The notes beneath the pieces were generated by a model, which was not told where the DNA came from, ran no database searches, and saw only the letters and a program-made list of their open reading frames with translations. A stretch of DNA of 64,000 bases from Candidatus Woesearchaeota archaeon (GTDB lineage Archaea; Nanobdellota; Nanobdellia; Woesearchaeales; GW2011-AR4): NCBI GenBank assembly GCA_016181305.1, contig JACOZN010000002.1, positions 1-64,000 of the forward strand. Reading direction: 5' to 3'. Positions within the stretch are counted from its first letter, which is position 1; every line of letters starts with the position of its first letter. Of this stretch, positions 1 to 64,000 are shown in pieces. The position numbers and the translations under genes are program-made.

Positions 1-1
1 T

Positions 2-898
2 GGAGAAAACCTTATTTCAGGCATGGGCGAGCTTCATCTTGAGATTATTGAAAACAGGATAATCACAGAGAAGAATGTAGAGGTTAAGACATCCCCGCCT
101 ATTGTTGTTTTCAGGGAATGCGTCACAAAAGTTTCGCAGGAAGTCGAAGGCAAAACTCCAAACAAGCACAACAAGTTTTATTTTATTGTCGAGCCGTTAG
201 CTCCTGAAATTTACAGGCTGGTTAAGGAAGGCATAATTCCTGAAGGCAGGATAAAAAAGAAGAACCTTGAGATAAGGCAGGCGTTTATTGATGCAGGCAT
301 GGAATCAAAAGAAGCAGAGCAGGTGAAGAATATTTACAACGGCAATATTTTCCTTGACAAGACTAGAGGCCAGGTTCACCTTGGCGAAGTCCTTGAAATG
401 ATTTTTGACATGTTTGAAGAGGTTATGAGAAAAGGGCCATTGGTACGGGAGCCATGCACAGGCGTCAAGGTTAATTTGAATGACATGACTTTGCATGAAG
501 ACGCAATTCATCGTGGGCCTGCACAGGTGTATCCTGCCATAAGGGAAGGAATAAGAGGTGCGATGCTGACCGCAAGCCCGATAATACTTGAGCCTATGCA
601 GGTTATGCTGATTGAAGCTCCAAATGAGTACCTTGGAAGCCTGACAAAGCTTGTAAATTCTATGAGGGGGCAGCTGCTTGATGTGACTCAGGAAGGGGTT
701 TTGGTTTTTATAAAGGCAAAGCTGCCTGTCATGAACATGCTCGGCTGGAGCTCTGAATTGAGAAGCGCGACAGAAGGCAGAGGAGTTTCATCGCTTGTGG
801 ACCAGAGCTTTGAAAGGCTGCCGTCAGAACTGCAGGCAAAAGTCGTGCAGGACATCAAGAACAGGAAAGGATTGACTGATGCGATGGTTGGGGTTTAA
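2..898 (+). CDS. fusA: Translation elongation factor EF-2, C-terminal part (5' end cut by window edge)
   Basis: Frame open from window start (GENLISGMGELHLEI); domain IV diphthamide loop LHEDAIHRG; EF-G C-terminal region (APNEYLGSLTKLVNSMRGQ). Confidence 0.96.
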   Translation, partial: GENLISGMGELHLEIIENRIITEKNVEVKTSPPIVVFRECVTKVSQEVEGKTPNKHNKFYFIVEPLAPEIYRLVKEGIIPEGRIKKKNLEIRQAFIDAGMESKEAEQVKNIYNGNIFLDKTRGQVHLGEVLEMIFDMFEEVMRKGPLVREPCTGVKVNLNDMTLHEDAIHRGPAQVYPAIREGIRGAMLTASPIILEPMQVMLIEAPNEYLGSLTKLVNSMRGQLLDVTQEGVLVFIKAKLPVMNMLGWSSELRSATEGRGVSSLVDQSFERLPSELQAKVVQDIKNRKGLTDAMVGV

Positions 899-901
899 GG
901 T

Positions 902-1300
902 TTATAATAATTTTAAGAATTCTTCAGGAGTAATTATTTTAATTCTTCTGAACTCTTTTAACTTCAACAAATGCTTATCTTGTGAAATTATATAATCTAC
1001 ATTCCCAGCTACAGCAGTTTCAATGAAGATGTTGTCTTTTGGGTCGTCTTTAACTATCGCTATTTTTTCTTTTGGCTCTACAATTATGGTATTTCTTACA
1101 ATCAAATCAATCCATTCTCTAAGCATATCGTCTGGAAGTTTGATTTTGAAATCTTTGAGTACCTTTATTATTTCTGAAATTGCTTCCAATGAAGTAACTA
1201 GTGTGAATTTCCCTTCTTTCCAGTTAGTTATAACCTTATTAGAGCTGCCTTTCCAGAAAATGCCAGAAATAAATATATTCGTGTCCAGAACTACTTTCAT
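902..1300 (-). CDS. PIN-domain toxin-like ribonuclease (VapC-like / COG1569 type)
   Basis: MKVVLDTNIFISGIFWKG N-terminus, acidic residues (DDPKDNIFIETAVAG), overlaps AbrB-type gene. Confidence 0.85.
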   Translation of the reverse strand: MKVVLDTNIFISGIFWKGSSNKVITNWKEGKFTLVTSLEAISEIIKVLKDFKIKLPDDMLREWIDLIVRNTIIVEPKEKIAIVKDDPKDNIFIETAVAGNVDYIISQDKHLLKLKEFRRIKIITPEEFLKLL

Positions 1301-1554
1301 TTCCTAGCTCTCTTGATAGCGCTTTCAACATCAGTTTTAGTTATACCTTTCTCTTTAGCAAACTGCTGTGTTTTTTGAAGCAATTTATCAAAATTTTTGA
1401 AGGAAGGCATAGTTACTTTTTTCAATATAACAGTATCTTCTTCCCCTACAACAACAAATTTTTCTCCTTCCTTTAAGCCAAGCTGTTCCCTTATGTCTAA
1501 AGGTATAACTACCTGCCCTCTTGAACTCATGCTTGTTATTTCCAGTTTTTCCAT
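1297..1554 (-). CDS. AbrB/SpoVT-type antitoxin
   Basis: MEKLEITSMSSRGQVVIPLDIREQLGLKEGEKFVV swapped-hairpin DNA-binding motif; overlaps PIN toxin. Confidence 0.88.
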   Translation of the reverse strand: MEKLEITSMSSRGQVVIPLDIREQLGLKEGEKFVVVGEEDTVILKKVTMPSFKNFDKLLQKTQQFAKEKGITKTDVESAIKRARK

Positions 1555-1604
1555 TTTGTTTTCCTCCTTAATAAGAATATCTTACTAGTAAGAATAACTT
1601 ATAT

Positions 1605-2174
1605 TTAAAGGTTGCTTCTTATAATTTTCAAAAACTTCTCACTCTTCCTCTTATTCTCCTCAAAATTCCTGTTTGTGTATTTAACTAAATTTTTCAAATA
1701 ATTTTCATCAGCAATGAAATTTTTGTCGGCGATTATTGCATCAATTCTCTCGCTTCCAATTATTTCAACCACAATCTTCTTTTCGCTCAGGCTTATAATT
1801 CCAGCCCTCCTGAATATTTTTCTTGAAATATCCAGAAGTTTTTTTGCAGATTTCAAGCCACTGCACCTTACATGCAATATTAAGGGCTCCTGCTTCAGCC
1901 AGATTTCGTTTTTTATTTGATTTTTTAAATGATTTTTTATTTCATTGAATTTTATTTTATTGTGACTGGAAAACAGCCAGTTGCTTTCATTCTTCCTGCC
2001 TGATAGTCTCTCCAATAAGACAATCCTTCCAGCGCAGCTTGATGTCGTGTAATAGCCTTTTTTGGAGTTAATAGCTATAATAATTTCTTTTATACCTTCA
2101 TCTACACATCCTTTTTTGCTCTTGTCCTTTTTCCCCAGAAAGTCTGATTTTTCCTTGCTGAAATAGTCGAACAT
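1605..2174 (-). CDS. taw3: tRNA wybutosine-synthesizing protein Taw3-like methyltransferase
   Basis: GYYTTSSCAGRIVLLERLSGRKNESNWLFSSH..., LILHVRCSGLKSAKKLL typical of the TYW3/Taw3 family. Confidence 0.85.
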   Translation of the reverse strand: MFDYFSKEKSDFLGKKDKSKKGCVDEGIKEIIIAINSKKGYYTTSSCAGRIVLLERLSGRKNESNWLFSSHNKIKFNEIKNHLKNQIKNEIWLKQEPLILHVRCSGLKSAKKLLDISRKIFRRAGIISLSEKKIVVEIIGSERIDAIIADKNFIADENYLKNLVKYTNRNFEENKRKSEKFLKIIRSNL

Positions 2175-2304
2175 GGAAAGAGATTGATTTTTCCCTATAT
2201 TAATTTTTAGAATTTTACTTATAAACCATTGCCAAACCTACTATTATGATTACTATAATAACAAACAAAACTATGAAAAGCGTGCTGTCTCTCATTTTGG
2301 TTGT

Positions 2305-3165
2305 TTATTTTTGCTGGCCCGTTATGGATAGAAGGCTTCCGCTTCCCAAAGCAAGCGGCATTTTGCCGTCCCATTTCTGGATTGTTAAGTAATCAATATA
2401 TTTCGGGCTTTTAAGCAATTCCTCATTTACTATCCTTATCGCTTCAGCCTCGCCTTTGGACTGCTCTATCTTCTGCTGCGCCTGGTACTGGACCACCTTT
2501 AAGTTGTTCTGCTCTTTCAGCGCGTTCTGCTCCGCAGTAACCTTCTGCTCTATTGCGTGGTTGAACTCCGGGCTAAAATCAAAATTTGTTATTGAAAGCT
2601 CGTCAAGGACAAGGTAGCTTCTGGCTAATCTTTCCTTTAATGACGATTTTATTTCCTCCTTTACAGCTTCTCTTTTTGTTATCAGCTCCTCTGCAATATG
2701 CTTGGCAGTTGTGGCTTTTACAACCTCCTGGATTGAAGGGTCTATTATCCTGAATTCATAGTCAGGCCCGATATTCTTGAATAGCGTATTAACCTGGCCC
2801 TTGTCAATATGGTAATTCAGGGCTACACGCGTAGAAACAATCTGCAGGTCTTTTGAAGCAGCTGCGGCATCATCAGTGTAAACCCTTGTCCTTACCTCAA
2901 ACTTGTAAGGCTTTTCAAAAAAAGGCAGCTTGAAATGCAGCCCCTCGTCATAAGTCTTGTCCTTAATGCCCGTGAATGTATTGAATATAACTCCGTTGTG
3001 CCCTGCCGGGACAACAAAAAATGAGCCCAAAATTAGAATAAATGCAATTATTCCCATAATAATATTTTTCAACCACTGTATTGGGAATTTTGTCTCCTTT
3101 ACCTTCTTTGCAATATTCAATGAGTCTTTATCAGCCATATAAAACCACCCGGCAATTATATCCAA
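2305..3165 (-). CDS. SPFH/prohibitin-family membrane protein
   Basis: N-terminal TM, VVPAGHNGVIFNTFTGIKDKTYDEGLHFKLPF, QQKIEQSKGEAEA, C-terminal IDYLTIQKWDGKMP. Confidence 0.9.
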   Translation of the reverse strand: MDIIAGWFYMADKDSLNIAKKVKETKFPIQWLKNIIMGIIAFILILGSFFVVPAGHNGVIFNTFTGIKDKTYDEGLHFKLPFFEKPYKFEVRTRVYTDDAAAASKDLQIVSTRVALNYHIDKGQVNTLFKNIGPDYEFRIIDPSIQEVVKATTAKHIAEELITKREAVKEEIKSSLKERLARSYLVLDELSITNFDFSPEFNHAIEQKVTAEQNALKEQNNLKVVQYQAQQKIEQSKGEAEAIRIVNEELLKSPKYIDYLTIQKWDGKMPLALGSGSLLSITGQQK

Positions 3166-3311
3166 AATTGTGTTTATTCGATTGTGTATTTAAATTTTAT
3201 CATTGGTTTTTACCTATAATTTTCCGCAACCTTTATAAATAATCCAACATTTCCAAAAGGGCGAAAATATTACAAAAATCGACAATAAAAACTAGGAGGA
3301 TTAAAAATAAA

Positions 3312-4598
3312 ATGGCTAAGGGAAAACCGCACATGAACATAGTATTCGTGGGGCACGTGGACCACGGAAAATCAACCACAGTAGGCAGATTGCTTTACGA
3401 CACTGGAAATGTTGACGAGCAGGCAATGAGGAAGCTGAAAGAGAAGGCAAAAGAGCTTGGAAAAGTCGGATTTGAGTTCGCCTTCGTCATGGATAACCTG
3501 AAGGAGGAGCAGGAAAGGGGGCTTACAATTGACCTGAGCCACAAGAAGTTCGAAACCCAAAAGTATTACTTCACAATAATCGACGCCCCGGGGCACAAGG
3601 ACTTCATCAAGAACATGATTACAGGCGCTGCGCAGGCAGATGCAGGCATTCTTGTCGTTTCTGCAAACCCAGGCGATGGAGTGCAGGCTCAGACAAAAGA
3701 GCACATATTTCTTTCAAGAACACTTGGAGTCAACCAGCTTATTGTTTATGTCAACAAGATGGACATGGCAAAGTACGAGGAGAAAAGGTTCAACGAAGTA
3801 AAGGACGAAGTTTCAAAGCAGCTTAAGCTTGTGGGATACAAGCCCGAGGAAATAAAGTTTGTTGCAGGCGCTTCTTTCCCAGGCGACAATGTCGCAAAAA
3901 AATCTGACAAGATGCCGTGGTACACGGGCGGAACTTTGCTTGAGGCATTAGACACATTTAAGGAGCCTCAGAAGCCTACACAACTGCCATTAAGGCTGCC
4001 AATTCAGGATGTTTACAATATAACAGGAATCGGAGTTGTTCCGGTCGGCAAGGTTGTGACTGGAGTTATGAAGGTAAACGACAAGATTATTGTTGTGCCT
4101 GCAAGGGAAGGCAAGGGCATCAGCGGAGAAGTAAAAAGCATAGAGATGCACCACGAGCAGCTTGACGAGGCAGAGCCGGGCGACAACATTGGATTCAACG
4201 TCAGGGGCATTGAAAAGAAGGACATAGCAAGAGGAGACGTTCTTGGGCATGTCAATCATGCGCCAACAGTTGCAACAGAGTTCACTGCCCAGATGATTGT
4301 ACTGAACCATCCGACTGTCATCACAGTTGGCTACACGCCTGTTTTCCACGTTCACACAGCGCAGGTTGCGTGCCAGATTACTGAAATAGTCAAGAAGCTG
4401 GACCCTGCGACAGGCGCGACAAAGGAAGAGAAGCCTGACTTCATCAAAAATGGTGACGCAGCCATTGTCAAAATCAAGCCTATACAGCCGTTGTGCATAG
4501 AAAAGCAAAGCGAGATTCCGCAGATGGCAAGATTCGCTGTCAGGGATTCAGGAGTGACTGTTGCGGCAGGCATGTGCATCGACTTAGTGAAGAAGTAA
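3312..4598 (+). CDS. tuf: Translation elongation factor EF-1 alpha
   Basis: [49 protein letters not shown]; full length. Confidence 0.98.
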
Positions 4599-4678
4599 TT
4601 ATTTTCCTTTTTTAAGGAATCACGGTAAACTGACAATTACCATGAAGCACTAAGCTGCTGTCATTTCCGGGTATTAAA

Positions 4679-4987
4679 ATGCAAAAAGCAAGGATAAAAC
4701 TGGCAAGCATTGACATAACCAAAATCAATGAGGTATGCAGCTACATAAAAGACATAGCTGACAAGACAGGAGTTAACATGAGGGGGCCCATCCCTTTGCC
4801 TACAAAAAGGCTTAAGGTAACGACAAGGAAATCTCCTGATGGGGAAGGCACGGCAACCTGGGAGCATTACGAGATGAGGGTTCATAAAAGGCTCATTGAC
4901 CTGGGGCTTGACGAGAGGGCTTTAAGGCTTGTCATGAGGGTGCCAATCCCTGAAGGGCTTAATATTGAGATTGAGATGATTGAGTGA
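4679..4987 (+). CDS. rpsJ: Ribosomal protein uS10
   Basis: [20 protein letters not shown]...[40 protein letters not shown]; follows EF-1alpha as in many archaea. Confidence 0.97.
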
Positions 4988-4995
4988 TTTCTTTG

Positions 4996-5397
4996 TTAAG
5001 GTTTGATGAACCCTTCTGGATAACCACGTTTAAGCAATCTTATACCACTAGCACGATGTTCTCTTTCCAGAGCCTGTGTAAGTTCTTCAATCGGAGCATA
5101 AACTACATCATTAAACACAATTAACGGTCTTTTTTCATAATTACCAGAAGCATGCTGTCCTATTACTCTTCGAGCTTCATCCTTTAAAGGGATCTCGAGT
5201 CTCCTGTAAAATTCATAGATACTTCCAGCATCAGAGGATAATGGAGTTAGTACTTCTCCAAAGGTAACAGGAACATAAATTAAACTTCCTAAATCTGATA
5301 ATTTATTTAGGTCGGCTAAGATTGTAGGATTTTTTTCGCTGATCTCTATCTTACGACCAACCTGCATACCCTCAACTTTGCTAAGATCTAGTGCCAT
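4996..5397 (-). CDS. Hypothetical protein
   Basis: 133-aa ORF; no recognised family. Confidence 0.5.
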   Translation of the reverse strand: MALDLSKVEGMQVGRKIEISEKNPTILADLNKLSDLGSLIYVPVTFGEVLTPLSSDAGSIYEFYRRLEIPLKDEARRVIGQHASGNYEKRPLIVFNDVVYAPIEELTQALEREHRASGIRLLKRGYPEGFIKP

Positions 5398-5474
5398 ACG
5401 GGGTAAGCAAACAGGAATGCTATTTAAAGATTTCTGGGAACATCAGTAAACGAAAGTTGTTTTAATCAAACACT

Positions 5475-5590
5475 GAGACCCATGCACATGCACTTCGTGC
5501 TAAAATGGGTGCCCCTCGACTACCGCTTTTAGGCAAAGAATCAAAAGCGGATTACTTCAATCATGCCTGCATAAAGAAGTCGCTCTCGTT
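5475..5590. other. Intergenic hairpin cluster / possible structured RNA
   Basis: ACCCAT(5478-5483)/ATGGGT(5105 offset: 5505-5510) enclosing GCAC-ttc-GTGC; CGACT(5517-5521)/AGTCG(5578-5582) enclosing CCGCTTTT(5523-5530)/AAAAGCGG(5543-5550); followed by a T-rich run. Confidence 0.5.
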
Positions 5591-5712
5591 ATTTTTTTAT
5601 TTATAGTATTATTTTTATTTTTTATTAGTCATTGGAATTTCTTTTTATTAGATATATCCTAAACCCAAAACCGCAAATTATTTAAACATCTTTTCCAAAG
5701 GCGATAAAAAAG

Positions 5713-5928
5713 GTGATATCTATGATGATGGGATGCAGCAAGTGTATAAAGTTAGGCGGCGCCGCTTTTTTGGTTTTGGGCGTAGTGTTCCTTCTGAGGG
5801 ACTTGGGAATGTTTACCTTCTGGAACATACAATGGTGGACAGCCCTGTTCATAGTTTGGGGCATAGGCTCATTGGGCTCTGCCAATTGCCGTGACTGCAG
5901 GGCAATAAGGGAAGGAAAGAAAAAGTAA
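5713..5928 (+). CDS. Small two-TM membrane protein
   Basis: Two hydrophobic segments (GGAAFLVLGVVFLLRDLGMF, NIQWWTALFIVWGIGSL), basic C-terminus. Confidence 0.6.
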   Translation: MISMMMGCSKCIKLGGAAFLVLGVVFLLRDLGMFTFWNIQWWTALFIVWGIGSLGSANCRDCRAIREGKKK

Positions 5929-5956
5929 AAATTCGGTTTTTTGTTAAATTTTTATT

Positions 5957-6334
5957 TTACTGCACTGTCACAGAGCCGTGCATGTTTGAATGAAGCCCGC
6001 AGACGTACTCGTATTTTCCTGCTTTTGTGAAGGTGTGCTGGAATGCCGCTCCGGTCACAAGCTCCCCTGACTTCAAAGTGCCGTCAGAAGTCTCTACGGT
6101 ATGCGTCGCAGCATCCTCGTTCGTCCATACAACAGTTTCCCCTTTCTTGATGTTGACTTCGGCAGGCGCAAACTTGTAGCCCTTGATTGCAACCGCAACA
6201 ACCTTGCCGGAGCCCTGCGTTCTCCCTGTTGTCTTGTCTGTCGCCTGCCCGGCAGTTTGCGAGCACGCTATTGTCAAAACCGCCAGAACAGCAAGAATGA
6301 TGAATGCTAACTTCAATTTTCTCATCAAAACCAC
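5957..6334 (-). CDS. Cupredoxin (plastocyanin-like) lipoprotein
   Basis: Signal plus lipobox-like LTIAC; GYKFAPAEVNIKKGETVVWTNEDAATHTVET ... YEYVCGLHSNMHGSVTV type 1 copper site (H...C..H..M). Confidence 0.9.
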   Translation of the reverse strand: MVLMRKLKLAFIILAVLAVLTIACSQTAGQATDKTTGRTQGSGKVVAVAIKGYKFAPAEVNIKKGETVVWTNEDAATHTVETSDGTLKSGELVTGAAFQHTFTKAGKYEYVCGLHSNMHGSVTVQ

Positions 6335-6415
6335 CTCAAAAATAGCTTGGATTTAATCTATTTAAAGTTTGTGATTCGACAAACATTTATAAAGCAAAAA
6401 TAAATACAAAGCAAT

Positions 6416-6621
6416 GCCGGGATCGCGTAACCTGGTAGATGGCGAGGTTCGCAAAACCGAGCCTCACACCGCAGGAAATCGCGCAAGCCTGGAATGAGCC
6501 GTAAAGCTTGTTTCCGAAAGGATATCTGGGTTCAAAATCGTGATGGCATTTCAAGCACGAGCTTCGTTGCCTGACTTAACAACGGCAATGAGCCGTCATG
6601 AGGAATCTCCCAGTCCCGGCG
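6416..6621 (+). tRNA. tRNA-Ser(GGA) with introns in D-loop and T-loop and an insertion in the anticodon loop
   Basis: Acceptor GCCGGGA(6416-6422)/TCCCGGC(6614-6620)+G73; D-stem GCG(6425-6427)/CGC(6480-6482); anticodon stem CAAGC(6484-6488)/GCTTG(6506-6510) with loop CTGGAA+10 nt+A; variable arm TCC-GAAA-GGA; T-stem CTGGG(6526-6530)/CCCAG(6609-6613). Intron spans about 6438-6477 and about 6537-6607. Confidence 0.75.
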
Positions 6622-6751
6622 CTTCTTTAATATTTTTTATTGTTTTCCTGGCAAAATCTGTATTTACAGCGCATTTTGCACCGAAAAGTTTAAATACTAT
6701 GTCTATACCATGTCTATACATAGGCGGGCCTTGTCAAGGCTCTGAAAAACA

Positions 6752-7579
6752 ATGGAAATGCAAAAATTGCCTGTAAGGGAGCAGGTTGTGAAGACTGTAG
6801 TCAAATCCGGCAATGGCGGGGCCGTCTGGGTTCCAAAAGGCTGGCTGGGGCAGGAAGTTATAGTCACGCTTCCGGAAAAGCCGGAGTTTGAATTGAGGGA
6901 GAAGATAATACATTTGCTTGAGCCGCATTTAAAAAGCATTGTTTCAGTCGGGATTTATGGCTCATACGCGAGAAATGAGCAGACAAAAGGCTCTGACGTG
7001 GATGTTCTGGTCATAACCAAAGACAAAAATTTAAGGCTGAGCTTCAAAGGGGAAAAAATTGATGCAGTTTCATTTCCAATTGACAAGTTTAAGATTGCTA
7101 TTAAGAAATATCCTGCAATCTACTACCAAATTGTGCTGGAGGCAGAGCCGTTAATAAACGCCTATGCAATAGCGGAATTAAGAAGCATAAAAATAAAGAA
7201 AGAAGACTTCAGGGATTATCTGAAAGAGGCAAGGGAGCATTTGAAAAGCAATAAGGAGCTTTTAGAGCTGGATAAGCTTGACAATTCTTGCCTTGAATCT
7301 TATTCTGTGCTTTATTCTGCAATGTTAAGGATGAGGGGGCTATTCATAATAAGATGCATACTAAATAAAGGCAGATTTTCAAATAAGAAATTCAAAGGCT
7401 GGCTAACCAGCCAAGGCTTGGATTCAGGGGAATTTGAGGAATCTTATAATGCCTATAGGATGGTTCGTGATGATAAAAGCACTAAAAATTTGGAAATAGG
7501 GATAAATGTTGCCGAGAAAGTGTTAAATATTCTGGAAAAGGAGCTAAATCTGCTGGAGTCCAAAATTTATGGCAAATAG
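6752..7579 (+). CDS. DUF2080-like N-terminus fused to a minimal nucleotidyltransferase and a HEPN-like C-terminal helical domain
   Basis: VVKSGNGGAVWVPKGWLGQEVIVTLP (DUF2080-like), GIYGSYARNEQTKGSDVDVLVI (GS..R...SDxD nucleotidyltransferase signature), EDFRDYLKEAREHLKSNKELLE... helical region. Confidence 0.75.
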   Translation: MEMQKLPVREQVVKTVVKSGNGGAVWVPKGWLGQEVIVTLPEKPEFELREKIIHLLEPHLKSIVSVGIYGSYARNEQTKGSDVDVLVITKDKNLRLSFKGEKIDAVSFPIDKFKIAIKKYPAIYYQIVLEAEPLINAYAIAELRSIKIKKEDFRDYLKEAREHLKSNKELLELDKLDNSCLESYSVLYSAMLRMRGLFIIRCILNKGRFSNKKFKGWLTSQGLDSGEFEESYNAYRMVRDDKSTKNLEIGINVAEKVLNILEKELNLLESKIYGK

Positions 7580-7760
7580 AAAGAAAAGGCTTCAGAAAGG
7601 AATTGAATCGCTTGATAAGCAAATAATGCTTCATGAAGAAAAGCTAAAAAGAGCTGAGAAAGAGGAAAATGTCGAGCTTGCCGGTTATTATAGAAAAGAG
7701 GTATCTGCGAAGAAAAAAGACAAAGAGGAAAAGCAAAGAATCCTCAACAAGGGCGGATAG
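7569..7760 (+). CDS. Short coiled-coil hypothetical protein
   Basis: 63-aa charged ORF overlapping the upstream stop. Confidence 0.45.
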   Translation: MANRKKRLQKGIESLDKQIMLHEEKLKRAEKEENVELAGYYRKEVSAKKKDKEEKQRILNKGG

Positions 7761-7801
7761 ATAAGGGAAAAGCTTTTATACATTCCAAAATACAAAATTT
7801 T

Positions 7802-8806
7802 ATGCTCGTTTACTGGTTTCTGCCCATGATTCTGCTTCTGGGTATTGTGACTTCTTATGAAGATATAAAGTTCGGAAAGATAAGGAACAAGTGGGTTTTG
7901 ATGGCGATTGCTTATTCAGTTATTGCTTATGCATCTCTTTTACTGCTTGGGAATGCATATGGCTTAACTATAGATTCAATTTTTCGCATTGCATTTAACG
8001 GGCTTTGGAGGGCAGGCGACGCAAAGCTGTTTTTTGCTTTTGCTGTTTTAGTGCCGATTCGCTTAAAGGGGTTTTCTCCATTTTTTATTATTTTAGCTGC
8101 AACATTTGTGCCGGTTATGGTATATTTTTTGGCGCAGATTTTTTTAAAGATGGGCTATAAAGAAAAGATATCTCACTTTAAAAGGGCCCTTAACCCCAAA
8201 AACATGCTTAGGATAGCGCTGTTCATCTTTGGCGTTTCGTGGCTGGCACAGATTTCCCTGAATTCTTTCGGGTTAAGGGGAAACATATTTCTGCTGCTGC
8301 TAATAATGTACTTGCTTTACAATTTTGTTGAGAAAGTGCTGAGATTTGATTTTGTTTATATCGCATTCGCTGTATCTTTGGCGCGGATATTATTTGACAA
8401 AAGCATCTACACTTTTAGCTTTTTACCCGGGTTTTTGGCATTGCTGCTGCTATTTTTGATTGTAAGGGTGTTTGTCGTATCAATGGGCATGAAATACTTT
8501 TCTAACGAAGTGCAGCTCAGCCAGCTAAGGGAAGGCATGATTCCTGCGGAAGTAATATATTTTTCCAAAGGCAAATATTTCAAGAGAATGAAAAGCTTTT
8601 CAATAATTGGCGAGGCAAAAGCAAAGGGCGGATTGCTGTTTAACCCAAATGCGCTGGGCAAAAATGAAATTAAAAGGCTCAAATCCTTGCAGAGAAGGCT
8701 GCCATTCGGGACTTTAAGGATTCAATCAACAATGCCATTTGCTCCTTTCCTATTTTCAGGCGTGCTGCTTACAATTATTCTGAGGCTTTTCGGTATTTTT
8801 ATTTAG
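7802..8806 (+). CDS. A24-type prepilin/preflagellin peptidase-like membrane protein
   Basis: Multi-TM; TSYEDIKFGKIRNKW and GLWRAGDAKLFFAFAVLVP (paired Asp with a GxGD-like motif). Confidence 0.78.
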   Translation: MLVYWFLPMILLLGIVTSYEDIKFGKIRNKWVLMAIAYSVIAYASLLLLGNAYGLTIDSIFRIAFNGLWRAGDAKLFFAFAVLVPIRLKGFSPFFIILAATFVPVMVYFLAQIFLKMGYKEKISHFKRALNPKNMLRIALFIFGVSWLAQISLNSFGLRGNIFLLLLIMYLLYNFVEKVLRFDFVYIAFAVSLARILFDKSIYTFSFLPGFLALLLLFLIVRVFVVSMGMKYFSNEVQLSQLREGMIPAEVIYFSKGKYFKRMKSFSIIGEAKAKGGLLFNPNALGKNEIKRLKSLQRRLPFGTLRIQSTMPFAPFLFSGVLLTIILRLFGIFI

Positions 8807-8841
8807 CAAAATTTATAAAAGATTAGAGATACCATTTTCTT

Positions 8842-9213
8842 ATGGAAAATTTTGAGATAAAAGACGGCAGCGTATTTGTCTCCGTAAACCCGAAAATATA
8901 CCCTTTGGACGTCATTTTTTCGGCTTCCTATATTTTTACAGACAAAAACTACATTGTTCTTGACGGCAATCCTGAAGAAGAAGTAATTGTTGAGATAAAG
9001 CCAAAGGAAAATGCCATTGATATGGAAAAAATAGCCATGGAATTCAGCAATGAGCTTGTCAATTACGGCTCTTATGCCGTGCAGCTTGCGAGAAACGCTC
9101 ATTTGAGGGAGCACATACTGCACAGGGTTCTTCAGACAGCAGGCATGCATACCGGGCATCAGCATGCGCAGGAAACAGGAAGTCTTGAAAATTCCAAGCC
9201 GTGGAAAAAATGA
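8842..9213 (+). CDS. HxsD-like protein (His-Xaa-Ser system type)
   Basis: VSVNPKIYPLDVIFSASYIFTDKNYIVLDG... EFSNELVNYGSYAVQLARNAHLREHILHRVLQTA resembles HxsD. Confidence 0.6.
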   Translation: MENFEIKDGSVFVSVNPKIYPLDVIFSASYIFTDKNYIVLDGNPEEEVIVEIKPKENAIDMEKIAMEFSNELVNYGSYAVQLARNAHLREHILHRVLQTAGMHTGHQHAQETGSLENSKPWKK

Positions 9214-9431
9214 AAAGAGTTGTTGTGGAAAATAATGCAGTTATTCTGACTTTTAACAAGACTTTCTATCCTGAAGAGATTATTAGGCAATCAATGGCAG
9301 ATTTCCATGATGTATGCGATTCGGGATTTGAAGGTGAAAAGCTTGTCCTGAAGCCAAAAACTAACGAGATAGAAATGCAAAAACTTGGCTATGAGTTTTA
9401 TAATTACCTGCTAGGCCTGATAAAAAGCTAA
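9201..9431 (+). CDS. Second, shorter HxsD-like protein
   Basis: AVILTFNKTFYPEEIIRQSMADF...EMQKLGYEFYNYLLGLI parallels the preceding gene; start overlaps upstream stop. Confidence 0.5.
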   Translation: MEKMKRVVVENNAVILTFNKTFYPEEIIRQSMADFHDVCDSGFEGEKLVLKPKTNEIEMQKLGYEFYNYLLGLIKS

Positions 9432-9432
9432 A

Positions 9433-10677
9433 ATGGCTTTGACTTATTTCAACCTGGAAAAAGAGCATGTTATTAACCATTACAGGTTCAAGCCTTTAAA
9501 AGATGGATTCCTGCTGACGAATGACTTTGGGTTCTGGGTTTATCTGAGCAAGGAAGAATTTGATTTAATAATGCACGGCAAAATTGAGCAGAATCAGGCA
9601 TTGTTTTCCTTGCTGAAAGAAAAGGGGTTTGTCTTAACCCAGGATAATGCTGATGATCTTGTCAATGGCTTCAGGCAGCGCTCAAGGCATTTATTCAGGG
9701 GAACTTACAATCATGTCATTTCTTTGGATGGTGAAAATTTTGATGAAGTAAATGTAAAAAAGATTGCAGATTTTATAGTGCAGAGCCCGTCAAGAGAACT
9801 AATTGTGAAATTTAAAGGCAAGCTTCCGGAGAGTTTTGAGGCAATAGGCAGATTTGCTGAAGAATTCAAAAAAACAGGCAAATCTGTGCAATTCAGCATT
9901 GAGTTGGGACTAGAAAGTATTAGCTACGAGCTTGTTGAATTTTTGATAAGCAATAAATTTGATGTTTGGATTGCCTTGAATGACGTAAAAATTCCTGAAA
10001 ATACATTTGAATTGATTAAGCAGCTGCAGAGGAGGCACAGGGTTAATTTTTACCTTGATGTTTCAGATAGTGTGTTAGGCAAAGAGCAGGATATTGTGGA
10101 TTTTTTTGCTGAAAATAACTTCAGGTCTTTTTTTGCAAGAAAGGCAAAAGACGTAAATAAGGATGATTTTATGGATTTCTGGAAAAAAACAATTGATTAC
10201 GCTTATGACTTAAACAGGAAAAACCAAAGGATTGTATTCAATGAGCGCCTTGCTTCCATCCTGCTAAATAATATCACAAGCCCAACTGATGTTTTTTACC
10301 CGGAGCTTAGCAATTTTTGCACCGGCGCGGTTGTAAGCGAACTGGGCTATACATTAGACGGCGATATTTTCGCAAACGAGGAGTCAATCGGGATTGAGCT
10401 GTTTAAAATAGGCGATGCAAGCCAAAGCTATGATGAAGTTGTTTCGGGCGAAGAGGCGTTGTCTTTGATAAGCTCTTCCATAAATTCAAGCCCGTTTATG
10501 GAAATGAGCGTTTTCAAGCCTTATATGGGGAATTGTCCGGTGTGCAATTACATGGAGAACGGCAACATAATTCCAAAGTATTCAAGCGAGAGGAATTATA
10601 TTTTGAGCAGGATGCTGGATTATTTGTTTGAGAAGGTTTTGCTTGAGGGTGTAAGGTATAAATTATCGTTTTATTGA
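9433..10677 (+). CDS. HxsB-like radical-SAM homologue lacking the CxxxCxxC cluster motif
   Basis: N-terminal NHYRFKPLKDGFLLTNDFGFWVYLSKEEF; DFIVQSPSRELIVKFKGKLPESFEAI at the expected GGEP position; C-terminal NFCTGAVVSELGYTLDGDIFANEES and CPVCNY. No CxxxCxxC. Confidence 0.6.
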   Translation: MALTYFNLEKEHVINHYRFKPLKDGFLLTNDFGFWVYLSKEEFDLIMHGKIEQNQALFSLLKEKGFVLTQDNADDLVNGFRQRSRHLFRGTYNHVISLDGENFDEVNVKKIADFIVQSPSRELIVKFKGKLPESFEAIGRFAEEFKKTGKSVQFSIELGLESISYELVEFLISNKFDVWIALNDVKIPENTFELIKQLQRRHRVNFYLDVSDSVLGKEQDIVDFFAENNFRSFFARKAKDVNKDDFMDFWKKTIDYAYDLNRKNQRIVFNERLASILLNNITSPTDVFYPELSNFCTGAVVSELGYTLDGDIFANEESIGIELFKIGDASQSYDEVVSGEEALSLISSSINSSPFMEMSVFKPYMGNCPVCNYMENGNIIPKYSSERNYILSRMLDYLFEKVLLEGVRYKLSFY

Positions 10678-11154
10678 GTTTATAGCTTCTATAAACCTTC
10701 GGTATACATTAGTTGAAATGTAAAAACCTTCAGCAATCATATCCTCTAGGGCATCTATAGCTTCTTCCTTTTCAATAAATTTCCTTATACAAGCGAGGTA
10801 AATAACAAAGAGAGTGCCATGTGATTCCACATTCAACAGAGAAGCATATTTTTTGGCTGAATCGTCATCAATTAAAAGCATTGACTTATGCTTTGCAGCC
10901 AAGGAAATTGCATCTCTTTCTCCAAGATTCAGGACGTTTGTTTTAATTGCTGGGGAATCTTCTACTTCTTCGACAACAGCCCATCCTTCTTTGATTGCCT
11001 TTTCAAGGGCAATTACCTCGGTGCTGTTCCTTTTTTGGGTCACTTCCTCGTACACGCTTTTTGGAATAACAGCTTTTTGAAAGCATTTCTTAAGAAGACT
11101 GAGCAAGCCCTCTTTGGCAAGCATTATCAAGGGCGAAGAATCGCAAACAATCAT
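10663..11154 (-). CDS. DUF3368-type PIN-like toxin
   Basis: MIVCDSSPLIMLAKEGLLSLLKK...LGERDAISLAAKHKSMLLIDDDSAKKYA; paired with UPF0175-type gene. Confidence 0.82.
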   Translation of the reverse strand: MIVCDSSPLIMLAKEGLLSLLKKCFQKAVIPKSVYEEVTQKRNSTEVIALEKAIKEGWAVVEEVEDSPAIKTNVLNLGERDAISLAAKHKSMLLIDDDSAKKYASLLNVESHGTLFVIYLACIRKFIEKEEAIDALEDMIAEGFYISTNVYRRFIEAINSIKR

Positions 11155-11468
11155 TTTGCCTTTAAAGCTGATTTTAAATCCCTTTCCAAAGACTCAACCG
11201 AGTAGTTTATTGTAATCTTTCTTTCAGCAGCCTTCACCATAAAATCGGCTAAAGGCATTTTAGCAAGTTCAGCAGCCCTTCCCAAAGAAACCTTTCTTTT
11301 CGAGTACTTTTCCAAAGCAAGCTCCATAAGCTTTTCCTTCACGGCATTTGAAAGCATCTCCCTTATTACCTTGGACTTATCAGTATTCTCCTCCTTCGCT
11401 ACGTAATCTATATCCTTTAATATAGTTTCCGGCACTCTTGCAGCAATATTCCCATACATATCAATCAC
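11151..11468 (-). CDS. UPF0175-type antitoxin
   Basis: EKYSKRKVSLGRAAELAKMPLADFMVKAAERKITINYS; overlaps toxin by 4 nt. Confidence 0.8.
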   Translation of the reverse strand: MIDMYGNIAARVPETILKDIDYVAKEENTDKSKVIREMLSNAVKEKLMELALEKYSKRKVSLGRAAELAKMPLADFMVKAAERKITINYSVESLERDLKSALKAK

Positions 11469-11536
11469 TTTGTTTACAATTCATCACTCTTGCAGCAATA
11501 TTCCCATACATATCAATCACTTTGTTTACAATTCAT
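11433..11536. repeat. Perfect 52-bp tandem duplication across the antitoxin start
   Basis: CACTCTTGCAGCAATATTCCCATACATATCAATCACTTTGTTTACAATTCAT at 11433-11484 and again at 11485-11536. Confidence 0.95.
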
Positions 11537-11827
11537 CATAAATGTAAACTTATATAAAAAGGTTTTGGTTTTTCACGTATTCATCACTCCCATATAGTAA
11601 AAATAGAAAGGTTTATAAAGGATAAAATAGAACAAAAGTTTGAAATGGGCAACATCATTGGAAAATCCACAAGCGAAAGAACTGCTGTTTTGACTGAAAT
11701 GCTTGACTGTTTGTTTGAGGGGATTTTGTTTGGGTATGGGTTTTTGGGAGGTAAGCTCTTCAGTAAAAGCGAAAGGTTTAAATAGTGTAATAGTTACTAG
11801 TTAGTAGTTAAAAATACCTATTGTAAA

Positions 11828-12628
11828 ATGAAACACCAACTGGAAGAAACAATAAGCCAAAAAGAAGGTGAAGCAGCTGAAAGCCCTAGAGTTGTGGTGA
11901 ATAGTGACGGAAGCGTATTTGAAAGAGAAAGCCAAGATATTGCAAAACAGGTTGAGGAAGCAGACAAGATTGTATCTGATTACTTGGATATGCGTTTTGA
12001 TGGTGCTTACAGGATTGACATAAGCAGGCAGCACAGGACTTCAATGGCGCTGTTGCATGTCTATAAAGGCAACAGGGGCAGAATGGACTTCCCGACAATA
12101 AGCGTTAGGAAGGGCAATGCGGCTGTGATTCATGAAACAACGCATGTGATAGCGCCCAACTACAACAGGTTTCTGGCAGAGGGCTTGGCGGTTTATATTC
12201 AGGATAAATTCTCCCAACAAAGCGTGCCGCCGACTTTCGGCCAAGATTTGCATGGCGGAGCGTCTGAGAGCGAGCTTAAGCTGGAAGACTTAATAAAAGA
12301 AACAAGGGATTATTACTATTACTGGAGCAGGAGAATGTCCCAGTCTCAAGAGCGAAGAAATGCCTATTTGCACGCAGGCTCTTTTGTAAAATTCTTGATA
12401 GAAAATAAAGCGTATGGCGCTGATGAAAAATCAAGGCTGGAGCGATTTAAAAAGCTGTACGCGCTGGCTGACAATGGAGAAGGGAGAATGTTTGATATTG
12501 CTTATGGAAAACCGCTGCCAGAAATGGAAAAGGAGTGGCGTTCGTATATTTCAGGGCAAAAACAAAGGAGTGAAATGCTTGAGCCTATGCTTGCCATTAA
12601 CCAAAAACCAGTTTCAGCAAGGCTATAG
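11828..12628 (+). CDS. HExxH zinc metallopeptidase-like protein (gluzincin-like)
   Basis: AVIHETTHVIAPNYNRFLAEGLAVYIQDKF (HExxH plus downstream E); VPPTFGQDLHG motif. Confidence 0.75.
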   Translation: MKHQLEETISQKEGEAAESPRVVVNSDGSVFERESQDIAKQVEEADKIVSDYLDMRFDGAYRIDISRQHRTSMALLHVYKGNRGRMDFPTISVRKGNAAVIHETTHVIAPNYNRFLAEGLAVYIQDKFSQQSVPPTFGQDLHGGASESELKLEDLIKETRDYYYYWSRRMSQSQERRNAYLHAGSFVKFLIENKAYGADEKSRLERFKKLYALADNGEGRMFDIAYGKPLPEMEKEWRSYISGQKQRSEMLEPMLAINQKPVSARL

Positions 12629-12681
12629 AATTGCACAAAATAAAAAAGCTTATAAATATGTTCTGTAATTAAGTCTTTATA

Positions 12682-12999
12682 ATGTTATTTCCGCAAATAA
12701 AAAAGAGGCTGAAAAGCTTTATTCTTGAGGAAGAAGGCAAGATTTCAAAACATTCTGTTCTAAAGATTGGCTCTGTGCTTTTGGCGTCAGGTTTAGGCGC
12801 AATCGGGCATGTTTCTGCTGGGTGCGGTTGCAGTTGTGGTTGCGGTTGCAGTTGTGGTTGCGGATGCAGTTGCGGGTGTGCGTGTGCTGGGTGTGCCAGC
12901 GGAGGTGCGGCGGGCGGTGCGGCAGGTGCCTCTGGTACAAGTGGTACTACAAGTTGTGGTAGTTGTGGTGGCTGTGGTGGAGGCGGCGGCACATGTTAA
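12682..12999 (+). CDS. Cys/Gly-repeat peptide with Cys-free leader (RiPP-precursor-like)
   Basis: 105 aa; leader MLFPQIKKRLKSFILEEEGKISKHSVLKIGSVLLASGLGAIGHVSAG with no Cys, then CGCSCGCGCSCGCGCSCGCACAGC... with 16 Cys. Confidence 0.7.
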   Translation: MLFPQIKKRLKSFILEEEGKISKHSVLKIGSVLLASGLGAIGHVSAGCGCSCGCGCSCGCGCSCGCACAGCASGGAAGGAAGASGTSGTTSCGSCGGCGGGGGTC

Positions 13000-13102
13000 C
13001 AAAGGTTTATTGATAGATAATTAAACTAATTGCTTATAATTTCATCACTTCTATATAGTAAAAATAGAAAGATTTATAAATGGCTTTTAATAAGCAAAAA
13101 GT

Positions 13103-14632
13103 ATGGAAAAGCAAGCTAATCTTGACTTACTAGTTAAAAGTATAGATAAAGGAATAAGCAGAAGAACTGTTTTGTTAAAGGGTGTAGGTGGATTAGTTAG
13201 TCTTTTTGGATTATCTCAAATAGCTGCTACTTGTGCAAATTTTGCAAACCCAAGTAGCATAGCAACAACAGAACATTTCAGGGTTTATGGCGGAACTAAA
13301 GAGTATGCTGAAGAAGCTGAAAAATCACTGGAAGACCTTACTGGTTTCTTGGGGCAGCCTTATTATGGCATTATAAACATTCAAGTTACAGGCGGCGGAC
13401 GATATCGTACAGCTTATACAGAAGCAGGTATACCACCAACAATCTATTTTGCAAACTACAAAATCTCTAGCGGAGAGGATGCAAAGGTACATGAAATAAC
13501 CCATGCTATTGTGCAAAGCACTGAACCGTGGAATGAAGGGCTTGCAACTGTGACACAGCAAGTTTTGCGTCCTCGTGAAAGAGTTCCGCCCACATATGGA
13601 GCCGATTTACATCTCTCAGTCCCTTCAAAAGGTTTACCAACCGATATGGAATTAGTGCCTGGCGGTGGATTTGAACAGCTTCTACTTCGCGGCTCATTTG
13701 TCGGGTATTTGATAGAAAAATATGGAATTGAAAGATTGATGGATTTTAACAGCATGATTTATTACACACCAGAAAGAGGGCAAGTAGGCTTGCCGAAAAG
13801 AGAGCTGATAGTCTACAATAAATCTTATGACGAACTTCTTAATGAATGGGTTGGAGCAGTCCAAAAAAATCCAAAAAGGACGCCATTACAAATAAATTTT
13901 AAACCACAAAAGAGGATTCATAATGAAGAAATTCAAAAAAAATTTGGAGGAAAAATTGTTGTGATTGAAAGCGAAAATATAAGCAAAAGCGGTTTAAGGG
14001 AAATAGAAAGAGACGGGGCGGAAGCTTATAATTTTTTATCGACATTTTTCGGGATTCAACCAAGATTAATAAATGGGGCGAAAATTAGAATTGATGCAAC
14101 TCGCGATGAAGCACACTACCAATATGATGGTAAAAATTATAACATAATCCAGCCATACGCTCGTGCAGTAAGTAACCGTTATTCTCTAATTAGCTTAATG
14201 GCTTTGCCTTTTATAGGACCTAAACGAGCGGTTCAAATTTTGCCTAGACAAGCAACAGCTATTTACTTAGAAGCATTGCATCCAACACTTGGAGGCTTAA
14301 AAAATCGTGCACCTCCCCATTATGGTGTGGACATTGATAAGTTGGTTAAAGCACATATCGCGGATTTAATGCCACTAAGGAAACTGCAATTTCCATTTCC
14401 AGAGAGTGATTTTAAAGGTGAAGAATATAAAGCACATATATTACCATTTGCGCAAGCCGGCTCTTTTGCAAAATACGTTGTTAACCAATACACTAAAGGA
14501 GATGCCAAAAAAGGTGTTGAAATGCTTCTAAAGGCAGCAGAAGGCAACTCATACGAGTCTGTATTCGGAGCATCGCTTGATGTGATGGAAAGAGGATGGT
14601 TGCAAAGCTTGAGAACGAGAGACTTCCGATAA
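13103..14632 (+). CDS. Tat-like exported two-domain metallopeptidase (first domain HEITH, second degenerate)
   Basis: SRRTVLLKGVGGLVSLFGLSQIAA; KVHEITHAIVQSTEPWNEGLATV; VPPTYGADLH and APPHYGVDID repeated in both halves. Confidence 0.75.
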   Translation: MEKQANLDLLVKSIDKGISRRTVLLKGVGGLVSLFGLSQIAATCANFANPSSIATTEHFRVYGGTKEYAEEAEKSLEDLTGFLGQPYYGIINIQVTGGGRYRTAYTEAGIPPTIYFANYKISSGEDAKVHEITHAIVQSTEPWNEGLATVTQQVLRPRERVPPTYGADLHLSVPSKGLPTDMELVPGGGFEQLLLRGSFVGYLIEKYGIERLMDFNSMIYYTPERGQVGLPKRELIVYNKSYDELLNEWVGAVQKNPKRTPLQINFKPQKRIHNEEIQKKFGGKIVVIESENISKSGLREIERDGAEAYNFLSTFFGIQPRLINGAKIRIDATRDEAHYQYDGKNYNIIQPYARAVSNRYSLISLMALPFIGPKRAVQILPRQATAIYLEALHPTLGGLKNRAPPHYGVDIDKLVKAHIADLMPLRKLQFPFPESDFKGEEYKAHILPFAQAGSFAKYVVNQYTKGDAKKGVEMLLKAAEGNSYESVFGASLDVMERGWLQSLRTRDFR

Positions 14633-14665
14633 ATTTAAATATATTAAACTTAATTTAAAATAAAT

Positions 14666-15826
14666 ATGAAAAAGAGGGTGAATATTCTTATAGCAGTTCT
14701 AGCAATAGCAGTTGTTATCCTTTTAGTCTTGCTTTATCAGGAAAAAATAAAGCCTGAAAAGGAAATTAAAACATATAAAATTGGCTTTGTTGGCGACCTT
14801 GATGGGGGCATGGCAAAATCCGCCTTGGTTGGAGCACAAATAGCAATTGAGGAATTAAACTCAAAAGCAGAGGTAACAGGCAACAAATATGAGTTGAAAG
14901 TTTATAATACAAATGGGCAAAAGGGATTAGCTAAAAACTATTTTGACAAGCTCACTAATGAAGACAAGGCAATTGCCATAATCTCTGCAGCCAATGCTAC
15001 ACAAAGTGCCGGAACACTAAAAGTGCCAGCCGTGTTTATGGGCGGGACTATACTAAAGCCCGGTGAAAGGGAGATATTCTACTGGGGCATAAAATTCCAG
15101 CATATACTTTATGATGAAGTGTTTTATGGAATTCAAAATATTAAAAGCCAAGCTGACATTAAAAATGCCGTCCTAGTAATGGACAAGACTAAAAACACAA
15201 ATGGCTACAACTCCCTTGTGGATGAAATACTGCCTTTGCACGGCATAACCTTGCTTGGCGCTTACACAATAGATGAAAATATGCAGGACTTGGCATTAAA
15301 AATAAAAGGCTTGAACCCGGACATGGTGATATTCAGCACAAATACTGAAAATGCAATAAAATTCCTGAAAGAGGCAAAAAACAGCCAATTGCAGCCAAAA
15401 ATATTCTTAGGCGGCTTTAATGTCAACATAAACATGCTGGCGGACAATCATGCCGAGTTGCCTGAAATTGTACATGTGCAAAATCTTTTAATTTCCATTA
15501 ACAGGGACTCTGCAAAGAATAGCGGACCTTTTGCATTATTTGACAGGAAAATTGCAGAAAGAACATCAAATGGCACAACAAATGCTGTGCACTTGAATGC
15601 ATACGATGCTGTAAACATGATTGGCTCATTGGCTGGGGAAAAATTATTAAATGCAGGCAACATAGAAAAACAGCGAGAAGAGCTTGCCAAGGCTGTATGG
15701 GAAATTAAAAACTATAAAGCTACAAGAGGCACAGTGTTTGCTGACGGCAAAACAGGCTATTTAAGAAGAGATTACAATAGAATAGCAGTGCTGACCAATG
15801 GAAATCTATCAATATTATCGCCATAA
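14666..15826 (+). CDS. Membrane-anchored periplasmic-binding-protein-like (LivK/type 1 PBP)
   Basis: N-terminal TM; YKIGFVGDLDGGMAKSALVGAQIAIEELN; NPDMVIFSTNTENAIKFLKEAK. Confidence 0.82.
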   Translation: MKKRVNILIAVLAIAVVILLVLLYQEKIKPEKEIKTYKIGFVGDLDGGMAKSALVGAQIAIEELNSKAEVTGNKYELKVYNTNGQKGLAKNYFDKLTNEDKAIAIISAANATQSAGTLKVPAVFMGGTILKPGEREIFYWGIKFQHILYDEVFYGIQNIKSQADIKNAVLVMDKTKNTNGYNSLVDEILPLHGITLLGAYTIDENMQDLALKIKGLNPDMVIFSTNTENAIKFLKEAKNSQLQPKIFLGGFNVNINMLADNHAELPEIVHVQNLLISINRDSAKNSGPFALFDRKIAERTSNGTTNAVHLNAYDAVNMIGSLAGEKLLNAGNIEKQREELAKAVWEIKNYKATRGTVFADGKTGYLRRDYNRIAVLTNGNLSILSP

Positions 15827-15843
15827 AACCAAATTTTTTTACG

Positions 15844-17544
15844 ATGCTTAACTACCTCCCAAAGCCAAAATCCTCATTCCTGCAGTGGCACATCACAGAG
15901 AGGTGCAACCTCAGGTGCAAGCACTGCTACCAGACTTCTTACGAGACTCCTGAAATGCCCCTGCCAAAGATGCTGAGCATAGTTGACGAGTATGTTGAAT
16001 TGCTTGACTTGTGGGGGATTGACGGAAGGATGCAGGTTACTGGCGGAGAGCCGTTTGTAAGGAAAGACATTTTTGATATTTTGGAAAAAATACATGAGAA
16101 CAGGCACAAGCTTAAGTTCAACATCATGAGCAATGGATTTTATATAACAAAAGACATAGCCAAGAGATTAAAGGATTTGCAAATAGACTTTTTTCAGATA
16201 AGCATTGAGGGAGAGGAGCATACAAACGACTACATAAGAGGGAAAGGAGCATATAAAAGAATAGTTGAGGGAGCAAAGATTCTCGTTGAGGAAGGCATTC
16301 ACACAAGCTTCTCATTTACAGCAACAAGCATAAACAGCAAGGAATATTTTAAAGTTCTTGAAATCGCAAAAAGCTTGGGTGTGAACTCCCTTTGGAGCGA
16401 CAGGCTGGTGCCGTGGGGAGCCGGAAAGCAAATTCAGGAGCAGATGCTCCAGCCTTTGGATGTCAAAGAGCATTATGAAAAAATAACCAAAATTTCAAAA
16501 GAACTGGAAAAGAATGGCTCAAAAACAAGGCTGAGCAGGAATAGAACCCTTTATTTTATGGCAGATCCTGAAAGGCAAGACCACCATCCATGGGCTAACC
16601 ACTGCGATGGGGTTGGAACAAGAGGAATGACTGTTCTCTGCGATGGGACGGTTTATCCCTGTAGAAGGCTTCCAATTAAGGTTGGCAATGTGATGCAGCA
16701 ATCATTGTTTGAGATTTGGTATGGGAATGAGTGGATGTGGAAACTAAGGGACAAGAACAACTACAAAAACGAGAAATGCGGCAGCTGCGAGCTTTTTGAA
16801 AGATGCGGCGGAGGGGCGCCCTGCATTGCTTATGGATATTCTGGAACGCCATTCGCAACCGATCCTCAGTGCTGGAAAGCCTTTGACAAAATACCTGAGG
16901 CAGAAGAGCTTGCAAAAGCGGCAATCATAGAAAGCGGCAAAGAGCCGGAATACTGGGAGCATGTTATTGTGCAGGACAAAAGCAAAGAATTAGGGGAGCA
17001 TTTCGAATTAAACAACGGCAGGATTTATTACTGCAATGGCTTGAAGGTTGAAGCAAAGGACATTGAAAAAGAGAATGACAATGCTGTTTATTTGAGCGTC
17101 ATTGACTTGGAAGACTTTGAAATTGATGCTTTCCTGAACAAAATCAAAAATAAAGCCATAAAAAAATTATTAATCTCAATTAAAAATCTGAACAATGCTG
17201 AGTCAATCAAAAACAAATCAAAAATCATAAATTTGCTTGCTTATTTAAAAAATAAAAATATAGACTTCAAGCTGACAATGCCTTTGCCCAGGGAGTGGTT
17301 CGGGTTTGATTATTACAAGGTGTCGAGGGCATTGAATGCCCCTGCCTCGTGGAAAGAAAGCATGGAATTGTTTTACATTGAAAATGGGCAGATTAAAATA
17401 AAAAATGTGGTAAATGTTGATGGTCCCAAATTAAAGTATATGCCGAGCAGGAGCCAGATTTATGAATACTTTAGTTACTTCTACAGCAGGCAAAACAGGT
17501 TAAACAAGCCGAAAGAGGAGCTTATTCAGGTAAAGGCTGTTTAA
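15844..17544 (+). CDS. Radical SAM/SPASM enzyme with extra C-terminal domain
   Basis: HITERCNLRCKHCYQ (CxxxCxxC), VTGGEPFVRKDIFDIL, SPASM cysteines CDGTVYPCRR...CGSCELFERCGGGAPC. Confidence 0.92.
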   Translation: MLNYLPKPKSSFLQWHITERCNLRCKHCYQTSYETPEMPLPKMLSIVDEYVELLDLWGIDGRMQVTGGEPFVRKDIFDILEKIHENRHKLKFNIMSNGFYITKDIAKRLKDLQIDFFQISIEGEEHTNDYIRGKGAYKRIVEGAKILVEEGIHTSFSFTATSINSKEYFKVLEIAKSLGVNSLWSDRLVPWGAGKQIQEQMLQPLDVKEHYEKITKISKELEKNGSKTRLSRNRTLYFMADPERQDHHPWANHCDGVGTRGMTVLCDGTVYPCRRLPIKVGNVMQQSLFEIWYGNEWMWKLRDKNNYKNEKCGSCELFERCGGGAPCIAYGYSGTPFATDPQCWKAFDKIPEAEELAKAAIIESGKEPEYWEHVIVQDKSKELGEHFELNNGRIYYCNGLKVEAKDIEKENDNAVYLSVIDLEDFEIDAFLNKIKNKAIKKLLISIKNLNNAESIKNKSKIINLLAYLKNKNIDFKLTMPLPREWFGFDYYKVSRALNAPASWKESMELFYIENGQIKIKNVVNVDGPKLKYMPSRSQIYEYFSYFYSRQNRLNKPKEELIQVKAV

Positions 17545-17587
17545 AACAAACAGAAAACCTAAAAAAGCACAGCAAATTACTTCTTTT

Positions 17588-18778
17588 ATGAACCTCTTAT
17601 TCATCAGCAAATACCCCCCTATCGAAGGCGGCGTTTCCTCGCAAACCTATTGGCTCGCCAAAGCCCTGGGGGAGAAAGGGCACAAGGTTTACGTAGCATC
17701 AAACTGCTGGGAAGTTGAGCAGAGATACAGGGAGCAGATTGAGGAAAATGAGCTAAGCCTGCTTGAGCCTAAAAATGTCGAGCTTTTCAGCACTTCTTTA
17801 GATTTCAGGTCTGCAATACCATTCTCAAGGTCTTACGAGTCAAGGATAGCCAGCATCGCACTGGATATAATAAAAAATTACAAAATTGACGCTATTTATT
17901 CCCATTACCTTCTTCCCTATGGAGTTTCAGCTTTAATGCTTAAAAAACTTACAAACAAGCCATGGCTTTTGCAGCACGCAGGCTCTGACATAACAAGGCT
18001 TTTTTCTTTTCCTCAATTAAAGTCGATTTTTATAGAATGCTTCAACAATGCAGATAAAGTGATTGGCTACTCAAATACACGGCAAAAATTCATTGAAAAC
18101 AGCCTCGATACAAACAAGCTAGTCCCCATTGGAAGGAGTATCAACCTAAATGAATTTAATCCAAATGTCAATCCATTTGATTTTTCACAATACGGCATTG
18201 AAAAAGATACAACTGTTTTTACCTATTTCGGCAAGATTTCTGGATTGAAAAAAACCTATGAGTTTGTAAATGCGGCATCTGAAATAAAAAATGAGGATTT
18301 CAAGATTGTTTTTGTGACAGAAGGCGGAAATCATGCTGACGAGCTTAAAGAGCATGCAAAAAAACTGGGAATTCTGGACAAATTGGTTTTCATGCCGTTC
18401 GTCCCTCCGTGGAAAGTACCGCCAATAATGAAAGCTTCAACATGCATAGTCTGCCCGGAAAGCGAGGAAACCCCTTACCTGCCAAAAGGGACACATGGCC
18501 CGCAGATTGCAAGAGAAGCAATGGCAGTTGGTAAGCCCGTTATCATTGGAAAAGGCGTCAAAGAAAAGGGAATTTATTTAAAAACAACAGAGAATCATAA
18601 TATTTTGGTGGTGGATTCAACAAATAAAGAGGATTTTGCAGATATTTTAAAATTTGTAATAAACAACAAGGAAAAAATAGAAGAAATCGGCAGTAATGCA
18701 AGAAAGTTTGCAGAGGCAAATGAGGATTTTGAATCTTACATAAAATCAATGGAAACATTATTTAATTCATTGTTATAA
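17588..18778 (+). CDS. Family 4-type glycosyltransferase
   Basis: MNLLFISKYPPIEGGVSSQTYWLAKALGEKGHKVYV; C-terminal GPQIAREAMAVGKPVIIGKG. Confidence 0.9.
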   Translation: MNLLFISKYPPIEGGVSSQTYWLAKALGEKGHKVYVASNCWEVEQRYREQIEENELSLLEPKNVELFSTSLDFRSAIPFSRSYESRIASIALDIIKNYKIDAIYSHYLLPYGVSALMLKKLTNKPWLLQHAGSDITRLFSFPQLKSIFIECFNNADKVIGYSNTRQKFIENSLDTNKLVPIGRSINLNEFNPNVNPFDFSQYGIEKDTTVFTYFGKISGLKKTYEFVNAASEIKNEDFKIVFVTEGGNHADELKEHAKKLGILDKLVFMPFVPPWKVPPIMKASTCIVCPESEETPYLPKGTHGPQIAREAMAVGKPVIIGKGVKEKGIYLKTTENHNILVVDSTNKEDFADILKFVINNKEKIEEIGSNARKFAEANEDFESYIKSMETLFNSLL

Positions 18779-18782
18779 TAAA

Positions 18783-20591
18783 ATGAGCAATAAAAAGCTA
18801 ATTTTGATTTGCATCCCATTTATTGTTTTTGTAGTGCTTATAATTAATGCACACTCCAAAACCACCGAAGACAATGACTGGAAATACCCGGGTTTTGACC
18901 AATACACAAACAATTTCTACCACAAGCAGTCACAAATAAACTCAAAAAACGCTAAAAATCTCGAGATAAAATGGGCTTGGGAAATCCCAAGAAGAAGCCC
19001 CCCAGTCAGGGATAAAGAAGGCAATGTTGTGAGAGGAGGCTGGACACCACCCTTGGTTATTGAGGGTATTGTGTATACTGCAACCTTTGACAACCAATTC
19101 TTTGCTTTGGATGCAAAAAATGGGAATGCAATATGCAAGTACGAAGTTCCAAAGGATAAAATTGACAGCCAGTTGAGATATTCTGGAAGGGGTATAACCT
19201 ATCACAACGGCAGCATTTTAATGACAGCAGCGGACTGCAGCATTTATGCTTTTGACTCAAAAGACTGCAGTGTGAAGTGGACAATGCCAAGCACCTGCGA
19301 GAATATCCCTGGGAACCTGGGCTTTTACAGGGGAATGAATCCGCCATTGATCTTTGGTGATTATCTTATAGCCACAAATACCGGCGGAGAGTATGGTGCC
19401 AGAGGTTTCGTGGCTGCCTATAGCTTAAGCACAAAAAAACTGCTTTGGAGATGGTATGTAACTCCTCCACAAGTTGAAGGCCCAAAAAACTGGCATATAG
19501 AAGCTCACAAAGGAAATGTTAAGCCTTACAAGGATGATTGGGGCAATTCCAGCTTGATTGGCGGCGGCACAATATGGGGCTGGCCTGCAATAGACACAGA
19601 AAAGGGAATTTTGTACCTTGGAACAGGAGACCCTTCTCCAGATTTAAACGGCGCAACACGCCCCGGGCCAAATCTTTACACAGACTCTGTTGTTGCCCTG
19701 AACATATCAAATGGGAAAATGATGTGGTACTACCAGCTTACAAGCCATGACTTATACGACCATGACATTGGGGTAAGCATAATTCTGGAGGAAATTGAAA
19801 TCAATGGAAAAAAAGAGAAAATTATCGTGGCAGGCTCCAAAAGCGGGTATGTCTTGGTTTTAAAAGCCAATAACGGCAAGCTATTGTACAATCCAGTCCC
19901 AATTTCTATACATTTCAATGATATAAATGACAACAATCCAAATGCGAACCTTACTTTAGAAAGTGCCGAAGGCAAAGTAATTTGCCCAGCAAACAATGGA
20001 GGCGTGCAGGCATCTCCTGCATTTGCTGATGGGAATATCTATGTAGTTGGCCAAAATCAATGTTTGAAAATGGTTTCAAATCCTGTCAAAAGCAGGGAAG
20101 ATTTTTTCGGAGGAAGATCGATCAATGCAGGGCTAGAAGAGAATTCTACTTTGCATGTTATTGATGCTGCAACCGGAAAAATCCTATGGACTTTTTTCAT
20201 GAACAGCTCCTACAGGAAAGGCTCTGCCACTATAAGCGGGGACTTGGTTTTGCTGGGGGCGGACAACGGCTTTGCATACATTCTGGACAGAAACAATGGC
20301 AGGCTTTTGTTCCAGCTTGATGTCGGAGCGCCAATCGGAGCGCCAATCACAATTGGTGCAGATGCAGACGGCAAAATGAGAATATTTGTGCCTTTCGGCA
20401 GCAGAGGAGCCAGAGGAAGGGAAAATGGAATAATCGCTCTGGGATTGAAGGAGAGCAAATTTAATGCTGGATATTTGTTAGCCGTCTTGATTGTTTTGAT
20501 AATATTATTTGCAATATACAAATACAAAAAATTGAAAAAGCAAAAACCAGCAAAAAATCCAAAAATCAAGTCAAAAACCAAAAGCTTTTAA
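18783..20591 (+). CDS. PQQ-dependent alcohol-dehydrogenase-like beta-propeller, membrane anchored
   Basis: NTGGEYGARGFVAAYSLSTKKLLWRWY, LYLGTGDPSPDLNGATRPGPNLYTDSVVALN, HDLYDHD; terminal TM segments. Confidence 0.85.
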   Translation: MSNKKLILICIPFIVFVVLIINAHSKTTEDNDWKYPGFDQYTNNFYHKQSQINSKNAKNLEIKWAWEIPRRSPPVRDKEGNVVRGGWTPPLVIEGIVYTATFDNQFFALDAKNGNAICKYEVPKDKIDSQLRYSGRGITYHNGSILMTAADCSIYAFDSKDCSVKWTMPSTCENIPGNLGFYRGMNPPLIFGDYLIATNTGGEYGARGFVAAYSLSTKKLLWRWYVTPPQVEGPKNWHIEAHKGNVKPYKDDWGNSSLIGGGTIWGWPAIDTEKGILYLGTGDPSPDLNGATRPGPNLYTDSVVALNISNGKMMWYYQLTSHDLYDHDIGVSIILEEIEINGKKEKIIVAGSKSGYVLVLKANNGKLLYNPVPISIHFNDINDNNPNANLTLESAEGKVICPANNGGVQASPAFADGNIYVVGQNQCLKMVSNPVKSREDFFGGRSINAGLEENSTLHVIDAATGKILWTFFMNSSYRKGSATISGDLVLLGADNGFAYILDRNNGRLLFQLDVGAPIGAPITIGADADGKMRIFVPFGSRGARGRENGIIALGLKESKFNAGYLLAVLIVLIILFAIYKYKKLKKQKPAKNPKIKSKTKSF

Positions 20592-20618
20592 TATTATAAA
20601 TAAAAGTTATATACTTAG

Positions 20619-23275
20619 ATGAAAAAAAAGAGGATTTTGGTACTTTTTGTATCTCTGATTTTCTTTGCAGTTTATTTAACTATAAATGTTAATGCCCAAA
20701 GCTGTGATTGCAATCCCGAGTGCAGCGCCGGGCAGAGCGAATATGGTGGAAATTGCGGTCCTTGCGGCAGCGTGATGAGGAGAGATTGCGAAGGGAGCAC
20801 TTGCAACTGGTTTGGATGGTACTGCCAGAATAATGCTCCAGCCAATTATGGGCAGTCATGCAATTGCGGCGCATGCGGATGTGGTGGTACAATAAATTGT
20901 GCCGGTTCTTGCTCTGATCCAAATGGTCGTTCTGCATCTGACCCAACTCCACCTAATTATGGGGCACCTTGCGGCGCTTGTGGCAGGGGCAGAATAGACT
21001 GCAATGGAAATTGCATTGGCGACTATTCAAACTGCGGCTCTGCTGGCTGGTACAACACAGGCTCACATGCGGCGGAAACTGCCAGTGGCAGACAGGGCAG
21101 AACTGCAACACACAGGATGGATGGTACGGCGGCGGCAACACCCAGACAGCATCTTGCGGCAGCACAGACAACGACGCCTCCTCTGAATTCAGGAATTATG
21201 GCTGCTCTGGCGGCTCATGCACCTATTCTGTGACGCAAACAGCAGATTGTGACGGCTCAGACGGCTGGTACGGCGGAGGCAACAATGCAGGCTGCGGCTC
21301 TGACCCAAACTCTGCATGGAATGACTATTATGTGACGGCAAACACAGGCTCCTGCACTTCAACAACAACGTGCTCGGGCACTGGCAGCACCAATTGCGAC
21401 AGCAATGATGTCTGCAACAACAAGTGCGAGGGAACTGTGTTTACCTCAGTGCCTCCGATGAAAGACTATTATGTTGTTTCAAACTCAAATTCATGCACAT
21501 CAACAACAGACAGCCCTGCAACAGAAGACTGCGCAACTAAAGCAAGCACTGACAGCGACAACTCTCCAGTAGCCTACACAATTCCAGGCACTGTAACAGA
21601 TTACAGCACATGCACGCTTAGCGGCTGCACAGGCACAACTTATTCAGATTCATGCTCAGCAACCATTTTGACAGAATACGGCGCATCAGGCTCTTCTTTC
21701 ACATCATCAGCATATGAATGCCAGAATTTTGAATCAAGCTACTGCTCAGGCGACAGGTACTTCAGGAATGAATGGGCATGCTCAGGCGCTCCGGGCGCAT
21801 GCACAGACGCAGCAGACACCCAAATAGGCACTAATGCGGATGGTGACTTAAAGGATAAGGAATGCGGCGACAGCTTATGCGACAATGCAGCCGGTGTTTA
21901 TGACTCGACAAAAACTTCTACTGAGATAAACTGCGCAGACAACTTGGACAATGACTGTGACGGCTTGAGAGATTGTTCTGATTCAGATTGTGCTGGCAAA
22001 TCTGGACAAGGCGGTGTATTATGCTGCCAGACAGCATCCAACTGCGTGCAGGACGACTGCAAGACAGAAAGCTGTGTAGCCAATTCATGCCAATACACAA
22101 ACAGGAATGCCTGCGATGCAGCAGAATGCACTGCTGGCAGTTACTGCAATTCCGCAGGAGGAGACTGCAAAAACCCAGACCAGGACAGCAGTGTATGCCT
22201 AAATTGTGTATCAGACAGCACAGCCGGCTACACATGGTCATGGGGCGCAAGCAAGTTTGAAGACGCTGGAAAAGCATATGGGCCAGAATTGTTCAACAGC
22301 AACAACGCAGGCTGCACAGCAGGAAGCGGCGGCACATGTTTTGACAGTACAGGAAACACAGCTACTCATAAAACTCCATTAGCAACAGGCAACTGCTGCG
22401 GCGATGACCCAAATGAGTTCTATAAGTCTGACTATTATGGCTCGGAGTGCGTAAGCAGCCTTAACGATTGTGTATGGAGCACAGGCGACGCACAATCATC
22501 GGACTCAGGCAATCCGGGATGGTGGTGCTACCTTGGCAAATGGGACGAATGCACTAAAAAAGCAGACATAGGCAAGCACTTTGGAAGCGTTGCATGCGCA
22601 GGGGCAGGCACTGGCTGGACTCTGAACCCATTGCCGGAAAACCAGTATGGGCCAAACACATGCTCGGACGGCCTAGACAATGACGCTGATGGCCTTATAG
22701 ACTGCAATGACAGCGACTGCAGCGGCTCTATAACAGGCACGGTCAAAAATCAGGAGCAACAGCCTATTGCATCTGCTGATGTAAATTTAAAGAAGGATTT
22801 AGCTACAATAAATTCAACTACAACGTCACAGGCTGGAACTTACACTTTAAGTTCTGTAAGCTGCGGCAACTATAATTTGATTGCATCACATGCAGATTAC
22901 GCGCCGCAGACAAAAAGCAATGTGAATGTTCTGCCAGCGCAGCAGATAACCATAGACTTCAGCCTGGCTTTAGGCACTTCCTGCGAAACTGACTGTACTT
23001 TTGCGGCAGATGAAATAATACATGCATCTTGCGATGGCAAGGGCGGCTGTGCTTTCTATGACAGCATTGCCAAGGCAGCCTGCGACAACTCAAAGCCCGG
23101 CTGGGCAAGGGATTATAATGAAACGCACTATATAACATGCGCTTCCGGCGCTCCGCAGCCAAAGGTGGAGATCGAAGCAAGCCTAAGCTGCGAAAGCGGC
23201 ACTCTTGTTAAGGTTACGAGAATAGTTATCTATAACGGCGAGCCTGTAAAGCTCGTTGTTGCAACCTGCGGCTAG
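20619..23275 (+). CDS. Large Cys-rich secreted protein (MopE-like repeats plus carboxypeptidase-regulatory-like domain), split by a -1 frame change near 21055-21075
   Basis: ORF 20619-21233 (signal peptide, CDCNPECSAG..., ...CGSAGWYNTG) continues in the frame of ORF 20969-23275 (TCGGNCQWQTGQNCNTQDGWYGGG...); CADNLDNDCDGLRDCSDSDC; SITGTVKNQEQQPIASADV. Confidence 0.75.
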
Positions 23276-23279
23276 CCAA

Positions 23280-23615
23280 ATGCCAAAATTTAAAATAGAC
23301 GAAATCACGCTTGTGCTGATTGTTGCTTTGGTAGCCATGGTTGTCGGCATTTACGACAGGGCGAGCAAACCAGGCATGGGGGCTGAAAAAATAACAGAAG
23401 TTATCCTAAACGGGCAGGAGATTGGCCTTGCAAGCAATGGCGTTGTCAACGCTGAAAAGCTGCTGCAAATACGGGATATGGATTATGGTAAATTCAAGGA
23501 ATATCTTAAAATCAAAAATGACTTCTGCATTTATATCGAGGACGGCAATGGCAGGATACTGCTCGCAAAAGGCTCGCCAAAGCTTGAAAAAGACGGATTG
23601 CCTTGCAGTGAATAA
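23280..23615 (+). CDS. Pilin-like single-TM protein
   Basis: N-terminal hydrophobic helix ITLVLIVALVAMVVGIY; NDFCIYIEDGNG motif shared with next gene. Confidence 0.6.
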   Translation: MPKFKIDEITLVLIVALVAMVVGIYDRASKPGMGAEKITEVILNGQEIGLASNGVVNAEKLLQIRDMDYGKFKEYLKIKNDFCIYIEDGNGRILLAKGSPKLEKDGLPCSE

Positions 23616-23642
23616 AATTATTGTTAAAATTGTTAATAAAAA

Positions 23643-24038
23643 ATGAGCAGAAACCAAAAAGCCCAGTCATGGTCTATAGACATTATCCTGGGGGTAATAG
23701 TGTTTATGGCTGCTTTTTTTGTATTTTTTGCTGTTTTAAGCGAGGACCCCAATGCAAAAATCAGCAGGCTTAAGGAAGATGCATCAATAATAATAAGGCA
23801 GGTGGTATCGGGGGACTCGTCGCTGAGGATTGTGGACGGCGTACAGATTAATGAAAGCAAAGCCAGCAAGCTCAAAGAAATGAATTATGAGGAATTAAAA
23901 AGGAGATTCAGGGTTGAAAATGATTTTTGCATATACATAGAAGACAGCAAAGGAAATATTGTCCTTATAAACGACAGCTATAAGGGGATTGGCTCGCCGC
24001 AAATAAACCTAAGCGGCACGTTATGCAGCCAGAAATAA
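23643..24038 (+). CDS. Pilin-like single-TM protein
   Basis: QKAQSWSIDIILGVIVFMAAFFVFFAV; NDFCIYIEDSKGN. Confidence 0.62.
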   Translation: MSRNQKAQSWSIDIILGVIVFMAAFFVFFAVLSEDPNAKISRLKEDASIIIRQVVSGDSSLRIVDGVQINESKASKLKEMNYEELKRRFRVENDFCIYIEDSKGNIVLINDSYKGIGSPQINLSGTLCSQK

Positions 24039-24081
24039 ACAAAAAATTATAAATATGCCCTAATTCTGGTTATATATCAAA

Positions 24082-24615
24082 ATGCCGTCTAAAAAAAGGG
24101 GTTATTTCTTTGTACTGGATGCTGTGCTCGGGCTTTTTGTAATTGCGATGGGTATTTTCATAATAAGCACTTCTTACGTCAATGTGCCGCAGCTTACCCA
24201 GGTAAGCCTGCTTGCAGACGACCTGCTTGTTTTTCTCTCCAACACAAAAATAAAAGACCTTAACAATCCCTATGCGGGCATTGGCGGGCAGCTGTGGAAA
24301 GACGGCGTTATAACGGACGCTGACAACTCGCTGCTTCAGCAGGTGGGGGAGTTTTACGCTACAAACAAGCTTGACACGGCAGAGAAGTTCGTAGCAAATG
24401 TGTCAAAGGATATCGTGCCTGAGCAGTTCAGGTACGAGGTTTGGATTGACGGCAATTTGATTTACCCAGGAAACCCGGCAGCAGCGCACATAAGCTCAAA
24501 AAACAATACAGCGCTTTTGCTCACCTCAAAAAAGCTCACTTTTGGGATTATGAGCAGGACAACAAGCAGCATATGGGGCCCCTACAAGGCAGAGGTGTTC
24601 ACATGGGAGCGGTAA
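24082..24615 (+). CDS. Pilin-like / pseudopilin protein
   Basis: KKRGYFFVLDAVLGLFVIAMGIFII N-terminal helix; within pilus locus. Confidence 0.6.
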   Translation: MPSKKRGYFFVLDAVLGLFVIAMGIFIISTSYVNVPQLTQVSLLADDLLVFLSNTKIKDLNNPYAGIGGQLWKDGVITDADNSLLQQVGEFYATNKLDTAEKFVANVSKDIVPEQFRYEVWIDGNLIYPGNPAAAHISSKNNTALLLTSKKLTFGIMSRTTSSIWGPYKAEVFTWER

Positions 24616-25634
24616 GGAAAACCATTGATTTCTGGCGTGCAAAAAAAAGCGGCTTTGCAGGCATGGGCAGGAAAGGCATATTCTTCACCTTCATCGCAAT
24701 AACAATAATGGCTGTTTTCATCATAATATTCACGCCTCAGTCGGGCGTAAGCCTCCAGAAAAACTCCCAATCCCTGAAAACAAGGATAGGGTCTGTAGAC
24801 GGCTATGTCAGCGACTTGGAAAGCAGTTATTTTGAAACAGTGCTCAGGGCCACGACTTTCAAGGCTGTGCTGTCGCTTATTTTCTATGTAAACTCGACCG
24901 GCTCCTACCTCACAGATTTTGACTCCGCATTTTCGGAAGTCATGGTGACCGGAAGGATAAACGGGCTCCCGATAGACTCAATTACAGGCAAAAAGATTAT
25001 GGAAAACAGCACGCTGACGGACTGGAACAATAAGATTATATCAACTGCAAAGGACACATTGAACGTGAATACCACAATCACAATAATCAACGTCTCGGCA
25101 TCCCAGTCAAAGCCGTGGAACATCGACTCAAGGCTCCTTGTTAATTTTACGGTTGCATCGAATGTTGCTGAATGGAAGAAAAGCTCGGCTGTAACAGCCA
25201 CTATAGGTATTGAGGGACTTCACGACCCCTACTATCTTGTGAACACAGAAAAGGCATATACAAACCAGATAAAAAAATCAACAGTTGAATTCAACCAGTG
25301 GAACATAGAAAAAGTGAGGGAGCATTTAAGAAACGGCTCTTATATGTACTGGCAGAATTCCGATGCACCAAGCTTTTTAATGCGCTTTACCGACAGCATA
25401 GGCCCTTCAGGCTGCTGCGGCATCGAGTCTTTTGTCAACCCGAACAAAATAACCCCAAGCGACCGGATTGAAAGCTATATGGACTACCTGTTCTGGACGC
25501 ACAAGTTTGCCGGCAACTGCACGCAGCTTTACAACATAACGGGCTTATGGGACGAGTTCAAGTTTTTCAAGCTGGATTTAGGGCACATGGCAAAGTATAA
25601 CATAACATCCCAGTACGCCGTAAAGACTTGCTAA
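24603..25634 (+). CDS. Membrane-anchored pilus-locus protein
   Basis: GRKGIFFTFIAITIMAVFIIIF; ORF track start 24573, internal Met 24603 more likely. Confidence 0.6.
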   Translation: MGAVRKTIDFWRAKKSGFAGMGRKGIFFTFIAITIMAVFIIIFTPQSGVSLQKNSQSLKTRIGSVDGYVSDLESSYFETVLRATTFKAVLSLIFYVNSTGSYLTDFDSAFSEVMVTGRINGLPIDSITGKKIMENSTLTDWNNKIISTAKDTLNVNTTITIINVSASQSKPWNIDSRLLVNFTVASNVAEWKKSSAVTATIGIEGLHDPYYLVNTEKAYTNQIKKSTVEFNQWNIEKVREHLRNGSYMYWQNSDAPSFLMRFTDSIGPSGCCGIESFVNPNKITPSDRIESYMDYLFWTHKFAGNCTQLYNITGLWDEFKFFKLDLGHMAKYNITSQYAVKTC

Positions 25635-25836
25635 AAAAGGAGTTGCCACTCAGCTGCAATAACTAAAGTTTTTATATGCCCGAAATCGAATATTGAAGAT
25701 ATAGCCAAACAACAAAGTAATTGGGCATTATAAACTGTTTGTTGTTGGCTATCTTGCCAGCCGCAACAATACCTGATTATTTGTGTAGTCGGCAATAAAA
25801 AATCAAAGATTTTTGCATAATGCCAAATTAAAGCAT

Positions 25837-26286
25837 ATGGCTAATGACAATGTGCTGAGGACATCGGCGGATGAGCTGCTTGAGCTGGTAAAGAAAAGCG
25901 GAAAAATATCTGTTGAGGACGCCGCAAAAAGGCTCAAAATGCCTGTTGCAAGCATTCAGGCGCTTGTTGATTTTTTGGTTGAGGAAAAGGTGTTTGGCAT
26001 AGAATACAAGTTCACAACCCCCTATGTGTACCTTTACAGGGAAGGGGTAAGCGGGGCAAAAGAAAAGGAAAAGGGCTTTACTGAAGGGCTTATAACAAAA
26101 GAGAAGTTTTATGAAAGGGCAAAAGGAAAAAAGGTGCCTTATGAGGATATCGAAGGCTTGTGGAGGAAATACCTGCAGCAAAATCTTGCCCATATACGCG
26201 AGGAATTTTTGAGGAAAGCCCGTGAAAAAAAAGTTCCGGAAGGAAAGATAGAAGAGCTTTGGAACAGATACCTATCCTACTTATAA
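25837..26286 (+). CDS. Winged-helix-like protein with SHOCT-like C-terminal repeats
   Basis: ADELLELVKKSGKISVEDAAKRLKMPVASIQALVDFLVEEKVFGIEYKF; starts at internal Met of ORF 25813. Confidence 0.55.
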   Translation: MANDNVLRTSADELLELVKKSGKISVEDAAKRLKMPVASIQALVDFLVEEKVFGIEYKFTTPYVYLYREGVSGAKEKEKGFTEGLITKEKFYERAKGKKVPYEDIEGLWRKYLQQNLAHIREEFLRKAREKKVPEGKIEELWNRYLSYL

Positions 26287-27297
26287 TTGAAAATGGATAT
26301 TGACGATTTTTTGGAGAGGGAGCTTTCTGGAATTGGCTTGGATACGGGCAAATCCGGAAAACCGGAAAGCCCGGAGCATTTCAGGGACATTGATGCATCG
26401 CCGCTATTCGAGAACATAAGGGCTGATTTGGGCAAAGGCAACCTGGAGCTTGCAGAACAGAGCTATGTGCAGCTATGGCATATTCTGGCGCAGCAAAAGC
26501 TGAAATGGAATAAAGAGCTCTATGAGCAATTGCTTGCACTTTCAAGGCAGTTCTCAGGCATGCTAAGCCAGGCCTACGGCGATGTGAGGAAAAAGGCAAG
26601 CCAGATATACGAGCTTATAGGCAGGGGAAGAAACTCACTTAAGGAGGGGAAAAAAGATGTGCCTTTCAGGATTTACGCGGAGATAGAAGGGCTGCTGAAC
26701 TCCATGCCCAATGTCTTTTTTGAGGAAAAAAGGGCTGTACAAGAGCAGGTTATGGAGTTTTATAAGGAGCTTAAGAATACAACAGACAACGAGCTTGTAA
26801 GAAGGGTGTCCTCCCTTGTCCAGGAGATAAACATGATTATAGAAAAGGTAAACGCCTCTATAAGGGCAAATGACATGATAAGTGCCATTGTCAGCTACAA
26901 CAAGTGCATGGAGCTTTACAGCCAGGTGCCCGAGGGCTTTTTAAGGCATAAAAATTCAGCCGGAATGAGGCTGCTGGAGATTTATAAAAGCCTCAGCATT
27001 TACACAGAAATATCAAGCCTGCAAAAGCAGTTAAGCCGGCAGCCGGCACGGCAGCAAGCCCGGCAGGAGGCTCCCGGGCAGCAGAAGCAGCCCATTCCAA
27101 GCATTCCAAGCCAGCCGGCAACGACGCAGACATTGACAAAGCCGATGCTTGTGCACACCAAGAAGGAGCTTGCCAAGAGGTACATTGAAAAAGGCTTTTA
27201 TAATGAGGCTGCGAAGGGAATAGAGGAAGCGCTGCAGCTTGACCCAGGCGATGCCGAAGCAAGGGCGATACGCGCAAAAATAAAGACACTGCAATGA
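26287..27297 (+). CDS. Coiled-coil/TPR-like protein of the pilus locus
   Basis: Helical; C-terminal LAKRYIEKGFYNEAAKGIEEALQLDPGDAEARAIRAKI TPR-like. Confidence 0.6.
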   Translation: MKMDIDDFLERELSGIGLDTGKSGKPESPEHFRDIDASPLFENIRADLGKGNLELAEQSYVQLWHILAQQKLKWNKELYEQLLALSRQFSGMLSQAYGDVRKKASQIYELIGRGRNSLKEGKKDVPFRIYAEIEGLLNSMPNVFFEEKRAVQEQVMEFYKELKNTTDNELVRRVSSLVQEINMIIEKVNASIRANDMISAIVSYNKCMELYSQVPEGFLRHKNSAGMRLLEIYKSLSIYTEISSLQKQLSRQPARQQARQEAPGQQKQPIPSIPSQPATTQTLTKPMLVHTKKELAKRYIEKGFYNEAAKGIEEALQLDPGDAEARAIRAKIKTLQ

Positions 27298-27344
27298 AAA
27301 TACGGCAAAATCCTGTTAAATAAAGCGTATAACCAAAAAACAAA

Positions 27345-28802
27345 ATGGAAAGGGGCGAGAGGATAATTGACACTTACGAGCTTAACGTAAATGACATAGT
27401 CGTCGATGTTGCGGTAATATCGAAAGACACTGAACCGGTTCCCATATACACCATTTCCATAACAAACATAAGCGACACCACAAAGATAATTCTTGAAAAG
27501 ATAAGGGACGAGTTTGTTGCAGAGGAGACAAAAACCCTGACCGAGGATGAAGGCGTCTACAACATACAGGAGCAGTTCAAGGACAAAATTCTCAAATTGC
27601 TTGCAAAATATTTCCCTGACGCGGACAAGAAGACTATGGACATGCTTATAAATTATATACTGCAGCAGAATATAGGGCTCGGAAACCTTGACATCCTGCT
27701 CAAGGACACAAATCTTGAGGAGGTTGTGATAAACAATGCAGAAGAGCCCGTATGGGTTTACCACAGGAAATACGGCTGGCTGAAAACCAATGTGCTTATT
27801 CCGACAGAGTCAAGGATAAGGCATTACTCCACTATAATAGGCAGGGATGTCGGCAAGGAAATAACCATTCTCAACCCGCTGATGGACGCACACCTGAAAA
27901 CAGGCGACAGGGTAAACGCCACTTTGGCGCCGATTTCCTCAAAAGGCAATACAATAACTATAAGGAAGTTTGCAGTCAAGCCATGGACTGTTACGGATTT
28001 TATAAAGGAAAGGGTGATTTCCTATGAAGGTGCGGCCCTGCTGTGGATGGCTGTGCAGAACGAATTGTCTGTAATCATTTCAGGAGGAACCGCCTCAGGA
28101 AAAACAAGCATGCTGAATGTCATTTCCAATTTTTTCCCGCCGAACCAGCGCATAATATCAATGGAAGATACAAGAGAGCTGATGCTGCCAAAAGTGCTCC
28201 ATTGGGTGCCGCTGGAAACAAGGCTGCCAAACCCCGAGGGGAAAGGAGGCATTGAGATGCTTGACCTGATAGTCAACTCCCTCAGGATGAGGCCTGACAG
28301 GATTATTGTAGGCGAAATAAGAAGGAAAAGGGAAGCTGAAGTGCTTTTTGAAGCCATGCATACAGGGCATTCGGTTTACGGCACTTTGCATGCAAACAAT
28401 GTGAGGGAAACGATAAACAGGCTTACCAATCCGCCAATTGACCTGCCAAAGCAGCTTTTGTCAGCGCTGTCTCTGATTGTTGTGCAGCACATAAACAGAA
28501 GAACAGGAAAGAGAAGGACTCTGCAGATTGCCGAAGTGCTTCCCAACGGCGACCCGAGGCTTTTGATGCAGATTAATCCGCTGAAAGACACTTTGGAAAT
28601 AGTAAACGAGCCATTGGCAATTATTGAAACCTTAAACCTTTATACAGGGCTTTCAAAGCAGGAGATATACGCTGACATGCAGTCAAAGATTGAAATCTTG
28701 AAGTGGATGGTGAACAAAGGCATGACAGACGTGAACAGGATAGGCTTGATATTTTCAAAATACTATCTGAACAAGCCATTCATGCATCTAACGGGTGTCT
28801 AA
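27345..28802 (+). CDS. Archaeal type II/IV secretion (pilus) ATPase
   Basis: ISGGTASGKTSMLNVISNFFP Walker A; RPDRIIVGEIRRKREAEVLFEAMHTGHSVYGTLHANN. Confidence 0.95.
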   Translation: MERGERIIDTYELNVNDIVVDVAVISKDTEPVPIYTISITNISDTTKIILEKIRDEFVAEETKTLTEDEGVYNIQEQFKDKILKLLAKYFPDADKKTMDMLINYILQQNIGLGNLDILLKDTNLEEVVINNAEEPVWVYHRKYGWLKTNVLIPTESRIRHYSTIIGRDVGKEITILNPLMDAHLKTGDRVNATLAPISSKGNTITIRKFAVKPWTVTDFIKERVISYEGAALLWMAVQNELSVIISGGTASGKTSMLNVISNFFPPNQRIISMEDTRELMLPKVLHWVPLETRLPNPEGKGGIEMLDLIVNSLRMRPDRIIVGEIRRKREAEVLFEAMHTGHSVYGTLHANNVRETINRLTNPPIDLPKQLLSALSLIVVQHINRRTGKRRTLQIAEVLPNGDPRLLMQINPLKDTLEIVNEPLAIIETLNLYTGLSKQEIYADMQSKIEILKWMVNKGMTDVNRIGLIFSKYYLNKPFMHLTGV

Positions 28803-29613
28803 AATCGGGTTTGTAAACAGGGTAGCTTCATTTTTCCCTGCGCTTAAGGGCGAGCTCAGGATAGCGCACTTGCCGTATACACCAGTAGAGTACGTCAACA
28901 AAAACCTGAAAATAACTGCTTTGTACGCGTTTTTGCTCACCATCCTGTTTTTTTTCGTTCTGCAAAAAGCAAAACTGCCCTTGCTGCTGCTGATGCCAAT
29001 TTACATAGTTTTATTCATCCTGCTCTTTGAATATTCACTGCTTAAGGTAAGGGCCAAGATAAGGGGGCGCGAGCGCGAAATCAACAAGGAAGTGCTGTTT
29101 GTCGGAAGATACCTGCTTGTAAAGCTTTATTCCGGAAGGCCGCTGCTCAACGCCCTTATAGAAACTGCAGGCAGCAGGGGCATCGCCCTTAAGTACATAA
29201 AGGAGATAGTTGACGACATAGACACCGGCAACACGATTGAGGAGGCTTTAAAAAACGCGATGACTTACTCGCCTTCTGAAAAATTAAGGAGGGTGCTGTT
29301 CCACATAAACAACGCACTCCAGCTCGGCATAGATGTAACAAAGCCCCTTGAATCGGTATTGGAGGAAATAACAAAGGAGGAGGAGCTGGAAATCAAAAAA
29401 TACAGCAAAAAGCTGAACACCTTGGTTATTTTTTACATGCTTGCAGCTGTTATCCTGCCATCGCTTGGCGTTGCAGTATTCATAGTCATATCAAGCTTCA
29501 TAAGCTTCCCGATTGACTTGAAGAGCCTTCTTGTGTTCATATTTTTCATTGTTGTAATCCAATTTGTCTTTATAACGCTTTTTAAGTCAATAAGGCCCAT
29601 GGTGAACCTGTAA
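28795..29613 (+). CDS. Type II secretion system F-domain membrane protein (pilus platform 1)
   Basis: INKEVLFVGRYLLVKLYSGRPLLNALIETA...; overlaps ATPase. Confidence 0.85.
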   Translation: MSKIGFVNRVASFFPALKGELRIAHLPYTPVEYVNKNLKITALYAFLLTILFFFVLQKAKLPLLLLMPIYIVLFILLFEYSLLKVRAKIRGREREINKEVLFVGRYLLVKLYSGRPLLNALIETAGSRGIALKYIKEIVDDIDTGNTIEEALKNAMTYSPSEKLRRVLFHINNALQLGIDVTKPLESVLEEITKEEELEIKKYSKKLNTLVIFYMLAAVILPSLGVAVFIVISSFISFPIDLKSLLVFIFFIVVIQFVFITLFKSIRPMVNL

Positions 29614-30638
29614 TGGCATTCAGGATTATATTTTTGGAGGAGTTTGGCAAGGCATTCGTGCCGAAAAAGACGGCGCCGCACTTGAGAAAGTACCTGCTTA
29701 AAGCCGGGTTCAACGAGGTGCCGTACAGGTTTTTTGGGCTTTTGTTTTACGCATCGGCTGTTATAACCACTTTGATATTTATAGTATTTGTATATCCCTA
29801 CTTAAGAAGATTTTCCCTGCTTGAAGTCTATGTTTACTCGTTTTTGGGCTGGTTCCTTGTGCAGCTTTTTTTTGCAACCCTTTTCATACTGCTTGTGTAT
29901 TTTTACCTTGACCTGAAGATTTATTTCAGGACAAAAAAAATGGAGGAGCAGCTGCCAGACTTCCTCCAGGTGCTGTCTGCCAACCTGAAGGCAGGGATGA
30001 CTTTTGAAAGGGCTTTATGGGCTGCAATCAAGCCAAGGTTCAATGTGCTTGGCTCCGAGATGGCAAAAGCCTCCAAAAAGGTTATGACAGGGTATGACAT
30101 CGGCAAAGCGCTTACAGAGCTTTCCGACAAGTACGATTCTTTGATGCTGAGGCGCACAGTGGACCTGATAATAAGCGAGGCGGAAAGCGGCGGCAATGTG
30201 GCAGAGCTTATTGACAGGCTTGTTGACAACCTCAAGCAGACCAAGGCGCTTAAGGACGAGCTTTCCGCATCAGCGATTGCTTACGTGATTTTTATATCTG
30301 TGATTGTCGTTGTCATAAGCCCGCTGCTTTTTGCGCTTTCTTTTCATTTGCTTGTGCTTATCCTGAACTTCATAGGCAACCTTTCTGTTGCAGCGCAGCG
30401 GGGAGCAGCCCTTCCTTTCGTGTTCTCAAAAATAAATGTAAACCAGGATGATTTCAGGGCTTTTTCAATAGTTGCAATACTTACAATCTCGTTTTTCTCG
30501 TCATTGATAGTTGCCATAGTTGAAAAGGGCAGCATGAAAAGCGGGCTTAAGTACATCCCCATATATATTTTCGGCTCGATGATGTTTTATTTCATTTTCA
30601 TGAAAGCCCTCGGGGCGATGTTCGGCGGCATATTGTAG
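29613..30638 (+). CDS. Type II secretion system F-domain membrane protein (TadC-like, platform 2)
   Basis: LPDFLQVLSANLKAGMTFERALWAAIKPRF...SGGNVAELIDRLVDNLKQTKALKDELSA. Confidence 0.9.
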   Translation: MAFRIIFLEEFGKAFVPKKTAPHLRKYLLKAGFNEVPYRFFGLLFYASAVITTLIFIVFVYPYLRRFSLLEVYVYSFLGWFLVQLFFATLFILLVYFYLDLKIYFRTKKMEEQLPDFLQVLSANLKAGMTFERALWAAIKPRFNVLGSEMAKASKKVMTGYDIGKALTELSDKYDSLMLRRTVDLIISEAESGGNVAELIDRLVDNLKQTKALKDELSASAIAYVIFISVIVVVISPLLFALSFHLLVLILNFIGNLSVAAQRGAALPFVFSKINVNQDDFRAFSIVAILTISFFSSLIVAIVEKGSMKSGLKYIPIYIFGSMMFYFIFMKALGAMFGGIL

Positions 30639-30699
30639 GAATTCAAAACAAAAAGTTTATAAACAAGAAACTAAATTAAAAATTAAAAGAGGAAATTAA

Positions 30700-31188
30700 A
30701 TGGCAACAGCCCGATTTAAAAATAACAAGTCCCAGGCAGCTTTGGAATTCCTCACAACATACGGCTGGGCATTTCTGGTCATACTGATTATGATCGGCAC
30801 GCTTGCTTACTTCGGGATATTGAGCCCAAGCAAACTATTGCCGAACAGGTGCAACTTCGGCTCTGAATTCCAGTGCCTGGACTATCAAATCGGAGCAACT
30901 ACATTTAAAATAAGGCTGAAGAACAATGTAGGCGAGCCGATGGATGTTTCTTCGCTAAGCGTAAGCACTGAGAGCACAACTGCCTACACCTGCACTACTC
31001 CACCTGCAAATCCGACAGGCTGGAAGTCGGGTGAAATCAAGGAATTGGCGTGGAGCGGTTGCTCAGGGGGCGGCATAATTGCAGGCGAAAAGGGCAAGGT
31101 TTTGATAACTTTGAGGTATAATACTGTAGCAAGCGGCTCTGGCTACGCAAAGGAAGTGAAAGGAGAAGTATTTTCAACGGTTATATAA
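30700..31188 (+). CDS. Type IV pilin-like protein
   Basis: NNKSQAALEFLTTYGWAFLVILIMIGTLAYFGI. Confidence 0.82.
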   Translation: MATARFKNNKSQAALEFLTTYGWAFLVILIMIGTLAYFGILSPSKLLPNRCNFGSEFQCLDYQIGATTFKIRLKNNVGEPMDVSSLSVSTESTTAYTCTTPPANPTGWKSGEIKELAWSGCSGGGIIAGEKGKVLITLRYNTVASGSGYAKEVKGEVFSTVI

Positions 31189-31251
31189 GCGAAGAAAACG
31201 CAAATTTTATATATGCTCTTCTTTAAGTTTTAGCCCATAAAAGAGGTTAAA

Positions 31252-31722
31252 ATGCGTATTAAGTCTCAGGCTGCACTGGAATTTCTCGCAACCTATGTAT
31301 GGGCTTTCATTATAATCGCCACTACGCTTGGCGCCCTGTATTATTTCGGCATTTTTGATTTTGGAAAGTATCTCCCGCAGAAATGTATGTTCCCATCGCA
31401 GCTCAAATGCCTTGATTTCAGCCTGAAGCCGGGCGAGGTGAGGGTCAAGCTTGCAAATAACCTTGGGGAGAATATAAAGGTAACTCAGGCCCAGATAACA
31501 AATGACGCTAATCCCCCAATTTCATGCACTCCCCCTTCAAGTTTTGACTGGGGGCAGGCAACTGAAAAGGACTTGGTTTTTGCTTCATGCACAGGCGGCG
31601 CTTATATCGCCGGGGAGAGGGTTGAGCTAAGGGTATTATTGAGCTATTACGCTGTAAGCACGCCAAGCCAGCCCATCCACACAGTAACCGGTAAGATAAA
31701 TGGAAGAGTCACATCAGGTTAA
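31252..31722 (+). CDS. Type IV pilin-like protein, paralogue of previous
   Basis: RIKSQAALEFLATYVWAFIIIATTLGALYYFGIFDFGKYLPQKCMF. Confidence 0.82.
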   Translation: MRIKSQAALEFLATYVWAFIIIATTLGALYYFGIFDFGKYLPQKCMFPSQLKCLDFSLKPGEVRVKLANNLGENIKVTQAQITNDANPPISCTPPSSFDWGQATEKDLVFASCTGGAYIAGERVELRVLLSYYAVSTPSQPIHTVTGKINGRVTSG

Positions 31723-32164
31723 GGCGCAGTCATCCTTAGAGTACCTCCTAATAGTAGCCCTGACTTTTGCCATAATCGTGCCTACGACTTACCTGTTTTA
31801 CAATTACTCCAGGGAGTCAAGCCAGGAGATAACTGATGCGCAGATAACAAAGCTTGGCAGGAGCATAGTGGACTCCGCGGAGTCTATTTTTTACTCGGGG
31901 CAGGGCTCAAAAATCGTGCTGGAATTGAATATTCCCGACAGTGTGTACAGTGCATTGATAATAGACGGAAGGGAGCTTGTATTCAATGTAACGACAACTT
32001 TCGGCGTTTCTGAAATCGTTTTTTTCTCCTCTGTCAACATAACAACACCAAGCCAGAACTGCAATGCAAACGTTTGCAGGATTCCGGAGCTTGGAAACTC
32101 AGGGCTTAAGAAGGTAAGGATAGAGGCTGCAGCCAAGGACAATGTAAGGATCGAAGTAATATAG
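31700..32164 (+). CDS. Type IV pilin-like protein
   Basis: KAQSSLEYLLIVALTFAIIVPTTYLFYNY. Confidence 0.78.
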   Translation: MEESHQVKAQSSLEYLLIVALTFAIIVPTTYLFYNYSRESSQEITDAQITKLGRSIVDSAESIFYSGQGSKIVLELNIPDSVYSALIIDGRELVFNVTTTFGVSEIVFFSSVNITTPSQNCNANVCRIPELGNSGLKKVRIEAAAKDNVRIEVI

Positions 32165-32170
32165 CCCAGA

Positions 32171-32584
32171 ATGCGGCAGTTTAGGCATGAAAAAATGCAT
32201 ACAAAATCCCAGTCAGCCATGGAATTCATAATGCTTGCGTCATTCATGCTTCTCGTCGTGCTCGGCTTTTTTGCAGTAACCAGCTCAAAGCTGCTCGAGG
32301 CAAGGGAGGAAGGCAACAGGAAAATTGCAGAGGACATTGCAGAGCTTGCATATAGCGAGATAGATACTGCGCAGTACGTCAATGACGGCTACTCCAGAAT
32401 TTTTGCGATGCCGCAGACTGTCAATGGAGTTGACTACAGCATAAAAATAATTGACAGCAGGGAGCTTGTGGTAGGTTATCTTGACAAGGAGCATATAAAG
32501 TTCCTTCCTTCCAATGTAACAGGGAGCATTGCAAAAGGAAACAACAAAATATCCAGAAACAATGGCATCGTGTCTATAAACTGA
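32171..32584 (+). CDS. Type IV pilin-like protein
   Basis: KSQSAMEFIMLASFMLLVVLGFFAV. Confidence 0.75.
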   Translation: MRQFRHEKMHTKSQSAMEFIMLASFMLLVVLGFFAVTSSKLLEAREEGNRKIAEDIAELAYSEIDTAQYVNDGYSRIFAMPQTVNGVDYSIKIIDSRELVVGYLDKEHIKFLPSNVTGSIAKGNNKISRNNGIVSIN

Positions 32585-32586
32585 AA

Positions 32587-34491
32587 TCATACATATGGTA
32601 TATTTTCATGGAACTTGATTCCATACACATAAACATAATTCCACAGCATGCCCCTTTTTCTGGTCACAAAGACTGAAAAGCCTGCGTCCCTGAACATTTT
32701 TTCTATGACCTTGTCGTTGGACAGCCATGCAACATTCGGTATAACTTTGAAGAAATCAGCATAATCGACAAATACAATCTTTCCGCCGTAAGGCAGCAAG
32801 TCCCTCATCTCCCTCAGCACCTTTTTCACGTCCTGAAGATAGCCCATCATTCCTATGCTCACTATGGCATCAACATGCGGTATGGAAGGGTGCACCCTGT
32901 TCACCTGGTGCTCGTCATGGATTATAATTACATGATTATGCCCCTTTTTAATCAGCCTTTTTTTGGTGATTAGCAGGTCCCTCCTCGACAGGTCAGTCGC
33001 ATAAACCCTTCCATTTGGGTTGACAGCCTCTGCAAGATGCAATGTCAAGGTTCCAACAGAGCAGCCGAATTCCAGCACCTTTTTTCCCCTTACATCACCA
33101 AGCAGCGCAAGTATCTCTTTCCTTATGCTTTTCGGCAGTATAATCTTTTCAGTCAGCAGTGTGGCGTATGCAAGGGAGTCATTTATGGCTATGATTGCAT
33201 CGGGATTGTAATAAATCTCGAGAAGAAAATAAATCGGAATTCCGACAAAAATAAGCGACAAGCCAAGTTTTAGTATGCCAATCGCATTTGCCTCGTTCAA
33301 AAGCCACAGGGACATAACGCCTAAAATTAAGGCTATTATAATGGCGGAGCCGGCTCCTGCAAACGGCGCTTTAAAGCCTCTTTGCACAGAGGGCTCCTTA
33401 ATCCTGAGCACAGGAACTGACAAAACCACAAAAATATAGAGCAGCAGGCCCAGAGGCAGCAGCAGGCTCAGCAAAGCCTTGTACCTCCCAAACACCATCC
33501 CAAAGACTGCGAGTGCAACTATCGTCTGGAATATAATGGCTTTGTACGGGGTTTTAAAGTCAGGATGTATTTCGCTGAACTGGGATATAAACAGCTTGTC
33601 CCTCGCCAATGCAAGTATAAGCCTTGGAAGGGTTATTATTTCGCCTGCAGCAGAGCCAATCAAGGCTATGAAAATGCCGATGTTTACCGCGAGCATGCCA
33701 AAATTCCCAAAGGCTTTTTCCGACACAAGCGACAAAGGGGCAGAGCTTGAAACAAGAATCTTCCACGGGATTACCCCCAATGAGACAACAGCAACAAGTA
33801 TCCCCATTGCCCCCACTACCACCGTCCCCCACACAATAGCCTTGGGTATTGTCTTTTCAGGCTCTTCTGTTTCCTCGGCAAGATAAGTTGCGGACTCCCA
33901 CCCAAAAAAGCTCTCAGCTATGTAAAAAATGCTGATGAAAATAGAGGCTGCGCCCATTGTGAAAAAAGGAAAATAATTTGAAAAGTCTATGTGGAAAGCC
34001 CCGGGAACCACTACAGAGGCTACAACCCCGATTGACAATGCAGCTATCATGACGACAACAATCCCGCTTGTCTCGATGCCTACGTATGCAATAATATTCA
34101 GAAGAATTATGAAAGAAACGCTTACGGCTATTTTCAGCCAGAAAGCTGACGAAGGCATGAGGTAGTCAATTGCTGCCGCCACCACCAGTGCTGTTGTCAG
34201 GTTGCCCACAATCCATGCAAGCCACCCTATCATGAATGAGAAAAACCTGCTGTATGCGTGCTTGCTGAACTCATAGATGCCGCCTGCCTTTGGGTATGCT
34301 GAAGAAAGCTCTGCAAAAAACGTGCTTATGTAAACTGCAATAAGCGTAAGCGCAATCCATGCAATTATTGAGGCATTCCCAGAATAGTTGGCTGCTATTG
34401 AAACCCCGAAGAACAAGCCAGTGCCCATTATCGATGCTATTGCTAATGACAGGATTGTCCAGAACCCGAGAACCCTCTTTAGCTCAGCCAT
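32587..34491 (-). CDS. APC-superfamily amino-acid permease fused to a C-terminal class I SAM methyltransferase
   Basis: GFWTILSLAIASIMGTGLFFGVSIAAN...AYPKAGGIYEFSKHAY; then GKKVLEFGCSVGTLTLHLAEAVNPNGRVYATDLSRRDL; one uninterrupted ORF. Confidence 0.9.
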   Translation of the reverse strand: MAELKRVLGFWTILSLAIASIMGTGLFFGVSIAANYSGNASIIAWIALTLIAVYISTFFAELSSAYPKAGGIYEFSKHAYSRFFSFMIGWLAWIVGNLTTALVVAAAIDYLMPSSAFWLKIAVSVSFIILLNIIAYVGIETSGIVVVMIAALSIGVVASVVVPGAFHIDFSNYFPFFTMGAASIFISIFYIAESFFGWESATYLAEETEEPEKTIPKAIVWGTVVVGAMGILVAVVSLGVIPWKILVSSSAPLSLVSEKAFGNFGMLAVNIGIFIALIGSAAGEIITLPRLILALARDKLFISQFSEIHPDFKTPYKAIIFQTIVALAVFGMVFGRYKALLSLLLPLGLLLYIFVVLSVPVLRIKEPSVQRGFKAPFAGAGSAIIIALILGVMSLWLLNEANAIGILKLGLSLIFVGIPIYFLLEIYYNPDAIIAINDSLAYATLLTEKIILPKSIRKEILALLGDVRGKKVLEFGCSVGTLTLHLAEAVNPNGRVYATDLSRRDLLITKKRLIKKGHNHVIIIHDEHQVNRVHPSIPHVDAIVSIGMMGYLQDVKKVLREMRDLLPYGGKIVFVDYADFFKVIPNVAWLSNDKVIEKMFRDAGFSVFVTRKRGMLWNYVYVYGIKFHENIPYV

Positions 34492-34504
34492 TGCCTTAAC
34501 TTTG

Positions 34505-34805
34505 GGCTTTATGTGTCAAAAACCACCAGTCATAGACTGGTGGCATGATTACATTACGATAAACATAGCGTGGTTTTGGACATCACAAAATTCCACTTAT
34601 TGATGGGCAGTTTTTGAGCATCGGAAAAATGCAAAGCATTTTTAAGATCCCAAAAGTCTTTGACTTTTGCGATATCCAAATTCCGCACAATGTACCTGTT
34701 ACACATAAACCACTTATGAAACATAAGTGGAATTTTGATATTTAAAAACAATTGTTTATACTTCAATGTGGTGAAAAAATTGGAATAAAAAACTGCCCAT
34801 ATCGA
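34505..34805. repeat. Intergenic cluster of short perfect hairpins with enclosing inverted repeats
   Basis: CCACCAGTC-ata-GACTGGTGG(34523-34543); AAAAATGC-aaa-GCATTTTT(34625-34643); CAAAAGTC-ttt-GACTTTTG(34651-34669); CCACTTATG-aaa-CATAAGTGG(34710-34730); AAAATTCCACTTAT(34587-34600)/ATAAGTGGAATTTT(34723-34736); ATGGGCAGTTTTT(34603-34615)/AAAAACTGCCCAT(34788-34800). Confidence 0.9.
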
Positions 34806-34839
34806 AACAAATAAATAACCTAATCAAAATAACAGGAGT

Positions 34840-35862
34840 ATGAAGAATCTGGCCGTTCTCTGCCTTTTTCTTGCATTGATTCCGATAGCCAGCGCTGTCT
34901 GCTTTGTGCCTGGCGAAAATGCAGAAATAAGGGAAACTGCTGTTTTTTGCCCTGGAATTTACAATATTGAAAATGGAATAAAAATCGTCAATGACGGTGT
35001 TATTGTTGACTGCAACAACTCTGTCTTGAATGGAAACGGAATAGGTTATGGTATTTTGGTTAAGGAAAGGCAAAATGTCATTGTAAAAAACTGCAATGTA
35101 TCAAACTACGAAATCGGCATTTACCTTGACAGCACAAACAAAAGCATTTTGGCTGGGAATCATCTTTCAAAAAACAAATACGGGATTGCACTGTTCAATG
35201 CATTTGGCAATGATGCTGGCGGCAATATTCTGGCAGGCAACGCAGACGACAAAATAGCCTTCCTGCCTGCCCAAGCCGGAGACGGGAAGGGGCAGGCTGA
35301 AATGCAAAAAGAGGGGGCTAGCTCCCCGCACCAGGTCATGGAGGAAGTAATAAGGATCAAAAAGCCGTTTTTGAAGGAAAACGAGGTTTTGGACGAGGTA
35401 AATTACATTTTCAGCAAATACTTCGATTTAGCCCAGGAAAATCTCGAGATAAAGAGGGACGTTTTTTACAATGAAAGCGACAAGAGCACAAGAATAATAC
35501 TTCATTTAATGCCCAGAAAGGCGCTGCTTAATGTAAGCGTTTACGAGAAAATACCAAAGTGTGTCAGCGCTTACGTGAATGAAATACTGATTGAGACATC
35601 AGGATACGAGGTTGTCAGAAACGACCCGCTCATAATGTGGACATTCCCCAGGCTTGAGGGCAATAGCGAAATATCATACAAAGTCTTCAGAAAAATTGAC
35701 GGTGAATGCAAGAATCTCCTGCTGGCGTTTGGAATAGCCGCAGGGCTTGAAGGATTTGCAGAGGAAAAAAGCCAAAGCATAAATTATATGCTGGTTATCT
35801 CATTCGCCATGGCCGCTGCTATTGTTTTGTATTACATCAACCGAAATTCAGGGCGAGCCTGA
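34840..35862 (+). CDS. Secreted NosD-like right-handed beta-helix protein with C-terminal TM
   Basis: Signal peptide; GIKIVNDGVIVDCNNSVLNGNGIGYGILVKERQNVIVKNCNVSNYEIGIYLDST; terminal hydrophobic segment. Confidence 0.75.
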   Translation: MKNLAVLCLFLALIPIASAVCFVPGENAEIRETAVFCPGIYNIENGIKIVNDGVIVDCNNSVLNGNGIGYGILVKERQNVIVKNCNVSNYEIGIYLDSTNKSILAGNHLSKNKYGIALFNAFGNDAGGNILAGNADDKIAFLPAQAGDGKGQAEMQKEGASSPHQVMEEVIRIKKPFLKENEVLDEVNYIFSKYFDLAQENLEIKRDVFYNESDKSTRIILHLMPRKALLNVSVYEKIPKCVSAYVNEILIETSGYEVVRNDPLIMWTFPRLEGNSEISYKVFRKIDGECKNLLLAFGIAAGLEGFAEEKSQSINYMLVISFAMAAAIVLYYINRNSGRA

Positions 35863-36571
35863 AGGCATAGGGCTTGCCCAATATCAATGACTTCTGATCC
35901 CTTATGTCATAGACCATGGAATCCTTGTATGGGAAGACAGTTACATTGACGTCATAAACGCCCAGGTCCGTCCTGTCAACGCTTGCCGGCATTTTGGCAT
36001 TTAAATCCGCAATTTTGGCAGCCAAATCGTGTATGTATTTCAGCCTGACGTTCAATAGCGACGAGAATTTCTCGAAATTAAGCTGGCTGCCCCGGCTGGC
36101 TACTTTGAGCGGCAGTTCCACTTCAAACAGGACATCATTCTGGTTTATCTGCACTCTTGAGCTTGCACTGCCTTTTTCAACATCCCACCCCTGGCTCTTG
36201 AAGTCCTCAAAGTCCCTGAGGCAGGCATTAATGTTGAGGCTCATGTAACCTGAAAGCTGGTCTTGCAATTTCTCGATTGGCGGAACTCTGCTTCGGCTGC
36301 CGTGAATGTAATATTCAACCCCCGAATTCGGGGCCTGCAGGTAGCTGTCAAGCACTATTATTCCCTGCCTGCCGAGCAGCCTCAGGCTGTCTTCCGCTGT
36401 TTTCTTAATGCAGCCGCTTATGTAATTATCAATGCTGGTTTTCTCAAATACCAGCGGCTCGGCTGAATTTTTGTTCCTGAAGTGGTTTGCCGCGTAAATC
36501 GCCAATCCCGCGACTATTGCAATAAAAACCGCGGCAATAATTATGAATGCAATCTGGGCTTTTTTATCCAT
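35837..36571 (-). CDS. Single-TM hypothetical protein
   Basis: KKAQIAFIIIAAVFIAIVAGLAIYAANHF N-terminal helix. Confidence 0.6.
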   Translation of the reverse strand: MDKKAQIAFIIIAAVFIAIVAGLAIYAANHFRNKNSAEPLVFEKTSIDNYISGCIKKTAEDSLRLLGRQGIIVLDSYLQAPNSGVEYYIHGSRSRVPPIEKLQDQLSGYMSLNINACLRDFEDFKSQGWDVEKGSASSRVQINQNDVLFEVELPLKVASRGSQLNFEKFSSLLNVRLKYIHDLAAKIADLNAKMPASVDRTDLGVYDVNVTVFPYKDSMVYDIRDQKSLILGKPYAFRLALNFG

Positions 36572-38081
36572 CTTTCCACATACCGCTTATTTTTTCATGC
36601 TCCGGCGGCAGTATTGTCAGCCTGTTCTTGCCGTTGTCCTGCACGAGCACATTGCCTTTTATGGCTGCTGTCGGCTCAAAGTAGCCTGTCCCGTAGTTGT
36701 AGTTTATGTTCTGCTCCAAATCCCCTTTTTTGAGGTTCACTTTCAGCTGGATTACGCTGTGGATTTCATTTCCAATCTCCATTTCTTTTATACTGTAGTA
36801 ATTGCTCGGGTAGGCTATTGACAAGTTGCCGTTTATATTTTTCTTATTCGTGAGAAAAATGCTGTCGAGGAAAACCATGTTATTGTCGTAGGATAATAGC
36901 GCGTTTATATCCCTCAGTCCCCTGTATACAAAACTGCTCAGCAAAGATGCAGTCTGGTTGTTTTTCAGAGGGTATCTTAAATAATTCACTATCCCGTTTA
37001 GTTCAATATTTTTTTCGACAAAATCCACTAAGCCGTTGTAGTCTTTGAACAGCTGCGCCTTGCTTTTCCTCAGGCACAGCCTGTAAACACCTGATTCTTT
37101 TGGGATGTTGACGGCAAAGTCCTTTCTCAAGTCCCTGTCGCTGTAGAAATAGCTTCCGGCAGGGGTGATTGTGAGGCATTGGAATCCGAAAACTTTATCA
37201 GTCTCTATGGCAACGGAATTATCTGACTCAACGCTTTCGTTGTAGCCGTCTTCTGCTTTTATAAATGTTCCATTTTCCATAACATATTGGGGATTGCCGC
37301 TGCTTTTGTCGACAGTTATTTTTCCCTTGCCGGAAAATTGGTACTCATTAAACGTGCAGTCGGTGATTTTCAGGTTGACATTCGATTTTGTAGTAATCTC
37401 GACTTGACTGCTTACCCTGAATTCGCTGTCTTTTATGTTGTCAACCCTTATGCAGTCGCTTAGGAAAGAGTCTGCTTTTTCTACTGAGAAAACATCTTCA
37501 TAACCGTAAAAATTGTCTATGTTTGTTGAGGCGCTTTCATTCGTCAATATAGAATCAGCGTGCTGGAATTTTAATTTTATTCCGTCATAAGAACACTTAA
37601 TGCAGTTGTTTATTGACGTCTTGTCAATTTTCCAGAATTGTATAGTGTCAAACTCAACACCATTGCCGACAACTTTACCATTAGTTATTCCCCCTGTAAC
37701 AATGGATTTTTTTGTTATTTCGCTTAAAGTTCCATCTTTTGCATTTTTGTCAAGCTTGTTCCAGTCTTTTACTTTGTTGATGTTCGGAGTGCCAGCGGGG
37801 TCTTTGAAAGATAGCTGTTCTTTTGTGAGCTGTTTTAATCCATTTTCAGACAATTTATCTATATTAGGGCTAATTTGTTCTGGTGTGAGCTCGCTGATTT
37901 TACCTGTTTTTTCTATACTCTTTAAATTATGCTCAACTTCACTTTGGGAAAAAGATTGGATTTCCTGAGATGACATTCCTTGAATAGCCTCTGGATTGAA
38001 TACATGTTCGGCAAATGCAACGGTTATGCAAAATAAAAAAATTAGAAAGTAGGAACTTAAATGCTTGATATTAGGGGTCAT
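36564..38081 (-). CDS. Secreted hypothetical protein
   Basis: Signal peptide MTPNIKHLSSYFLIFLFCITVAFA; Asn/Ser-rich, beta-rich. Confidence 0.6.
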   Translation of the reverse strand: MTPNIKHLSSYFLIFLFCITVAFAEHVFNPEAIQGMSSQEIQSFSQSEVEHNLKSIEKTGKISELTPEQISPNIDKLSENGLKQLTKEQLSFKDPAGTPNINKVKDWNKLDKNAKDGTLSEITKKSIVTGGITNGKVVGNGVEFDTIQFWKIDKTSINNCIKCSYDGIKLKFQHADSILTNESASTNIDNFYGYEDVFSVEKADSFLSDCIRVDNIKDSEFRVSSQVEITTKSNVNLKITDCTFNEYQFSGKGKITVDKSSGNPQYVMENGTFIKAEDGYNESVESDNSVAIETDKVFGFQCLTITPAGSYFYSDRDLRKDFAVNIPKESGVYRLCLRKSKAQLFKDYNGLVDFVEKNIELNGIVNYLRYPLKNNQTASLLSSFVYRGLRDINALLSYDNNMVFLDSIFLTNKKNINGNLSIAYPSNYYSIKEMEIGNEIHSVIQLKVNLKKGDLEQNINYNYGTGYFEPTAAIKGNVLVQDNGKNRLTILPPEHEKISGMWKDG

Positions 38082-38118
38082 GACAATTATCTACATTCTT
38101 TGGAATATAAATAATTTC

Positions 38119-38706
38119 CTAAATCTTCCCCGTCTTTATGCGATTCAGATAAACTCGTGCTGGAGTACTGGAAGGATTGATGTTTTTCAGTATATAAATA
38201 AGGTGTTCCTCGGCAATTTTTTTATATTGAGGTTCACTAAACTGGGTTAAGTAAAGATATGCAAGATTAAATCTTTGAGCTTCTTCATTTGGATTAAATT
38301 GTATGGCTTTAATTAGCGCGGATTCAGCCTTTTTTGGTTCTCTGGCGAGGCTATAAGCAACTCCCAAATTGTTGAAAAAAAGGTCGCTTTGATTTTTTGG
38401 ATCCTCCTCATAAGGCTGCAGTATATCCAAAACATCTTTGTAGCTATCTGGCTTCAGTATTCTACCGGCTTTTCTTGCTATTTCATTATAATCCATTTGT
38501 GCTTTTTTGTCAATTCCATCACTCTGCCCGTAAGCTACTCCTCCCAATAATTTTTCAAGTTCGTTTCCGCTAGAATTCTGCACAACTCTTTCTATGCCTT
38601 TAGAACTGCCTCTAAAATAATTAAAAGCGTCTTTTGCGGCATCAATTGATGGTGCTGTGCCCAAACCAAGAAAAGCTGCCAAAGGCAAAGCGTATTTGTG
38701 TTTCAT
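38119..38706 (-). CDS. TPR-like hypothetical protein
   Basis: QSDLFFNNLGVAYSLAREPKKAESALIKAIQFNPNEEAQRFNLAYLYL. Confidence 0.65.
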   Translation of the reverse strand: MKHKYALPLAAFLGLGTAPSIDAAKDAFNYFRGSSKGIERVVQNSSGNELEKLLGGVAYGQSDGIDKKAQMDYNEIARKAGRILKPDSYKDVLDILQPYEEDPKNQSDLFFNNLGVAYSLAREPKKAESALIKAIQFNPNEEAQRFNLAYLYLTQFSEPQYKKIAEEHLIYILKNINPSSTPARVYLNRIKTGKI

Positions 38707-38790
38707 GCCCTTTCCATTCTTTTCTCTCTTTATAAACTTTTCGTTTTTTTCACTCTATTAAAGTAGTGAAATATATATGATTTATATAGC

Positions 38791-38812
38791 TTATTTTCTA
38801 TATAGAAAATAA
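38791..38812. promoter_or_regulatory. Perfect 22-bp palindrome in divergent intergenic region (candidate operator)
   Basis: TTATTTTCTATATAGAAAATAA between divergent genes 38706(-) and 38856(+). Confidence 0.55.
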
Positions 38813-38855
38813 ATAACACTTATACAAAACTTTAATATATTAATCAGCTAAACCT

Positions 38856-39554
38856 TTGTTTATGAAAATAATGATGGTTGAATCAAGGTACAAGGGCAAA
38901 ATCAATCTGTCAAATTTAGATGCATCCATTCTGCCAAAGAATATTGGGTTAGCCACAACAGTCCAGTTCCTTAACTATGCTGATGAGATAAGGCAGTTTC
39001 TTGAAAGCAATGGAAAAAATGTTTTTGCGGACAAAATAAGGCAGAAGTACGAAGGGCAGCTGCTCGGCTGCGACACAGGCGCCGCAGAAAAGGTAAAAGA
39101 TAATGTTGACGCGTTTCTTTACATTGGAACAGGCATCTTTCATCCATTGGGAATTGCATTAAGCATTGAAAAGGATGTTTTCTGCTACGACCCCATAAAT
39201 GCAGTAATGTCAAAAATCGACAGGAGCGAAGTTGAAAAGTACAACAAAAAAAGGAAGGCAGCCTACATGAAATTCCTTGAATCAACGGAAATCGGCATTT
39301 TGGTTTCATTGAAGCCCGGGCAGAATAATTTCAGGAAAGCTGTTGAGCTGAAAAGGCAGCTGAAGGGCAAGAACTGCTGCATTTTTGCATTCGACACACT
39401 TGATTTCAGCCAGGTTGAGAACTTCCCGTTCATCCAGTGCTGGGTTAACACTGCATGCAACCGCATACTTGATGACCATTCTAAATTCCCGAAGCCATTG
39501 GTTGACTTGGGAGACATAGAAAAGATGGAATTGCTGGCAATATCAGCCAAATAA
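38856..39554 (+). CDS. dph2: Diphthamide biosynthesis Dph2-like protein, domains 2-3 only
   Basis: ESRYKGKINL...PKNIGLATTVQFL; KYEGQLLGCDTGAAEKV; AFLYIGTGIFHPLGIAL; CWVNTACNRI. No domain-1 sequence. Confidence 0.82.
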   Translation: MFMKIMMVESRYKGKINLSNLDASILPKNIGLATTVQFLNYADEIRQFLESNGKNVFADKIRQKYEGQLLGCDTGAAEKVKDNVDAFLYIGTGIFHPLGIALSIEKDVFCYDPINAVMSKIDRSEVEKYNKKRKAAYMKFLESTEIGILVSLKPGQNNFRKAVELKRQLKGKNCCIFAFDTLDFSQVENFPFIQCWVNTACNRILDDHSKFPKPLVDLGDIEKMELLAISAK

Positions 39555-39818
39555 TTACTTTTTTCTGCCTTTGGAAAGCAGTTCAATAAGAGTTCTTATC
39601 TCTTTTAATTCTCTCTTTGAAACATCAACCATCAGGCTTAGCAGAATAAACATGACCAGAAGGGTGAGCCAGCTGAAAATCGCGATTATCATAAGCCAGC
39701 TTAACTGCCCGCTTTCTGCCCTGTAAGCCTGGTTTATGAGCTGGAAGCCAAGCACAGCAGACGCTACTCCGACAACCAAAAGAACAACCTCAAAAGCACT
39801 CATCCTGTCAGGCATCAA
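39555..39818 (-). CDS. Small membrane protein
   Basis: Two hydrophobic segments. Confidence 0.5.
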   Translation of the reverse strand: MMPDRMSAFEVVLLVVGVASAVLGFQLINQAYRAESGQLSWLMIIAIFSWLTLLVMFILLSLMVDVSKRELKEIRTLIELLSKGRKK

Positions 39819-39882
39819 ACAACCTCTTTTGCCAGAGACTTAAACAAACTATTATTTAAATTTTGTTATTAGTATATGGGAA

Positions 39883-40083
39883 TCAGAATTTCAGCCTCTT
39901 AATCCATTTCTTGCTCTTGTCTGCCCATTCCTTGATGGTTTCCCTTTTTACGCCCAAGATCAGCAGCCCGGCAACTATGAACAGCCATCCCTGGATTATT
40001 GGAATAAATCCCGATATAACGCCGATTATTATTAATATTATTCCAATTATTTTTCTTAGCAAGTCTAGTATATGTTTATACAT
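39883..40083 (-). CDS. Small membrane protein
   Basis: LRKIIGIILIIIGVISGFIPIIQGWLFIVAGLLILG. Confidence 0.55.
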   Translation of the reverse strand: MYKHILDLLRKIIGIILIIIGVISGFIPIIQGWLFIVAGLLILGVKRETIKEWADKSKKWIKRLKF

Positions 40084-40087
40084 GAAT

Positions 40088-41011
40088 TTAAGCAGTTATT
40101 CCGATGCTTGATGCAGCTTTCCTGTCAAACAAAGAGCTTCCGATGCCTTTCCCGACAAAAAATGACTGCCTGCCCATTACATCGCTCAGCACGTCAAGCA
40201 GCGTCTTTTCCTTCTTGTACTCAACTATCTCAGCTTTTATGCCCTCTCTTTTCTCTATGTACCTTACAGCCTCGTCTTTTCCCCCCAGCTCGTCCACCAG
40301 TCCGAGCTCTTTGGCTTCTGCGCCCAGGTAAAACAAGCCATTCGCGACCTTGTCCATATCTTTTTTGTTCAAATTCCTGTTTTTTGCAACCTCGCCTGCA
40401 AAATAGTCCCTTATGCCGTCCAGTGCTCTCTGGAAGATTTCCCTTTCCTCCTGAGTCATTTCCCTGTACGGGCTTCCCAAGTCCTTGTATTTGCCGGAAA
40501 CCAGCCTTTGGTATGTCACATTATACCTCTCCAGCAGTCCGGGAAACTCAAGGTATGACCCAATAACCCCTATAGAGCCTGTAACCGAAACCCTGTTGGC
40601 TACAACATAGTCTGCAGAAGAGGCAACCCAGTAAGCTCCTGATGTCCCTATCTCCCTCACCCATGCAACGGTTGTCTTGTTTGTTTTCCTGACCGCGTTT
40701 GCTATCTCTTCAGATGCAACAGCAGAGCCGCCCGGGCTGTTTATCTCGAGTATTATGGCTTTTATGCCGGGATTTTTGTCCGCCTTCTCTATCAATTCAA
40801 CCGTGTCAAGCGAGTTTGTCATAGTCTCAAAAAACCCGGAATCATCTGTGCCTGATATAATGCCTTCTATCGGTACCAGCGCAACATTTCCTCCCAATGA
40901 CTCGACATCAACCCCCACAAACAGCGAGAGTATTCCGACTGCTATGAACCCGAGCACCGCCAGCATCAGCAAAACAAACAATGCATAGCCCCATCTGAAA
41001 TTTGGTTTCAT
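40088..41011 (-). CDS. sppA: Signal peptide peptidase SppA
   Basis: ILEINSPGGSAVASEEIANAVRKTNKTTVAWVREIGTSGAYWVASSADYVVANRVSVTGSIGVIG. Confidence 0.95.
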   Translation of the reverse strand: MKPNFRWGYALFVLLMLAVLGFIAVGILSLFVGVDVESLGGNVALVPIEGIISGTDDSGFFETMTNSLDTVELIEKADKNPGIKAIILEINSPGGSAVASEEIANAVRKTNKTTVAWVREIGTSGAYWVASSADYVVANRVSVTGSIGVIGSYLEFPGLLERYNVTYQRLVSGKYKDLGSPYREMTQEEREIFQRALDGIRDYFAGEVAKNRNLNKKDMDKVANGLFYLGAEAKELGLVDELGGKDEAVRYIEKREGIKAEIVEYKKEKTLLDVLSDVMGRQSFFVGKGIGSSLFDRKAASSIGITA

Positions 41012-41012
41012 T

Positions 41013-41207
41013 TTACTGCTCGCCCTCTTTCTTGAAAGCCTGGAATATGTCCTTTCTTCCCTGCTTCACGTTGTCAAGGATCTGGTCTTTTGCCATTTCA
41101 AGAAAGCCTATCGCTTCCTGCGGCGTCACATTCTGCGTTTTCATTGATGTCTGTATGTTGTCGGGCATTACATCTACCCTCAACAGGAATATTTTTTGCT
41201 CTGCCAT
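41013..41207 (-). CDS. Small hypothetical protein
   Basis: 64-aa ORF directly upstream of sppA on same strand. Confidence 0.5.
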   Translation of the reverse strand: MAEQKIFLLRVDVMPDNIQTSMKTQNVTPQEAIGFLEMAKDQILDNVKQGRKDIFQAFKKEGEQ

Positions 41208-41221
41208 TAAAGCCTCCGCAC

Positions 41222-41800
41222 TTATTGCAAAGTGTATATTTCAACAACCCTTGTCTTGCCCAGTATCTCTGTAAGCCTTTGGTTCGTCTTTGTAAAAAAC
41301 ATGAACAGCGGGTCAACAGCCCACAGCAGCACAAAGGGGAACACGGGCAGGAACACAAGGTTTCTTGCCAAAAGCTGCCATGCCTTTGCCTCATTATTAT
41401 CGCTTACGACATGGATTTTCATCAGCATTTTTCCTATGGTTTGCGACATTTTCCTCTCCATCAGGTAAAAATACAGGATTATCAGAATAGACATTACAAG
41501 CGAAATTGAGCTTATATAGCCTGTGAAATTTGCGCTGCTGCCCAAAAGCCTGTACGCTTCTGAAAAGGAATAGTCTTTTGGGATGGTATTCCGGAACAAT
41601 GCCCTGAACGGAAACAATACAACAAGGTTGACTATAATCATGTCAATAAAAAAAGCCGCAATCCTTTTCCATATCAATGCGGGCCCTGTGAATGTCTTTT
41701 CCTTGGGAAGGTTTAAGCGTGGCATTGTTTTTGAGAACTTATTGCTATTTATAAAATTTGGGATTTGGAGTTTCCATAGAAAACTATATAAACCTGCCAA
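41222..41800 (-). CDS. RDD-family membrane protein
   Basis: WKRIAAFFIDMIIVNLVVLFPF...SQTIGKMLMKIHVVSDNN. Confidence 0.8.
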   Translation of the reverse strand: MAGLYSFLWKLQIPNFINSNKFSKTMPRLNLPKEKTFTGPALIWKRIAAFFIDMIIVNLVVLFPFRALFRNTIPKDYSFSEAYRLLGSSANFTGYISSISLVMSILIILYFYLMERKMSQTIGKMLMKIHVVSDNNEAKAWQLLARNLVFLPVFPFVLLWAVDPLFMFFTKTNQRLTEILGKTRVVEIYTLQ

Positions 41801-41814
41801 AATTCAGTTTTGCA

Positions 41815-42159
41815 ATGGGCAAGAAGAAGGAAGAGCAGCAGAGGCAGGAGAAAATCCAGCAGGAGATTTCCAGAATCAACCTTCCAAGGGGCAGGCAGAC
41901 TTTTGGATTGATAGAGCAGAGGCTCGGCGCCTCAAGAATGAGGGTCAAGTGCCTTGACGGCAAGACGCGAATTTGCAGGATCCCGGGCAGGCTCACCAGG
42001 AAATTGTGGGTTAGGGAAAGCGACATTGTAATTGTCGAGCCGTGGGAGTATTCAGGTGATGAAAAAGGCGACGTAATGTACAAGTACTCCCCTACGCAGG
42101 TCGGGTTTCTAAGGAGAAAGGGTTATTTGAAGGAGATGGACCAGTTCGAGGAGTTCTGA
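41815..42159 (+). CDS. eif1A: Translation initiation factor aIF-1A
   Basis: GLIEQRLGASRMRVKCLDGKTRICRIPGRLTRKLWVRESDIVIVEPWEY; internal Met of ORF 41758. Confidence 0.93.
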   Translation: MGKKKEEQQRQEKIQQEISRINLPRGRQTFGLIEQRLGASRMRVKCLDGKTRICRIPGRLTRKLWVRESDIVIVEPWEYSGDEKGDVMYKYSPTQVGFLRRKGYLKEMDQFEEF

Positions 42160-42201
42160 TTCACAGAAATCTTTAAATAAATCTCTTAATAACCTTTTAT
42201 T

Positions 42202-42798
42202 ATGGGTAAGTTCAGCATCAGCTTTTTTGCAATAAACTTCATACTTCTTTTTGTCGGCGTCAGCTTTGTGCTTGCCGTTTTTGAACTGGGCAGGCTTGCA
42301 TTTGTGCTTGAGCTCGGGGTTCTGCTTGTCTTGATTGCGGCAACGGCATTTGCTGTTTTTTCAGTTTACCATGGCAAAAAATGGGGCTGGACCATCATCG
42401 GAGCTAATTTGGCTGTTGTGCTGGCTAACATCCTGTTTATTTACGTGATTAAGGGCTTGTTTGAGACAGCGCACATCACGGCAGTATTGTTTTCAATTGC
42501 AGGATTAATAACAGCTTTCCTTAATCTAAGGGGCGAAAAGCAGATTGCACCGGTTCACAATAAAAGGACAGAAGACTACTATCCTTACATCGACAAGATG
42601 GAGCCTGAAGCTGCAAAAGAGCCAAGCATAGAGAAAACCTTCACCCCGGGCAAGTTTGTCGCCAGCAAAAAAGCCAACAAATTTCATGCCGCAAAATGCG
42701 ACTGGGCGAAAAAAATAGGCGCTGAAAACCAAATATGGTTCAATTCAAGGGAAGAGGCAGAAAGCAGGGGTTTTGAGGCTGACAAGTGCATTAGTTGA
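42202..42798 (+). CDS. Multi-TM hypothetical protein with C-terminal FVASKKANKFHAAKCDWAKKI segment (Ada-like/Cys)
   Basis: Hydrophobic N-terminal half; C-terminal SKKANKFHAAKCDWAKKIGAENQIWFNSREEAESRGFEADKC. Confidence 0.6.
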   Translation: MGKFSISFFAINFILLFVGVSFVLAVFELGRLAFVLELGVLLVLIAATAFAVFSVYHGKKWGWTIIGANLAVVLANILFIYVIKGLFETAHITAVLFSIAGLITAFLNLRGEKQIAPVHNKRTEDYYPYIDKMEPEAAKEPSIEKTFTPGKFVASKKANKFHAAKCDWAKKIGAENQIWFNSREEAESRGFEADKCIS

Positions 42799-43245
42799 TT
42801 ATTCCTTCCACAATAAAACAACCAGCAAAACAATGCTGATTGTCACAGCGCTGTCCGCAATGTTAAATACAGGCCATATTCTGAAGTCTATGAAGTCAAT
42901 AACCGCCCCATAAGCAATCCTGTCAATCAAGTTGCCGATTGTGCCGCCAAGCAATAAGCCAACAGCAAATTGTGTTAATTTTTCATTGTTTTTTACGGCT
43001 TTTTTCAAATAATAAAAAATGATAATAATCACGATTATTGAGAATAAAACAAAAAACCAATTTAATCCTTTGAACAATCCAAACGCAGAGCCTGTGTTTG
43101 TAATATAAGTAATATGAAGGATGTTTTTAATAAGGGGGATTGATTGGTTTAGCTGAAAATTTTGATTTACCAGGAATTTTGTGAATTGGTCCAGGATAAC
43201 AATCAACAATGCTGTGGAAAAAACAAGGGTGTTTTTTTTGTTCAT
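42799..43245 (-). CDS. lspA: Signal peptidase II (prolipoprotein signal peptidase)
   Basis: ILDQFTKFLVNQ; ITNTGSAFGLF; GGTIGNLIDRIAYGAVIDFIDF...VFNIADSAVTIS with both catalytic Asp. Confidence 0.93.
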   Translation of the reverse strand: MNKKNTLVFSTALLIVILDQFTKFLVNQNFQLNQSIPLIKNILHITYITNTGSAFGLFKGLNWFFVLFSIIVIIIIFYYLKKAVKNNEKLTQFAVGLLLGGTIGNLIDRIAYGAVIDFIDFRIWPVFNIADSAVTISIVLLVVLLWKE

Positions 43246-43288
43246 TGAAGAAAAAATGAGGAGTAGTGTATAAAAATCTTTTCAAAAG

Positions 43289-43666
43289 TCAATAATACCT
43301 TCTCCTTCTCGTGTCTTCCTGCTCGCCTCTTGCAATTGCCTCGATGTTTGCAAGCCTCTGGTTGATGCTCTCGATTGAAGCCCTTAACGCATCAAGCTTG
43401 CTTGAGATCACTTCAAGGTTTTTCGATGCTATGAAGTTGTCATTTGAGACTGAAGGCTGCTGGAAGGCAGGCTGGGAAGGCTGGAAGCCTTGCTGCTGCA
43501 AAGAAGGATATTTCTGGAACGGCTGCTGCTCAATGTTCATTCCCAGGTCCGGGGAAGGCCCTGCGCCAATGTCAAGCCCAAGCTCCTTGTCCAGCCCCAG
43601 GTCCTTGCCTATCTCTTCAATATCATCCTTCCTTTTCCAGAACGCGAGCTTGCCTAGGAAACTCAT
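43289..43666 (-). CDS. Hypothetical protein, Gln/Pro-rich middle with coiled-coil end
   Basis: 125-aa ORF; low-complexity QQGFQPSQPAFQQPS. Confidence 0.55.
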   Translation of the reverse strand: MSFLGKLAFWKRKDDIEEIGKDLGLDKELGLDIGAGPSPDLGMNIEQQPFQKYPSLQQQGFQPSQPAFQQPSVSNDNFIASKNLEVISSKLDALRASIESINQRLANIEAIARGEQEDTRRRRYY

Positions 43667-43729
43667 CTATTCACCTCTTTAAACTCTAGTATAATATTGC
43701 CTTGAGGATTGTGTATATAAACATTTTGC

Positions 43730-43885
43730 TCAGGCGCCCTTTAAAAAAATGTAAATCAGGGCAACTGCAAATACAATGAAGCTTACAAACAGCAGTGTAT
43801 GGAAGATTTTCCTGAACATCTCGTGCAGGATAAACATAACTATGAAATAAACGACCACTGCGGCAACTATAGCTGCAAGCACCAT
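43730..43885 (-). CDS. Small TM protein
   Basis: MVLAAIVAAVVVYFIVMFILHEMFRKIFHTLLFVSFIVFAVALIYIFLKGA read from reverse strand; below ORF-track cutoff. Confidence 0.55.
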   Translation of the reverse strand: MVLAAIVAAVVVYFIVMFILHEMFRKIFHTLLFVSFIVFAVALIYIFLKGA

Positions 43886-43889
43886 TTTC

Positions 43890-44609
43890 TCACATCTCTT
43901 TTTTTGCAGTATAAATAGTTTTGTAATAACTGCAGTGTGCGCTTATCGGGCATTTGCTGCATAACGGGCTTTTTTTGCATATGTTTTTTCCCAATTCCAC
44001 AAGCAGTGCATGATACTCATTAAATAACTTTTCGCTGTCTGGAAGTTTCAGCATGAACAATCTCTGCAAATCATCGTATTTTGGCTCTTTGAATCCAATC
44101 CTGCCAAGTATCCTTTTGGTATAGGCGTCTATCACAAATATCGGCTTTTTTGCGGCATATAGGATTATTGAGTCGGCAGTCTCAGGACCGATTCCGTTTA
44201 TTGACAATAACTCGCTTCTTAGCTTGTTCATGTCTTTTTTGAACAATAAATCCAGCTTTCCTTTATAATTCTTCAACAAGAAACTGCAGAAATTCTTGAG
44301 CTTCTTGGCTTTTTGGTTGTGGTAGCCTGATGATTTGATTATTTTAGCTAATCTTTTGTTTTTTATCTTGATTATTTTTTTGATGTTGATTAAATTGCTC
44401 TTGTTCAGCTCAAAAATAGCCTTCTCGGCATTCTTCCAGCTTGTGTTTTGAGCGAGGATTGCGCCGAAGATCACTTCAAGCTGCTGCTTCCCGTTCTTAG
44501 GGCCTCCGGAATATTCTGGGTGAAGCCTGCCTTCTGCTGTGACGGGCCACCAGGATTGGGGGCCGAAAGAAGAATATAATTTATCATAGAATATACTTAA
44601 TTTTTCCAT
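43890..44609 (-). CDS. HhH-GPD DNA glycosylase / endonuclease III-like with Fe-S cysteines
   Basis: LLSINGIGPETADSIILYAAKKPIFVIDAYTKRILGRIG; C-terminal CKKSPLCSKCPISAHC. Confidence 0.92.
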   Translation of the reverse strand: MEKLSIFYDKLYSSFGPQSWWPVTAEGRLHPEYSGGPKNGKQQLEVIFGAILAQNTSWKNAEKAIFELNKSNLINIKKIIKIKNKRLAKIIKSSGYHNQKAKKLKNFCSFLLKNYKGKLDLLFKKDMNKLRSELLSINGIGPETADSIILYAAKKPIFVIDAYTKRILGRIGFKEPKYDDLQRLFMLKLPDSEKLFNEYHALLVELGKNICKKSPLCSKCPISAHCSYYKTIYTAKKEM

Positions 44610-44647
44610 AAAATAAGAATTTATTATTGATATATATAATTTATTCC

Positions 44648-45667
44648 CTATGTTGCTCTTAGCAAAGTCCAGTCTAGGTTTTCTATGGGGCCGTCTCTTG
44701 ATTTTAATCTTCTAAAAAAAGTTAGTTCATATTTTGCTTCTTTTACAAGTGCCCAAAGCATAATTTCCTGCTCTGCCTTATTCAGCTTCCTTAGTTTATG
44801 TTTGTTTTTTAATTGAGAATTATGTACAACCACCTGTGAGAGCAATCTTTTATAGAATCCTATAGTTAGATTAGTTGGAACCCCAAATGGCGACATCTCA
44901 GCGACTGACACATTTGGCTTTTCTTTATGCAATTCCTGCATCATAAACTTGAAATAAGCAGCAATTTCTGGAGCAAAAATATTAATCACATTGGAATCTT
45001 CCTTGTCGGAATAATAGTTATACCTGAAAGCCCACCTTTTGACAGGTATTTTTATGTCTGTCCAGAAGCCGTTTGCAATTGCATATTTGTTTCGATCGTT
45101 TGAATCCATAACTACCGAGTACATATTAAAATTATATCTAGGCGATTTCTTGGTTCTTGATGGCACGCTAACGGCAATTGTAGCCCCATCCTTTGAAACT
45201 CGTCCTGCTTCTGAGTAATCTTCAACTATATTTATGTTATTTCCAGTCCGCAACCCATATGATAAAATTCTCAAAGCATCACAATGCTCGGCTAGTCTTA
45301 CCCTCCTTTCTTTTTTATCATCCTGAAAATCAGCAAATGGTTTGAAGCTGTAACCAGCATGGTATACAGAATCAATTGAGTCAAATTCCCTTTGCCTTAA
45401 TATCCAAGGCGCCATGCAGTTATCCGCTGCCTCATCTACGGAGTTTGGAGAAGGAATTCTAACAAAATCGCCATGCTTCAGGAATTTTCTTTGGGAGCCA
45501 TAACTTTCTGGTACAAGTCCTTCTTTCAAACGCAGGACTACATGCTGCCCTTCCTTCGCACTAACCACTTTTTCAACAAGTTGGTGGAGTTTATTGACAT
45601 ATACGGGCTCAGAGCCTCTGACTATCTGGGCTAAACTTGGTTCCTTGAAATATTGCTTTTTTTGCAT
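44648..45667 (-). CDS. Hypothetical protein
   Basis: 339-aa ORF, no recognised family. Confidence 0.55.
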   Translation of the reverse strand: MQKKQYFKEPSLAQIVRGSEPVYVNKLHQLVEKVVSAKEGQHVVLRLKEGLVPESYGSQRKFLKHGDFVRIPSPNSVDEAADNCMAPWILRQREFDSIDSVYHAGYSFKPFADFQDDKKERRVRLAEHCDALRILSYGLRTGNNINIVEDYSEAGRVSKDGATIAVSVPSRTKKSPRYNFNMYSVVMDSNDRNKYAIANGFWTDIKIPVKRWAFRYNYYSDKEDSNVINIFAPEIAAYFKFMMQELHKEKPNVSVAEMSPFGVPTNLTIGFYKRLLSQVVVHNSQLKNKHKLRKLNKAEQEIMLWALVKEAKYELTFFRRLKSRDGPIENLDWTLLRAT

Positions 45668-45684
45668 GTTTGCAAAAATGAGAT

Positions 45685-46503
45685 TTATTTTGCTGGTTTT
45701 TTATTCAACTGCAGATAAACCATATTGCTTATATAAACCTGCTTCATAAAGTCAGCTATCCTGTTAATCCATGCCTTTTTGCCCGAATAGTCATGCCTTT
45801 GCTCGTCTCTTCCAAATGGGTCTTTAAATTCATATTTGAATTCATCGGTGTACTCGCCAAACTTCCTGTAAGGCGTTAAAAGTGATTTTATGAATTTAGC
45901 CTGGTCTTCTTTCGGAACATCATACATCCTTTTTATCAAGGCTCCCGGAGAAGTTGAATGCCTCCAAAATCCTCTCCTCAGTCTTGCCATTTTTTTGATT
46001 CCATCATACTCGTAGCCTATGCCAACCAGCTTTGAAATCATATCTCCAAAATTTTTCCCTCCAAGTGATATAAGTTCGCTGAACTTATTGGCTGTCGAAG
46101 GGAAGTAAGCATAACTTTTTGCCTGCTGAATTCCGATATACAAAGCCAGTATTTCAGGTGTATTCATCCTTATAAGAATGCTGTGAGCAACTCCATATTG
46201 TCCATTGAATGACTCAAAGTTATTCATGCCTTCCAAAGCCTTCTCCAATGCAACCCCGTTTGTTTTGCTGTCAATTAACGTTTTTTTATCACTTAACATT
46301 GTTTTCTGAAGGAATACCTTCATATTGTCTTCGGTTGACCCGTAATAAGGCGCGTCATTGAAAACTCTGGCGGATTCTATAGCTTTAAGTATGGGCTGTC
46401 TCCTTATCCTATCCTCCAAGTCCGGAGTTTCATTAAATAGGTCCAATTGAGGTCGGATTGGATTCTCTTGCCCCTTGACTAAGTGTAGATGTCTGCTACC
46501 CAT
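45685..46503 (-). CDS. Hypothetical protein
   Basis: 272-aa ORF, no recognised family. Confidence 0.55.
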   Translation of the reverse strand: MGSRHLHLVKGQENPIRPQLDLFNETPDLEDRIRRQPILKAIESARVFNDAPYYGSTEDNMKVFLQKTMLSDKKTLIDSKTNGVALEKALEGMNNFESFNGQYGVAHSILIRMNTPEILALYIGIQQAKSYAYFPSTANKFSELISLGGKNFGDMISKLVGIGYEYDGIKKMARLRRGFWRHSTSPGALIKRMYDVPKEDQAKFIKSLLTPYRKFGEYTDEFKYEFKDPFGRDEQRHDYSGKKAWINRIADFMKQVYISNMVYLQLNKKPAK

Positions 46504-46550
46504 ATGCTTTCATTACTATTTACCCTTTATAAACCTTTCGGTTTTTATAA

Positions 46551-46973
46551 CTAATGAGTAGCAAAAGAACTTGAGGACGGTGCGAAGTATTTATTGGGCA
46601 TAGTGGGCTCTTCTAGAATGTCTTCTAAAGCATAACTTACTACCAGTCTCAAAACTCGCGCCTCTAATCTTGTAATCCCAGCGTCTTCCGATTCTGAGAA
46701 CACATGTTCTGGCAGTCTTACCATTCCTAAATCAAGAAGAAATTTTGTGAATGATACCCCCAATGCCCCATGTATGTTATACTTTTCCCACATTTCATGT
46801 ATGTCTTCCATTAAAATCAAGTTAGTTAGAATTTTTGGATTTTGTGAAATCTCTTTTGGGTATACCCTCCCCCTTCTCACAAATTCCTGGCGGAAATCTA
46901 ATTTATCAAACCCGTAATATATTCCTACATTCCTTTGACTATATGCCTCGTCTATGCCTTTCCAGTCTATCAT
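46551..46973 (-). CDS. Hypothetical protein
   Basis: 140-aa ORF. Confidence 0.5.
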   Translation of the reverse strand: MIDWKGIDEAYSQRNVGIYYGFDKLDFRQEFVRRGRVYPKEISQNPKILTNLILMEDIHEMWEKYNIHGALGVSFTKFLLDLGMVRLPEHVFSESEDAGITRLEARVLRLVVSYALEDILEEPTMPNKYFAPSSSSFATH

Positions 46974-46974
46974 T

Positions 46975-47355
46975 TTAAGAAATCAGCACCGCATTTATTA
47001 TTCCGTCCTGCCCGGGCCTGGAGGTTATCCTTGCCTTTCCAAGCTCTGTTTCAATCACAGAGCCCTTTGTCATGATGTTTCTCCTGATAAAATGCCTGTT
47101 TGCAGGGTTGTCTGTTATTGTCTTGATTTTAATCTGCCTGAATGACTTTGATTTCTGGTCGTAAAGGTTTGCAGTATCTGCCCTCAGCATCCTGAGCTTC
47201 CTGTTTGCGCCCATCACTCTTAAGACAAGCACTTTCTTCTTGCCAAGCTTTGTGAATGAAGGCTCCCTGCCAAGCTCATGCTGCCTTTTCTTGCGGTAAT
47301 CAATGTACCTTCCGCCTGTAGCCTTTCTCCTTGCCCTTGATTGTGAAATTGCCAT
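46975..47355 (-). CDS. rps8e: Ribosomal protein eS8
   Basis: SRARRKATGGRYIDYRKKRQHELGREPSFTKLGKKKVLVLRVMGANRKLRML...ITSRPGQDGIINAVLI. Confidence 0.95.
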   Translation of the reverse strand: MAISQSRARRKATGGRYIDYRKKRQHELGREPSFTKLGKKKVLVLRVMGANRKLRMLRADTANLYDQKSKSFRQIKIKTITDNPANRHFIRRNIMTKGSVIETELGKARITSRPGQDGIINAVLIS

Positions 47356-47395
47356 AAGAAAAGGTATTATTTAGCAATTTAAATAAGTTTCTGAT

Positions 47396-48037
47396 TTAGC
47401 CTCTGACTATTTTGCTTAGGGCTTTTCCCTGGAAAGCATCATTGATTCTTTGCTCAAGAATGCCTTTCCAGCCGGTTGCAGGATCAACCACTATTTCTTC
47501 TCCTGTTACTACATGCCTATACCTGTTGCCGCCTATCGGATAGTGCATTTCTTCTGGAGCGATGTGGACAATGAGGATTTCTTTTACATTCTTGCAGTTC
47601 GCAAAATATTCCAGAGCAGAGTCCTCCATAAGATGCCCTGTAGAGCCGTCTGGATTTCCGTCAACACCTGTGCCTTCCCTTGATATGCCCTTGCCTAAAA
47701 GCTCTTCTATTGTGACAACTTTGTGCCTTTTATTTTTGTCTTGCTGTACATCCATCCATTTCCTCAGATCCAAGCACCTGAAGTTAATTGGGTCAAAAAC
47801 AAAGCCCCTGTAAGGATCAAAGTCGTACACGCCGTCTGTCCTTTTTATAAGGATAACCCTTACATTTTCTCCGCCGTATAACTCGGCGATTGCCGTCATA
47901 TGGCTGTCAGAATCCTGAAGCGGTATCTGGTCTCTTGCAAGTATGTAATGCGGCGCTATTGTCATCAAAATTATTTTTCTTGCATTGTCTTTGTCAACAA
48001 AATAAAAATCCTCGCTTTGTACAAAATTATAATTCAT
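47396..48037 (-). CDS. Hypothetical protein
   Basis: 213-aa ORF overlapping the next gene. Confidence 0.5.
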   Translation of the reverse strand: MNYNFVQSEDFYFVDKDNARKIILMTIAPHYILARDQIPLQDSDSHMTAIAELYGGENVRVILIKRTDGVYDFDPYRGFVFDPINFRCLDLRKWMDVQQDKNKRHKVVTIEELLGKGISREGTGVDGNPDGSTGHLMEDSALEYFANCKNVKEILIVHIAPEEMHYPIGGNRYRHVVTGEEIVVDPATGWKGILEQRINDAFQGKALSKIVRG

Positions 48038-48785
48038 TAACCAGCCTTAGATTGGTATCAAGCGCTCTTGCTATTAATTCAGGAGTTGCTTTCTTTGTTT
48101 CTGGATACTTCTTTATATGCCGCAATAATTTAGAGCCGAATTGTCCTGCCCCTACAGCCTCTATAATTTGCTGTTTTGGTGTGGTTAAATGTTTTGGGAT
48201 GCCTATGTTTTCCGGGATTTTATTTTTAATTCGCAGGAGTGCCTCCACAACATATCCTAAATTCGGGCTTTCTTCATTTTCATCCTCAAAATCAAAAGAA
48301 CTTCCGCCAACCTTAACAACGGCAAGGTTTTTAAGAGGATCTTTCGGCGCCCAGAAAATTTTTCCTAAAGTCTCTTCTAACGATTCAATATTCCTTGCAG
48401 TATATCTTATACCCCTTCTGTAACCTTTTTCGAGATTATCTCCGGTGATTTCCTGCCCATAAATAACCTGGGGCAGAAAAGGGTCTATGTCCTTGACTTT
48501 CTGTATCTTCATGCCCCCGCTCTTGTTTGTTATATGGTAAGAGGCATAAACAACAAGGGCGTAATGCGTAGTGTCATGCGATTTCATCTTCTGCACAACA
48601 TCGTCTATCTCATCAACCCTTGTTATATGGATTTTGTTCCCTGTCAATCTGTCCAGTATATCTACAACTGACAATGCCTGGGGATGGTAACTGCCGCCGT
48701 ATCTGTCCCTAACAGACTGACTTTGTGATAGTCTGCCATCACATACAAGCACGTTTAATTTGGCATAGGGGTTTGGCCTGGGCAT
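48027..48785 (-). CDS. Hypothetical protein
   Basis: 252-aa ORF, no recognised family. Confidence 0.5.
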   Translation of the reverse strand: MPRPNPYAKLNVLVCDGRLSQSQSVRDRYGGSYHPQALSVVDILDRLTGNKIHITRVDEIDDVVQKMKSHDTTHYALVVYASYHITNKSGGMKIQKVKDIDPFLPQVIYGQEITGDNLEKGYRRGIRYTARNIESLEETLGKIFWAPKDPLKNLAVVKVGGSSFDFEDENEESPNLGYVVEALLRIKNKIPENIGIPKHLTTPKQQIIEAVGAGQFGSKLLRHIKKYPETKKATPELIARALDTNLRLVNEL

Positions 48786-49184
48786 TTTTACCTAAGAAGA
48801 AATTTAGTCTATTTATAAAAGTTACTACTTCAGAATAAAGAAATTTAATCCGCCGCCCGGCATAACACCAAGCGGCTGGAGGCTATAGGAAGCTTGAAGA
48901 ATGCGCCGCTAGTAGCGCGCTTTTGCCTTCAGCAGGCAGCAACTCTTCACAGGGTATGTTGTTTTCTTTATTAACCGCTTCACATCTTTTGCTTTTCATT
49001 TTCATTGCCTCCGTTTACTTGTATTTTGACTCCTCGCTTCTGCTGTTGAAATCAACAGCTACAAGGTTTTCAAGGAACTTCTCGCTTTGTGAGCCTGATT
49101 GTGTCTTTTGAGTCATTTTGGCAGCCTCTTTGTGTTTAGGAGAAGATTAGTGCAAATTTTATATATTCTTTTTGTATATTACAT

Positions 49185-49222
49185 ATATTTAGAATATAGC
49201 ATAATATTTAGAATATAGCATA
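49185..49222. promoter_or_regulatory. Two tandem copies of a 19-bp repeat upstream of the AbrB/PhoU-domain regulator
   Basis: ATATTTAGAATATAGCATA at 49185-49203 and 49204-49222. Confidence 0.6.
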
Positions 49223-49254
49223 TCAAAATATTTATATAATGATATACATTACCC

Positions 49255-50181
49255 ATGATAATGAAGAGAAAGCTTGTCAAGCAGGGGCTCAGGGCTTTAA
49301 CCGTAACAATACCATCCTCATGGATTGATAAGAATAATCTGCATGCCGGAGACGAAGTTGACCTGATTGAAGTTGATGACTCCTTGACATTGTCAACTGA
49401 AAAGAAGCAGCCCACAAAGGAGATAATTGTTGACGTGGGCGGGCTTTTGCCAAGGATGGCTGACAGGTTCATGGCAAGGTCTTACCAGAAAGGCTATGAC
49501 AAGATAACGGTCAAATTTGACGATCCTGAACTGATGCTGGCTGTGAAAAACAAGGTTCCTGAACTGATGGGCTTTGAGATTTTGAACATAGGCAAAAACG
49601 AGATAGAAGTGCAGGTTATATCGCAGCAGCTTGACCTTGACTTTGATGTAATCCTGAGGCGCGCATTCCTCATACTCATGGACATGGCAAAGACATGCCA
49701 CGACGCATGGAAATCCAATGAAAAAAAGTCGCTTGAGAATATTTTTCATCAGGATTTTGACGTAAACAGGTTTTTGTATTTTTGTTTAAGGTATTTGAAC
49801 AAAAGCCAGAAAGTAATGAACTTCGGAAGGTCCATACTTTATTACCTGATTGAAAGCCTTGAGGATTTGGGGGATGAGCTAAAGGAATTGGGCAGGCAGC
49901 TTGCAGGAATCAAGCCCGACAGGGATGTTTTGAATATTCTTGACAAGCTGAATGAAATGTTCAGGAACAGCTACGAGTTCTTTTATGCCCCGGACAAGAG
50001 CAAGGCTGTGAGGGCTTTCAAGCTGAGCAAGGAAATATCAGCTTTGATAGATGGAGCTCTTGCAGTGAAAAACAAGGACTTGACTAAGGCGCTGATGTCA
50101 ATAGAACTCTCAACAAGAATTGTGTACCACCTTACAACTATGAGGCTTGACACCCTTAAGGAATTAAGCGGGGACAAATAA
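49255..50181 (+). CDS. AbrB-type DNA-binding domain plus PhoU domain regulator
   Basis: KRKLVKQGLRALTVTIPSSWIDKNNLHAGDEVDLIE; C-terminal helical PhoU repeats. Confidence 0.88.
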   Translation: MIMKRKLVKQGLRALTVTIPSSWIDKNNLHAGDEVDLIEVDDSLTLSTEKKQPTKEIIVDVGGLLPRMADRFMARSYQKGYDKITVKFDDPELMLAVKNKVPELMGFEILNIGKNEIEVQVISQQLDLDFDVILRRAFLILMDMAKTCHDAWKSNEKKSLENIFHQDFDVNRFLYFCLRYLNKSQKVMNFGRSILYYLIESLEDLGDELKELGRQLAGIKPDRDVLNILDKLNEMFRNSYEFFYAPDKSKAVRAFKLSKEISALIDGALAVKNKDLTKALMSIELSTRIVYHLTTMRLDTLKELSGDK

Positions 50182-50234
50182 TAATTTGCATTTTATCGAT
50201 AACTATATATTAAAGCCTTCTTAAACCATTCTTT

Positions 50235-50657
50235 ATGGAATTCATTGAAATAATCGGCATCATTGCACTGCTGATTCTAGCATTATTCATTGGCTATCTA
50301 ATAGGCAAATACTTAACACAAAAAAAGCTTGAGGAAAAAATACCGGATATAAGGGAAGACGCAATCAGGCACTCAAGGGCTGTTCTGAGCGGGCAGTTCA
50401 GCGAGCAGATTGCGCCTTATTTGCCAGATTTTCCTTTCAAGCCCACAGAGGCAAGGTTCATAGGCAAGCCGATTGATTTTGTTGTGTTTAAGGGGATGGA
50501 TGGCAAAAAGATTGACGAGGTTGTTTTTGTAGAAGTCAAAAGCGGTCAGAGCGTATTGAACAAAGTTGAAAAAACATTAAAGGAAGCAGTGCAGAACAAG
50601 AATGTTTCCTGGCATGAATACAAAGTGCCTGAGGAAATAACTAAAAACAAACAATAG
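50235..50657 (+). CDS. Membrane-anchored Holliday-junction-resolvase-related endonuclease
   Basis: TM then FIGKPIDFVVFKGMDGKKIDEVVFVEVKSGQSVLNKVEKTLKEAVQNKNVSWHEY. Confidence 0.83.
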   Translation: MEFIEIIGIIALLILALFIGYLIGKYLTQKKLEEKIPDIREDAIRHSRAVLSGQFSEQIAPYLPDFPFKPTEARFIGKPIDFVVFKGMDGKKIDEVVFVEVKSGQSVLNKVEKTLKEAVQNKNVSWHEYKVPEEITKNKQ

Positions 50658-50766
50658 ATATAGAAAATGCTATGCATTCTCGGAGTTTCGGGAATTTTTA
50701 TTCCCGCAACCTTTATAAATACCCCCAATTTCTCAGAACTTAACAAATTTCGAGGTGTTTTAATTT

Positions 50767-50991
50767 ATGGAACCAGCACGCCCATTGGACGCATTGAACA
50801 AGTCGCGGGACAAAAGGATAATTGTTGAGCTGAAAAACAACAAGCAGTACATAGGCAAGCTCAAGTCCTTTGACATCCACATCAACATTGTTATTGACGA
50901 TGTCGAGGAAAGGGTCAATGGCGAAGTCACAAGGAAGTTCAACACAGTCTTCATTAGGGGCGACACGATAACTGTAATATCAACTGAATAG
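50767..50991 (+). CDS. Sm-like (LSm) RNA-binding protein
   Basis: PLDALNKSRDKRIIVELKNNKQYIGKLKSFDIHINIVIDDVEE...VFIRGDTITVI. Confidence 0.95.
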   Translation: MEPARPLDALNKSRDKRIIVELKNNKQYIGKLKSFDIHINIVIDDVEERVNGEVTRKFNTVFIRGDTITVISTE

Positions 50992-51050
50992 ATTTCTAAG
51001 GCAAAATGAAAGGAACGCCATCAACTTTTTACAAAAAACTTGAACAAATG

Positions 51051-51148
51051 TCGCAAATCTTCAATTTGCGAGCACGACCGAAAATCGCAATGCGATTTAT
51101 CGGCGAGTACGCAAGTGCTACATTTGCTTCGCAAAGCAGCACGAGGTG
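51051..51148. repeat. Hairpin-rich 98-bp segment flanked by 9-bp direct repeats
   Basis: GAACAAATG at 51042-51050 and 51149-51157; internal CGCAAAT(51052-51058)/ATTTGCG(51064-51070), AAATCGC(51082-51088)-aat-GCGATTT(51092-51098). Confidence 0.75.
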
Positions 51149-51154
51149 GAACAA

Positions 51155-51322
51155 ATGAAGGGAACCCCGTCTATGGGCGAGAAGTCCGGCAAGAAGAGCA
51201 CGATTCACTGCAGAAGATGCGGCAAAAGGACATTCAACCTGCACAAGAGAGCATGCAGTTCCTGCGGGTTCGGCAAGAGCAAAAGACTGAGAAGCTATAA
51301 CTGGCAGAAGAAGATAAGGTAA
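51155..51322 (+). CDS. rpl37e: Ribosomal protein eL37
   Basis: MKGTPSMGEKSGKKSTIHCRRCGKRTFNLHKRACSSCGFGKSKRLRSYNWQKKIR; CxxC...CxxC zinc ribbon; below ORF-track cutoff. Confidence 0.93.
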   Translation: MKGTPSMGEKSGKKSTIHCRRCGKRTFNLHKRACSSCGFGKSKRLRSYNWQKKIR

Positions 51323-51398
51323 TTTCTGATTTCTAAGTATGACTTATAAGTAGTAAAAACAGAAAGATTTAAATATCAACAAACTACTCTTTATAAAA

Positions 51399-52040
51399 AT
51401 GCAAAATCAAAGAATAGCCGGCAAATCAATAAAGAATTTAGCTTTAGTTGGATTGTTAGCAAGCATATTGGCTGCATGCGGGGAAACAAAAACCCAGCAT
51501 GCACAAAACCCCAGCCCTGCTAAAGCAGCCAGCGCGCAATCTCCAGATCCATACGAGGATAAACTAAGGCAATTGGTTGACAGTTACAATAATGGAAGCA
51601 TTGACGAAAAATCAAGAATAATCAATGAACTTTATCAAGGAAAAGCAGTTCTAACCCCATTTGGATATACTTACCCATGGAAAGGCAATAAAAATTATGG
51701 GAATGTCAGGGTTGGGATAGAGGGAAGAATCGATGTTTATTATGAAGAAGGGCGCGTAACAAAATCTTCATTTGAGCTGGATAACGAACCTATCCATGTG
51801 GGGGTTAATCGTGATGGCAATGTCTCGCCTTATATTGTTAGCGGTAAAGTACTAAAAGTTCCGCAAGGACACTCTGTTTTGCATATTGCAAGAAGTGGAG
51901 CACCATGGAATCCGGAGTATACTGGAGAAATGCTTTGGGCCCTACGCCGATTTGGAAAAGAAAATCCTGAACTTGGCATAAGTACTCAGGGAATAAGCGG
52001 TGTCAGGAATGGTTTAAAGGTATTTGGCTATAAACCTTGA
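51399..52040 (+). CDS. Putative lipoprotein of unknown function
   Basis: Signal peptide with lipobox-like LAAC (LVGLLASILAACGETK). Confidence 0.7.
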   Translation: MQNQRIAGKSIKNLALVGLLASILAACGETKTQHAQNPSPAKAASAQSPDPYEDKLRQLVDSYNNGSIDEKSRIINELYQGKAVLTPFGYTYPWKGNKNYGNVRVGIEGRIDVYYEEGRVTKSSFELDNEPIHVGVNRDGNVSPYIVSGKVLKVPQGHSVLHIARSGAPWNPEYTGEMLWALRRFGKENPELGISTQGISGVRNGLKVFGYKP

Positions 52041-52115
52041 TATTTTGTTGTTAAAATATTTATACTAAATCTTTCAGCAACCTTTTTAAACAATTGTCCT
52101 TATTTATTGTCTTAT

Positions 52116-52233
52116 GCGGAGGTGCCGGAGTGGCCAAACGGGATAGAGGCGACAATGACTCTTTCATTGCACCCATCCAAGCTTAGGACCTATTGGCTTA
52201 GTGCCTACGCAGGTTCGAATCCTGTCCTCCGCA
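52116..52233 (+). tRNA. tRNA-Leu(UAG) with a 34-nt intron inside the anticodon stem (30/31)
   Basis: Acceptor GCGGAGG/CCTCCGC + A73; removing 52147-52180 gives ATAGG-CTTAGGA-CCTAT anticodon arm; D-stem CCG/CGG; T-arm GCAGG-TTCGAAT-CCTGT. Confidence 0.85.
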
Positions 52234-52266
52234 TAATTTAAATATAAGTTTTTATTACCCATCTTT

Positions 52267-52494
52267 ATGTCAAGGAAAAAAGACAAGCCAAAAAAGATAA
52301 GCGCCAAAAAGGAGCGCTATGCCAAGTTCAGGAAGGAAAAGCCTTCTTCAATGACATTTGCAATGCCCGACTTGTCGGAAGAGCAGGTTGCAGAAAGAAG
52401 GCAGGACGAGCAGCGCATCAGCATGTTCTGGCGCAGCTACAGAAGGCCCCCTCAAAGGTTTGTAAGCGAAAGAAAGGCAAAAAGCAAAAGATAG
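52267..52494 (+). CDS. Basic hypothetical protein
   Basis: 75-aa Lys/Arg-rich ORF. Confidence 0.5.
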   Translation: MSRKKDKPKKISAKKERYAKFRKEKPSSMTFAMPDLSEEQVAERRQDEQRISMFWRSYRRPPQRFVSERKAKSKR

Positions 52495-52509
52495 ATTTTA
52501 TTTATAATA

Positions 52510-53262
52510 ATGAAGAATAAAATCCTTTTTACAATTTTGCTGGTTTTTCTAACCTCCTGTTCTTTTGTTCTCGGCAACAATTCAGAAACTGGTGTTCTTT
52601 TAACGCATGGATTTGAAGCTTCCCCTCATGAGCTGAGGGAACTTGCCCAATACCTCGCAGCAAGGAACATGACAGTCCATGTTGTCAGATTGGAAGGGCA
52701 TGGAACAGACATAAGGGAGCTTGACAAAACAAAATGGCAGAATTGGTACAATGACTATGAAAAAGGCTATAACGAGCTTTCAAAAAAAACGAAAAAAGTT
52801 TTTGTGGGAGGGCATTCTCTTGGAGGGGCTCTTGCCTTGCGCCTTGCAGAGCAAAAAGACACTGCCGGTGTTATTTCGCTTGCCTCCCCTGTTGGCCTGA
52901 AAGACAAAAGAGCGGAATACGCATGGCTGATTAAGTATTTCAGGAAATATGAAGCAAGAAACTTAAGCGGCGAGGAAAAACTTTACAATTATGACAGGTA
53001 TTCCGCAGCTGCTGTCGGGCAGCTTGTTGATTTTATCGAGGTGTACAGGGAGGATTTGCCGAAGATAACAGAGCCGATTCTGATAATCCAGCTGAGCAAC
53101 GACACAAAGATATGCCCAAACAGCGCAGATTATATTCATAAGAGTGTCAAGTCAAGGGATAAAAGCATGGTTGTTATCTCTTCCGCAGGGCATAGCTTAT
53201 TGGAAGAGCCTTATAAAAAAAGGGTTTATGAAGAGGTTTATAACTTTGTAAAGAAAGCATAA
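52510..53262 (+). CDS. Alpha/beta hydrolase (esterase/lipase-like) with signal peptide
   Basis: VLLTHGFEASPHELRELAQYLA; VFVGGHSLGGALALRLAEQ; SAGHSLLEEP. Confidence 0.88.
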   Translation: MKNKILFTILLVFLTSCSFVLGNNSETGVLLTHGFEASPHELRELAQYLAARNMTVHVVRLEGHGTDIRELDKTKWQNWYNDYEKGYNELSKKTKKVFVGGHSLGGALALRLAEQKDTAGVISLASPVGLKDKRAEYAWLIKYFRKYEARNLSGEEKLYNYDRYSAAAVGQLVDFIEVYREDLPKITEPILIIQLSNDTKICPNSADYIHKSVKSRDKSMVVISSAGHSLLEEPYKKRVYEEVYNFVKKA

Positions 53263-53499
53263 AATATTAATGAAATTAATACCCCAGTATAGCATTTTGT
53301 ATACGACAAATCAAAAGCTTTTTATACCGAATTAACCAGAAAATTCATACGTGGGGGTGGACATATTGCCTATTTTTTCTGACAATGAGAAGCAGGACTT
53401 TATTATAGTAGATGGCAATATCTACACCCACAAGCAGATTGAAACCAGAAACGGCATAGTATTCATGCGGATGAAAAAGAGGCTTCTTTCAAACTTAAA

Positions 53500-53667
53500 T
53501 GAGAGACAAAAAACTTTTTAGGCTTTTGATAATCGCTTTGATTGTATTCCTTGTCCTTAATATTGTTTTTCTGTCCTTGAAGATAATCAGCGAGTTTTTC
53601 TTCTGGATAGTTATAATTGTGATTGGTATTTTTGCGTATAAGTATCTGCCGAAGATGAGGAAGTAAT
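53500..53667 (+). CDS. Small two-TM protein
   Basis: MRDKKLFRLLIIALIVFLVLNIVFLSLKIISEFFFWIVIIVIGIFAYKYLPKMRK. Confidence 0.5.
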
Positions 53668-53738
53668 GTGCTGTGTTCTTCCAATAGCCAAAAACCGAAA
53701 GGCTTATAAAGTAATTGTCTCATGGATAGTATACTTAT

Positions 53739-54332
53739 ATGGAAGAAGCAGCCACTAAACTTGAAATTCCTTCTAATGAAAGCTGGCTGCAGCAAAATCT
53801 TTACCAGTATTTTGAACTTATTGTTGAAGGAAGCCGAGCAAAAAAGTATATCTTAAAGCCAAATAACGGGCTTGGAGTTATTTCTGTTATACAGACTCCA
53901 AATACAATAGAAATTATTGATAAAGCATGGGTCTTGGAAGGAATTCCAGTTCCTGAAAGGGCAAAAGAGCTGATATATGAGCCCGTATTCAGATACGACA
54001 GAGGAATAGCTATTGACGACATGAGATATTTGGGAAGTATGGCAGCGTTGATAGGAAATTTTGTATTTGTCCGCTTGGACGATTACATAAGAAATGCCAT
54101 GAAAGGCATAGTTAGAGAGACAAGCATCGAAGACAACTTGAATCGCGGACGCCTTGAACTGATTGTATTTGAATCTGGGGCAGCGAAGTTTGTTAGAGAA
54201 AAAGTACCTGTTAAGGAACTTCTTAGTGAAAGTGTGTTTATAGGACCAACTAACAAGTATGCCCCTTCTCAAAAAATAAGGGAAAAATACAAAAAACCAG
54301 CAATACCTACCCCAGCTCAATTAGCAGCTTAA
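53739..54332 (+). CDS. Hypothetical protein
   Basis: 197-aa ORF, no recognised family. Confidence 0.5.
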   Translation: MEEAATKLEIPSNESWLQQNLYQYFELIVEGSRAKKYILKPNNGLGVISVIQTPNTIEIIDKAWVLEGIPVPERAKELIYEPVFRYDRGIAIDDMRYLGSMAALIGNFVFVRLDDYIRNAMKGIVRETSIEDNLNRGRLELIVFESGAAKFVREKVPVKELLSESVFIGPTNKYAPSQKIREKYKKPAIPTPAQLAA

Positions 54333-54664
54333 TCTAATCTATTAGAAAAATTAGGGGCTTCGCTGCTGCCCAGCCAGCCGAAGCTGTCAGCCATAGTAAT
54401 TTAACACTTTTCTTTAGACCACTTACGCAAGCAGAGGCTTAAATATTGCCAATCTTGACGTTTAGCCAAAGTTTCTGAAAGTTGACTTGCGCTCCCTTTC
54501 ACAAAGGATTTGGCATTAATCAGTTTTGGCAATGCAGTGTTAGGTACTTTTAACTGCAAATGGGTTTTACAGCTACGCACCCCCAAAAACATAGGGGTTT
54601 GATTATATATTTATGGATTGCCTATATAAAGCTTATAGAACTTATAAAAAATAAAAATAAAGGC

Positions 54665-54814
54665 TTATTTAGCCTTTCCCAGAATCCTGAACACTTTTGT
54701 GCCGCATGCGCCGCAAACTCCCTTCATTGCCTTCATGCCGTTCTTCATTGTGACTTCCTTGCCATCCTTAATCTCGACTTCTTTCCTGCACTTCATGCAT
54801 CTTCCCCTTGCCAT
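54665..54814 (-). CDS. DUF5679-like zinc-ribbon protein
   Basis: MARGRCMKCRKEVEIKDGKEVTMKNGMKAVKGVCGACGTKVFRILGKAK with two CxxC. Confidence 0.75.
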   Translation of the reverse strand: MARGRCMKCRKEVEIKDGKEVTMKNGMKAMKGVCGACGTKVFRILGKAK

Positions 54815-54845
54815 TAAATTCACCTCAAAGTTTTAAATTAATCTA

Positions 54846-54945
54846 GGATACCGAAAATCAAGACGTCGAGAATCTTTGATTCTCGGGTTGTCCGAGACAA
54901 AAGTCTCGGCAATTTTCGGATACGTTCGGAAATATAATTTCCGCC
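54846..54945. repeat. Intergenic cluster of short perfect hairpins
   Basis: CCGAAAAT(54851-54858)/ATTTTCGG(54912-54919) enclosing CGAGAATC-ttt-GATTCTCG(54867-54885) and CCGAGAC-aaaa-GTCTCGG(54892-54909); then CGGAAAT-ata-ATTTCCG(54927-54943). Confidence 0.9.
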
Positions 54946-55044
54946 CGTTTTTAAACCTATGAACAGGCTGTATCTTAAGTTATATATAAATATTTGGGTT
55001 TTTCATGAGTAAATTACGAGTGAATTGCTACTTGAGGGTTAAAA

Positions 55045-55710
55045 TCACTCCACAATCTCCAGCAATTCCTTGATGTCATCTATCTCGTAATCCGCCTTTG
55101 CGCCCTTGCCTTTTGGATTGCCGTACTTGGCAAAGCATGTAAGCATTCCAAGCTTCTTAGCGCCTTTGATGTCCCTTTCAGGCCTGTCGCCAACTACAAG
55201 GCACTCGCCTGGCTTGAATTTCAGCTTTTTTAAAGCCACTTCAAAAGGCTTTATGCTCGGCTTGAACTCCTTTGTATCGTCAAAAGTCACAACAACATCA
55301 AACAAATGGTTGATTTTCATTGAAACCAGCCTTATCCATGCTTTCAAGCGGGGAGCATCTGAAACTATCGCAAGCTTTATCCCTCTTCTCTTTAACTCAA
55401 ACAAAACCTCTCCGACATGAGGATACGGCTCGAGAAAGCCTGTCCTTACTCTCCTGTAAGCCACAATGCCGCTTGCCAGTATTTCGTAATCAACTTTTTT
55501 TGTTATTTTTTTCAGGAATTTCTGGAATATTGTCTTTTCCTCCAAGCCGTACTTGTCATAAAGGGAAAAAAGCTCCTTGACTGCCTTTTCTTTCTTGACA
55601 TTAAGTCCAGCATCAATCATTGAGTAAATTGCGGCATCGCAGCTCAGCTTCTTCATAGTCATAAAGTCTATCAAGGTGTTGTCCAAGTCAAATATGACTG
55701 ATTTAATCAT
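55045..55710 (-). CDS. HAD-superfamily hydrolase
   Basis: VIFDLDNTLIDF; LAIVSDAPR; LVVGDRPERDIKGAKKLGMLTCF. Confidence 0.92.
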   Translation of the reverse strand: MIKSVIFDLDNTLIDFMTMKKLSCDAAIYSMIDAGLNVKKEKAVKELFSLYDKYGLEEKTIFQKFLKKITKKVDYEILASGIVAYRRVRTGFLEPYPHVGEVLFELKRRGIKLAIVSDAPRLKAWIRLVSMKINHLFDVVVTFDDTKEFKPSIKPFEVALKKLKFKPGECLVVGDRPERDIKGAKKLGMLTCFAKYGNPKGKGAKADYEIDDIKELLEIVE

Positions 55711-55779
55711 AAGAAAAGAGAAGTAAAGTGGTTATTTAAAGGTTTGTTGGATTTTTGAACATTGGATTCACTGTAAAAA

Positions 55780-56232
55780 TTACATAGAATAAGAGGATGC
55801 TTCTTGTCGAGTTCTTGCTGAAAAAGCCTTAGCATTAGGCAGCATTATTGCTTTTAACTCCGGTATTCCATGGTCATATCTATGATCTACTATCCTACTA
55901 AGGCTTGTTGCAAATTTAGATACTGTACTTCCCTCAAAATCTTTAAGAAGATATTCAATAGTGCCATTTTCCACATATAAAATTTGTTCATTTGGGCTAA
56001 GGTGCCCAAATCTGCCAACTACTTTTATGTCATCTCCATGTAACTTTATCCCTATAGCAACAAAACCTTTTTCATCTTCTATTAAGCGCAACATTATTTT
56101 ATCAACACTCCCATAATTCCAGAAACTTGCCGGATTCCTTTGATTTTCCTCATCATACAATCTTTTTAATATCCTAGCCTCTTCCAAAAATGTTTTAAGT
56201 TCATCCCTATTAATCACATTATCTTTTCCCAT
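55780..56232 (-). CDS. Hypothetical protein
   Basis: 150-aa ORF. Confidence 0.5.
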   Translation of the reverse strand: MGKDNVINRDELKTFLEEARILKRLYDEENQRNPASFWNYGSVDKIMLRLIEDEKGFVAIGIKLHGDDIKVVGRFGHLSPNEQILYVENGTIEYLLKDFEGSTVSKFATSLSRIVDHRYDHGIPELKAIMLPNAKAFSARTRQEASSYSM

Positions 56233-56280
56233 GAATTAAATCACCCAACCAAACTTATAGGCACTTATTTTTAAATCTTT

Positions 56281-57129
56281 TTATTTCACATTACCCTCGA
56301 AAAACTCCAAAACCCTTTCCTCATACTTTTCAGGATTTATCGAATGCGTCATTCCATGCTCTGCGTTTTCAACAATCCAAAGCTCTGCCTTTTTGTTTGC
56401 ATCATGCAGCAAATAAGCCTCTTTGACTGGAATCTGCGAGTCTTTTTCTGCATGTATCAGCAAAATCGGGATTTCCGGGTTTTTTATGCTGTCAGCAGGG
56501 CTTGCATCATCAATATTTATCCTCAAAAACAAAATCCCGTATAATTTTGTCAAATAAGCCAATGGGTATTTGAAAATAAAAAATATCCTGTACATGTGCT
56601 CAACAATATTGCTTAGTTTTGCATATGCGCTGTCAGTCACTATTGCCTTTACATTTTCATGGTTAACCATCAATGCAACCGCCCCTCCAAGGGAAAATCC
56701 ATAAAGCCCGATTTTTGTAATGTTTTTTTCTTCCTCCAGATATTCTATTGCTCCAAGCAAGTCATTTTTCTCAAGATAGCCTGCTGTTGTAATGCTGCCT
56801 TCGCTTTTGCCAAAGCTCCTGAAGTCAAACAAAAAGACATTGAAGTCTTTTGCAAGAAATTCCGCAATCCCGAGCAGATTTGCCTTGTCGGCAGGGTAGC
56901 CGTGCATTACAATGACTGTTTTCTTGGTTTTATTGTTTGGGATAAGCCATCCGCTTAATTTGATTCCATCAGTGCTTTTGAAAGTAATTTCTTCGTATTT
57001 TAATCCTAAATCAGAAGGCTCAAGGTTGGTTATTATTTTTGGCGGATGGATTGACATGAAAAACGTTAATAATGAAAATAATATGAGAAACAATAAAATA
57101 AACAGCGCAATTTTAATTGCAAGTTGCAT
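56281..57129 (-). CDS. Alpha/beta hydrolase, membrane anchored
   Basis: TVIVMHGYPADKANLLGIAEFLA; GLYGFSLGGAVALM; ENAEHGMTHSINPEKYEERVLEF. Confidence 0.9.
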   Translation of the reverse strand: MQLAIKIALFILLFLILFSLLTFFMSIHPPKIITNLEPSDLGLKYEEITFKSTDGIKLSGWLIPNNKTKKTVIVMHGYPADKANLLGIAEFLAKDFNVFLFDFRSFGKSEGSITTAGYLEKNDLLGAIEYLEEEKNITKIGLYGFSLGGAVALMVNHENVKAIVTDSAYAKLSNIVEHMYRIFFIFKYPLAYLTKLYGILFLRINIDDASPADSIKNPEIPILLIHAEKDSQIPVKEAYLLHDANKKAELWIVENAEHGMTHSINPEKYEERVLEFFEGNVK

Positions 57130-57215
57130 ATTATTCCAGTATTCTGGCTATATAAAAATATTACGAATGGATTTAAGCACAACCTTTAAAAATCGACTTC
57201 TCTACCTAAAAACTG

Positions 57216-58286
57216 ATGGAAACTCTTGAATCTATAAAGTGGCTCAAAGAGCGCAGCCTTTACGATTTGTCATCAAAAGTTGCCCTTTCGCTGAAAAAAA
57301 TATTCACCCCATGCCTTGCAGTAAAGGACGAGAAAGTGCTGATAGTTGGAGATATAGGCTATGAAAACAGGAATGTTGCGGCAGTCCTCTCAGGCGCTTA
57401 CTATCTTGCAGCAGAGCAGCTCAAATTAGACGCAAAGCTGATTTTGCAGGATGTAAAGTCAAGGGGCGACGCCTCGGACGAGAACGTTGTAAAAAATTTG
57501 GCGGAGCTTAAGCAAGGCAACATAATAATCCTGAACATGTCCGACAAGCTCGGTAACATACAGCAGCTTGGCAAGAGCTTCAGGAGATGGGTGGCAAAAA
57601 AAAGCCATAGGTTTATCTCGGCAATGTCGCTTGGAGACTTGGCAACCAGCAACATAGACCTGATACTGAAGGCAATTGACGTCAACTACAAGCCCCTGCA
57701 AACCCAGCACGAGGAGCTGAGGCAAAGGCTGGAAAAGGCAAAGGAAGTTCATATTACAACTCCTGCAGGCACTGACTTGTATTACAACAAAAGCGGGATA
57801 AAGGCGATTGCGGCTGATGGCAATTACACAATGCCCGGCACAGGAGGCAATCTGCCTGCAGGCGAGATTTACTCTCCTCCAAACGGCAAAAAAATAGAAG
57901 GAAAAGCTGTCATTGACGGCTCTTCAAGAACGCATGAGCACACCATACTCATAAGAAAGCCGATTGAATTAACCATTAAAGACGGCGAAATAGCGGAAAT
58001 CAGGGGGCATGACGAGGCAAAGCAGCTTGAAAACACTCTGAAATGGGCTGCATCTGTTGCAAAAAACCCAGGCAATGTAAGGAGAATTTGCGAGCTTGGA
58101 ATTGGCTTAAATCCAAAGGCAAGCATCATAGGCGCAATGATTGTTGACGACAAGACTTTAGGAACAGCCCACATAGGAATTGGCTCAAACTACTGGTTTG
58201 GCGGCAATATTTATGCTATAATACATTTAGACCAAGTGTTCAAGAACCCGACAATTTATCTCGATGGAGAACTACTGAAGATATAG
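57216..58286 (+). CDS. M29-like aminopeptidase
   Basis: GNVRRICELGIGLNPKASIIGAMIVDDKTLGTAHIGIGSNYWFGG...IHLDQVFKNPTIYLDGELL. Confidence 0.82.
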   Translation: METLESIKWLKERSLYDLSSKVALSLKKIFTPCLAVKDEKVLIVGDIGYENRNVAAVLSGAYYLAAEQLKLDAKLILQDVKSRGDASDENVVKNLAELKQGNIIILNMSDKLGNIQQLGKSFRRWVAKKSHRFISAMSLGDLATSNIDLILKAIDVNYKPLQTQHEELRQRLEKAKEVHITTPAGTDLYYNKSGIKAIAADGNYTMPGTGGNLPAGEIYSPPNGKKIEGKAVIDGSSRTHEHTILIRKPIELTIKDGEIAEIRGHDEAKQLENTLKWAASVAKNPGNVRRICELGIGLNPKASIIGAMIVDDKTLGTAHIGIGSNYWFGGNIYAIIHLDQVFKNPTIYLDGELLKI

Positions 58287-58531
58287 AGAACTTTGAATAA
58301 TTCATTATTTTTCCAATTCACTTGAAAATCTTTATTTTCAAGCTAAGCAATTCCTTGGAATTGCGAGGTGTTCGAAAATGCAAAGCATTTTCGACATTCC
58401 CAAAAATTGCATAGAAATTTTTTAGGACATTCAAAGTTCTCTTAGAGAATACTCCAAAATTTTTGATTTTGGAGTTCCCAAAAATGCATTAGGCATTTTT
58501 TAGGATTTGATAATATTTCAAAATTCTCTAT
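58283..58531. repeat. Intergenic cluster of short perfect hairpins with enclosing inverted repeats
   Basis: CTTGAAAAT-cttt-ATTTTCAAG(58321-58342); GCAATTCC/GGAATTGC(58347-58364); TCGAAAATGC-aaa-GCATTTTCGA(58372-58394); ACTCCAAAAT-ttttg-ATTTTGGAGT(58451-58475); AGAGAACTTTGAAT(58285-58298)/ATTCAAAGTTCTCT(58429-58442); AGAGAAT(58444-58450)/ATTCTCT(58523-58529). Confidence 0.9.
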
Positions 58532-58791
58532 AGCTACTCTTCCTCTTCCAAATCCTGCATCCATTTTGGCAGCTCTACATCAGGGTATTTCTTGTCAGAA
58601 CCCTCAAAATAAGCTCCTTTTTCCTTCAGCCTCTCCATAACCCAGGTATAGCTTGCGAAATATTTAAAGATTGTTTAGTAAGCCTTAGTGACTACATCAG
58701 AAATTTTCACTACACTGCCTAAACAAAAGAAAAGTATTAAAAGAAAGGGTAAAAACAAGGAATATGCCAAATAGCAGATATTAATCAAAAA

Positions 58792-59136
58792 ATGCCGTAC
58801 AAACAGGCGATATTGGTAAGGGAAGACCTGAAGCTGCCTAAGGGAAAACTGGCTGCTCAGTCAAGCCACGCTTCTGTAGATGCAACTTTGAAGTCAGACA
58901 AAAAGGTTGTTGATGCTTGGAAAATGGGCGGCGGCAAAAAGGTTGTTTTGAAAGTCAATGACGAAAGGGAATTATTGAAATACAAGCAGACTGCTGAAGA
59001 TTACGGGCTGAGAACAGCCTTGATAACAGATGCAGGGCATACTGTTTTAGAGCCCGGAACTATAACCTGCTTGGGGATAGGCCCTGACTTGGAAGAGAAG
59101 ATTGACAAGGTTACAGGAAAGCTCAGGATGATGTAG
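58792..59136 (+). CDS. pth2: Peptidyl-tRNA hydrolase Pth2
   Basis: YKQAILVREDLKLPKGKLAAQSSHASV...TCLGIGPDLEEKIDKVTGKL. Confidence 0.95.
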   Translation: MPYKQAILVREDLKLPKGKLAAQSSHASVDATLKSDKKVVDAWKMGGGKKVVLKVNDERELLKYKQTAEDYGLRTALITDAGHTVLEPGTITCLGIGPDLEEKIDKVTGKLRMM

Positions 59137-59175
59137 GTTAATTTTAAATAGTCTCTATTTTTTCTTTGCCCTAGT

Positions 59176-59315
59176 GGGCCCATAGCTCAGCCTGGTAGCC
59201 GCCAATTATCAGATTGGCTTGCTGGGCAATTAGAGCGACGGTCTTATATGGCTTTGCTCTAAGCACAAAAGACTAAGTGAGCCGTAGGTCGAGGGTTCAA
59301 AGCCCTTTGGGCCCA
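59176..59315 (+). tRNA. tRNA with anticodon UAU (Ile-like) and introns in the D-loop and anticodon loop
   Basis: Acceptor GGGCCCA/TGGGCCC + A73; D-stem GCTC(59185-59188)/GAGC(59233-59236) with about 35-nt insertion 59198-59232; anticodon stem ACGGT(59238-59242)/GCCGT(59281-59285), loop CTTATA+31-nt intron(59249-59279)+A; T-arm GAGGG-TTCAAAG-CCCTT. Confidence 0.78.
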
Positions 59316-59320
59316 TTACT

Positions 59321-59467
59321 GCTCCCGTGGTGTAGTCCGGATTAAGGAAGTCCACATATGTGGTTGTTCTTTAAGGATAACCAAGCATTTCGGATTTTCG
59401 ATCCGAAGACCTGGGTTCAAATTGCAGAACGCGAGCATGCGGCTGCATGTAAGTCCCGGCGGGAGCA
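59321..59467 (+). tRNA. tRNA-Glu(UUC) with introns in the D-loop and T-loop
   Basis: Acceptor GCTCCCG/CGGGAGC + A73; anticodon arm TCGGA-TTTTCGA-TCCGA(59390-59406); D-loop insertion about 59341-59380; T-stem CTGGG(59411-59415)/CCCGG(59455-59459) with insertion about 59422-59453. Confidence 0.85.
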
Positions 59468-59556
59468 TTAAATTTTACTTCTATTAAGTAATTACATATT
59501 GAGGATAGGAAGATTTATAAACACTAATCCTCATAAAATTAAAAGATAGTAGGAAA

Positions 59557-60369
59557 ATGCCAAAAAAAGAGGCTAAGGCAGAAGAAAGCAAAGAAAGTCA
59601 TAAGCATAACTGGTTACATTTTCTGGTTGTTTTGATTATTGCTATAGTGATATTACTAATTTTTACAAATGGTTTTTCTTTAGGAACAGCAAGTGCAGTG
59701 CGTAGTGGCGGAGGAACAAAAAAATCCAGCTTGCCTGATTTGATAACCTCAGGAGCAACTTTGCAAAATGTACAAAAAAAATTAATAGAAGATAAATTAT
59801 TTTTTCATATACAAGAAGGTATGGGTGTTGCAAATATGGGCGGTGCAAGATCAAAAGCATCCGTTCTTCGTGCTGGTATAATAGGTGATTCGCTACAAAA
59901 TGTTAGAGCAACAGTGTCTTATTTAGATTCGACTGGAAAACTTGTTACAAGTGCTACAACGCAATACCTCACCTTAACTAATAACGGTGCATATATTGAC
60001 ATTCCTGTGGATCCTTTAATGCCATATGATAAATATAAATGGGGCGACAATTTTGCTGTCCTTTTCTTAGATGTTCCTATAAACATGCCTCCTCCTGATG
60101 GGGCAGTTACTGAAACAAGATTCACCCTTTTCGGTGACGCCGATGTAACTAAAGTTGTGACTGAATCAAGTGAAATTAATAACTATATAGAACAAGGTTA
60201 TATTTTCCGCTGTGCTTTTCAGGGTGATGACCTTTCTGTTTATCCTTATGCCCCTACTTGTTGCTTGCACAGAGTTGATCCTTCATCACCTAGGTATATT
60301 ATATATGGAACATATTACTGCGAAGATTTTCCCCCTTATAATCCTTTATATGTACCTGCTTCAGGATGA
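59557..60369 (+). CDS. Single-TM secreted-domain hypothetical protein
   Basis: NWLHFLVVLIIAIVILLIFTNGFSLG anchor. Confidence 0.6.
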   Translation: MPKKEAKAEESKESHKHNWLHFLVVLIIAIVILLIFTNGFSLGTASAVRSGGGTKKSSLPDLITSGATLQNVQKKLIEDKLFFHIQEGMGVANMGGARSKASVLRAGIIGDSLQNVRATVSYLDSTGKLVTSATTQYLTLTNNGAYIDIPVDPLMPYDKYKWGDNFAVLFLDVPINMPPPDGAVTETRFTLFGDADVTKVVTESSEINNYIEQGYIFRCAFQGDDLSVYPYAPTCCLHRVDPSSPRYIIYGTYYCEDFPPYNPLYVPASG

Positions 60370-60605
60370 TTGATTATACTAAGATTATACTAAACTACAC
60401 TCTCGTTGCATCCCGCAGTTTATTAAATACAACAATCAATTCATCAAATAAACCGTAATGTCGATATTTATTCTCAGCACAAAATATTTTATCCCAAAAA
60501 AGTATCAAAATAGTACTATACTCGGCGGGAGCATTTTTATTTCTGGCTCAATTCGGGAATAAATATGGAAAACCTATAAATACCAAATCGACATCTTAAT
60601 TTAAT

Positions 60606-61085
60606 ATGAAAACCGAAAAAGCTACTTTTGCAGCAGGATGCTTCTGGCAGGTTGAAGAGGCATTCAGCAAAGTCAACGGAGTTGTAAGCACAATGGCTGG
60701 CTACACAGGCGGCAATGTTAAAAATCCAACCTATGAGAAAGTGTGCACTGATGCAACAGGGCATGCAGAGGCAGTCCATGTTGAATTCAACCCAGGCAAA
60801 GTTTCTTATGAAGAGCTTTTGGATGTGTTCTGGGGCATTCACGACCCCACACAATTAAACAGGCAAGGGCCTGATGTTGGCACTGAATACCGCTCGGCAA
60901 TATTCTACCACAATGAAAAGCAAAAGAAGGCTGCAATTGCCTCAAAAGAAAAGCTTGAAAAATCAGGCAAGTTTAAAAATCCGATTGTTACAGCGATAGT
61001 TCCAATATCAGAATTCTACAAGGCAGAGGAATACCATCAGAAGTATCTGGAGAAGAGAAAATCAAGGATTTTTAATTTGTTTTGA
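60606..61085 (+). CDS. msrA: Peptide methionine sulfoxide reductase MsrA
   Basis: [54 protein letters not shown]. Confidence 0.97.
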
Positions 61086-61091
61086 TTCAAA

Positions 61092-61400
61092 ATGCAGAAA
61101 TCATTCAATCAAAAAATATGGAACTTAACTACAAAGATACCAAAAGGCAAAGTCACTACCTATAAGATTCTTGCAGAAGCGCTTGGCACAAAAGCCTACA
61201 GGGCAGTCGGGCATGCAATGGCAAAAAATCCCTATGCTCCAAAAGTGCCGTGTCATCGTGTCGTTAATTCCAATGGAGAAGTCGGCAATTACTCGGGCAA
61301 AGGCGGAAAAAAAGGAAAGATAAGAATGCTGGAAAAGGAAGGGATTAAAATTAAAAATAATAGAATTGTTGATTTTGAGAAATATCTACTTAATGTGTAG
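61092..61400 (+). CDS. O6-alkylguanine-DNA alkyltransferase domain protein
   Basis: IPKGKVTTYKILAEALGTKAYRAVGHAMAKNPYAPKVPCHRVVNSNGEVGNYSGG-like; PCHRV. Confidence 0.92.
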   Translation: MQKSFNQKIWNLTTKIPKGKVTTYKILAEALGTKAYRAVGHAMAKNPYAPKVPCHRVVNSNGEVGNYSGKGGKKGKIRMLEKEGIKIKNNRIVDFEKYLLNV

Positions 61401-61644
61401 TAACAAGCTGTTCATATTGGGGTTTAATTAATTCATCATATAGCCTTGCCATTTCATCTTTTCTTTCCGTAACGCGCTTGAGACTATAATATCTAATAGG
61501 AAATCTTTCATTAACTTTAGGTGATATGACATCTTCAAATATATCAAGAACCTCCATTGCTTCCCTAGTGTAACCCAGTTTTCTAAGTTTTAGATTCAAT
61601 TGAAGTAATTTATCAGAAGCACCTAAACATTGAGTTTCTATCAT
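61390..61644 (-). CDS. Hypothetical protein
   Basis: 84-aa ORF. Confidence 0.45.
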   Translation of the reverse strand: MIETQCLGASDKLLQLNLKLRKLGYTREAMEVLDIFEDVISPKVNERFPIRYYSLKRVTERKDEMARLYDELIKPQYEQLVTTH

Positions 61645-61660
61645 TTTAAAAAACCTAAAA

Positions 61661-62562
61661 TTATCTCTTCTTCTTTTTCTTGGTTTTCTTTATCTCGTCT
61701 TCCAGGTCAAGCTCGTCCAAAAGCTCTTTGTACCTGTTCCTTATTGTGACTTCTGTCACTCCTGCCACGTCTGCAACTTCCCTTTGCGTTCTTCGTACAA
61801 AGCAGCAGCCGCAATTCCGGTTGGCCCTCTTCCAGATGTCAACTCAGCCTTCTGGGCACTTTCAAGAATTTCAATTGACTTGCTTTGTGTTTCCGCGCTC
61901 AGCTTCAATGCAGATGCAAACCTTGCAATATAATCAGCTGGGTTTGACGGCAATATTGTAATGCCAAGCTCCCTTGTGACAAACCTGTAAGTCCTTCCGA
62001 CTTCCTTCTTTTCAATGCCGGAAGCCTCGCTTAGCTCATCCAAAGTCCTTGGAACGTCATGCCTTCTGCAGGCAGCGTACAAAGCCCCTGCAACAACGCT
62101 TTCCATGCTTCTTCCCCTCACAAGCCCCCTCTGTACTGCAAGAGTGTAAATCCTTGCAGATTCCTCTTCCACTGACTTAGGCAATTTCAAGTATGAAGAA
62201 ACCCTTTTTAATTCTGCAAGAGCAAGCTTCAAGTTCCTTTCAATGGCTGTGCTTATCCTGTACTGCCACTTCCTTAACCTGAAGAATTTGTTCCTGTCTT
62301 TTCCGCCAAGCTTGAACAAGTCTGCCTTTTGCCCGACTTCTGTTCCCAAGCCCTGGTCGTACTGAGTGTAAGTCATTGGAGCGCCTGACCTTCTTCTTTT
62401 CTCTCCTTCTTCTGAGTCAAACTCCCTCCATTCCTGCGAGAAGTCAACCATTTTTTCCTCTATAACAAGCCCGCAGTCCCTGCATATAATCTCGCCCCTA
62501 TCGCGATTCCAAGAAAGGTTTATTCCGCCGCATTCCGGGCATTTCTTTACTAGTTCTGGCAT
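61661..62562 (-). CDS. tfb: Transcription initiation factor TFB with a C-terminal frame disruption
   Basis: [33 protein letters not shown]; cyclin repeats. ORF stops at 61756 but the adjacent frame continues [43 protein letters not shown] to 61661. Confidence 0.9.
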
Positions 62563-62694
62563 TTTAGTTCACCTGCAATAGCTCTATAACAAGCTTTATT
62601 AACACCCTTTTACCCCCAAATTAAAACCATAAGTCGATAACTATGGTAAGATTTATAAAGAAGTAATAATAGGTTATATATAAAGCTTTCGGTT

Positions 62695-62744
62695 CAACCG
62701 CGAAATCGGTTGACGCTTTAATCAAGTTGGGCATAAAGCCCAAC
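62695..62744 (+). promoter_or_regulatory. 5'-leader hairpins upstream of Trm112-like gene
   Basis: CAACCG-cgaaat-CGGTTG(62695-62712) and GTTGGGC-ataaa-GCCCAAC(62726-62744). Confidence 0.55.
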
Positions 62745-62748
62745 GGAT

Positions 62749-62937
62749 GTGAAAATGTCACAAACAAAGCCAAAAAGCACTGAATATCCCATCCCAAAGG
62801 ACTTATTCGAAATTCTAGCCTGTCCGCTCTGCAAAGCGGATTTGGAGTACGCTAAAGGCAGGAAAGGCTTGGTTTGCTCTAAATGCAGTGCAAAGTACCC
62901 GATTGAAGATGGGATTCCCGTGATGATGGCTAAGTAA
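62749..62937 (+). CDS. Trm112-like zinc-binding protein
   Basis: LFEILACPLCKADLEYAKGRKGLVCSKCSAKYPIEDGIPVMM. Confidence 0.9.
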   Translation: MKMSQTKPKSTEYPIPKDLFEILACPLCKADLEYAKGRKGLVCSKCSAKYPIEDGIPVMMAK

Positions 62938-63000
62938 ACAAGGTTTTGATGTTGAATTTTTCACTTAAATTTTTATAGGATTCTGCCATACCTTTTTAAC

Positions 63001-63957
63001 ATGAAGGACAGGTATATTTTCGGGGGCGGCGACTCAGACGGCTTGCTTGGAATATCAGCCATTCTTAGCACAATAGGTGACGCGTTCTTTTCATTTACGT
63101 CGCCAAGAACCCTCCATACAGAAATCAATAACTTCGTAAGGGGAGCAAGCGGCAGGATTTACATAGTTGACCTTGCGCTGGATCAATCAACTTACAGGGA
63201 TTTGCTTAGGGAAATAGAATCCCTCAGGGGGTTCAGGACATATTTTTTTGACCAGCATAATCTGCCTAGGGGAGTTTCTATGGAAAAGCTGCCATTCACA
63301 AAAATTTCTATTGATGATAAAGTATCAAGCTGTGAGAACGCATATGTTGAAACAGGCTGCGAACTTGATGTTATTGTGCCTGCTGTTGCATCAATCAACG
63401 ACGGCTTCAAAAGCACAGAACTTATAAGGGCTGCCGAGAAAAAGCATGGTGAAAGGCTATACAGAAACGCAGAAACATTAAAATTTGGCCTAGCTTTTAA
63501 CATCAAAGATAACAAGTTTAAGCGAGAACTGGTTTACGCAATAAGAGAAGGAGAATACCCTGAGTCAATACCTGAACTGGTCAGTAGATATGAGCAAGGG
63601 CTTATAAGGTGGGGAGAGATAAAGCGCATGGCAGAATCAAGGGTTAAGACTGCCGAAAAGCTGGCATACGGGTTTTTTCCAAATTTAAGGGGGGGCTATG
63701 CCAACATGCTCGCAGGCTATTTAGCTGAAATAGGAAAAAAGCCCGTAGGTATTTCAATTTTGGAAACTGACAGAGTGCTTCAAAAAATCAATGTTATATC
63801 CAATAACCCTTTAATTAATTTAGGACAGGTTGTGCACGATATTGCTATAGCATTCGGAGGGGCAGGGGGCGGCAGCACGTCAAGCGCAGGCGCAACAATA
63901 AACAAGAGGTACACCCCTGATTTTCTGAAAAGATTAGATGTTAAATTAGGCGGCTAA
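63001..63957 (+). CDS. DHH/DHHA1-superfamily phosphoesterase-like protein
   Basis: IFGGGDSDGLLGISAIL; IYIVDLALDQ; FFDQHNLP; C-terminal AFGGAGGGSTSSAGATI. Confidence 0.75.
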   Translation: MKDRYIFGGGDSDGLLGISAILSTIGDAFFSFTSPRTLHTEINNFVRGASGRIYIVDLALDQSTYRDLLREIESLRGFRTYFFDQHNLPRGVSMEKLPFTKISIDDKVSSCENAYVETGCELDVIVPAVASINDGFKSTELIRAAEKKHGERLYRNAETLKFGLAFNIKDNKFKRELVYAIREGEYPESIPELVSRYEQGLIRWGEIKRMAESRVKTAEKLAYGFFPNLRGGYANMLAGYLAEIGKKPVGISILETDRVLQKINVISNNPLINLGQVVHDIAIAFGGAGGGSTSSAGATINKRYTPDFLKRLDVKLGG

Positions 63958-64000
63958 TAATCAATAAATTTATATTGAATAATGAGATTTTTCTTTATGC

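What the first reader, a model, noticed from the sequence alone, without database searches (positions are those of the whole stretch)
6416..6621. tRNA-Ser(GGA) interrupted in the D-loop, anticodon loop and T-loop
The acceptor, D, anticodon and T stems all form, but only if about 40 nt are removed from the D-loop, about 10 nt from the anticodon loop and about 71 nt from the T-loop. The D-loop insert contains an 8-bp hairpin (GAGGTTCG-CAAAAC-CGAGCCTC). The T-loop insert is closed by TGATGGC/GCCGTCA, consistent with a bulge-helix-bulge. The decamer AATGAGCCGT occurs both in the anticodon-loop insertion (6493-6502) and in the T-loop insert (6587-6596), and GATGGC occurs in both the D-loop and T-loop inserts, so the introns may share ancestry. 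Multi-intron tRNAs are established in some Thermoproteales; three interruptions including the T-loop would be unusual here.
Basis: partly seen in the sequence, partly recalled or inferred. Interest (0 to 1): 0.8.

Follow-up and report, generated by a model that had tools for sequence, protein, structure and literature searches.

The report
tRNA gene intron matching ribosomal RNA
A serine tRNA gene of an uncultured Woesearchaeota archaeon is split by three introns, and the third carries a stretch of 18 letters, kept almost unchanged in 16 related genomes, that is the exact mirror partner of a piece of the cell's ribosomal RNA, so the discarded intron may have a second job at the ribosome.

Summary
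Window 6416-6621 is a tRNA-Ser(GGA) gene interrupted in the D-loop (6437-6477, 41 nt), anticodon loop (6495-6504, 10 nt, canonical 37/38) and T-loop (6537-6607, 71 nt, position 59/60). Removing the three inserts gives a perfect class II cloverleaf that ARAGORN calls tRNA-Ser(gga). Relatives settle the inserts as introns: one same-genus genome lacks the D and anticodon inserts, outgroups lack the T insert, and the T-loop bulge-helix-bulge is kept with different, self-complementary stem sequences. At least nine same-genus genomes share the three-intron layout, so the gene is not exceptional in its clade.

The new point lies inside the T-loop intron. TCGTTGCCTGACTTAACA (6564-6581) is the exact antisense of 16S rRNA TGTTAAGTCAGGCAACGA (helix 37 plus the 3' side of helix 35). 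Sixteen genomes of the family carry it once each, always at this place, pairing over 18-22 nt, while the rest of the intron diverges; shuffles never come close. It lacks box C/D or H/ACA architecture. Most likely the excised intron pairs with 16S rRNA in trans, perhaps as an assembly chaperone. That function is inferred, not shown.

The parts
6386..6393 (+). TATA-like box A (TTTATAAA), putative promoter of the tRNA gene
   Evidence: Read; the same ACATTTATAAA stretch lies upstream of the gene in many relatives. Expression not tested.
6416..6436 (+). Exon 1: acceptor 5' strand, D-stem 5' strand, D-loop to G19/U20
   Evidence: Cloverleaf of the spliced sequence; intron-less orthologue G001
6437..6477 (+). 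D-loop intron, 41 nt (boundary may slide 1 nt). Central helix CCTG/CAGG kept in most relatives; 8-bp internal hairpin
   Evidence: Absent in G001, G003, G013; present with different hairpins in G005, G011, G014, G015, G016, G017, G018
6478..6494 (+). Exon 2: D-stem 3' strand, anticodon stem 5' strand, CTGGAA with anticodon GGA at 6491-6493
6495..6504 (+). Anticodon-loop intron, 10 nt, canonical position 37/38, minimal bulge-helix-loop
   Evidence: Absent in G001, G009, G019; other lengths in relatives. Other tRNAs of this genome have 11-nt anticodon-loop introns
6505..6536 (+). Exon 3: anticodon stem 3' strand, class II variable arm, T-stem 5' strand, TTCAAA
6537..6607 (+). T-loop intron at position 59/60, 71 nt, BHB with T-stem as outer helix, TTC(A)/(G)GAA central helix and 10-bp inner stem
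   Evidence: Structure, stems compared; outgroups G027 and G031 have uninterrupted TTCAAAT
6564..6581 (+). TCGTTGCCTGACTTAACA, exact antisense of 16S rRNA TGTTAAGTCAGGCAACGA
6608..6621 (+). Exon 4: T60, T-stem 3' strand, acceptor 3' strand, discriminator G73

Best explanation
This is a functional tRNA-Ser(GGA) gene whose transcript needs three splicing events (D-loop, 37/38, 59/60) to give the mature tRNA. The 71-nt intron released from the T-loop is not just spacer: it holds an antisense block of 18 nt (18-22 in relatives) to 16S rRNA helix 37 and the 3' strand of helix 35. In the free intron the 3' half of the block (UGACUUAACA) is open and the 5' half (GUUGCC) is held in a stem, so it can start pairing through the open half and then invade. 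The most likely role is a trans-acting RNA that pairs with pre-16S rRNA during head-domain assembly, as a folding chaperone. Shown here: the gene architecture, the three introns (by comparison and structure), and the conserved complementarity. Inferred: that the excised intron persists (perhaps as a circle), that it pairs with 16S rRNA in the cell, and what that pairing does.
For: Spliced product is a perfect tRNA-Ser(gga). D and AC inserts absent and T insert present in G001; T insert absent in G027/G031. BHB kept with many different but self-complementary inner stems. EndA present (best PDB match the N. equitans catalytic subunit) and RtcB ligase present. Anti-16S block: 353 genomes of the order searched with GTTGCCTGRCTTARCAH, a pattern that excludes the 16S gene itself: 17 hits, 16 of them in Ser(GGA) T-loop introns of one family, one per genome, the 17th in what looks like a protein gene of another family. 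Complementarity score 21-26 against shuffle maximum 13. In G016 and G020 intron and 16S are seen in the same assembly. All three kinds of change within the paired region (C to T, and A to G at two places) keep G-U pairing. The 3' half is among the most open windows of the intron, mean unpaired probability 0.74 against 0.41 overall. Net predicted hybridisation -8 to -21 kcal/mol; about 0 to -2 for three introns without the block.
Against: No RNA data. The block is lost or decayed in same-position introns of other family members (G019, G136, G144, G145 and others), so it is not essential across the family. 16S is invariant at this site in the four family members with a 16S read here, so no compensatory change on the 16S side could be tested. 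The window's own MAG lacks 16S. In a single genome the match is only E about 0.02 against the whole genome; the case rests on position and conservation. Conservation may come from one inherited origin, so the 16 genomes are not independent.
Confidence: 0.62

Rival explanations
1. Three ordinary BHB introns; the 16S complement is a conserved motif kept for the intron's own folding or for protein binding, and its match to 16S has no function.
For: Part of the block (TGCC) pairs inside the intron in most models, and in G019, which lost the block, the inner stem is kept as AGACA/TGTCT in place of AGGCA/TGCCT, so stem pairing itself seems to be under selection.
Against: An 18-22 nt match to one 16S site is far outside shuffles (maximum score 13 against 21-26). 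The open 3' half, which pairs with little in the intron, is just as well kept. The stem partner of TGCC differs between subgroups (5' AGGCA, or 3' GGCAATG in the window) while TGCC stays.
Confidence: 0.15
2. The intron guides a chemical modification of 16S rRNA (2'-O-methylation or pseudouridylation) in an unrecognised box C/D or H/ACA format.
For: The tRNA-Trp intron of archaea is a box C/D guide (PMC4090602). CTGA lies inside the block in 15 of 16 introns, and the block ends in ACA.
Against: No box C within one mismatch in 12 of 16 introns; the block's CTGA sits 22-38 nt from the 3' end and is itself inside the complementary stretch; it is lost in G005. ACA is inside the duplex. No Rfam match.
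Confidence: 0.1
3. The block is a DNA-level relic or decoy of a 16S homing site: rDNA introns of Crenarchaeota and Aigarchaeota insert at position 1093, inside the matched stretch (PMC4496867).
For: The match straddles a known rDNA intron site and its length is that of a homing-endonuclease site. tRNA introns and 16S in these genomes share a dispersed hairpin repeat.
Against: The four family 16S genes read here have no insert at this site. The block is antisense in a transcribed, probably excised RNA. Observed changes keep G-U pairs, which matters only for RNA, although three kinds of change are weak evidence.
Confidence: 0.08
4. The locus is a pseudogene or untranscribed relic and another Ser(GGA) gene serves the cell.
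For: The assembly is 78% complete, so another copy could be missing.
Against: No second copy in 1.07 Mb; every exon stem is intact; orthologues in at least 15 relatives keep the same layout of exons; the upstream TATA-like box is kept.
Confidence: 0.03

Closest known systems
Archaeal tRNA-Trp intron with nested box C/D sRNA (Haloferax, Pyrococcus sR50)
   Same: A tRNA intron that carries a conserved RNA-directed element and acts in or after excision; described as the one such archaeal example in PMC4090602.
   Different: Target here is 16S rRNA, not the tRNA itself; one long uninterrupted antisense block, no C/D box layout; T-loop intron at 59/60, not anticodon-loop.
Multi-intron tRNAs of Thermoproteales (Pyrobaculum, Thermofilum)
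   Same: Up to three BHB introns, many at non-canonical positions, in one tRNA gene (PMC3218864).
   Different: DPANN lineage; no rRNA-antisense intron is reported there in the papers read.
Archaeal box C/D sRNAs acting as rRNA chaperones
   Same: Small RNA, often circular, pairing with rRNA and proposed to help assembly (PMC7994747).
   Different: No C/D boxes and no bipartite guide; single 18-22 nt duplex.
Yeast free introns of tRNAs (fitRNAs), from memory
   Same: Excised tRNA introns acting by sequence complementarity.
   Different: Those target mRNAs in a eukaryote; here the partner is 16S rRNA.
Permuted tRNAs joined at 59/60 (Thermofilum, Cyanidioschyzon)
   Same: Same T-loop break point 59/60 (PMC3218864).
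   Different: Exons here are in normal order.

Membership tests
Archaeal BHB tRNA introns | Bulge-helix-bulge or relaxed form at each exon-intron border | tested here: met
   T-loop: near-canonical hBHBh' (central helix 3 bp plus one mismatch in the window, 4 bp in most relatives). D-loop: CCTG/CAGG central helix with enlarged 5' bulge. AC loop: relaxed bulge-helix-loop (both read).
Archaeal BHB tRNA introns | Removal restores a normal tRNA | tested here: met
   ARAGORN tRNA-Ser(gga), all stems paired
Archaeal BHB tRNA introns | Intron-minus orthologues exist | tested here: met
   G001 (no D, no AC), G027 and G031 (no T)
Archaeal BHB tRNA introns | EndA and RtcB in the genome | tested here: met
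   subunit type of EndA and broad specificity not settled
Archaeal BHB tRNA introns | Excision in the cell | not testable with these tools
   No RNA data
Box C/D sRNA (as in the tRNA-Trp intron) | Box C RUGAUGA near the 5' end and box D CUGA near the 3' end | tested here: not met
Box C/D sRNA (as in the tRNA-Trp intron) | Guide directly upstream of D or D', box itself not in the duplex | tested here: not met
   CTGA lies inside the 16S-complementary block
H/ACA sRNA | Two guide strands flanking a stem and ACA 3' of the closing stem | tested here: not met
   Single contiguous antisense; ACA within the duplex and 5' of the closing strand; inspection of models, no dedicated H/ACA program run
RNA acting by antisense pairing to rRNA | Conserved complementarity well beyond chance | tested here: met
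RNA acting by antisense pairing to rRNA | Compensatory change on both partners | tested here: inconclusive
   16S invariant at the site in G016, G019, G020, G022; only intron-side changes that keep G-U pairs seen
RNA acting by antisense pairing to rRNA | Physical pairing in the cell | not testable with these tools
   Needs crosslinking data

The most novel reading that the evidence does not exclude
A new class of tRNA-intron-derived, box-less antisense RNA that pairs with 16S rRNA helix 37 in a family of Woesearchaeota and links tRNA splicing to small-subunit assembly.
Probability: 0.5. Interest if true: 0.85.

Novelty: new variant of a known kind. Interest (0 to 1): 0.72.

Why it matters
Archaeal tRNA introns are mostly viewed as inert; a 2014 review names the tRNA-Trp box C/D intron as the unique archaeal case of an intron encoding a functional unit. 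A second, structurally different case aimed at the ribosome would give a reason why some introns persist in very small genomes, would suggest a route by which tRNA splicing and ribosome assembly can be coupled, and gives a sharp, testable prediction (an intron-16S duplex at one site).

Tried and rejected
Shared ancestry of the inserts from the AATGAGCCGT and GATGGC repeats: the decamer is absent from relatives' anticodon-loop introns, and GATGGC in the D intron resembles the 5' end of relatives' D introns (AATGGC), so it need not be a copy of the T intron. Coevolution test with G019: I expected its diverged intron (CATTGTCTTACACATCTAACA) to match a changed 16S; its 16S has the standard sequence, so the block is simply lost there. 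Complement to 23S or elsewhere in 16S for block-less introns: nothing clearly above shuffles. Other rRNA-antisense tRNA introns in this genome: none seen; the 41-nt and 16-nt tRNA-Thr/His hits are a sense-strand dispersed repeat. G311 hit: in what looks like a protein gene, judged chance. Wider distribution: no real hit outside the family in 353 genomes of the order or 237 sampled from the phylum; a variant guide fitting another 16S would be missed if it differed beyond the pattern. Literature: no paper found on tRNA introns antisense to rRNA in the open-access library; subscription journals are mostly missing.

Full report
What is there. The window belongs to contig C2 of a 1.07-Mb, 22-contig, 78%-complete assembly of a Woesearchaeota archaeon; the EF-1A relatives in named genomes are Woesearchaeota at up to 99% identity. 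At 6416-6621 lies a tRNA-Ser(GGA) gene with three inserts. ARAGORN and Rfam do not see it unspliced in the window. With the inserts removed the 84-nt product GCCGGGATCGCGTAACCTGGTATCGCGCAAGCCTGGAAAGCTTGTTTCCGAAAGGATATCTGGGTTCAAATCCCAGTCCCGGCG is called tRNA-Ser(gga) by ARAGORN with every stem paired, an extra arm of the serine type and discriminator G.

The inserts are introns. A search of 39 related genomes with the locus brought orthologues. G001, same genus, has GCATAACCTGGTATTGCGC and CAGGC-CTGGAAA-GCCTG, with no D or anticodon insert, but has the T insert. G003 and G013 lack only the D insert; G009 and G019 lack only the anticodon insert of the three, and both also carry an extra insert beside the acceptor stem. 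G027 and G031, other families of the same order, have an uninterrupted TTCAAAT T-loop. These fix the junctions. G000, G002, G005, G011, G014, G015, G016, G017 and G018 all have the D + anticodon + T layout. The T intron makes a bulge-helix-bulge: T-stem CTGGG/CCCAG outside, TTCA/TGAA in most relatives (TTC/GAA plus one mismatch in the window) as central helix, and an inner stem whose sequence differs between genomes yet pairs (weakest in G018, 3 bp before an interruption). The D intron uses CCTG/CAGG as central helix in most relatives, for instance CCTG-GTA-CATTGC-CCA-GCAATG-CAGG-AAA in G014; the window's version has an enlarged 5' bulge before the 8-bp hairpin. The 10-nt anticodon intron is near the lower size limit, but 11-nt anticodon introns occur in two tRNA genes of the same genome. 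EndA (196 aa, best PDB hit N. equitans catalytic subunit) and RtcB are present. Which EndA subunit class this is, and whether a second subunit exists in the missing fifth of the genome, was not settled.

The unexpected part. Across the T introns one block stands out: GTTGCCTGACTTAACA. The 16S rRNA of family members G016, G019, G020 and G022 reads CCTGTTAAGTCAGGCAACGAGCGAGACC, so the block is its antisense. By E. coli numbering (from the 1099F primer position, my knowledge) the duplex covers about 1087-1107: nearly all of helix 37 and the 3' strand of helix 35 in the head domain. In the window the exact match is 18 nt (6564-6581); in relatives 18-22 nt counting G-U pairs. A scan of 353 genomes of the order with GTTGCCTGRCTTARCAH, whose last letter excludes the 16S gene, gave 17 hits: 16 in Ser(GGA) T introns of this one family, one per genome, and one elsewhere in an unrelated family. 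The scores, 21-26, compare with a maximum of 13 in 40 shuffled introns. A second pattern that allowed two free positions in the helix, and a phylum-wide sample, found no convincing case outside the family.

Why RNA pairing is the favoured reading. The match is antisense in the transcribed strand. Within the paired stretch three kinds of change are seen, C to T in eight genomes and A to G in G005 and in G015, all keeping G-U pairs; where the C to T change occurs the pairing extends at least two more base pairs 5'. By my count ten of 60 possible single changes would keep pairing, so three of three is suggestive, but transition bias and shared descent weaken it. In folded introns GUUGCC is mostly paired (mean unpaired 0.23) while UGACUUAACA is open (0.74, overall 0.41), among the most open tenth of windows on average: a natural toehold. 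Predicted net gain on pairing with the 16S segment is -8 to -21 kcal/mol, and 0 to -2 for three introns without the block.

Limits. Sixteen genomes that may share one origin are not sixteen independent tests. Same-position introns in G019, G136, G144 and G145 have lost or never had the block, and several other family members have T introns with unrelated cores, so the function, if any, is dispensable over evolutionary time. The 16S side does not vary in the family, so two-sided covariation is untested. The window's own assembly lacks rRNA genes. Against a whole genome a lone 18-nt hit has E of about 0.02; it is the location and conservation that carry weight. Nothing here shows expression, splicing or pairing.

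Comparison with the known. Up to three introns per tRNA are known in Pyrobaculum and Thermofilum (PMC3218864). Archaeal introns with a function: the tRNA-Trp intron holding a box C/D RNA, called unique in PMC4090602. The present intron fails the box C/D test, has no Rfam match and does not fit H/ACA geometry. It may work like C/D RNAs proposed as 16S chaperones (PMC7994747), without being one. The site also coincides with a 16S intron insertion point, 1093, in Crenarchaeota and Aigarchaeota (PMC4496867); a homing-site relic is kept as a rival, though the family's 16S genes read here are uninterrupted at this site.

Verdict. Three-intron tRNA-Ser(GGA): confidence about 0.96, ordinary for its clade. 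Conserved 16S complementarity in the T intron: about 0.95 as an observation beyond chance. RNA-level function through that complementarity: about 0.6. Assembly chaperone as the specific role: about 0.4.

Noticed in passing
G000 C16:34594-34634 (L023, L004), C19:17615-17630, C5:2286-2305; L191: A dispersed hairpin repeat of about 40 nt, AACCTTTTTGCGTTCGCAAAAAGCTTGACCAAAAA, sits in the tRNA-Thr(CGT) and tRNA-His introns and elsewhere, and is 41-nt identical to a stretch of the 16S gene of G016. It may be a small mobile element shared by tRNA and rRNA introns.
   Followed up: partly
L223 (G019), L222 (G009), L241 (G141), L242 (G144), L244 (G137): These Ser(GGA) genes have a further short insert right after the 5' acceptor strand (GCCGGGATAATTTTTCCCGAACGCATAATC in G019) that can pair with it, so introns at yet other positions occur in the family.
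   Followed up: no
L234 (G136), L242 (G144): Block-less Ser(GGA) T introns of two genera share a different core, TTTGTTGCTTACCAAAACAATC, with no rRNA match; its partner, if any, is unknown.
   Followed up: partly
L094, L238 (G023): The variable arm of tRNA-Ser(GGA) in G023 seems to hold a further hairpin insert (GTGAGCGAGTTCGC...GAGCTCACTCGC).
   Followed up: no
G000 C1:23155-24485 (L274, L275): RtcB: the first 50 profile positions lie in another frame with stops, so a frameshift or an assembly error at the N-terminus.
   Followed up: no
   Followed up: no
L191 (16S positions 191-231): G016 16S carries a 41-nt palindromic insert, AAATGCGAGTGAGCTCGTTGCGAACTCGCTCACAAATCACT.
   Followed up: no

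What the first reader, a model, noticed from the sequence alone, without database searches (positions are those of the whole stretch)
59176..59315. Twice-interrupted tRNA with anticodon UAU (candidate tRNA-Ile decoding AUA directly)
Removing about 35 nt from the D-loop and 31 nt from the anticodon loop gives a standard tRNA with loop CTTATAA, i.e. anticodon UAU. Most archaea decode AUA with a CAU tRNA modified to agmatidine by TiaS. A few lineages (Nanoarchaeum is the case I recall) use UAU instead. If real, this genome may lack TiaS.
Basis: partly seen in the sequence, partly recalled or inferred. Interest (0 to 1): 0.7.

Follow-up and report, generated by a model that had tools for sequence, protein, structure and literature searches.

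The report
Intron-bearing tRNA-Ile(UAU) replacing TiaS
This archaeon reads the isoleucine codon AUA with a tRNA that carries the matching UAU anticodon, instead of the usual CAU tRNA that must be chemically converted by the enzyme TiaS, and the same arrangement turns out to run through hundreds of tiny (DPANN) archaea rather than the two species in which it had been described.

Summary
Window 59176-59315 holds a tRNA gene with two introns: 34 nt in the D-loop (59196-59229) and 31 nt at the canonical 37/38 site (59249-59279). Both have bulge-helix-bulge (BHB) splice motifs. The spliced product is a complete cloverleaf with loop CUUAUAA and anticodon UAU. An ortholog in the same genus lacks the D-loop intron, and three intronless orthologs carry CTTATAA, so the exon joins are independently confirmed.

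TiaS (PF08489) is absent here, from 0/371 genomes of the phylum and from 0/40 DPANN genomes with this tRNA, while archaeal controls score. At least 150 of those 371 genomes have the UAU tRNA at 54 bits or more; other tRNAs tested scored at most 35.6. A scan of named genomes found it in Woesearchaeota, Micrarchaeota, Aenigmatarchaeota and Pacearchaeota. The papers I could read report it only from Nanoarchaeum and Korarchaeum.

New here: the 37/38 intron is nearly universal (intronless in 3/371), its 5' end is conserved, and it pairs with the anticodon stem with compensatory changes (30:i4 in 93/93). This could mean an intron-dependent U34 step like that of eukaryotic tRNA-Ile(UAU), but that is unproven. 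Absence of tRNA-Ile2(CAU) is suggested, not proven.

The parts
59176..59315 (+). tRNA-Ile(UAU) gene, twice interrupted
   Evidence: manual cloverleaf; spliced form called tRNA-Ile(tat) by ARAGORN; R1 match 66.8 bits
59196..59229 (+). D-loop BHB intron, 34 nt (CTGG|TAGCC...GCAA|TTAGAGC)
   Evidence: BHB GCCT/GGGC by inspection; the ortholog L067 (G001) has the uninterrupted CTGGTTAGAGC
59245..59247 (+). anticodon TAT (UAU), within loop CTTATA|A (59243-59248 + 59280)
   Evidence: intronless orthologs CTTATAA; ARAGORN
59249..59279 (+). canonical 37/38 BHB intron, 31 nt
   Evidence: BHB CTTA (59243-59246) with TAAG (59274-59277); covariation over 46 orthologs
59250..59253 (+). intron positions i2-i5 (GGCT), complementary to exon 29-32 (59240-59243, GGTC): possible alternative hairpin with loop UUAUAU
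   Evidence: 91% paired, 30:i4 paired in 93/93 distinct orthologs with compensatory changes
59321..59467 (+). neighbouring tRNA-Glu(UUC), also twice interrupted (D-loop intron about 59341-59380, T-loop intron about 59422-59453; boundaries approximate)
   Evidence: by inspection; assumed spliced form called tRNA-Glu(ttc) by ARAGORN; the same Ile-Glu pair occurs in G001 (L067)
58792..59136 (+). pth2, peptidyl-tRNA hydrolase 2, immediately upstream
   Evidence: PF01981 5.6e-38; in most relatives the tRNA after pth2 is Lys(CUU) instead

Best explanation
This is a functional tRNA-Ile(UAU) that decodes AUA directly. The tRNA splicing endonuclease removes a D-loop and a 37/38 BHB intron (endonuclease gene and motifs shown, cleavage inferred). 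The mature tRNA has U34-A35-U36, A37, A38 and A73 and is charged with isoleucine (inferred). It takes the place of the archaeal agmatidine pathway: TiaS is missing from this genome and from the whole sampled phylum (shown), so a CAU tRNA-Ile2 could not be converted to read AUA. The trait was probably present at or near the base of DPANN or spread early within it (inferred from its range). The 37/38 intron is conserved beyond the needs of splicing, perhaps because U34 is modified on the intron-containing precursor so that AUG is not misread (hypothesis).
For: Complete cloverleaf with two BHB introns. Uninterrupted D-loop ortholog in the genus (L067) and intronless CTTATAA orthologs. 93 distinct orthologs, all with CTTATA before the intron (the search patterns and model favour this, so it is not an unbiased count). 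Covariation of the anticodon stem and BHB. Model R1 at 54 bits or more in 150 listed genomes of 371, against at most 35.6 bits for other tRNAs tested. PF08489: 0 in own genome, 0/371 in the phylum, 0/40 DPANN genomes carrying the tRNA, positive in 4/4 archaeal controls. A separate tRNA-Ile(GAU) (L001) and Thr(UGU) (L005) exist in the genome. EndA (PF01974) in own genome at 3.2e-28 and in 52/59 relatives over cut-off. AUA codons in pth2 sit in Ile/Val columns (I 925, V 533, M 34).
Against: No RNA data, so splice products and U34 state are inferred. The own genome is 78% complete, so the lack of TiaS rests on the clade. A CAU tRNA-Ile2 is not rigorously excluded: RF00005 and patterns miss many interrupted tRNAs, and the screen recovered only two elongator Met tRNAs. 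Some phylum genomes have only weak R1 matches, which may be other tRNAs or divergent UAU tRNAs. A TiaS too divergent for PF08489 would be missed.
Confidence: 0.93

Rival explanations
1. The tRNA is a tRNA-Lys(CUU), or another isoacceptor, with unusual splice sites.
For: Synteny: downstream of pth2 most relatives carry tRNA-Lys(CUU) with the same GGGCCCA acceptor. The mature sequence is equally close to G009 Lys(CUU) and to own Ile(GAU): 58/75 identities each.
Against: CUU cannot be placed at 34-36 without breaking the 5-bp anticodon stem and 5-nt variable loop. Own Lys(CUU) sits elsewhere (L017, contig C5). In G001 the orthologous Ile(UAU)-Glu pair is on a different contig (C24) from pth2 (C3), where Lys(CUU) follows pth2. 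Intronless orthologs read CTTATAA.
Confidence: 0.02
2. The anticodon intron is spliced at 34/35, giving tRNA-Thr(UGU) (CTT + GTGA).
For: It is arithmetically possible in the sequence.
Against: No BHB at those sites; the perfect BHB is at 37/38; a normal Thr(UGU) is present (L005); the same exon join is seen in intronless genes.
Confidence: 0.01
3. Pseudogene or decayed copy, with AUA read some other way.
For: Standard scanners do not find it.
Against: All stems intact, compensatory changes across the clade, AUA in use at Ile positions, and no TiaS to support an alternative.
Confidence: 0.02
4. The UAU tRNA is real but redundant: a CAU tRNA-Ile2 with a different, unrecognised modifying enzyme also reads AUA.
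For: tRNA-Ile2(CAU) was not exhaustively excluded; lactobacilli are reported to carry both CAU and UAU tRNA-Ile (reference title listed in PMC9976931).
Against: All genuine CAU tRNAs found in 59 genomes are Met tRNAs, nearly all initiators; no TiaS; the UAU tRNA is widely retained.
Confidence: 0.06

Closest known systems
tRNA-Ile3(UAU) of Nanoarchaeum equitans and Candidatus Korarchaeum cryptofilum (PMC6000648, PMC8450103)
   Same: Archaeal tRNA-Ile with encoded UAU anticodon and no tRNA-Ile2(CAU) needed; the Korarchaeum gene also has one intron (PMC6000648).
   Different: Here it is shared by most of a phylum and by other DPANN phyla, with a strongly conserved 37/38 intron, often with extra D-loop, T-loop or anticodon-stem introns. 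PMC6000648 treats UAU as a species-specific gain in two of 167 genomes.
Archaeal tRNA-Ile2(CAU) + TiaS (agmatidine)
   Same: Same decoding task, AUA without misreading AUG.
   Different: Uses encoded U34 instead of modified C34; TiaS not found in 371 phylum genomes.
Eukaryotic tRNA-Ile(UAU) with intron-dependent pseudouridines 34 and 36 by Pus1 (PMC11408192; Cyanidioschyzon gene with D-, anticodon- and T-arm introns, PMC9602550)
   Same: UAU anticodon, 37/38 intron whose sequence engages the anticodon region, multiple introns.
   Different: Archaeal BHB intron and archaeal enzymes; no evidence for pseudouridine here; intron sequences not shown to be homologous.
Mycoplasma mobile tRNA-Ile(UAU) without TilS (PMC4810244)
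   Same: Reduced-genome organism reading AUA with UAU without the C34-modifying enzyme.
   Different: Bacterial; TilS not TiaS.

Membership tests
archaeal tRNA-Ile3(UAU) decoding AUA without TiaS | tRNA cloverleaf with UAU at 34-36 after splicing | tested here: met
   orthologs
archaeal tRNA-Ile3(UAU) decoding AUA without TiaS | no TiaS gene in the genome | tested here: met
   own genome 78% complete, the clade evidence carries it; best sub-threshold hits read as unrelated proteins by eye
archaeal tRNA-Ile3(UAU) decoding AUA without TiaS | no tRNA-Ile2(CAU) | tested here: inconclusive
   only Met CAU tRNAs seen, but the screen misses many interrupted tRNAs and found none in the own genome
archaeal tRNA-Ile3(UAU) decoding AUA without TiaS | AUA used as an isoleucine codon | tested here: met
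   93 AUA codons in 30 pth2 genes, at Ile/Val columns, rarely Met
archaeal tRNA-Ile3(UAU) decoding AUA without TiaS | charged by IleRS | not testable with these tools
   A73, A37, A38, C4-G69 and U12-A23 are present by sequence, but charging needs an assay
archaeal BHB tRNA introns | two 3-nt bulges flanking a 4-bp helix, cut by EndA | tested here: met
   motif; EndA present in own genome; cleavage itself not tested
intron-dependent U34 modification as in eukaryotic tRNA-Ile(UAU) | modified U34 formed only on the intron-containing precursor | not testable with these tools
   only indirect: conserved intron and intron:stem pairing

The most novel reading that the evidence does not exclude
The conserved 37/38 intron of DPANN tRNA-Ile(UAU) is a functional RNA element. 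Its 5' end pairs with exon 29-32 to form an alternative hairpin that presents U33-U34-A35-U36-A37-U, the substrate form for an intron-dependent modification of U34 (or U36) that lets the tRNA read AUA but not AUG. This would be an archaeal counterpart, by descent or convergence, of the Pus1/intron system of eukaryotic tRNA-Ile(UAU).
Probability: 0.22. Interest if true: 0.85.

Novelty: new member of a known kind. Interest (0 to 1): 0.6.

Why it matters
How archaea read AUA without misreading AUG is described as agmatidine almost everywhere, with two species as curiosities. If a whole archaeal superphylum lacks TiaS and uses an encoded UAU anticodon, then the UAU solution is a major archaeal strategy and the statement that tRNA-UAU is almost absent from archaea reflects sampling and tRNA finders that miss interrupted genes. 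It also raises testable questions: how U34 avoids AUG, how IleRS and LysRS tell this tRNA apart, whether TiaS was lost or never present in DPANN, and why this intron is kept when others come and go.

Tried and rejected
ARAGORN and Rfam defaults on the window found nothing. The lysine reading suggested by pth2 synteny was examined and rejected. Thr(UGU) splicing rejected on BHB grounds. Weak PF08489 hits in relatives were read by eye and are unrelated: apparently a transposase, a repeat-rich protein, an aconitase-like, an RlmN-like and a Dph5-like protein. The CAU screen on 59 genomes has low sensitivity for elongator Met and cannot prove absence of Ile2. RF00005 on a closed relative found only 24 tRNAs, too few for an inventory. 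A 3' alternative hairpin between intron end and 38-42 looked attractive in single sequences but was not significant column by column. The odd 'Omnitrophota' hit L127 looks like a scaffold joined across a run of N.

Full report
What is there. The sequence at 59176-59315 is a tRNA gene that default ARAGORN and Rfam at gathering threshold do not report, because it carries two introns. RF00005 gives only a 17-bit partial match. With a 34-nt D-loop intron (59196-59229) and a 31-nt anticodon-loop intron (59249-59279) removed it becomes GGGCCCATAGCTCAGCCTGGTTAGAGCGACGGTCTTATAAGCCGTAGGTCGAGGGTTCAAAGCCCTTTGGGCCCA. ARAGORN reads this as tRNA-Ile with anticodon tat, and with introns allowed it finds the 31-nt intron by itself when only the D-loop intron is removed. 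Both introns have the archaeal bulge-helix-bulge. At 37/38, CTTA pairs with TAAG between bulges UA|U and UG|A. In the D-loop, GCCT pairs with GGGC between bulges GG|T and AA|T (by inspection). The splicing endonuclease gene is present in the genome (PF01974, 3.2e-28).

Independent confirmation of the exon joins. In a same-genus genome (G001, L067) the orthologous tRNA has the same acceptor, anticodon stem and T-arm but an uninterrupted D-loop CTGGTTAGAGC. In three genomes of one other genus of the class the gene has no anticodon intron and reads ...CTGCT CTTATAA GGCAG.... So the predicted splice product exists as genomic sequence elsewhere.

Extent. A pattern for an intron-bearing UAU tRNA hit many order relatives. 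The 80 loci returned come from Woesearchaeota, Nanoarchaeota/Nanoarchaeia, Pacearchaeota, Micrarchaeota, Aenigmatarchaeota and unnamed archaea, except one 'Omnitrophota' scaffold that looks chimeric, with a run of N near the join. L128, titled Candidatus Woesearchaeota RIFCSPLOWO2_12_FULL_38_19, has the same sequence as G020, which is in the window's family, so the window is most likely from a woesearchaeote. A covariance model of the anticodon arm, intron and T-arm half (R1) was run on 371 genomes of the phylum. The 150 listed hits, one per genome, score 54 bits or more. Other tRNAs of the set score at most 35.6 bits (the divergent UAU gene of G016 scores 34.4). From the table I read roughly 85 further genomes with E below 2e-11 (about 45 bits), a hand count. 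The tally of 370/371 at E<=0.001 should not be used, since low scores include other tRNAs. An intronless UAU gene was found in only 3 of 371.

TiaS. PF08489 (TiaS ferredoxin-like domain) finds nothing in the window's genome even at E<=10, nothing above cut-off in 59 order relatives, nothing in 371 phylum genomes, 243 of them at least 90% complete, and nothing in 40 DPANN genomes that carry the UAU tRNA, including Micrarchaeota and Aenigmatarchaeota. The four archaeal control genomes all score. The sub-threshold hits read as unrelated proteins. Screening 59 genomes for CAU tRNAs found only initiator Met tRNAs and two apparent elongator Met tRNAs. That screen is not sensitive enough, and found no CAU tRNA in the window's genome, so the absence of tRNA-Ile2 is suggested, not proved. 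AUA is common in pth2 of these genomes (93 of 229 Ile codons) and falls in Ile/Val columns.

Identity. The mature tRNA has A73, C4-G69, U12-A23, A37 and A38, but G29-C41, which the genome's own Ile(GAU) also has (L001). Its sequence is equally close to Ile(GAU) and to a Lys(CUU) of the genus (58/75 each), and it stands after pth2 where most relatives have Lys(CUU). The lysine reading fails because CUU cannot be placed without breaking the stem and variable loop, and because Lys(CUU) is on contig C5 (L017). A conserved U31-G39 pair (70 of 93 orthologs, the rest mainly U-A) is interesting because PMC9976931 lists a wobble pair (U30-G40) in yeast tRNA-Ile as an antideterminant against LysRS. This is a lead, not a test.

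The intron. Across 46 diverse orthologs the anticodon stem and BHB helices covary. The intron's first part is conserved beyond splicing: U-G-R-C-n-n-C-G-Y-U-Y-n-R-n-n-C-A. Its positions i2-i5 are complementary to exon 29-32: 91% of cells paired, 0/500 shuffles as high, slid controls at most 48%. Position 30 pairs with i4 in all 93 distinct orthologs, G:C in 81, C:G in 10, G:U in 2. The double changes fall in at least two anticodon-stem backgrounds (CTGCT and CCGCT), but related sequences are counted separately, so the number of independent events is unknown. The resulting hairpin, with loop UUAUAU, is close in predicted energy to the BHB conformer (mean -9.7 against -11.0 kcal/mol; lower in 32 of 93), though in the window's own gene the BHB form is clearly favoured (-11.7 against -6.5). 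A role in intron-dependent modification of U34, as in eukaryotic tRNA-Ile(UAU) (PMC11408192), is my hypothesis.

Known and new. tRNA-Ile(UAU) is known from Nanoarchaeum equitans and Korarchaeum (PMC6000648; PMC8450103). PMC6000648 concludes that it is otherwise absent and gained species by species. I found no open paper reporting it across DPANN or reporting TiaS absence there, but most subscription papers are not searchable here. The gene is therefore a new member of a known kind. The clade-wide replacement and the conserved intron are the new parts.

Noticed in passing
59321-59467: Adjacent tRNA-Glu(UUC) interrupted in both the D-loop and the T-loop; the Ile(UAU)-Glu(UUC) pair also occurs in G001 (L067).
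   Followed up: partly
L003, L004, L007, L010, L019 and other RF00005 hits of the window's genome: Very many tRNA genes here carry one or more introns; only 12 of 24 RF00005 hits reach the gathering score, so standard annotation of this clade will miss many tRNAs.
   Followed up: partly
L038 (G016), L171, L195: UAU tRNAs with an additional intron inside the anticodon stem, between positions 29 and 30, just before GTCTTATA.
   Followed up: no
L062, L068, L069, L267-L283: T-loop introns in many tRNAs of these archaea share a 3' end like GAAAGTCCC, suggesting a common splice context or insertion site.
   Followed up: no
L127 (CP070655.1): Record titled Omnitrophota bacterium carries the DPANN-type tRNA-Ile(UAU) on one side of a run of N; probably a chimeric scaffold.
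   Followed up: partly
58792-59136 and relatives L032-L059: The tRNA behind pth2 is Lys(CUU) in most relatives but Ile(UAU) here and in G016: a local tRNA replacement or rearrangement.
   Followed up: partly
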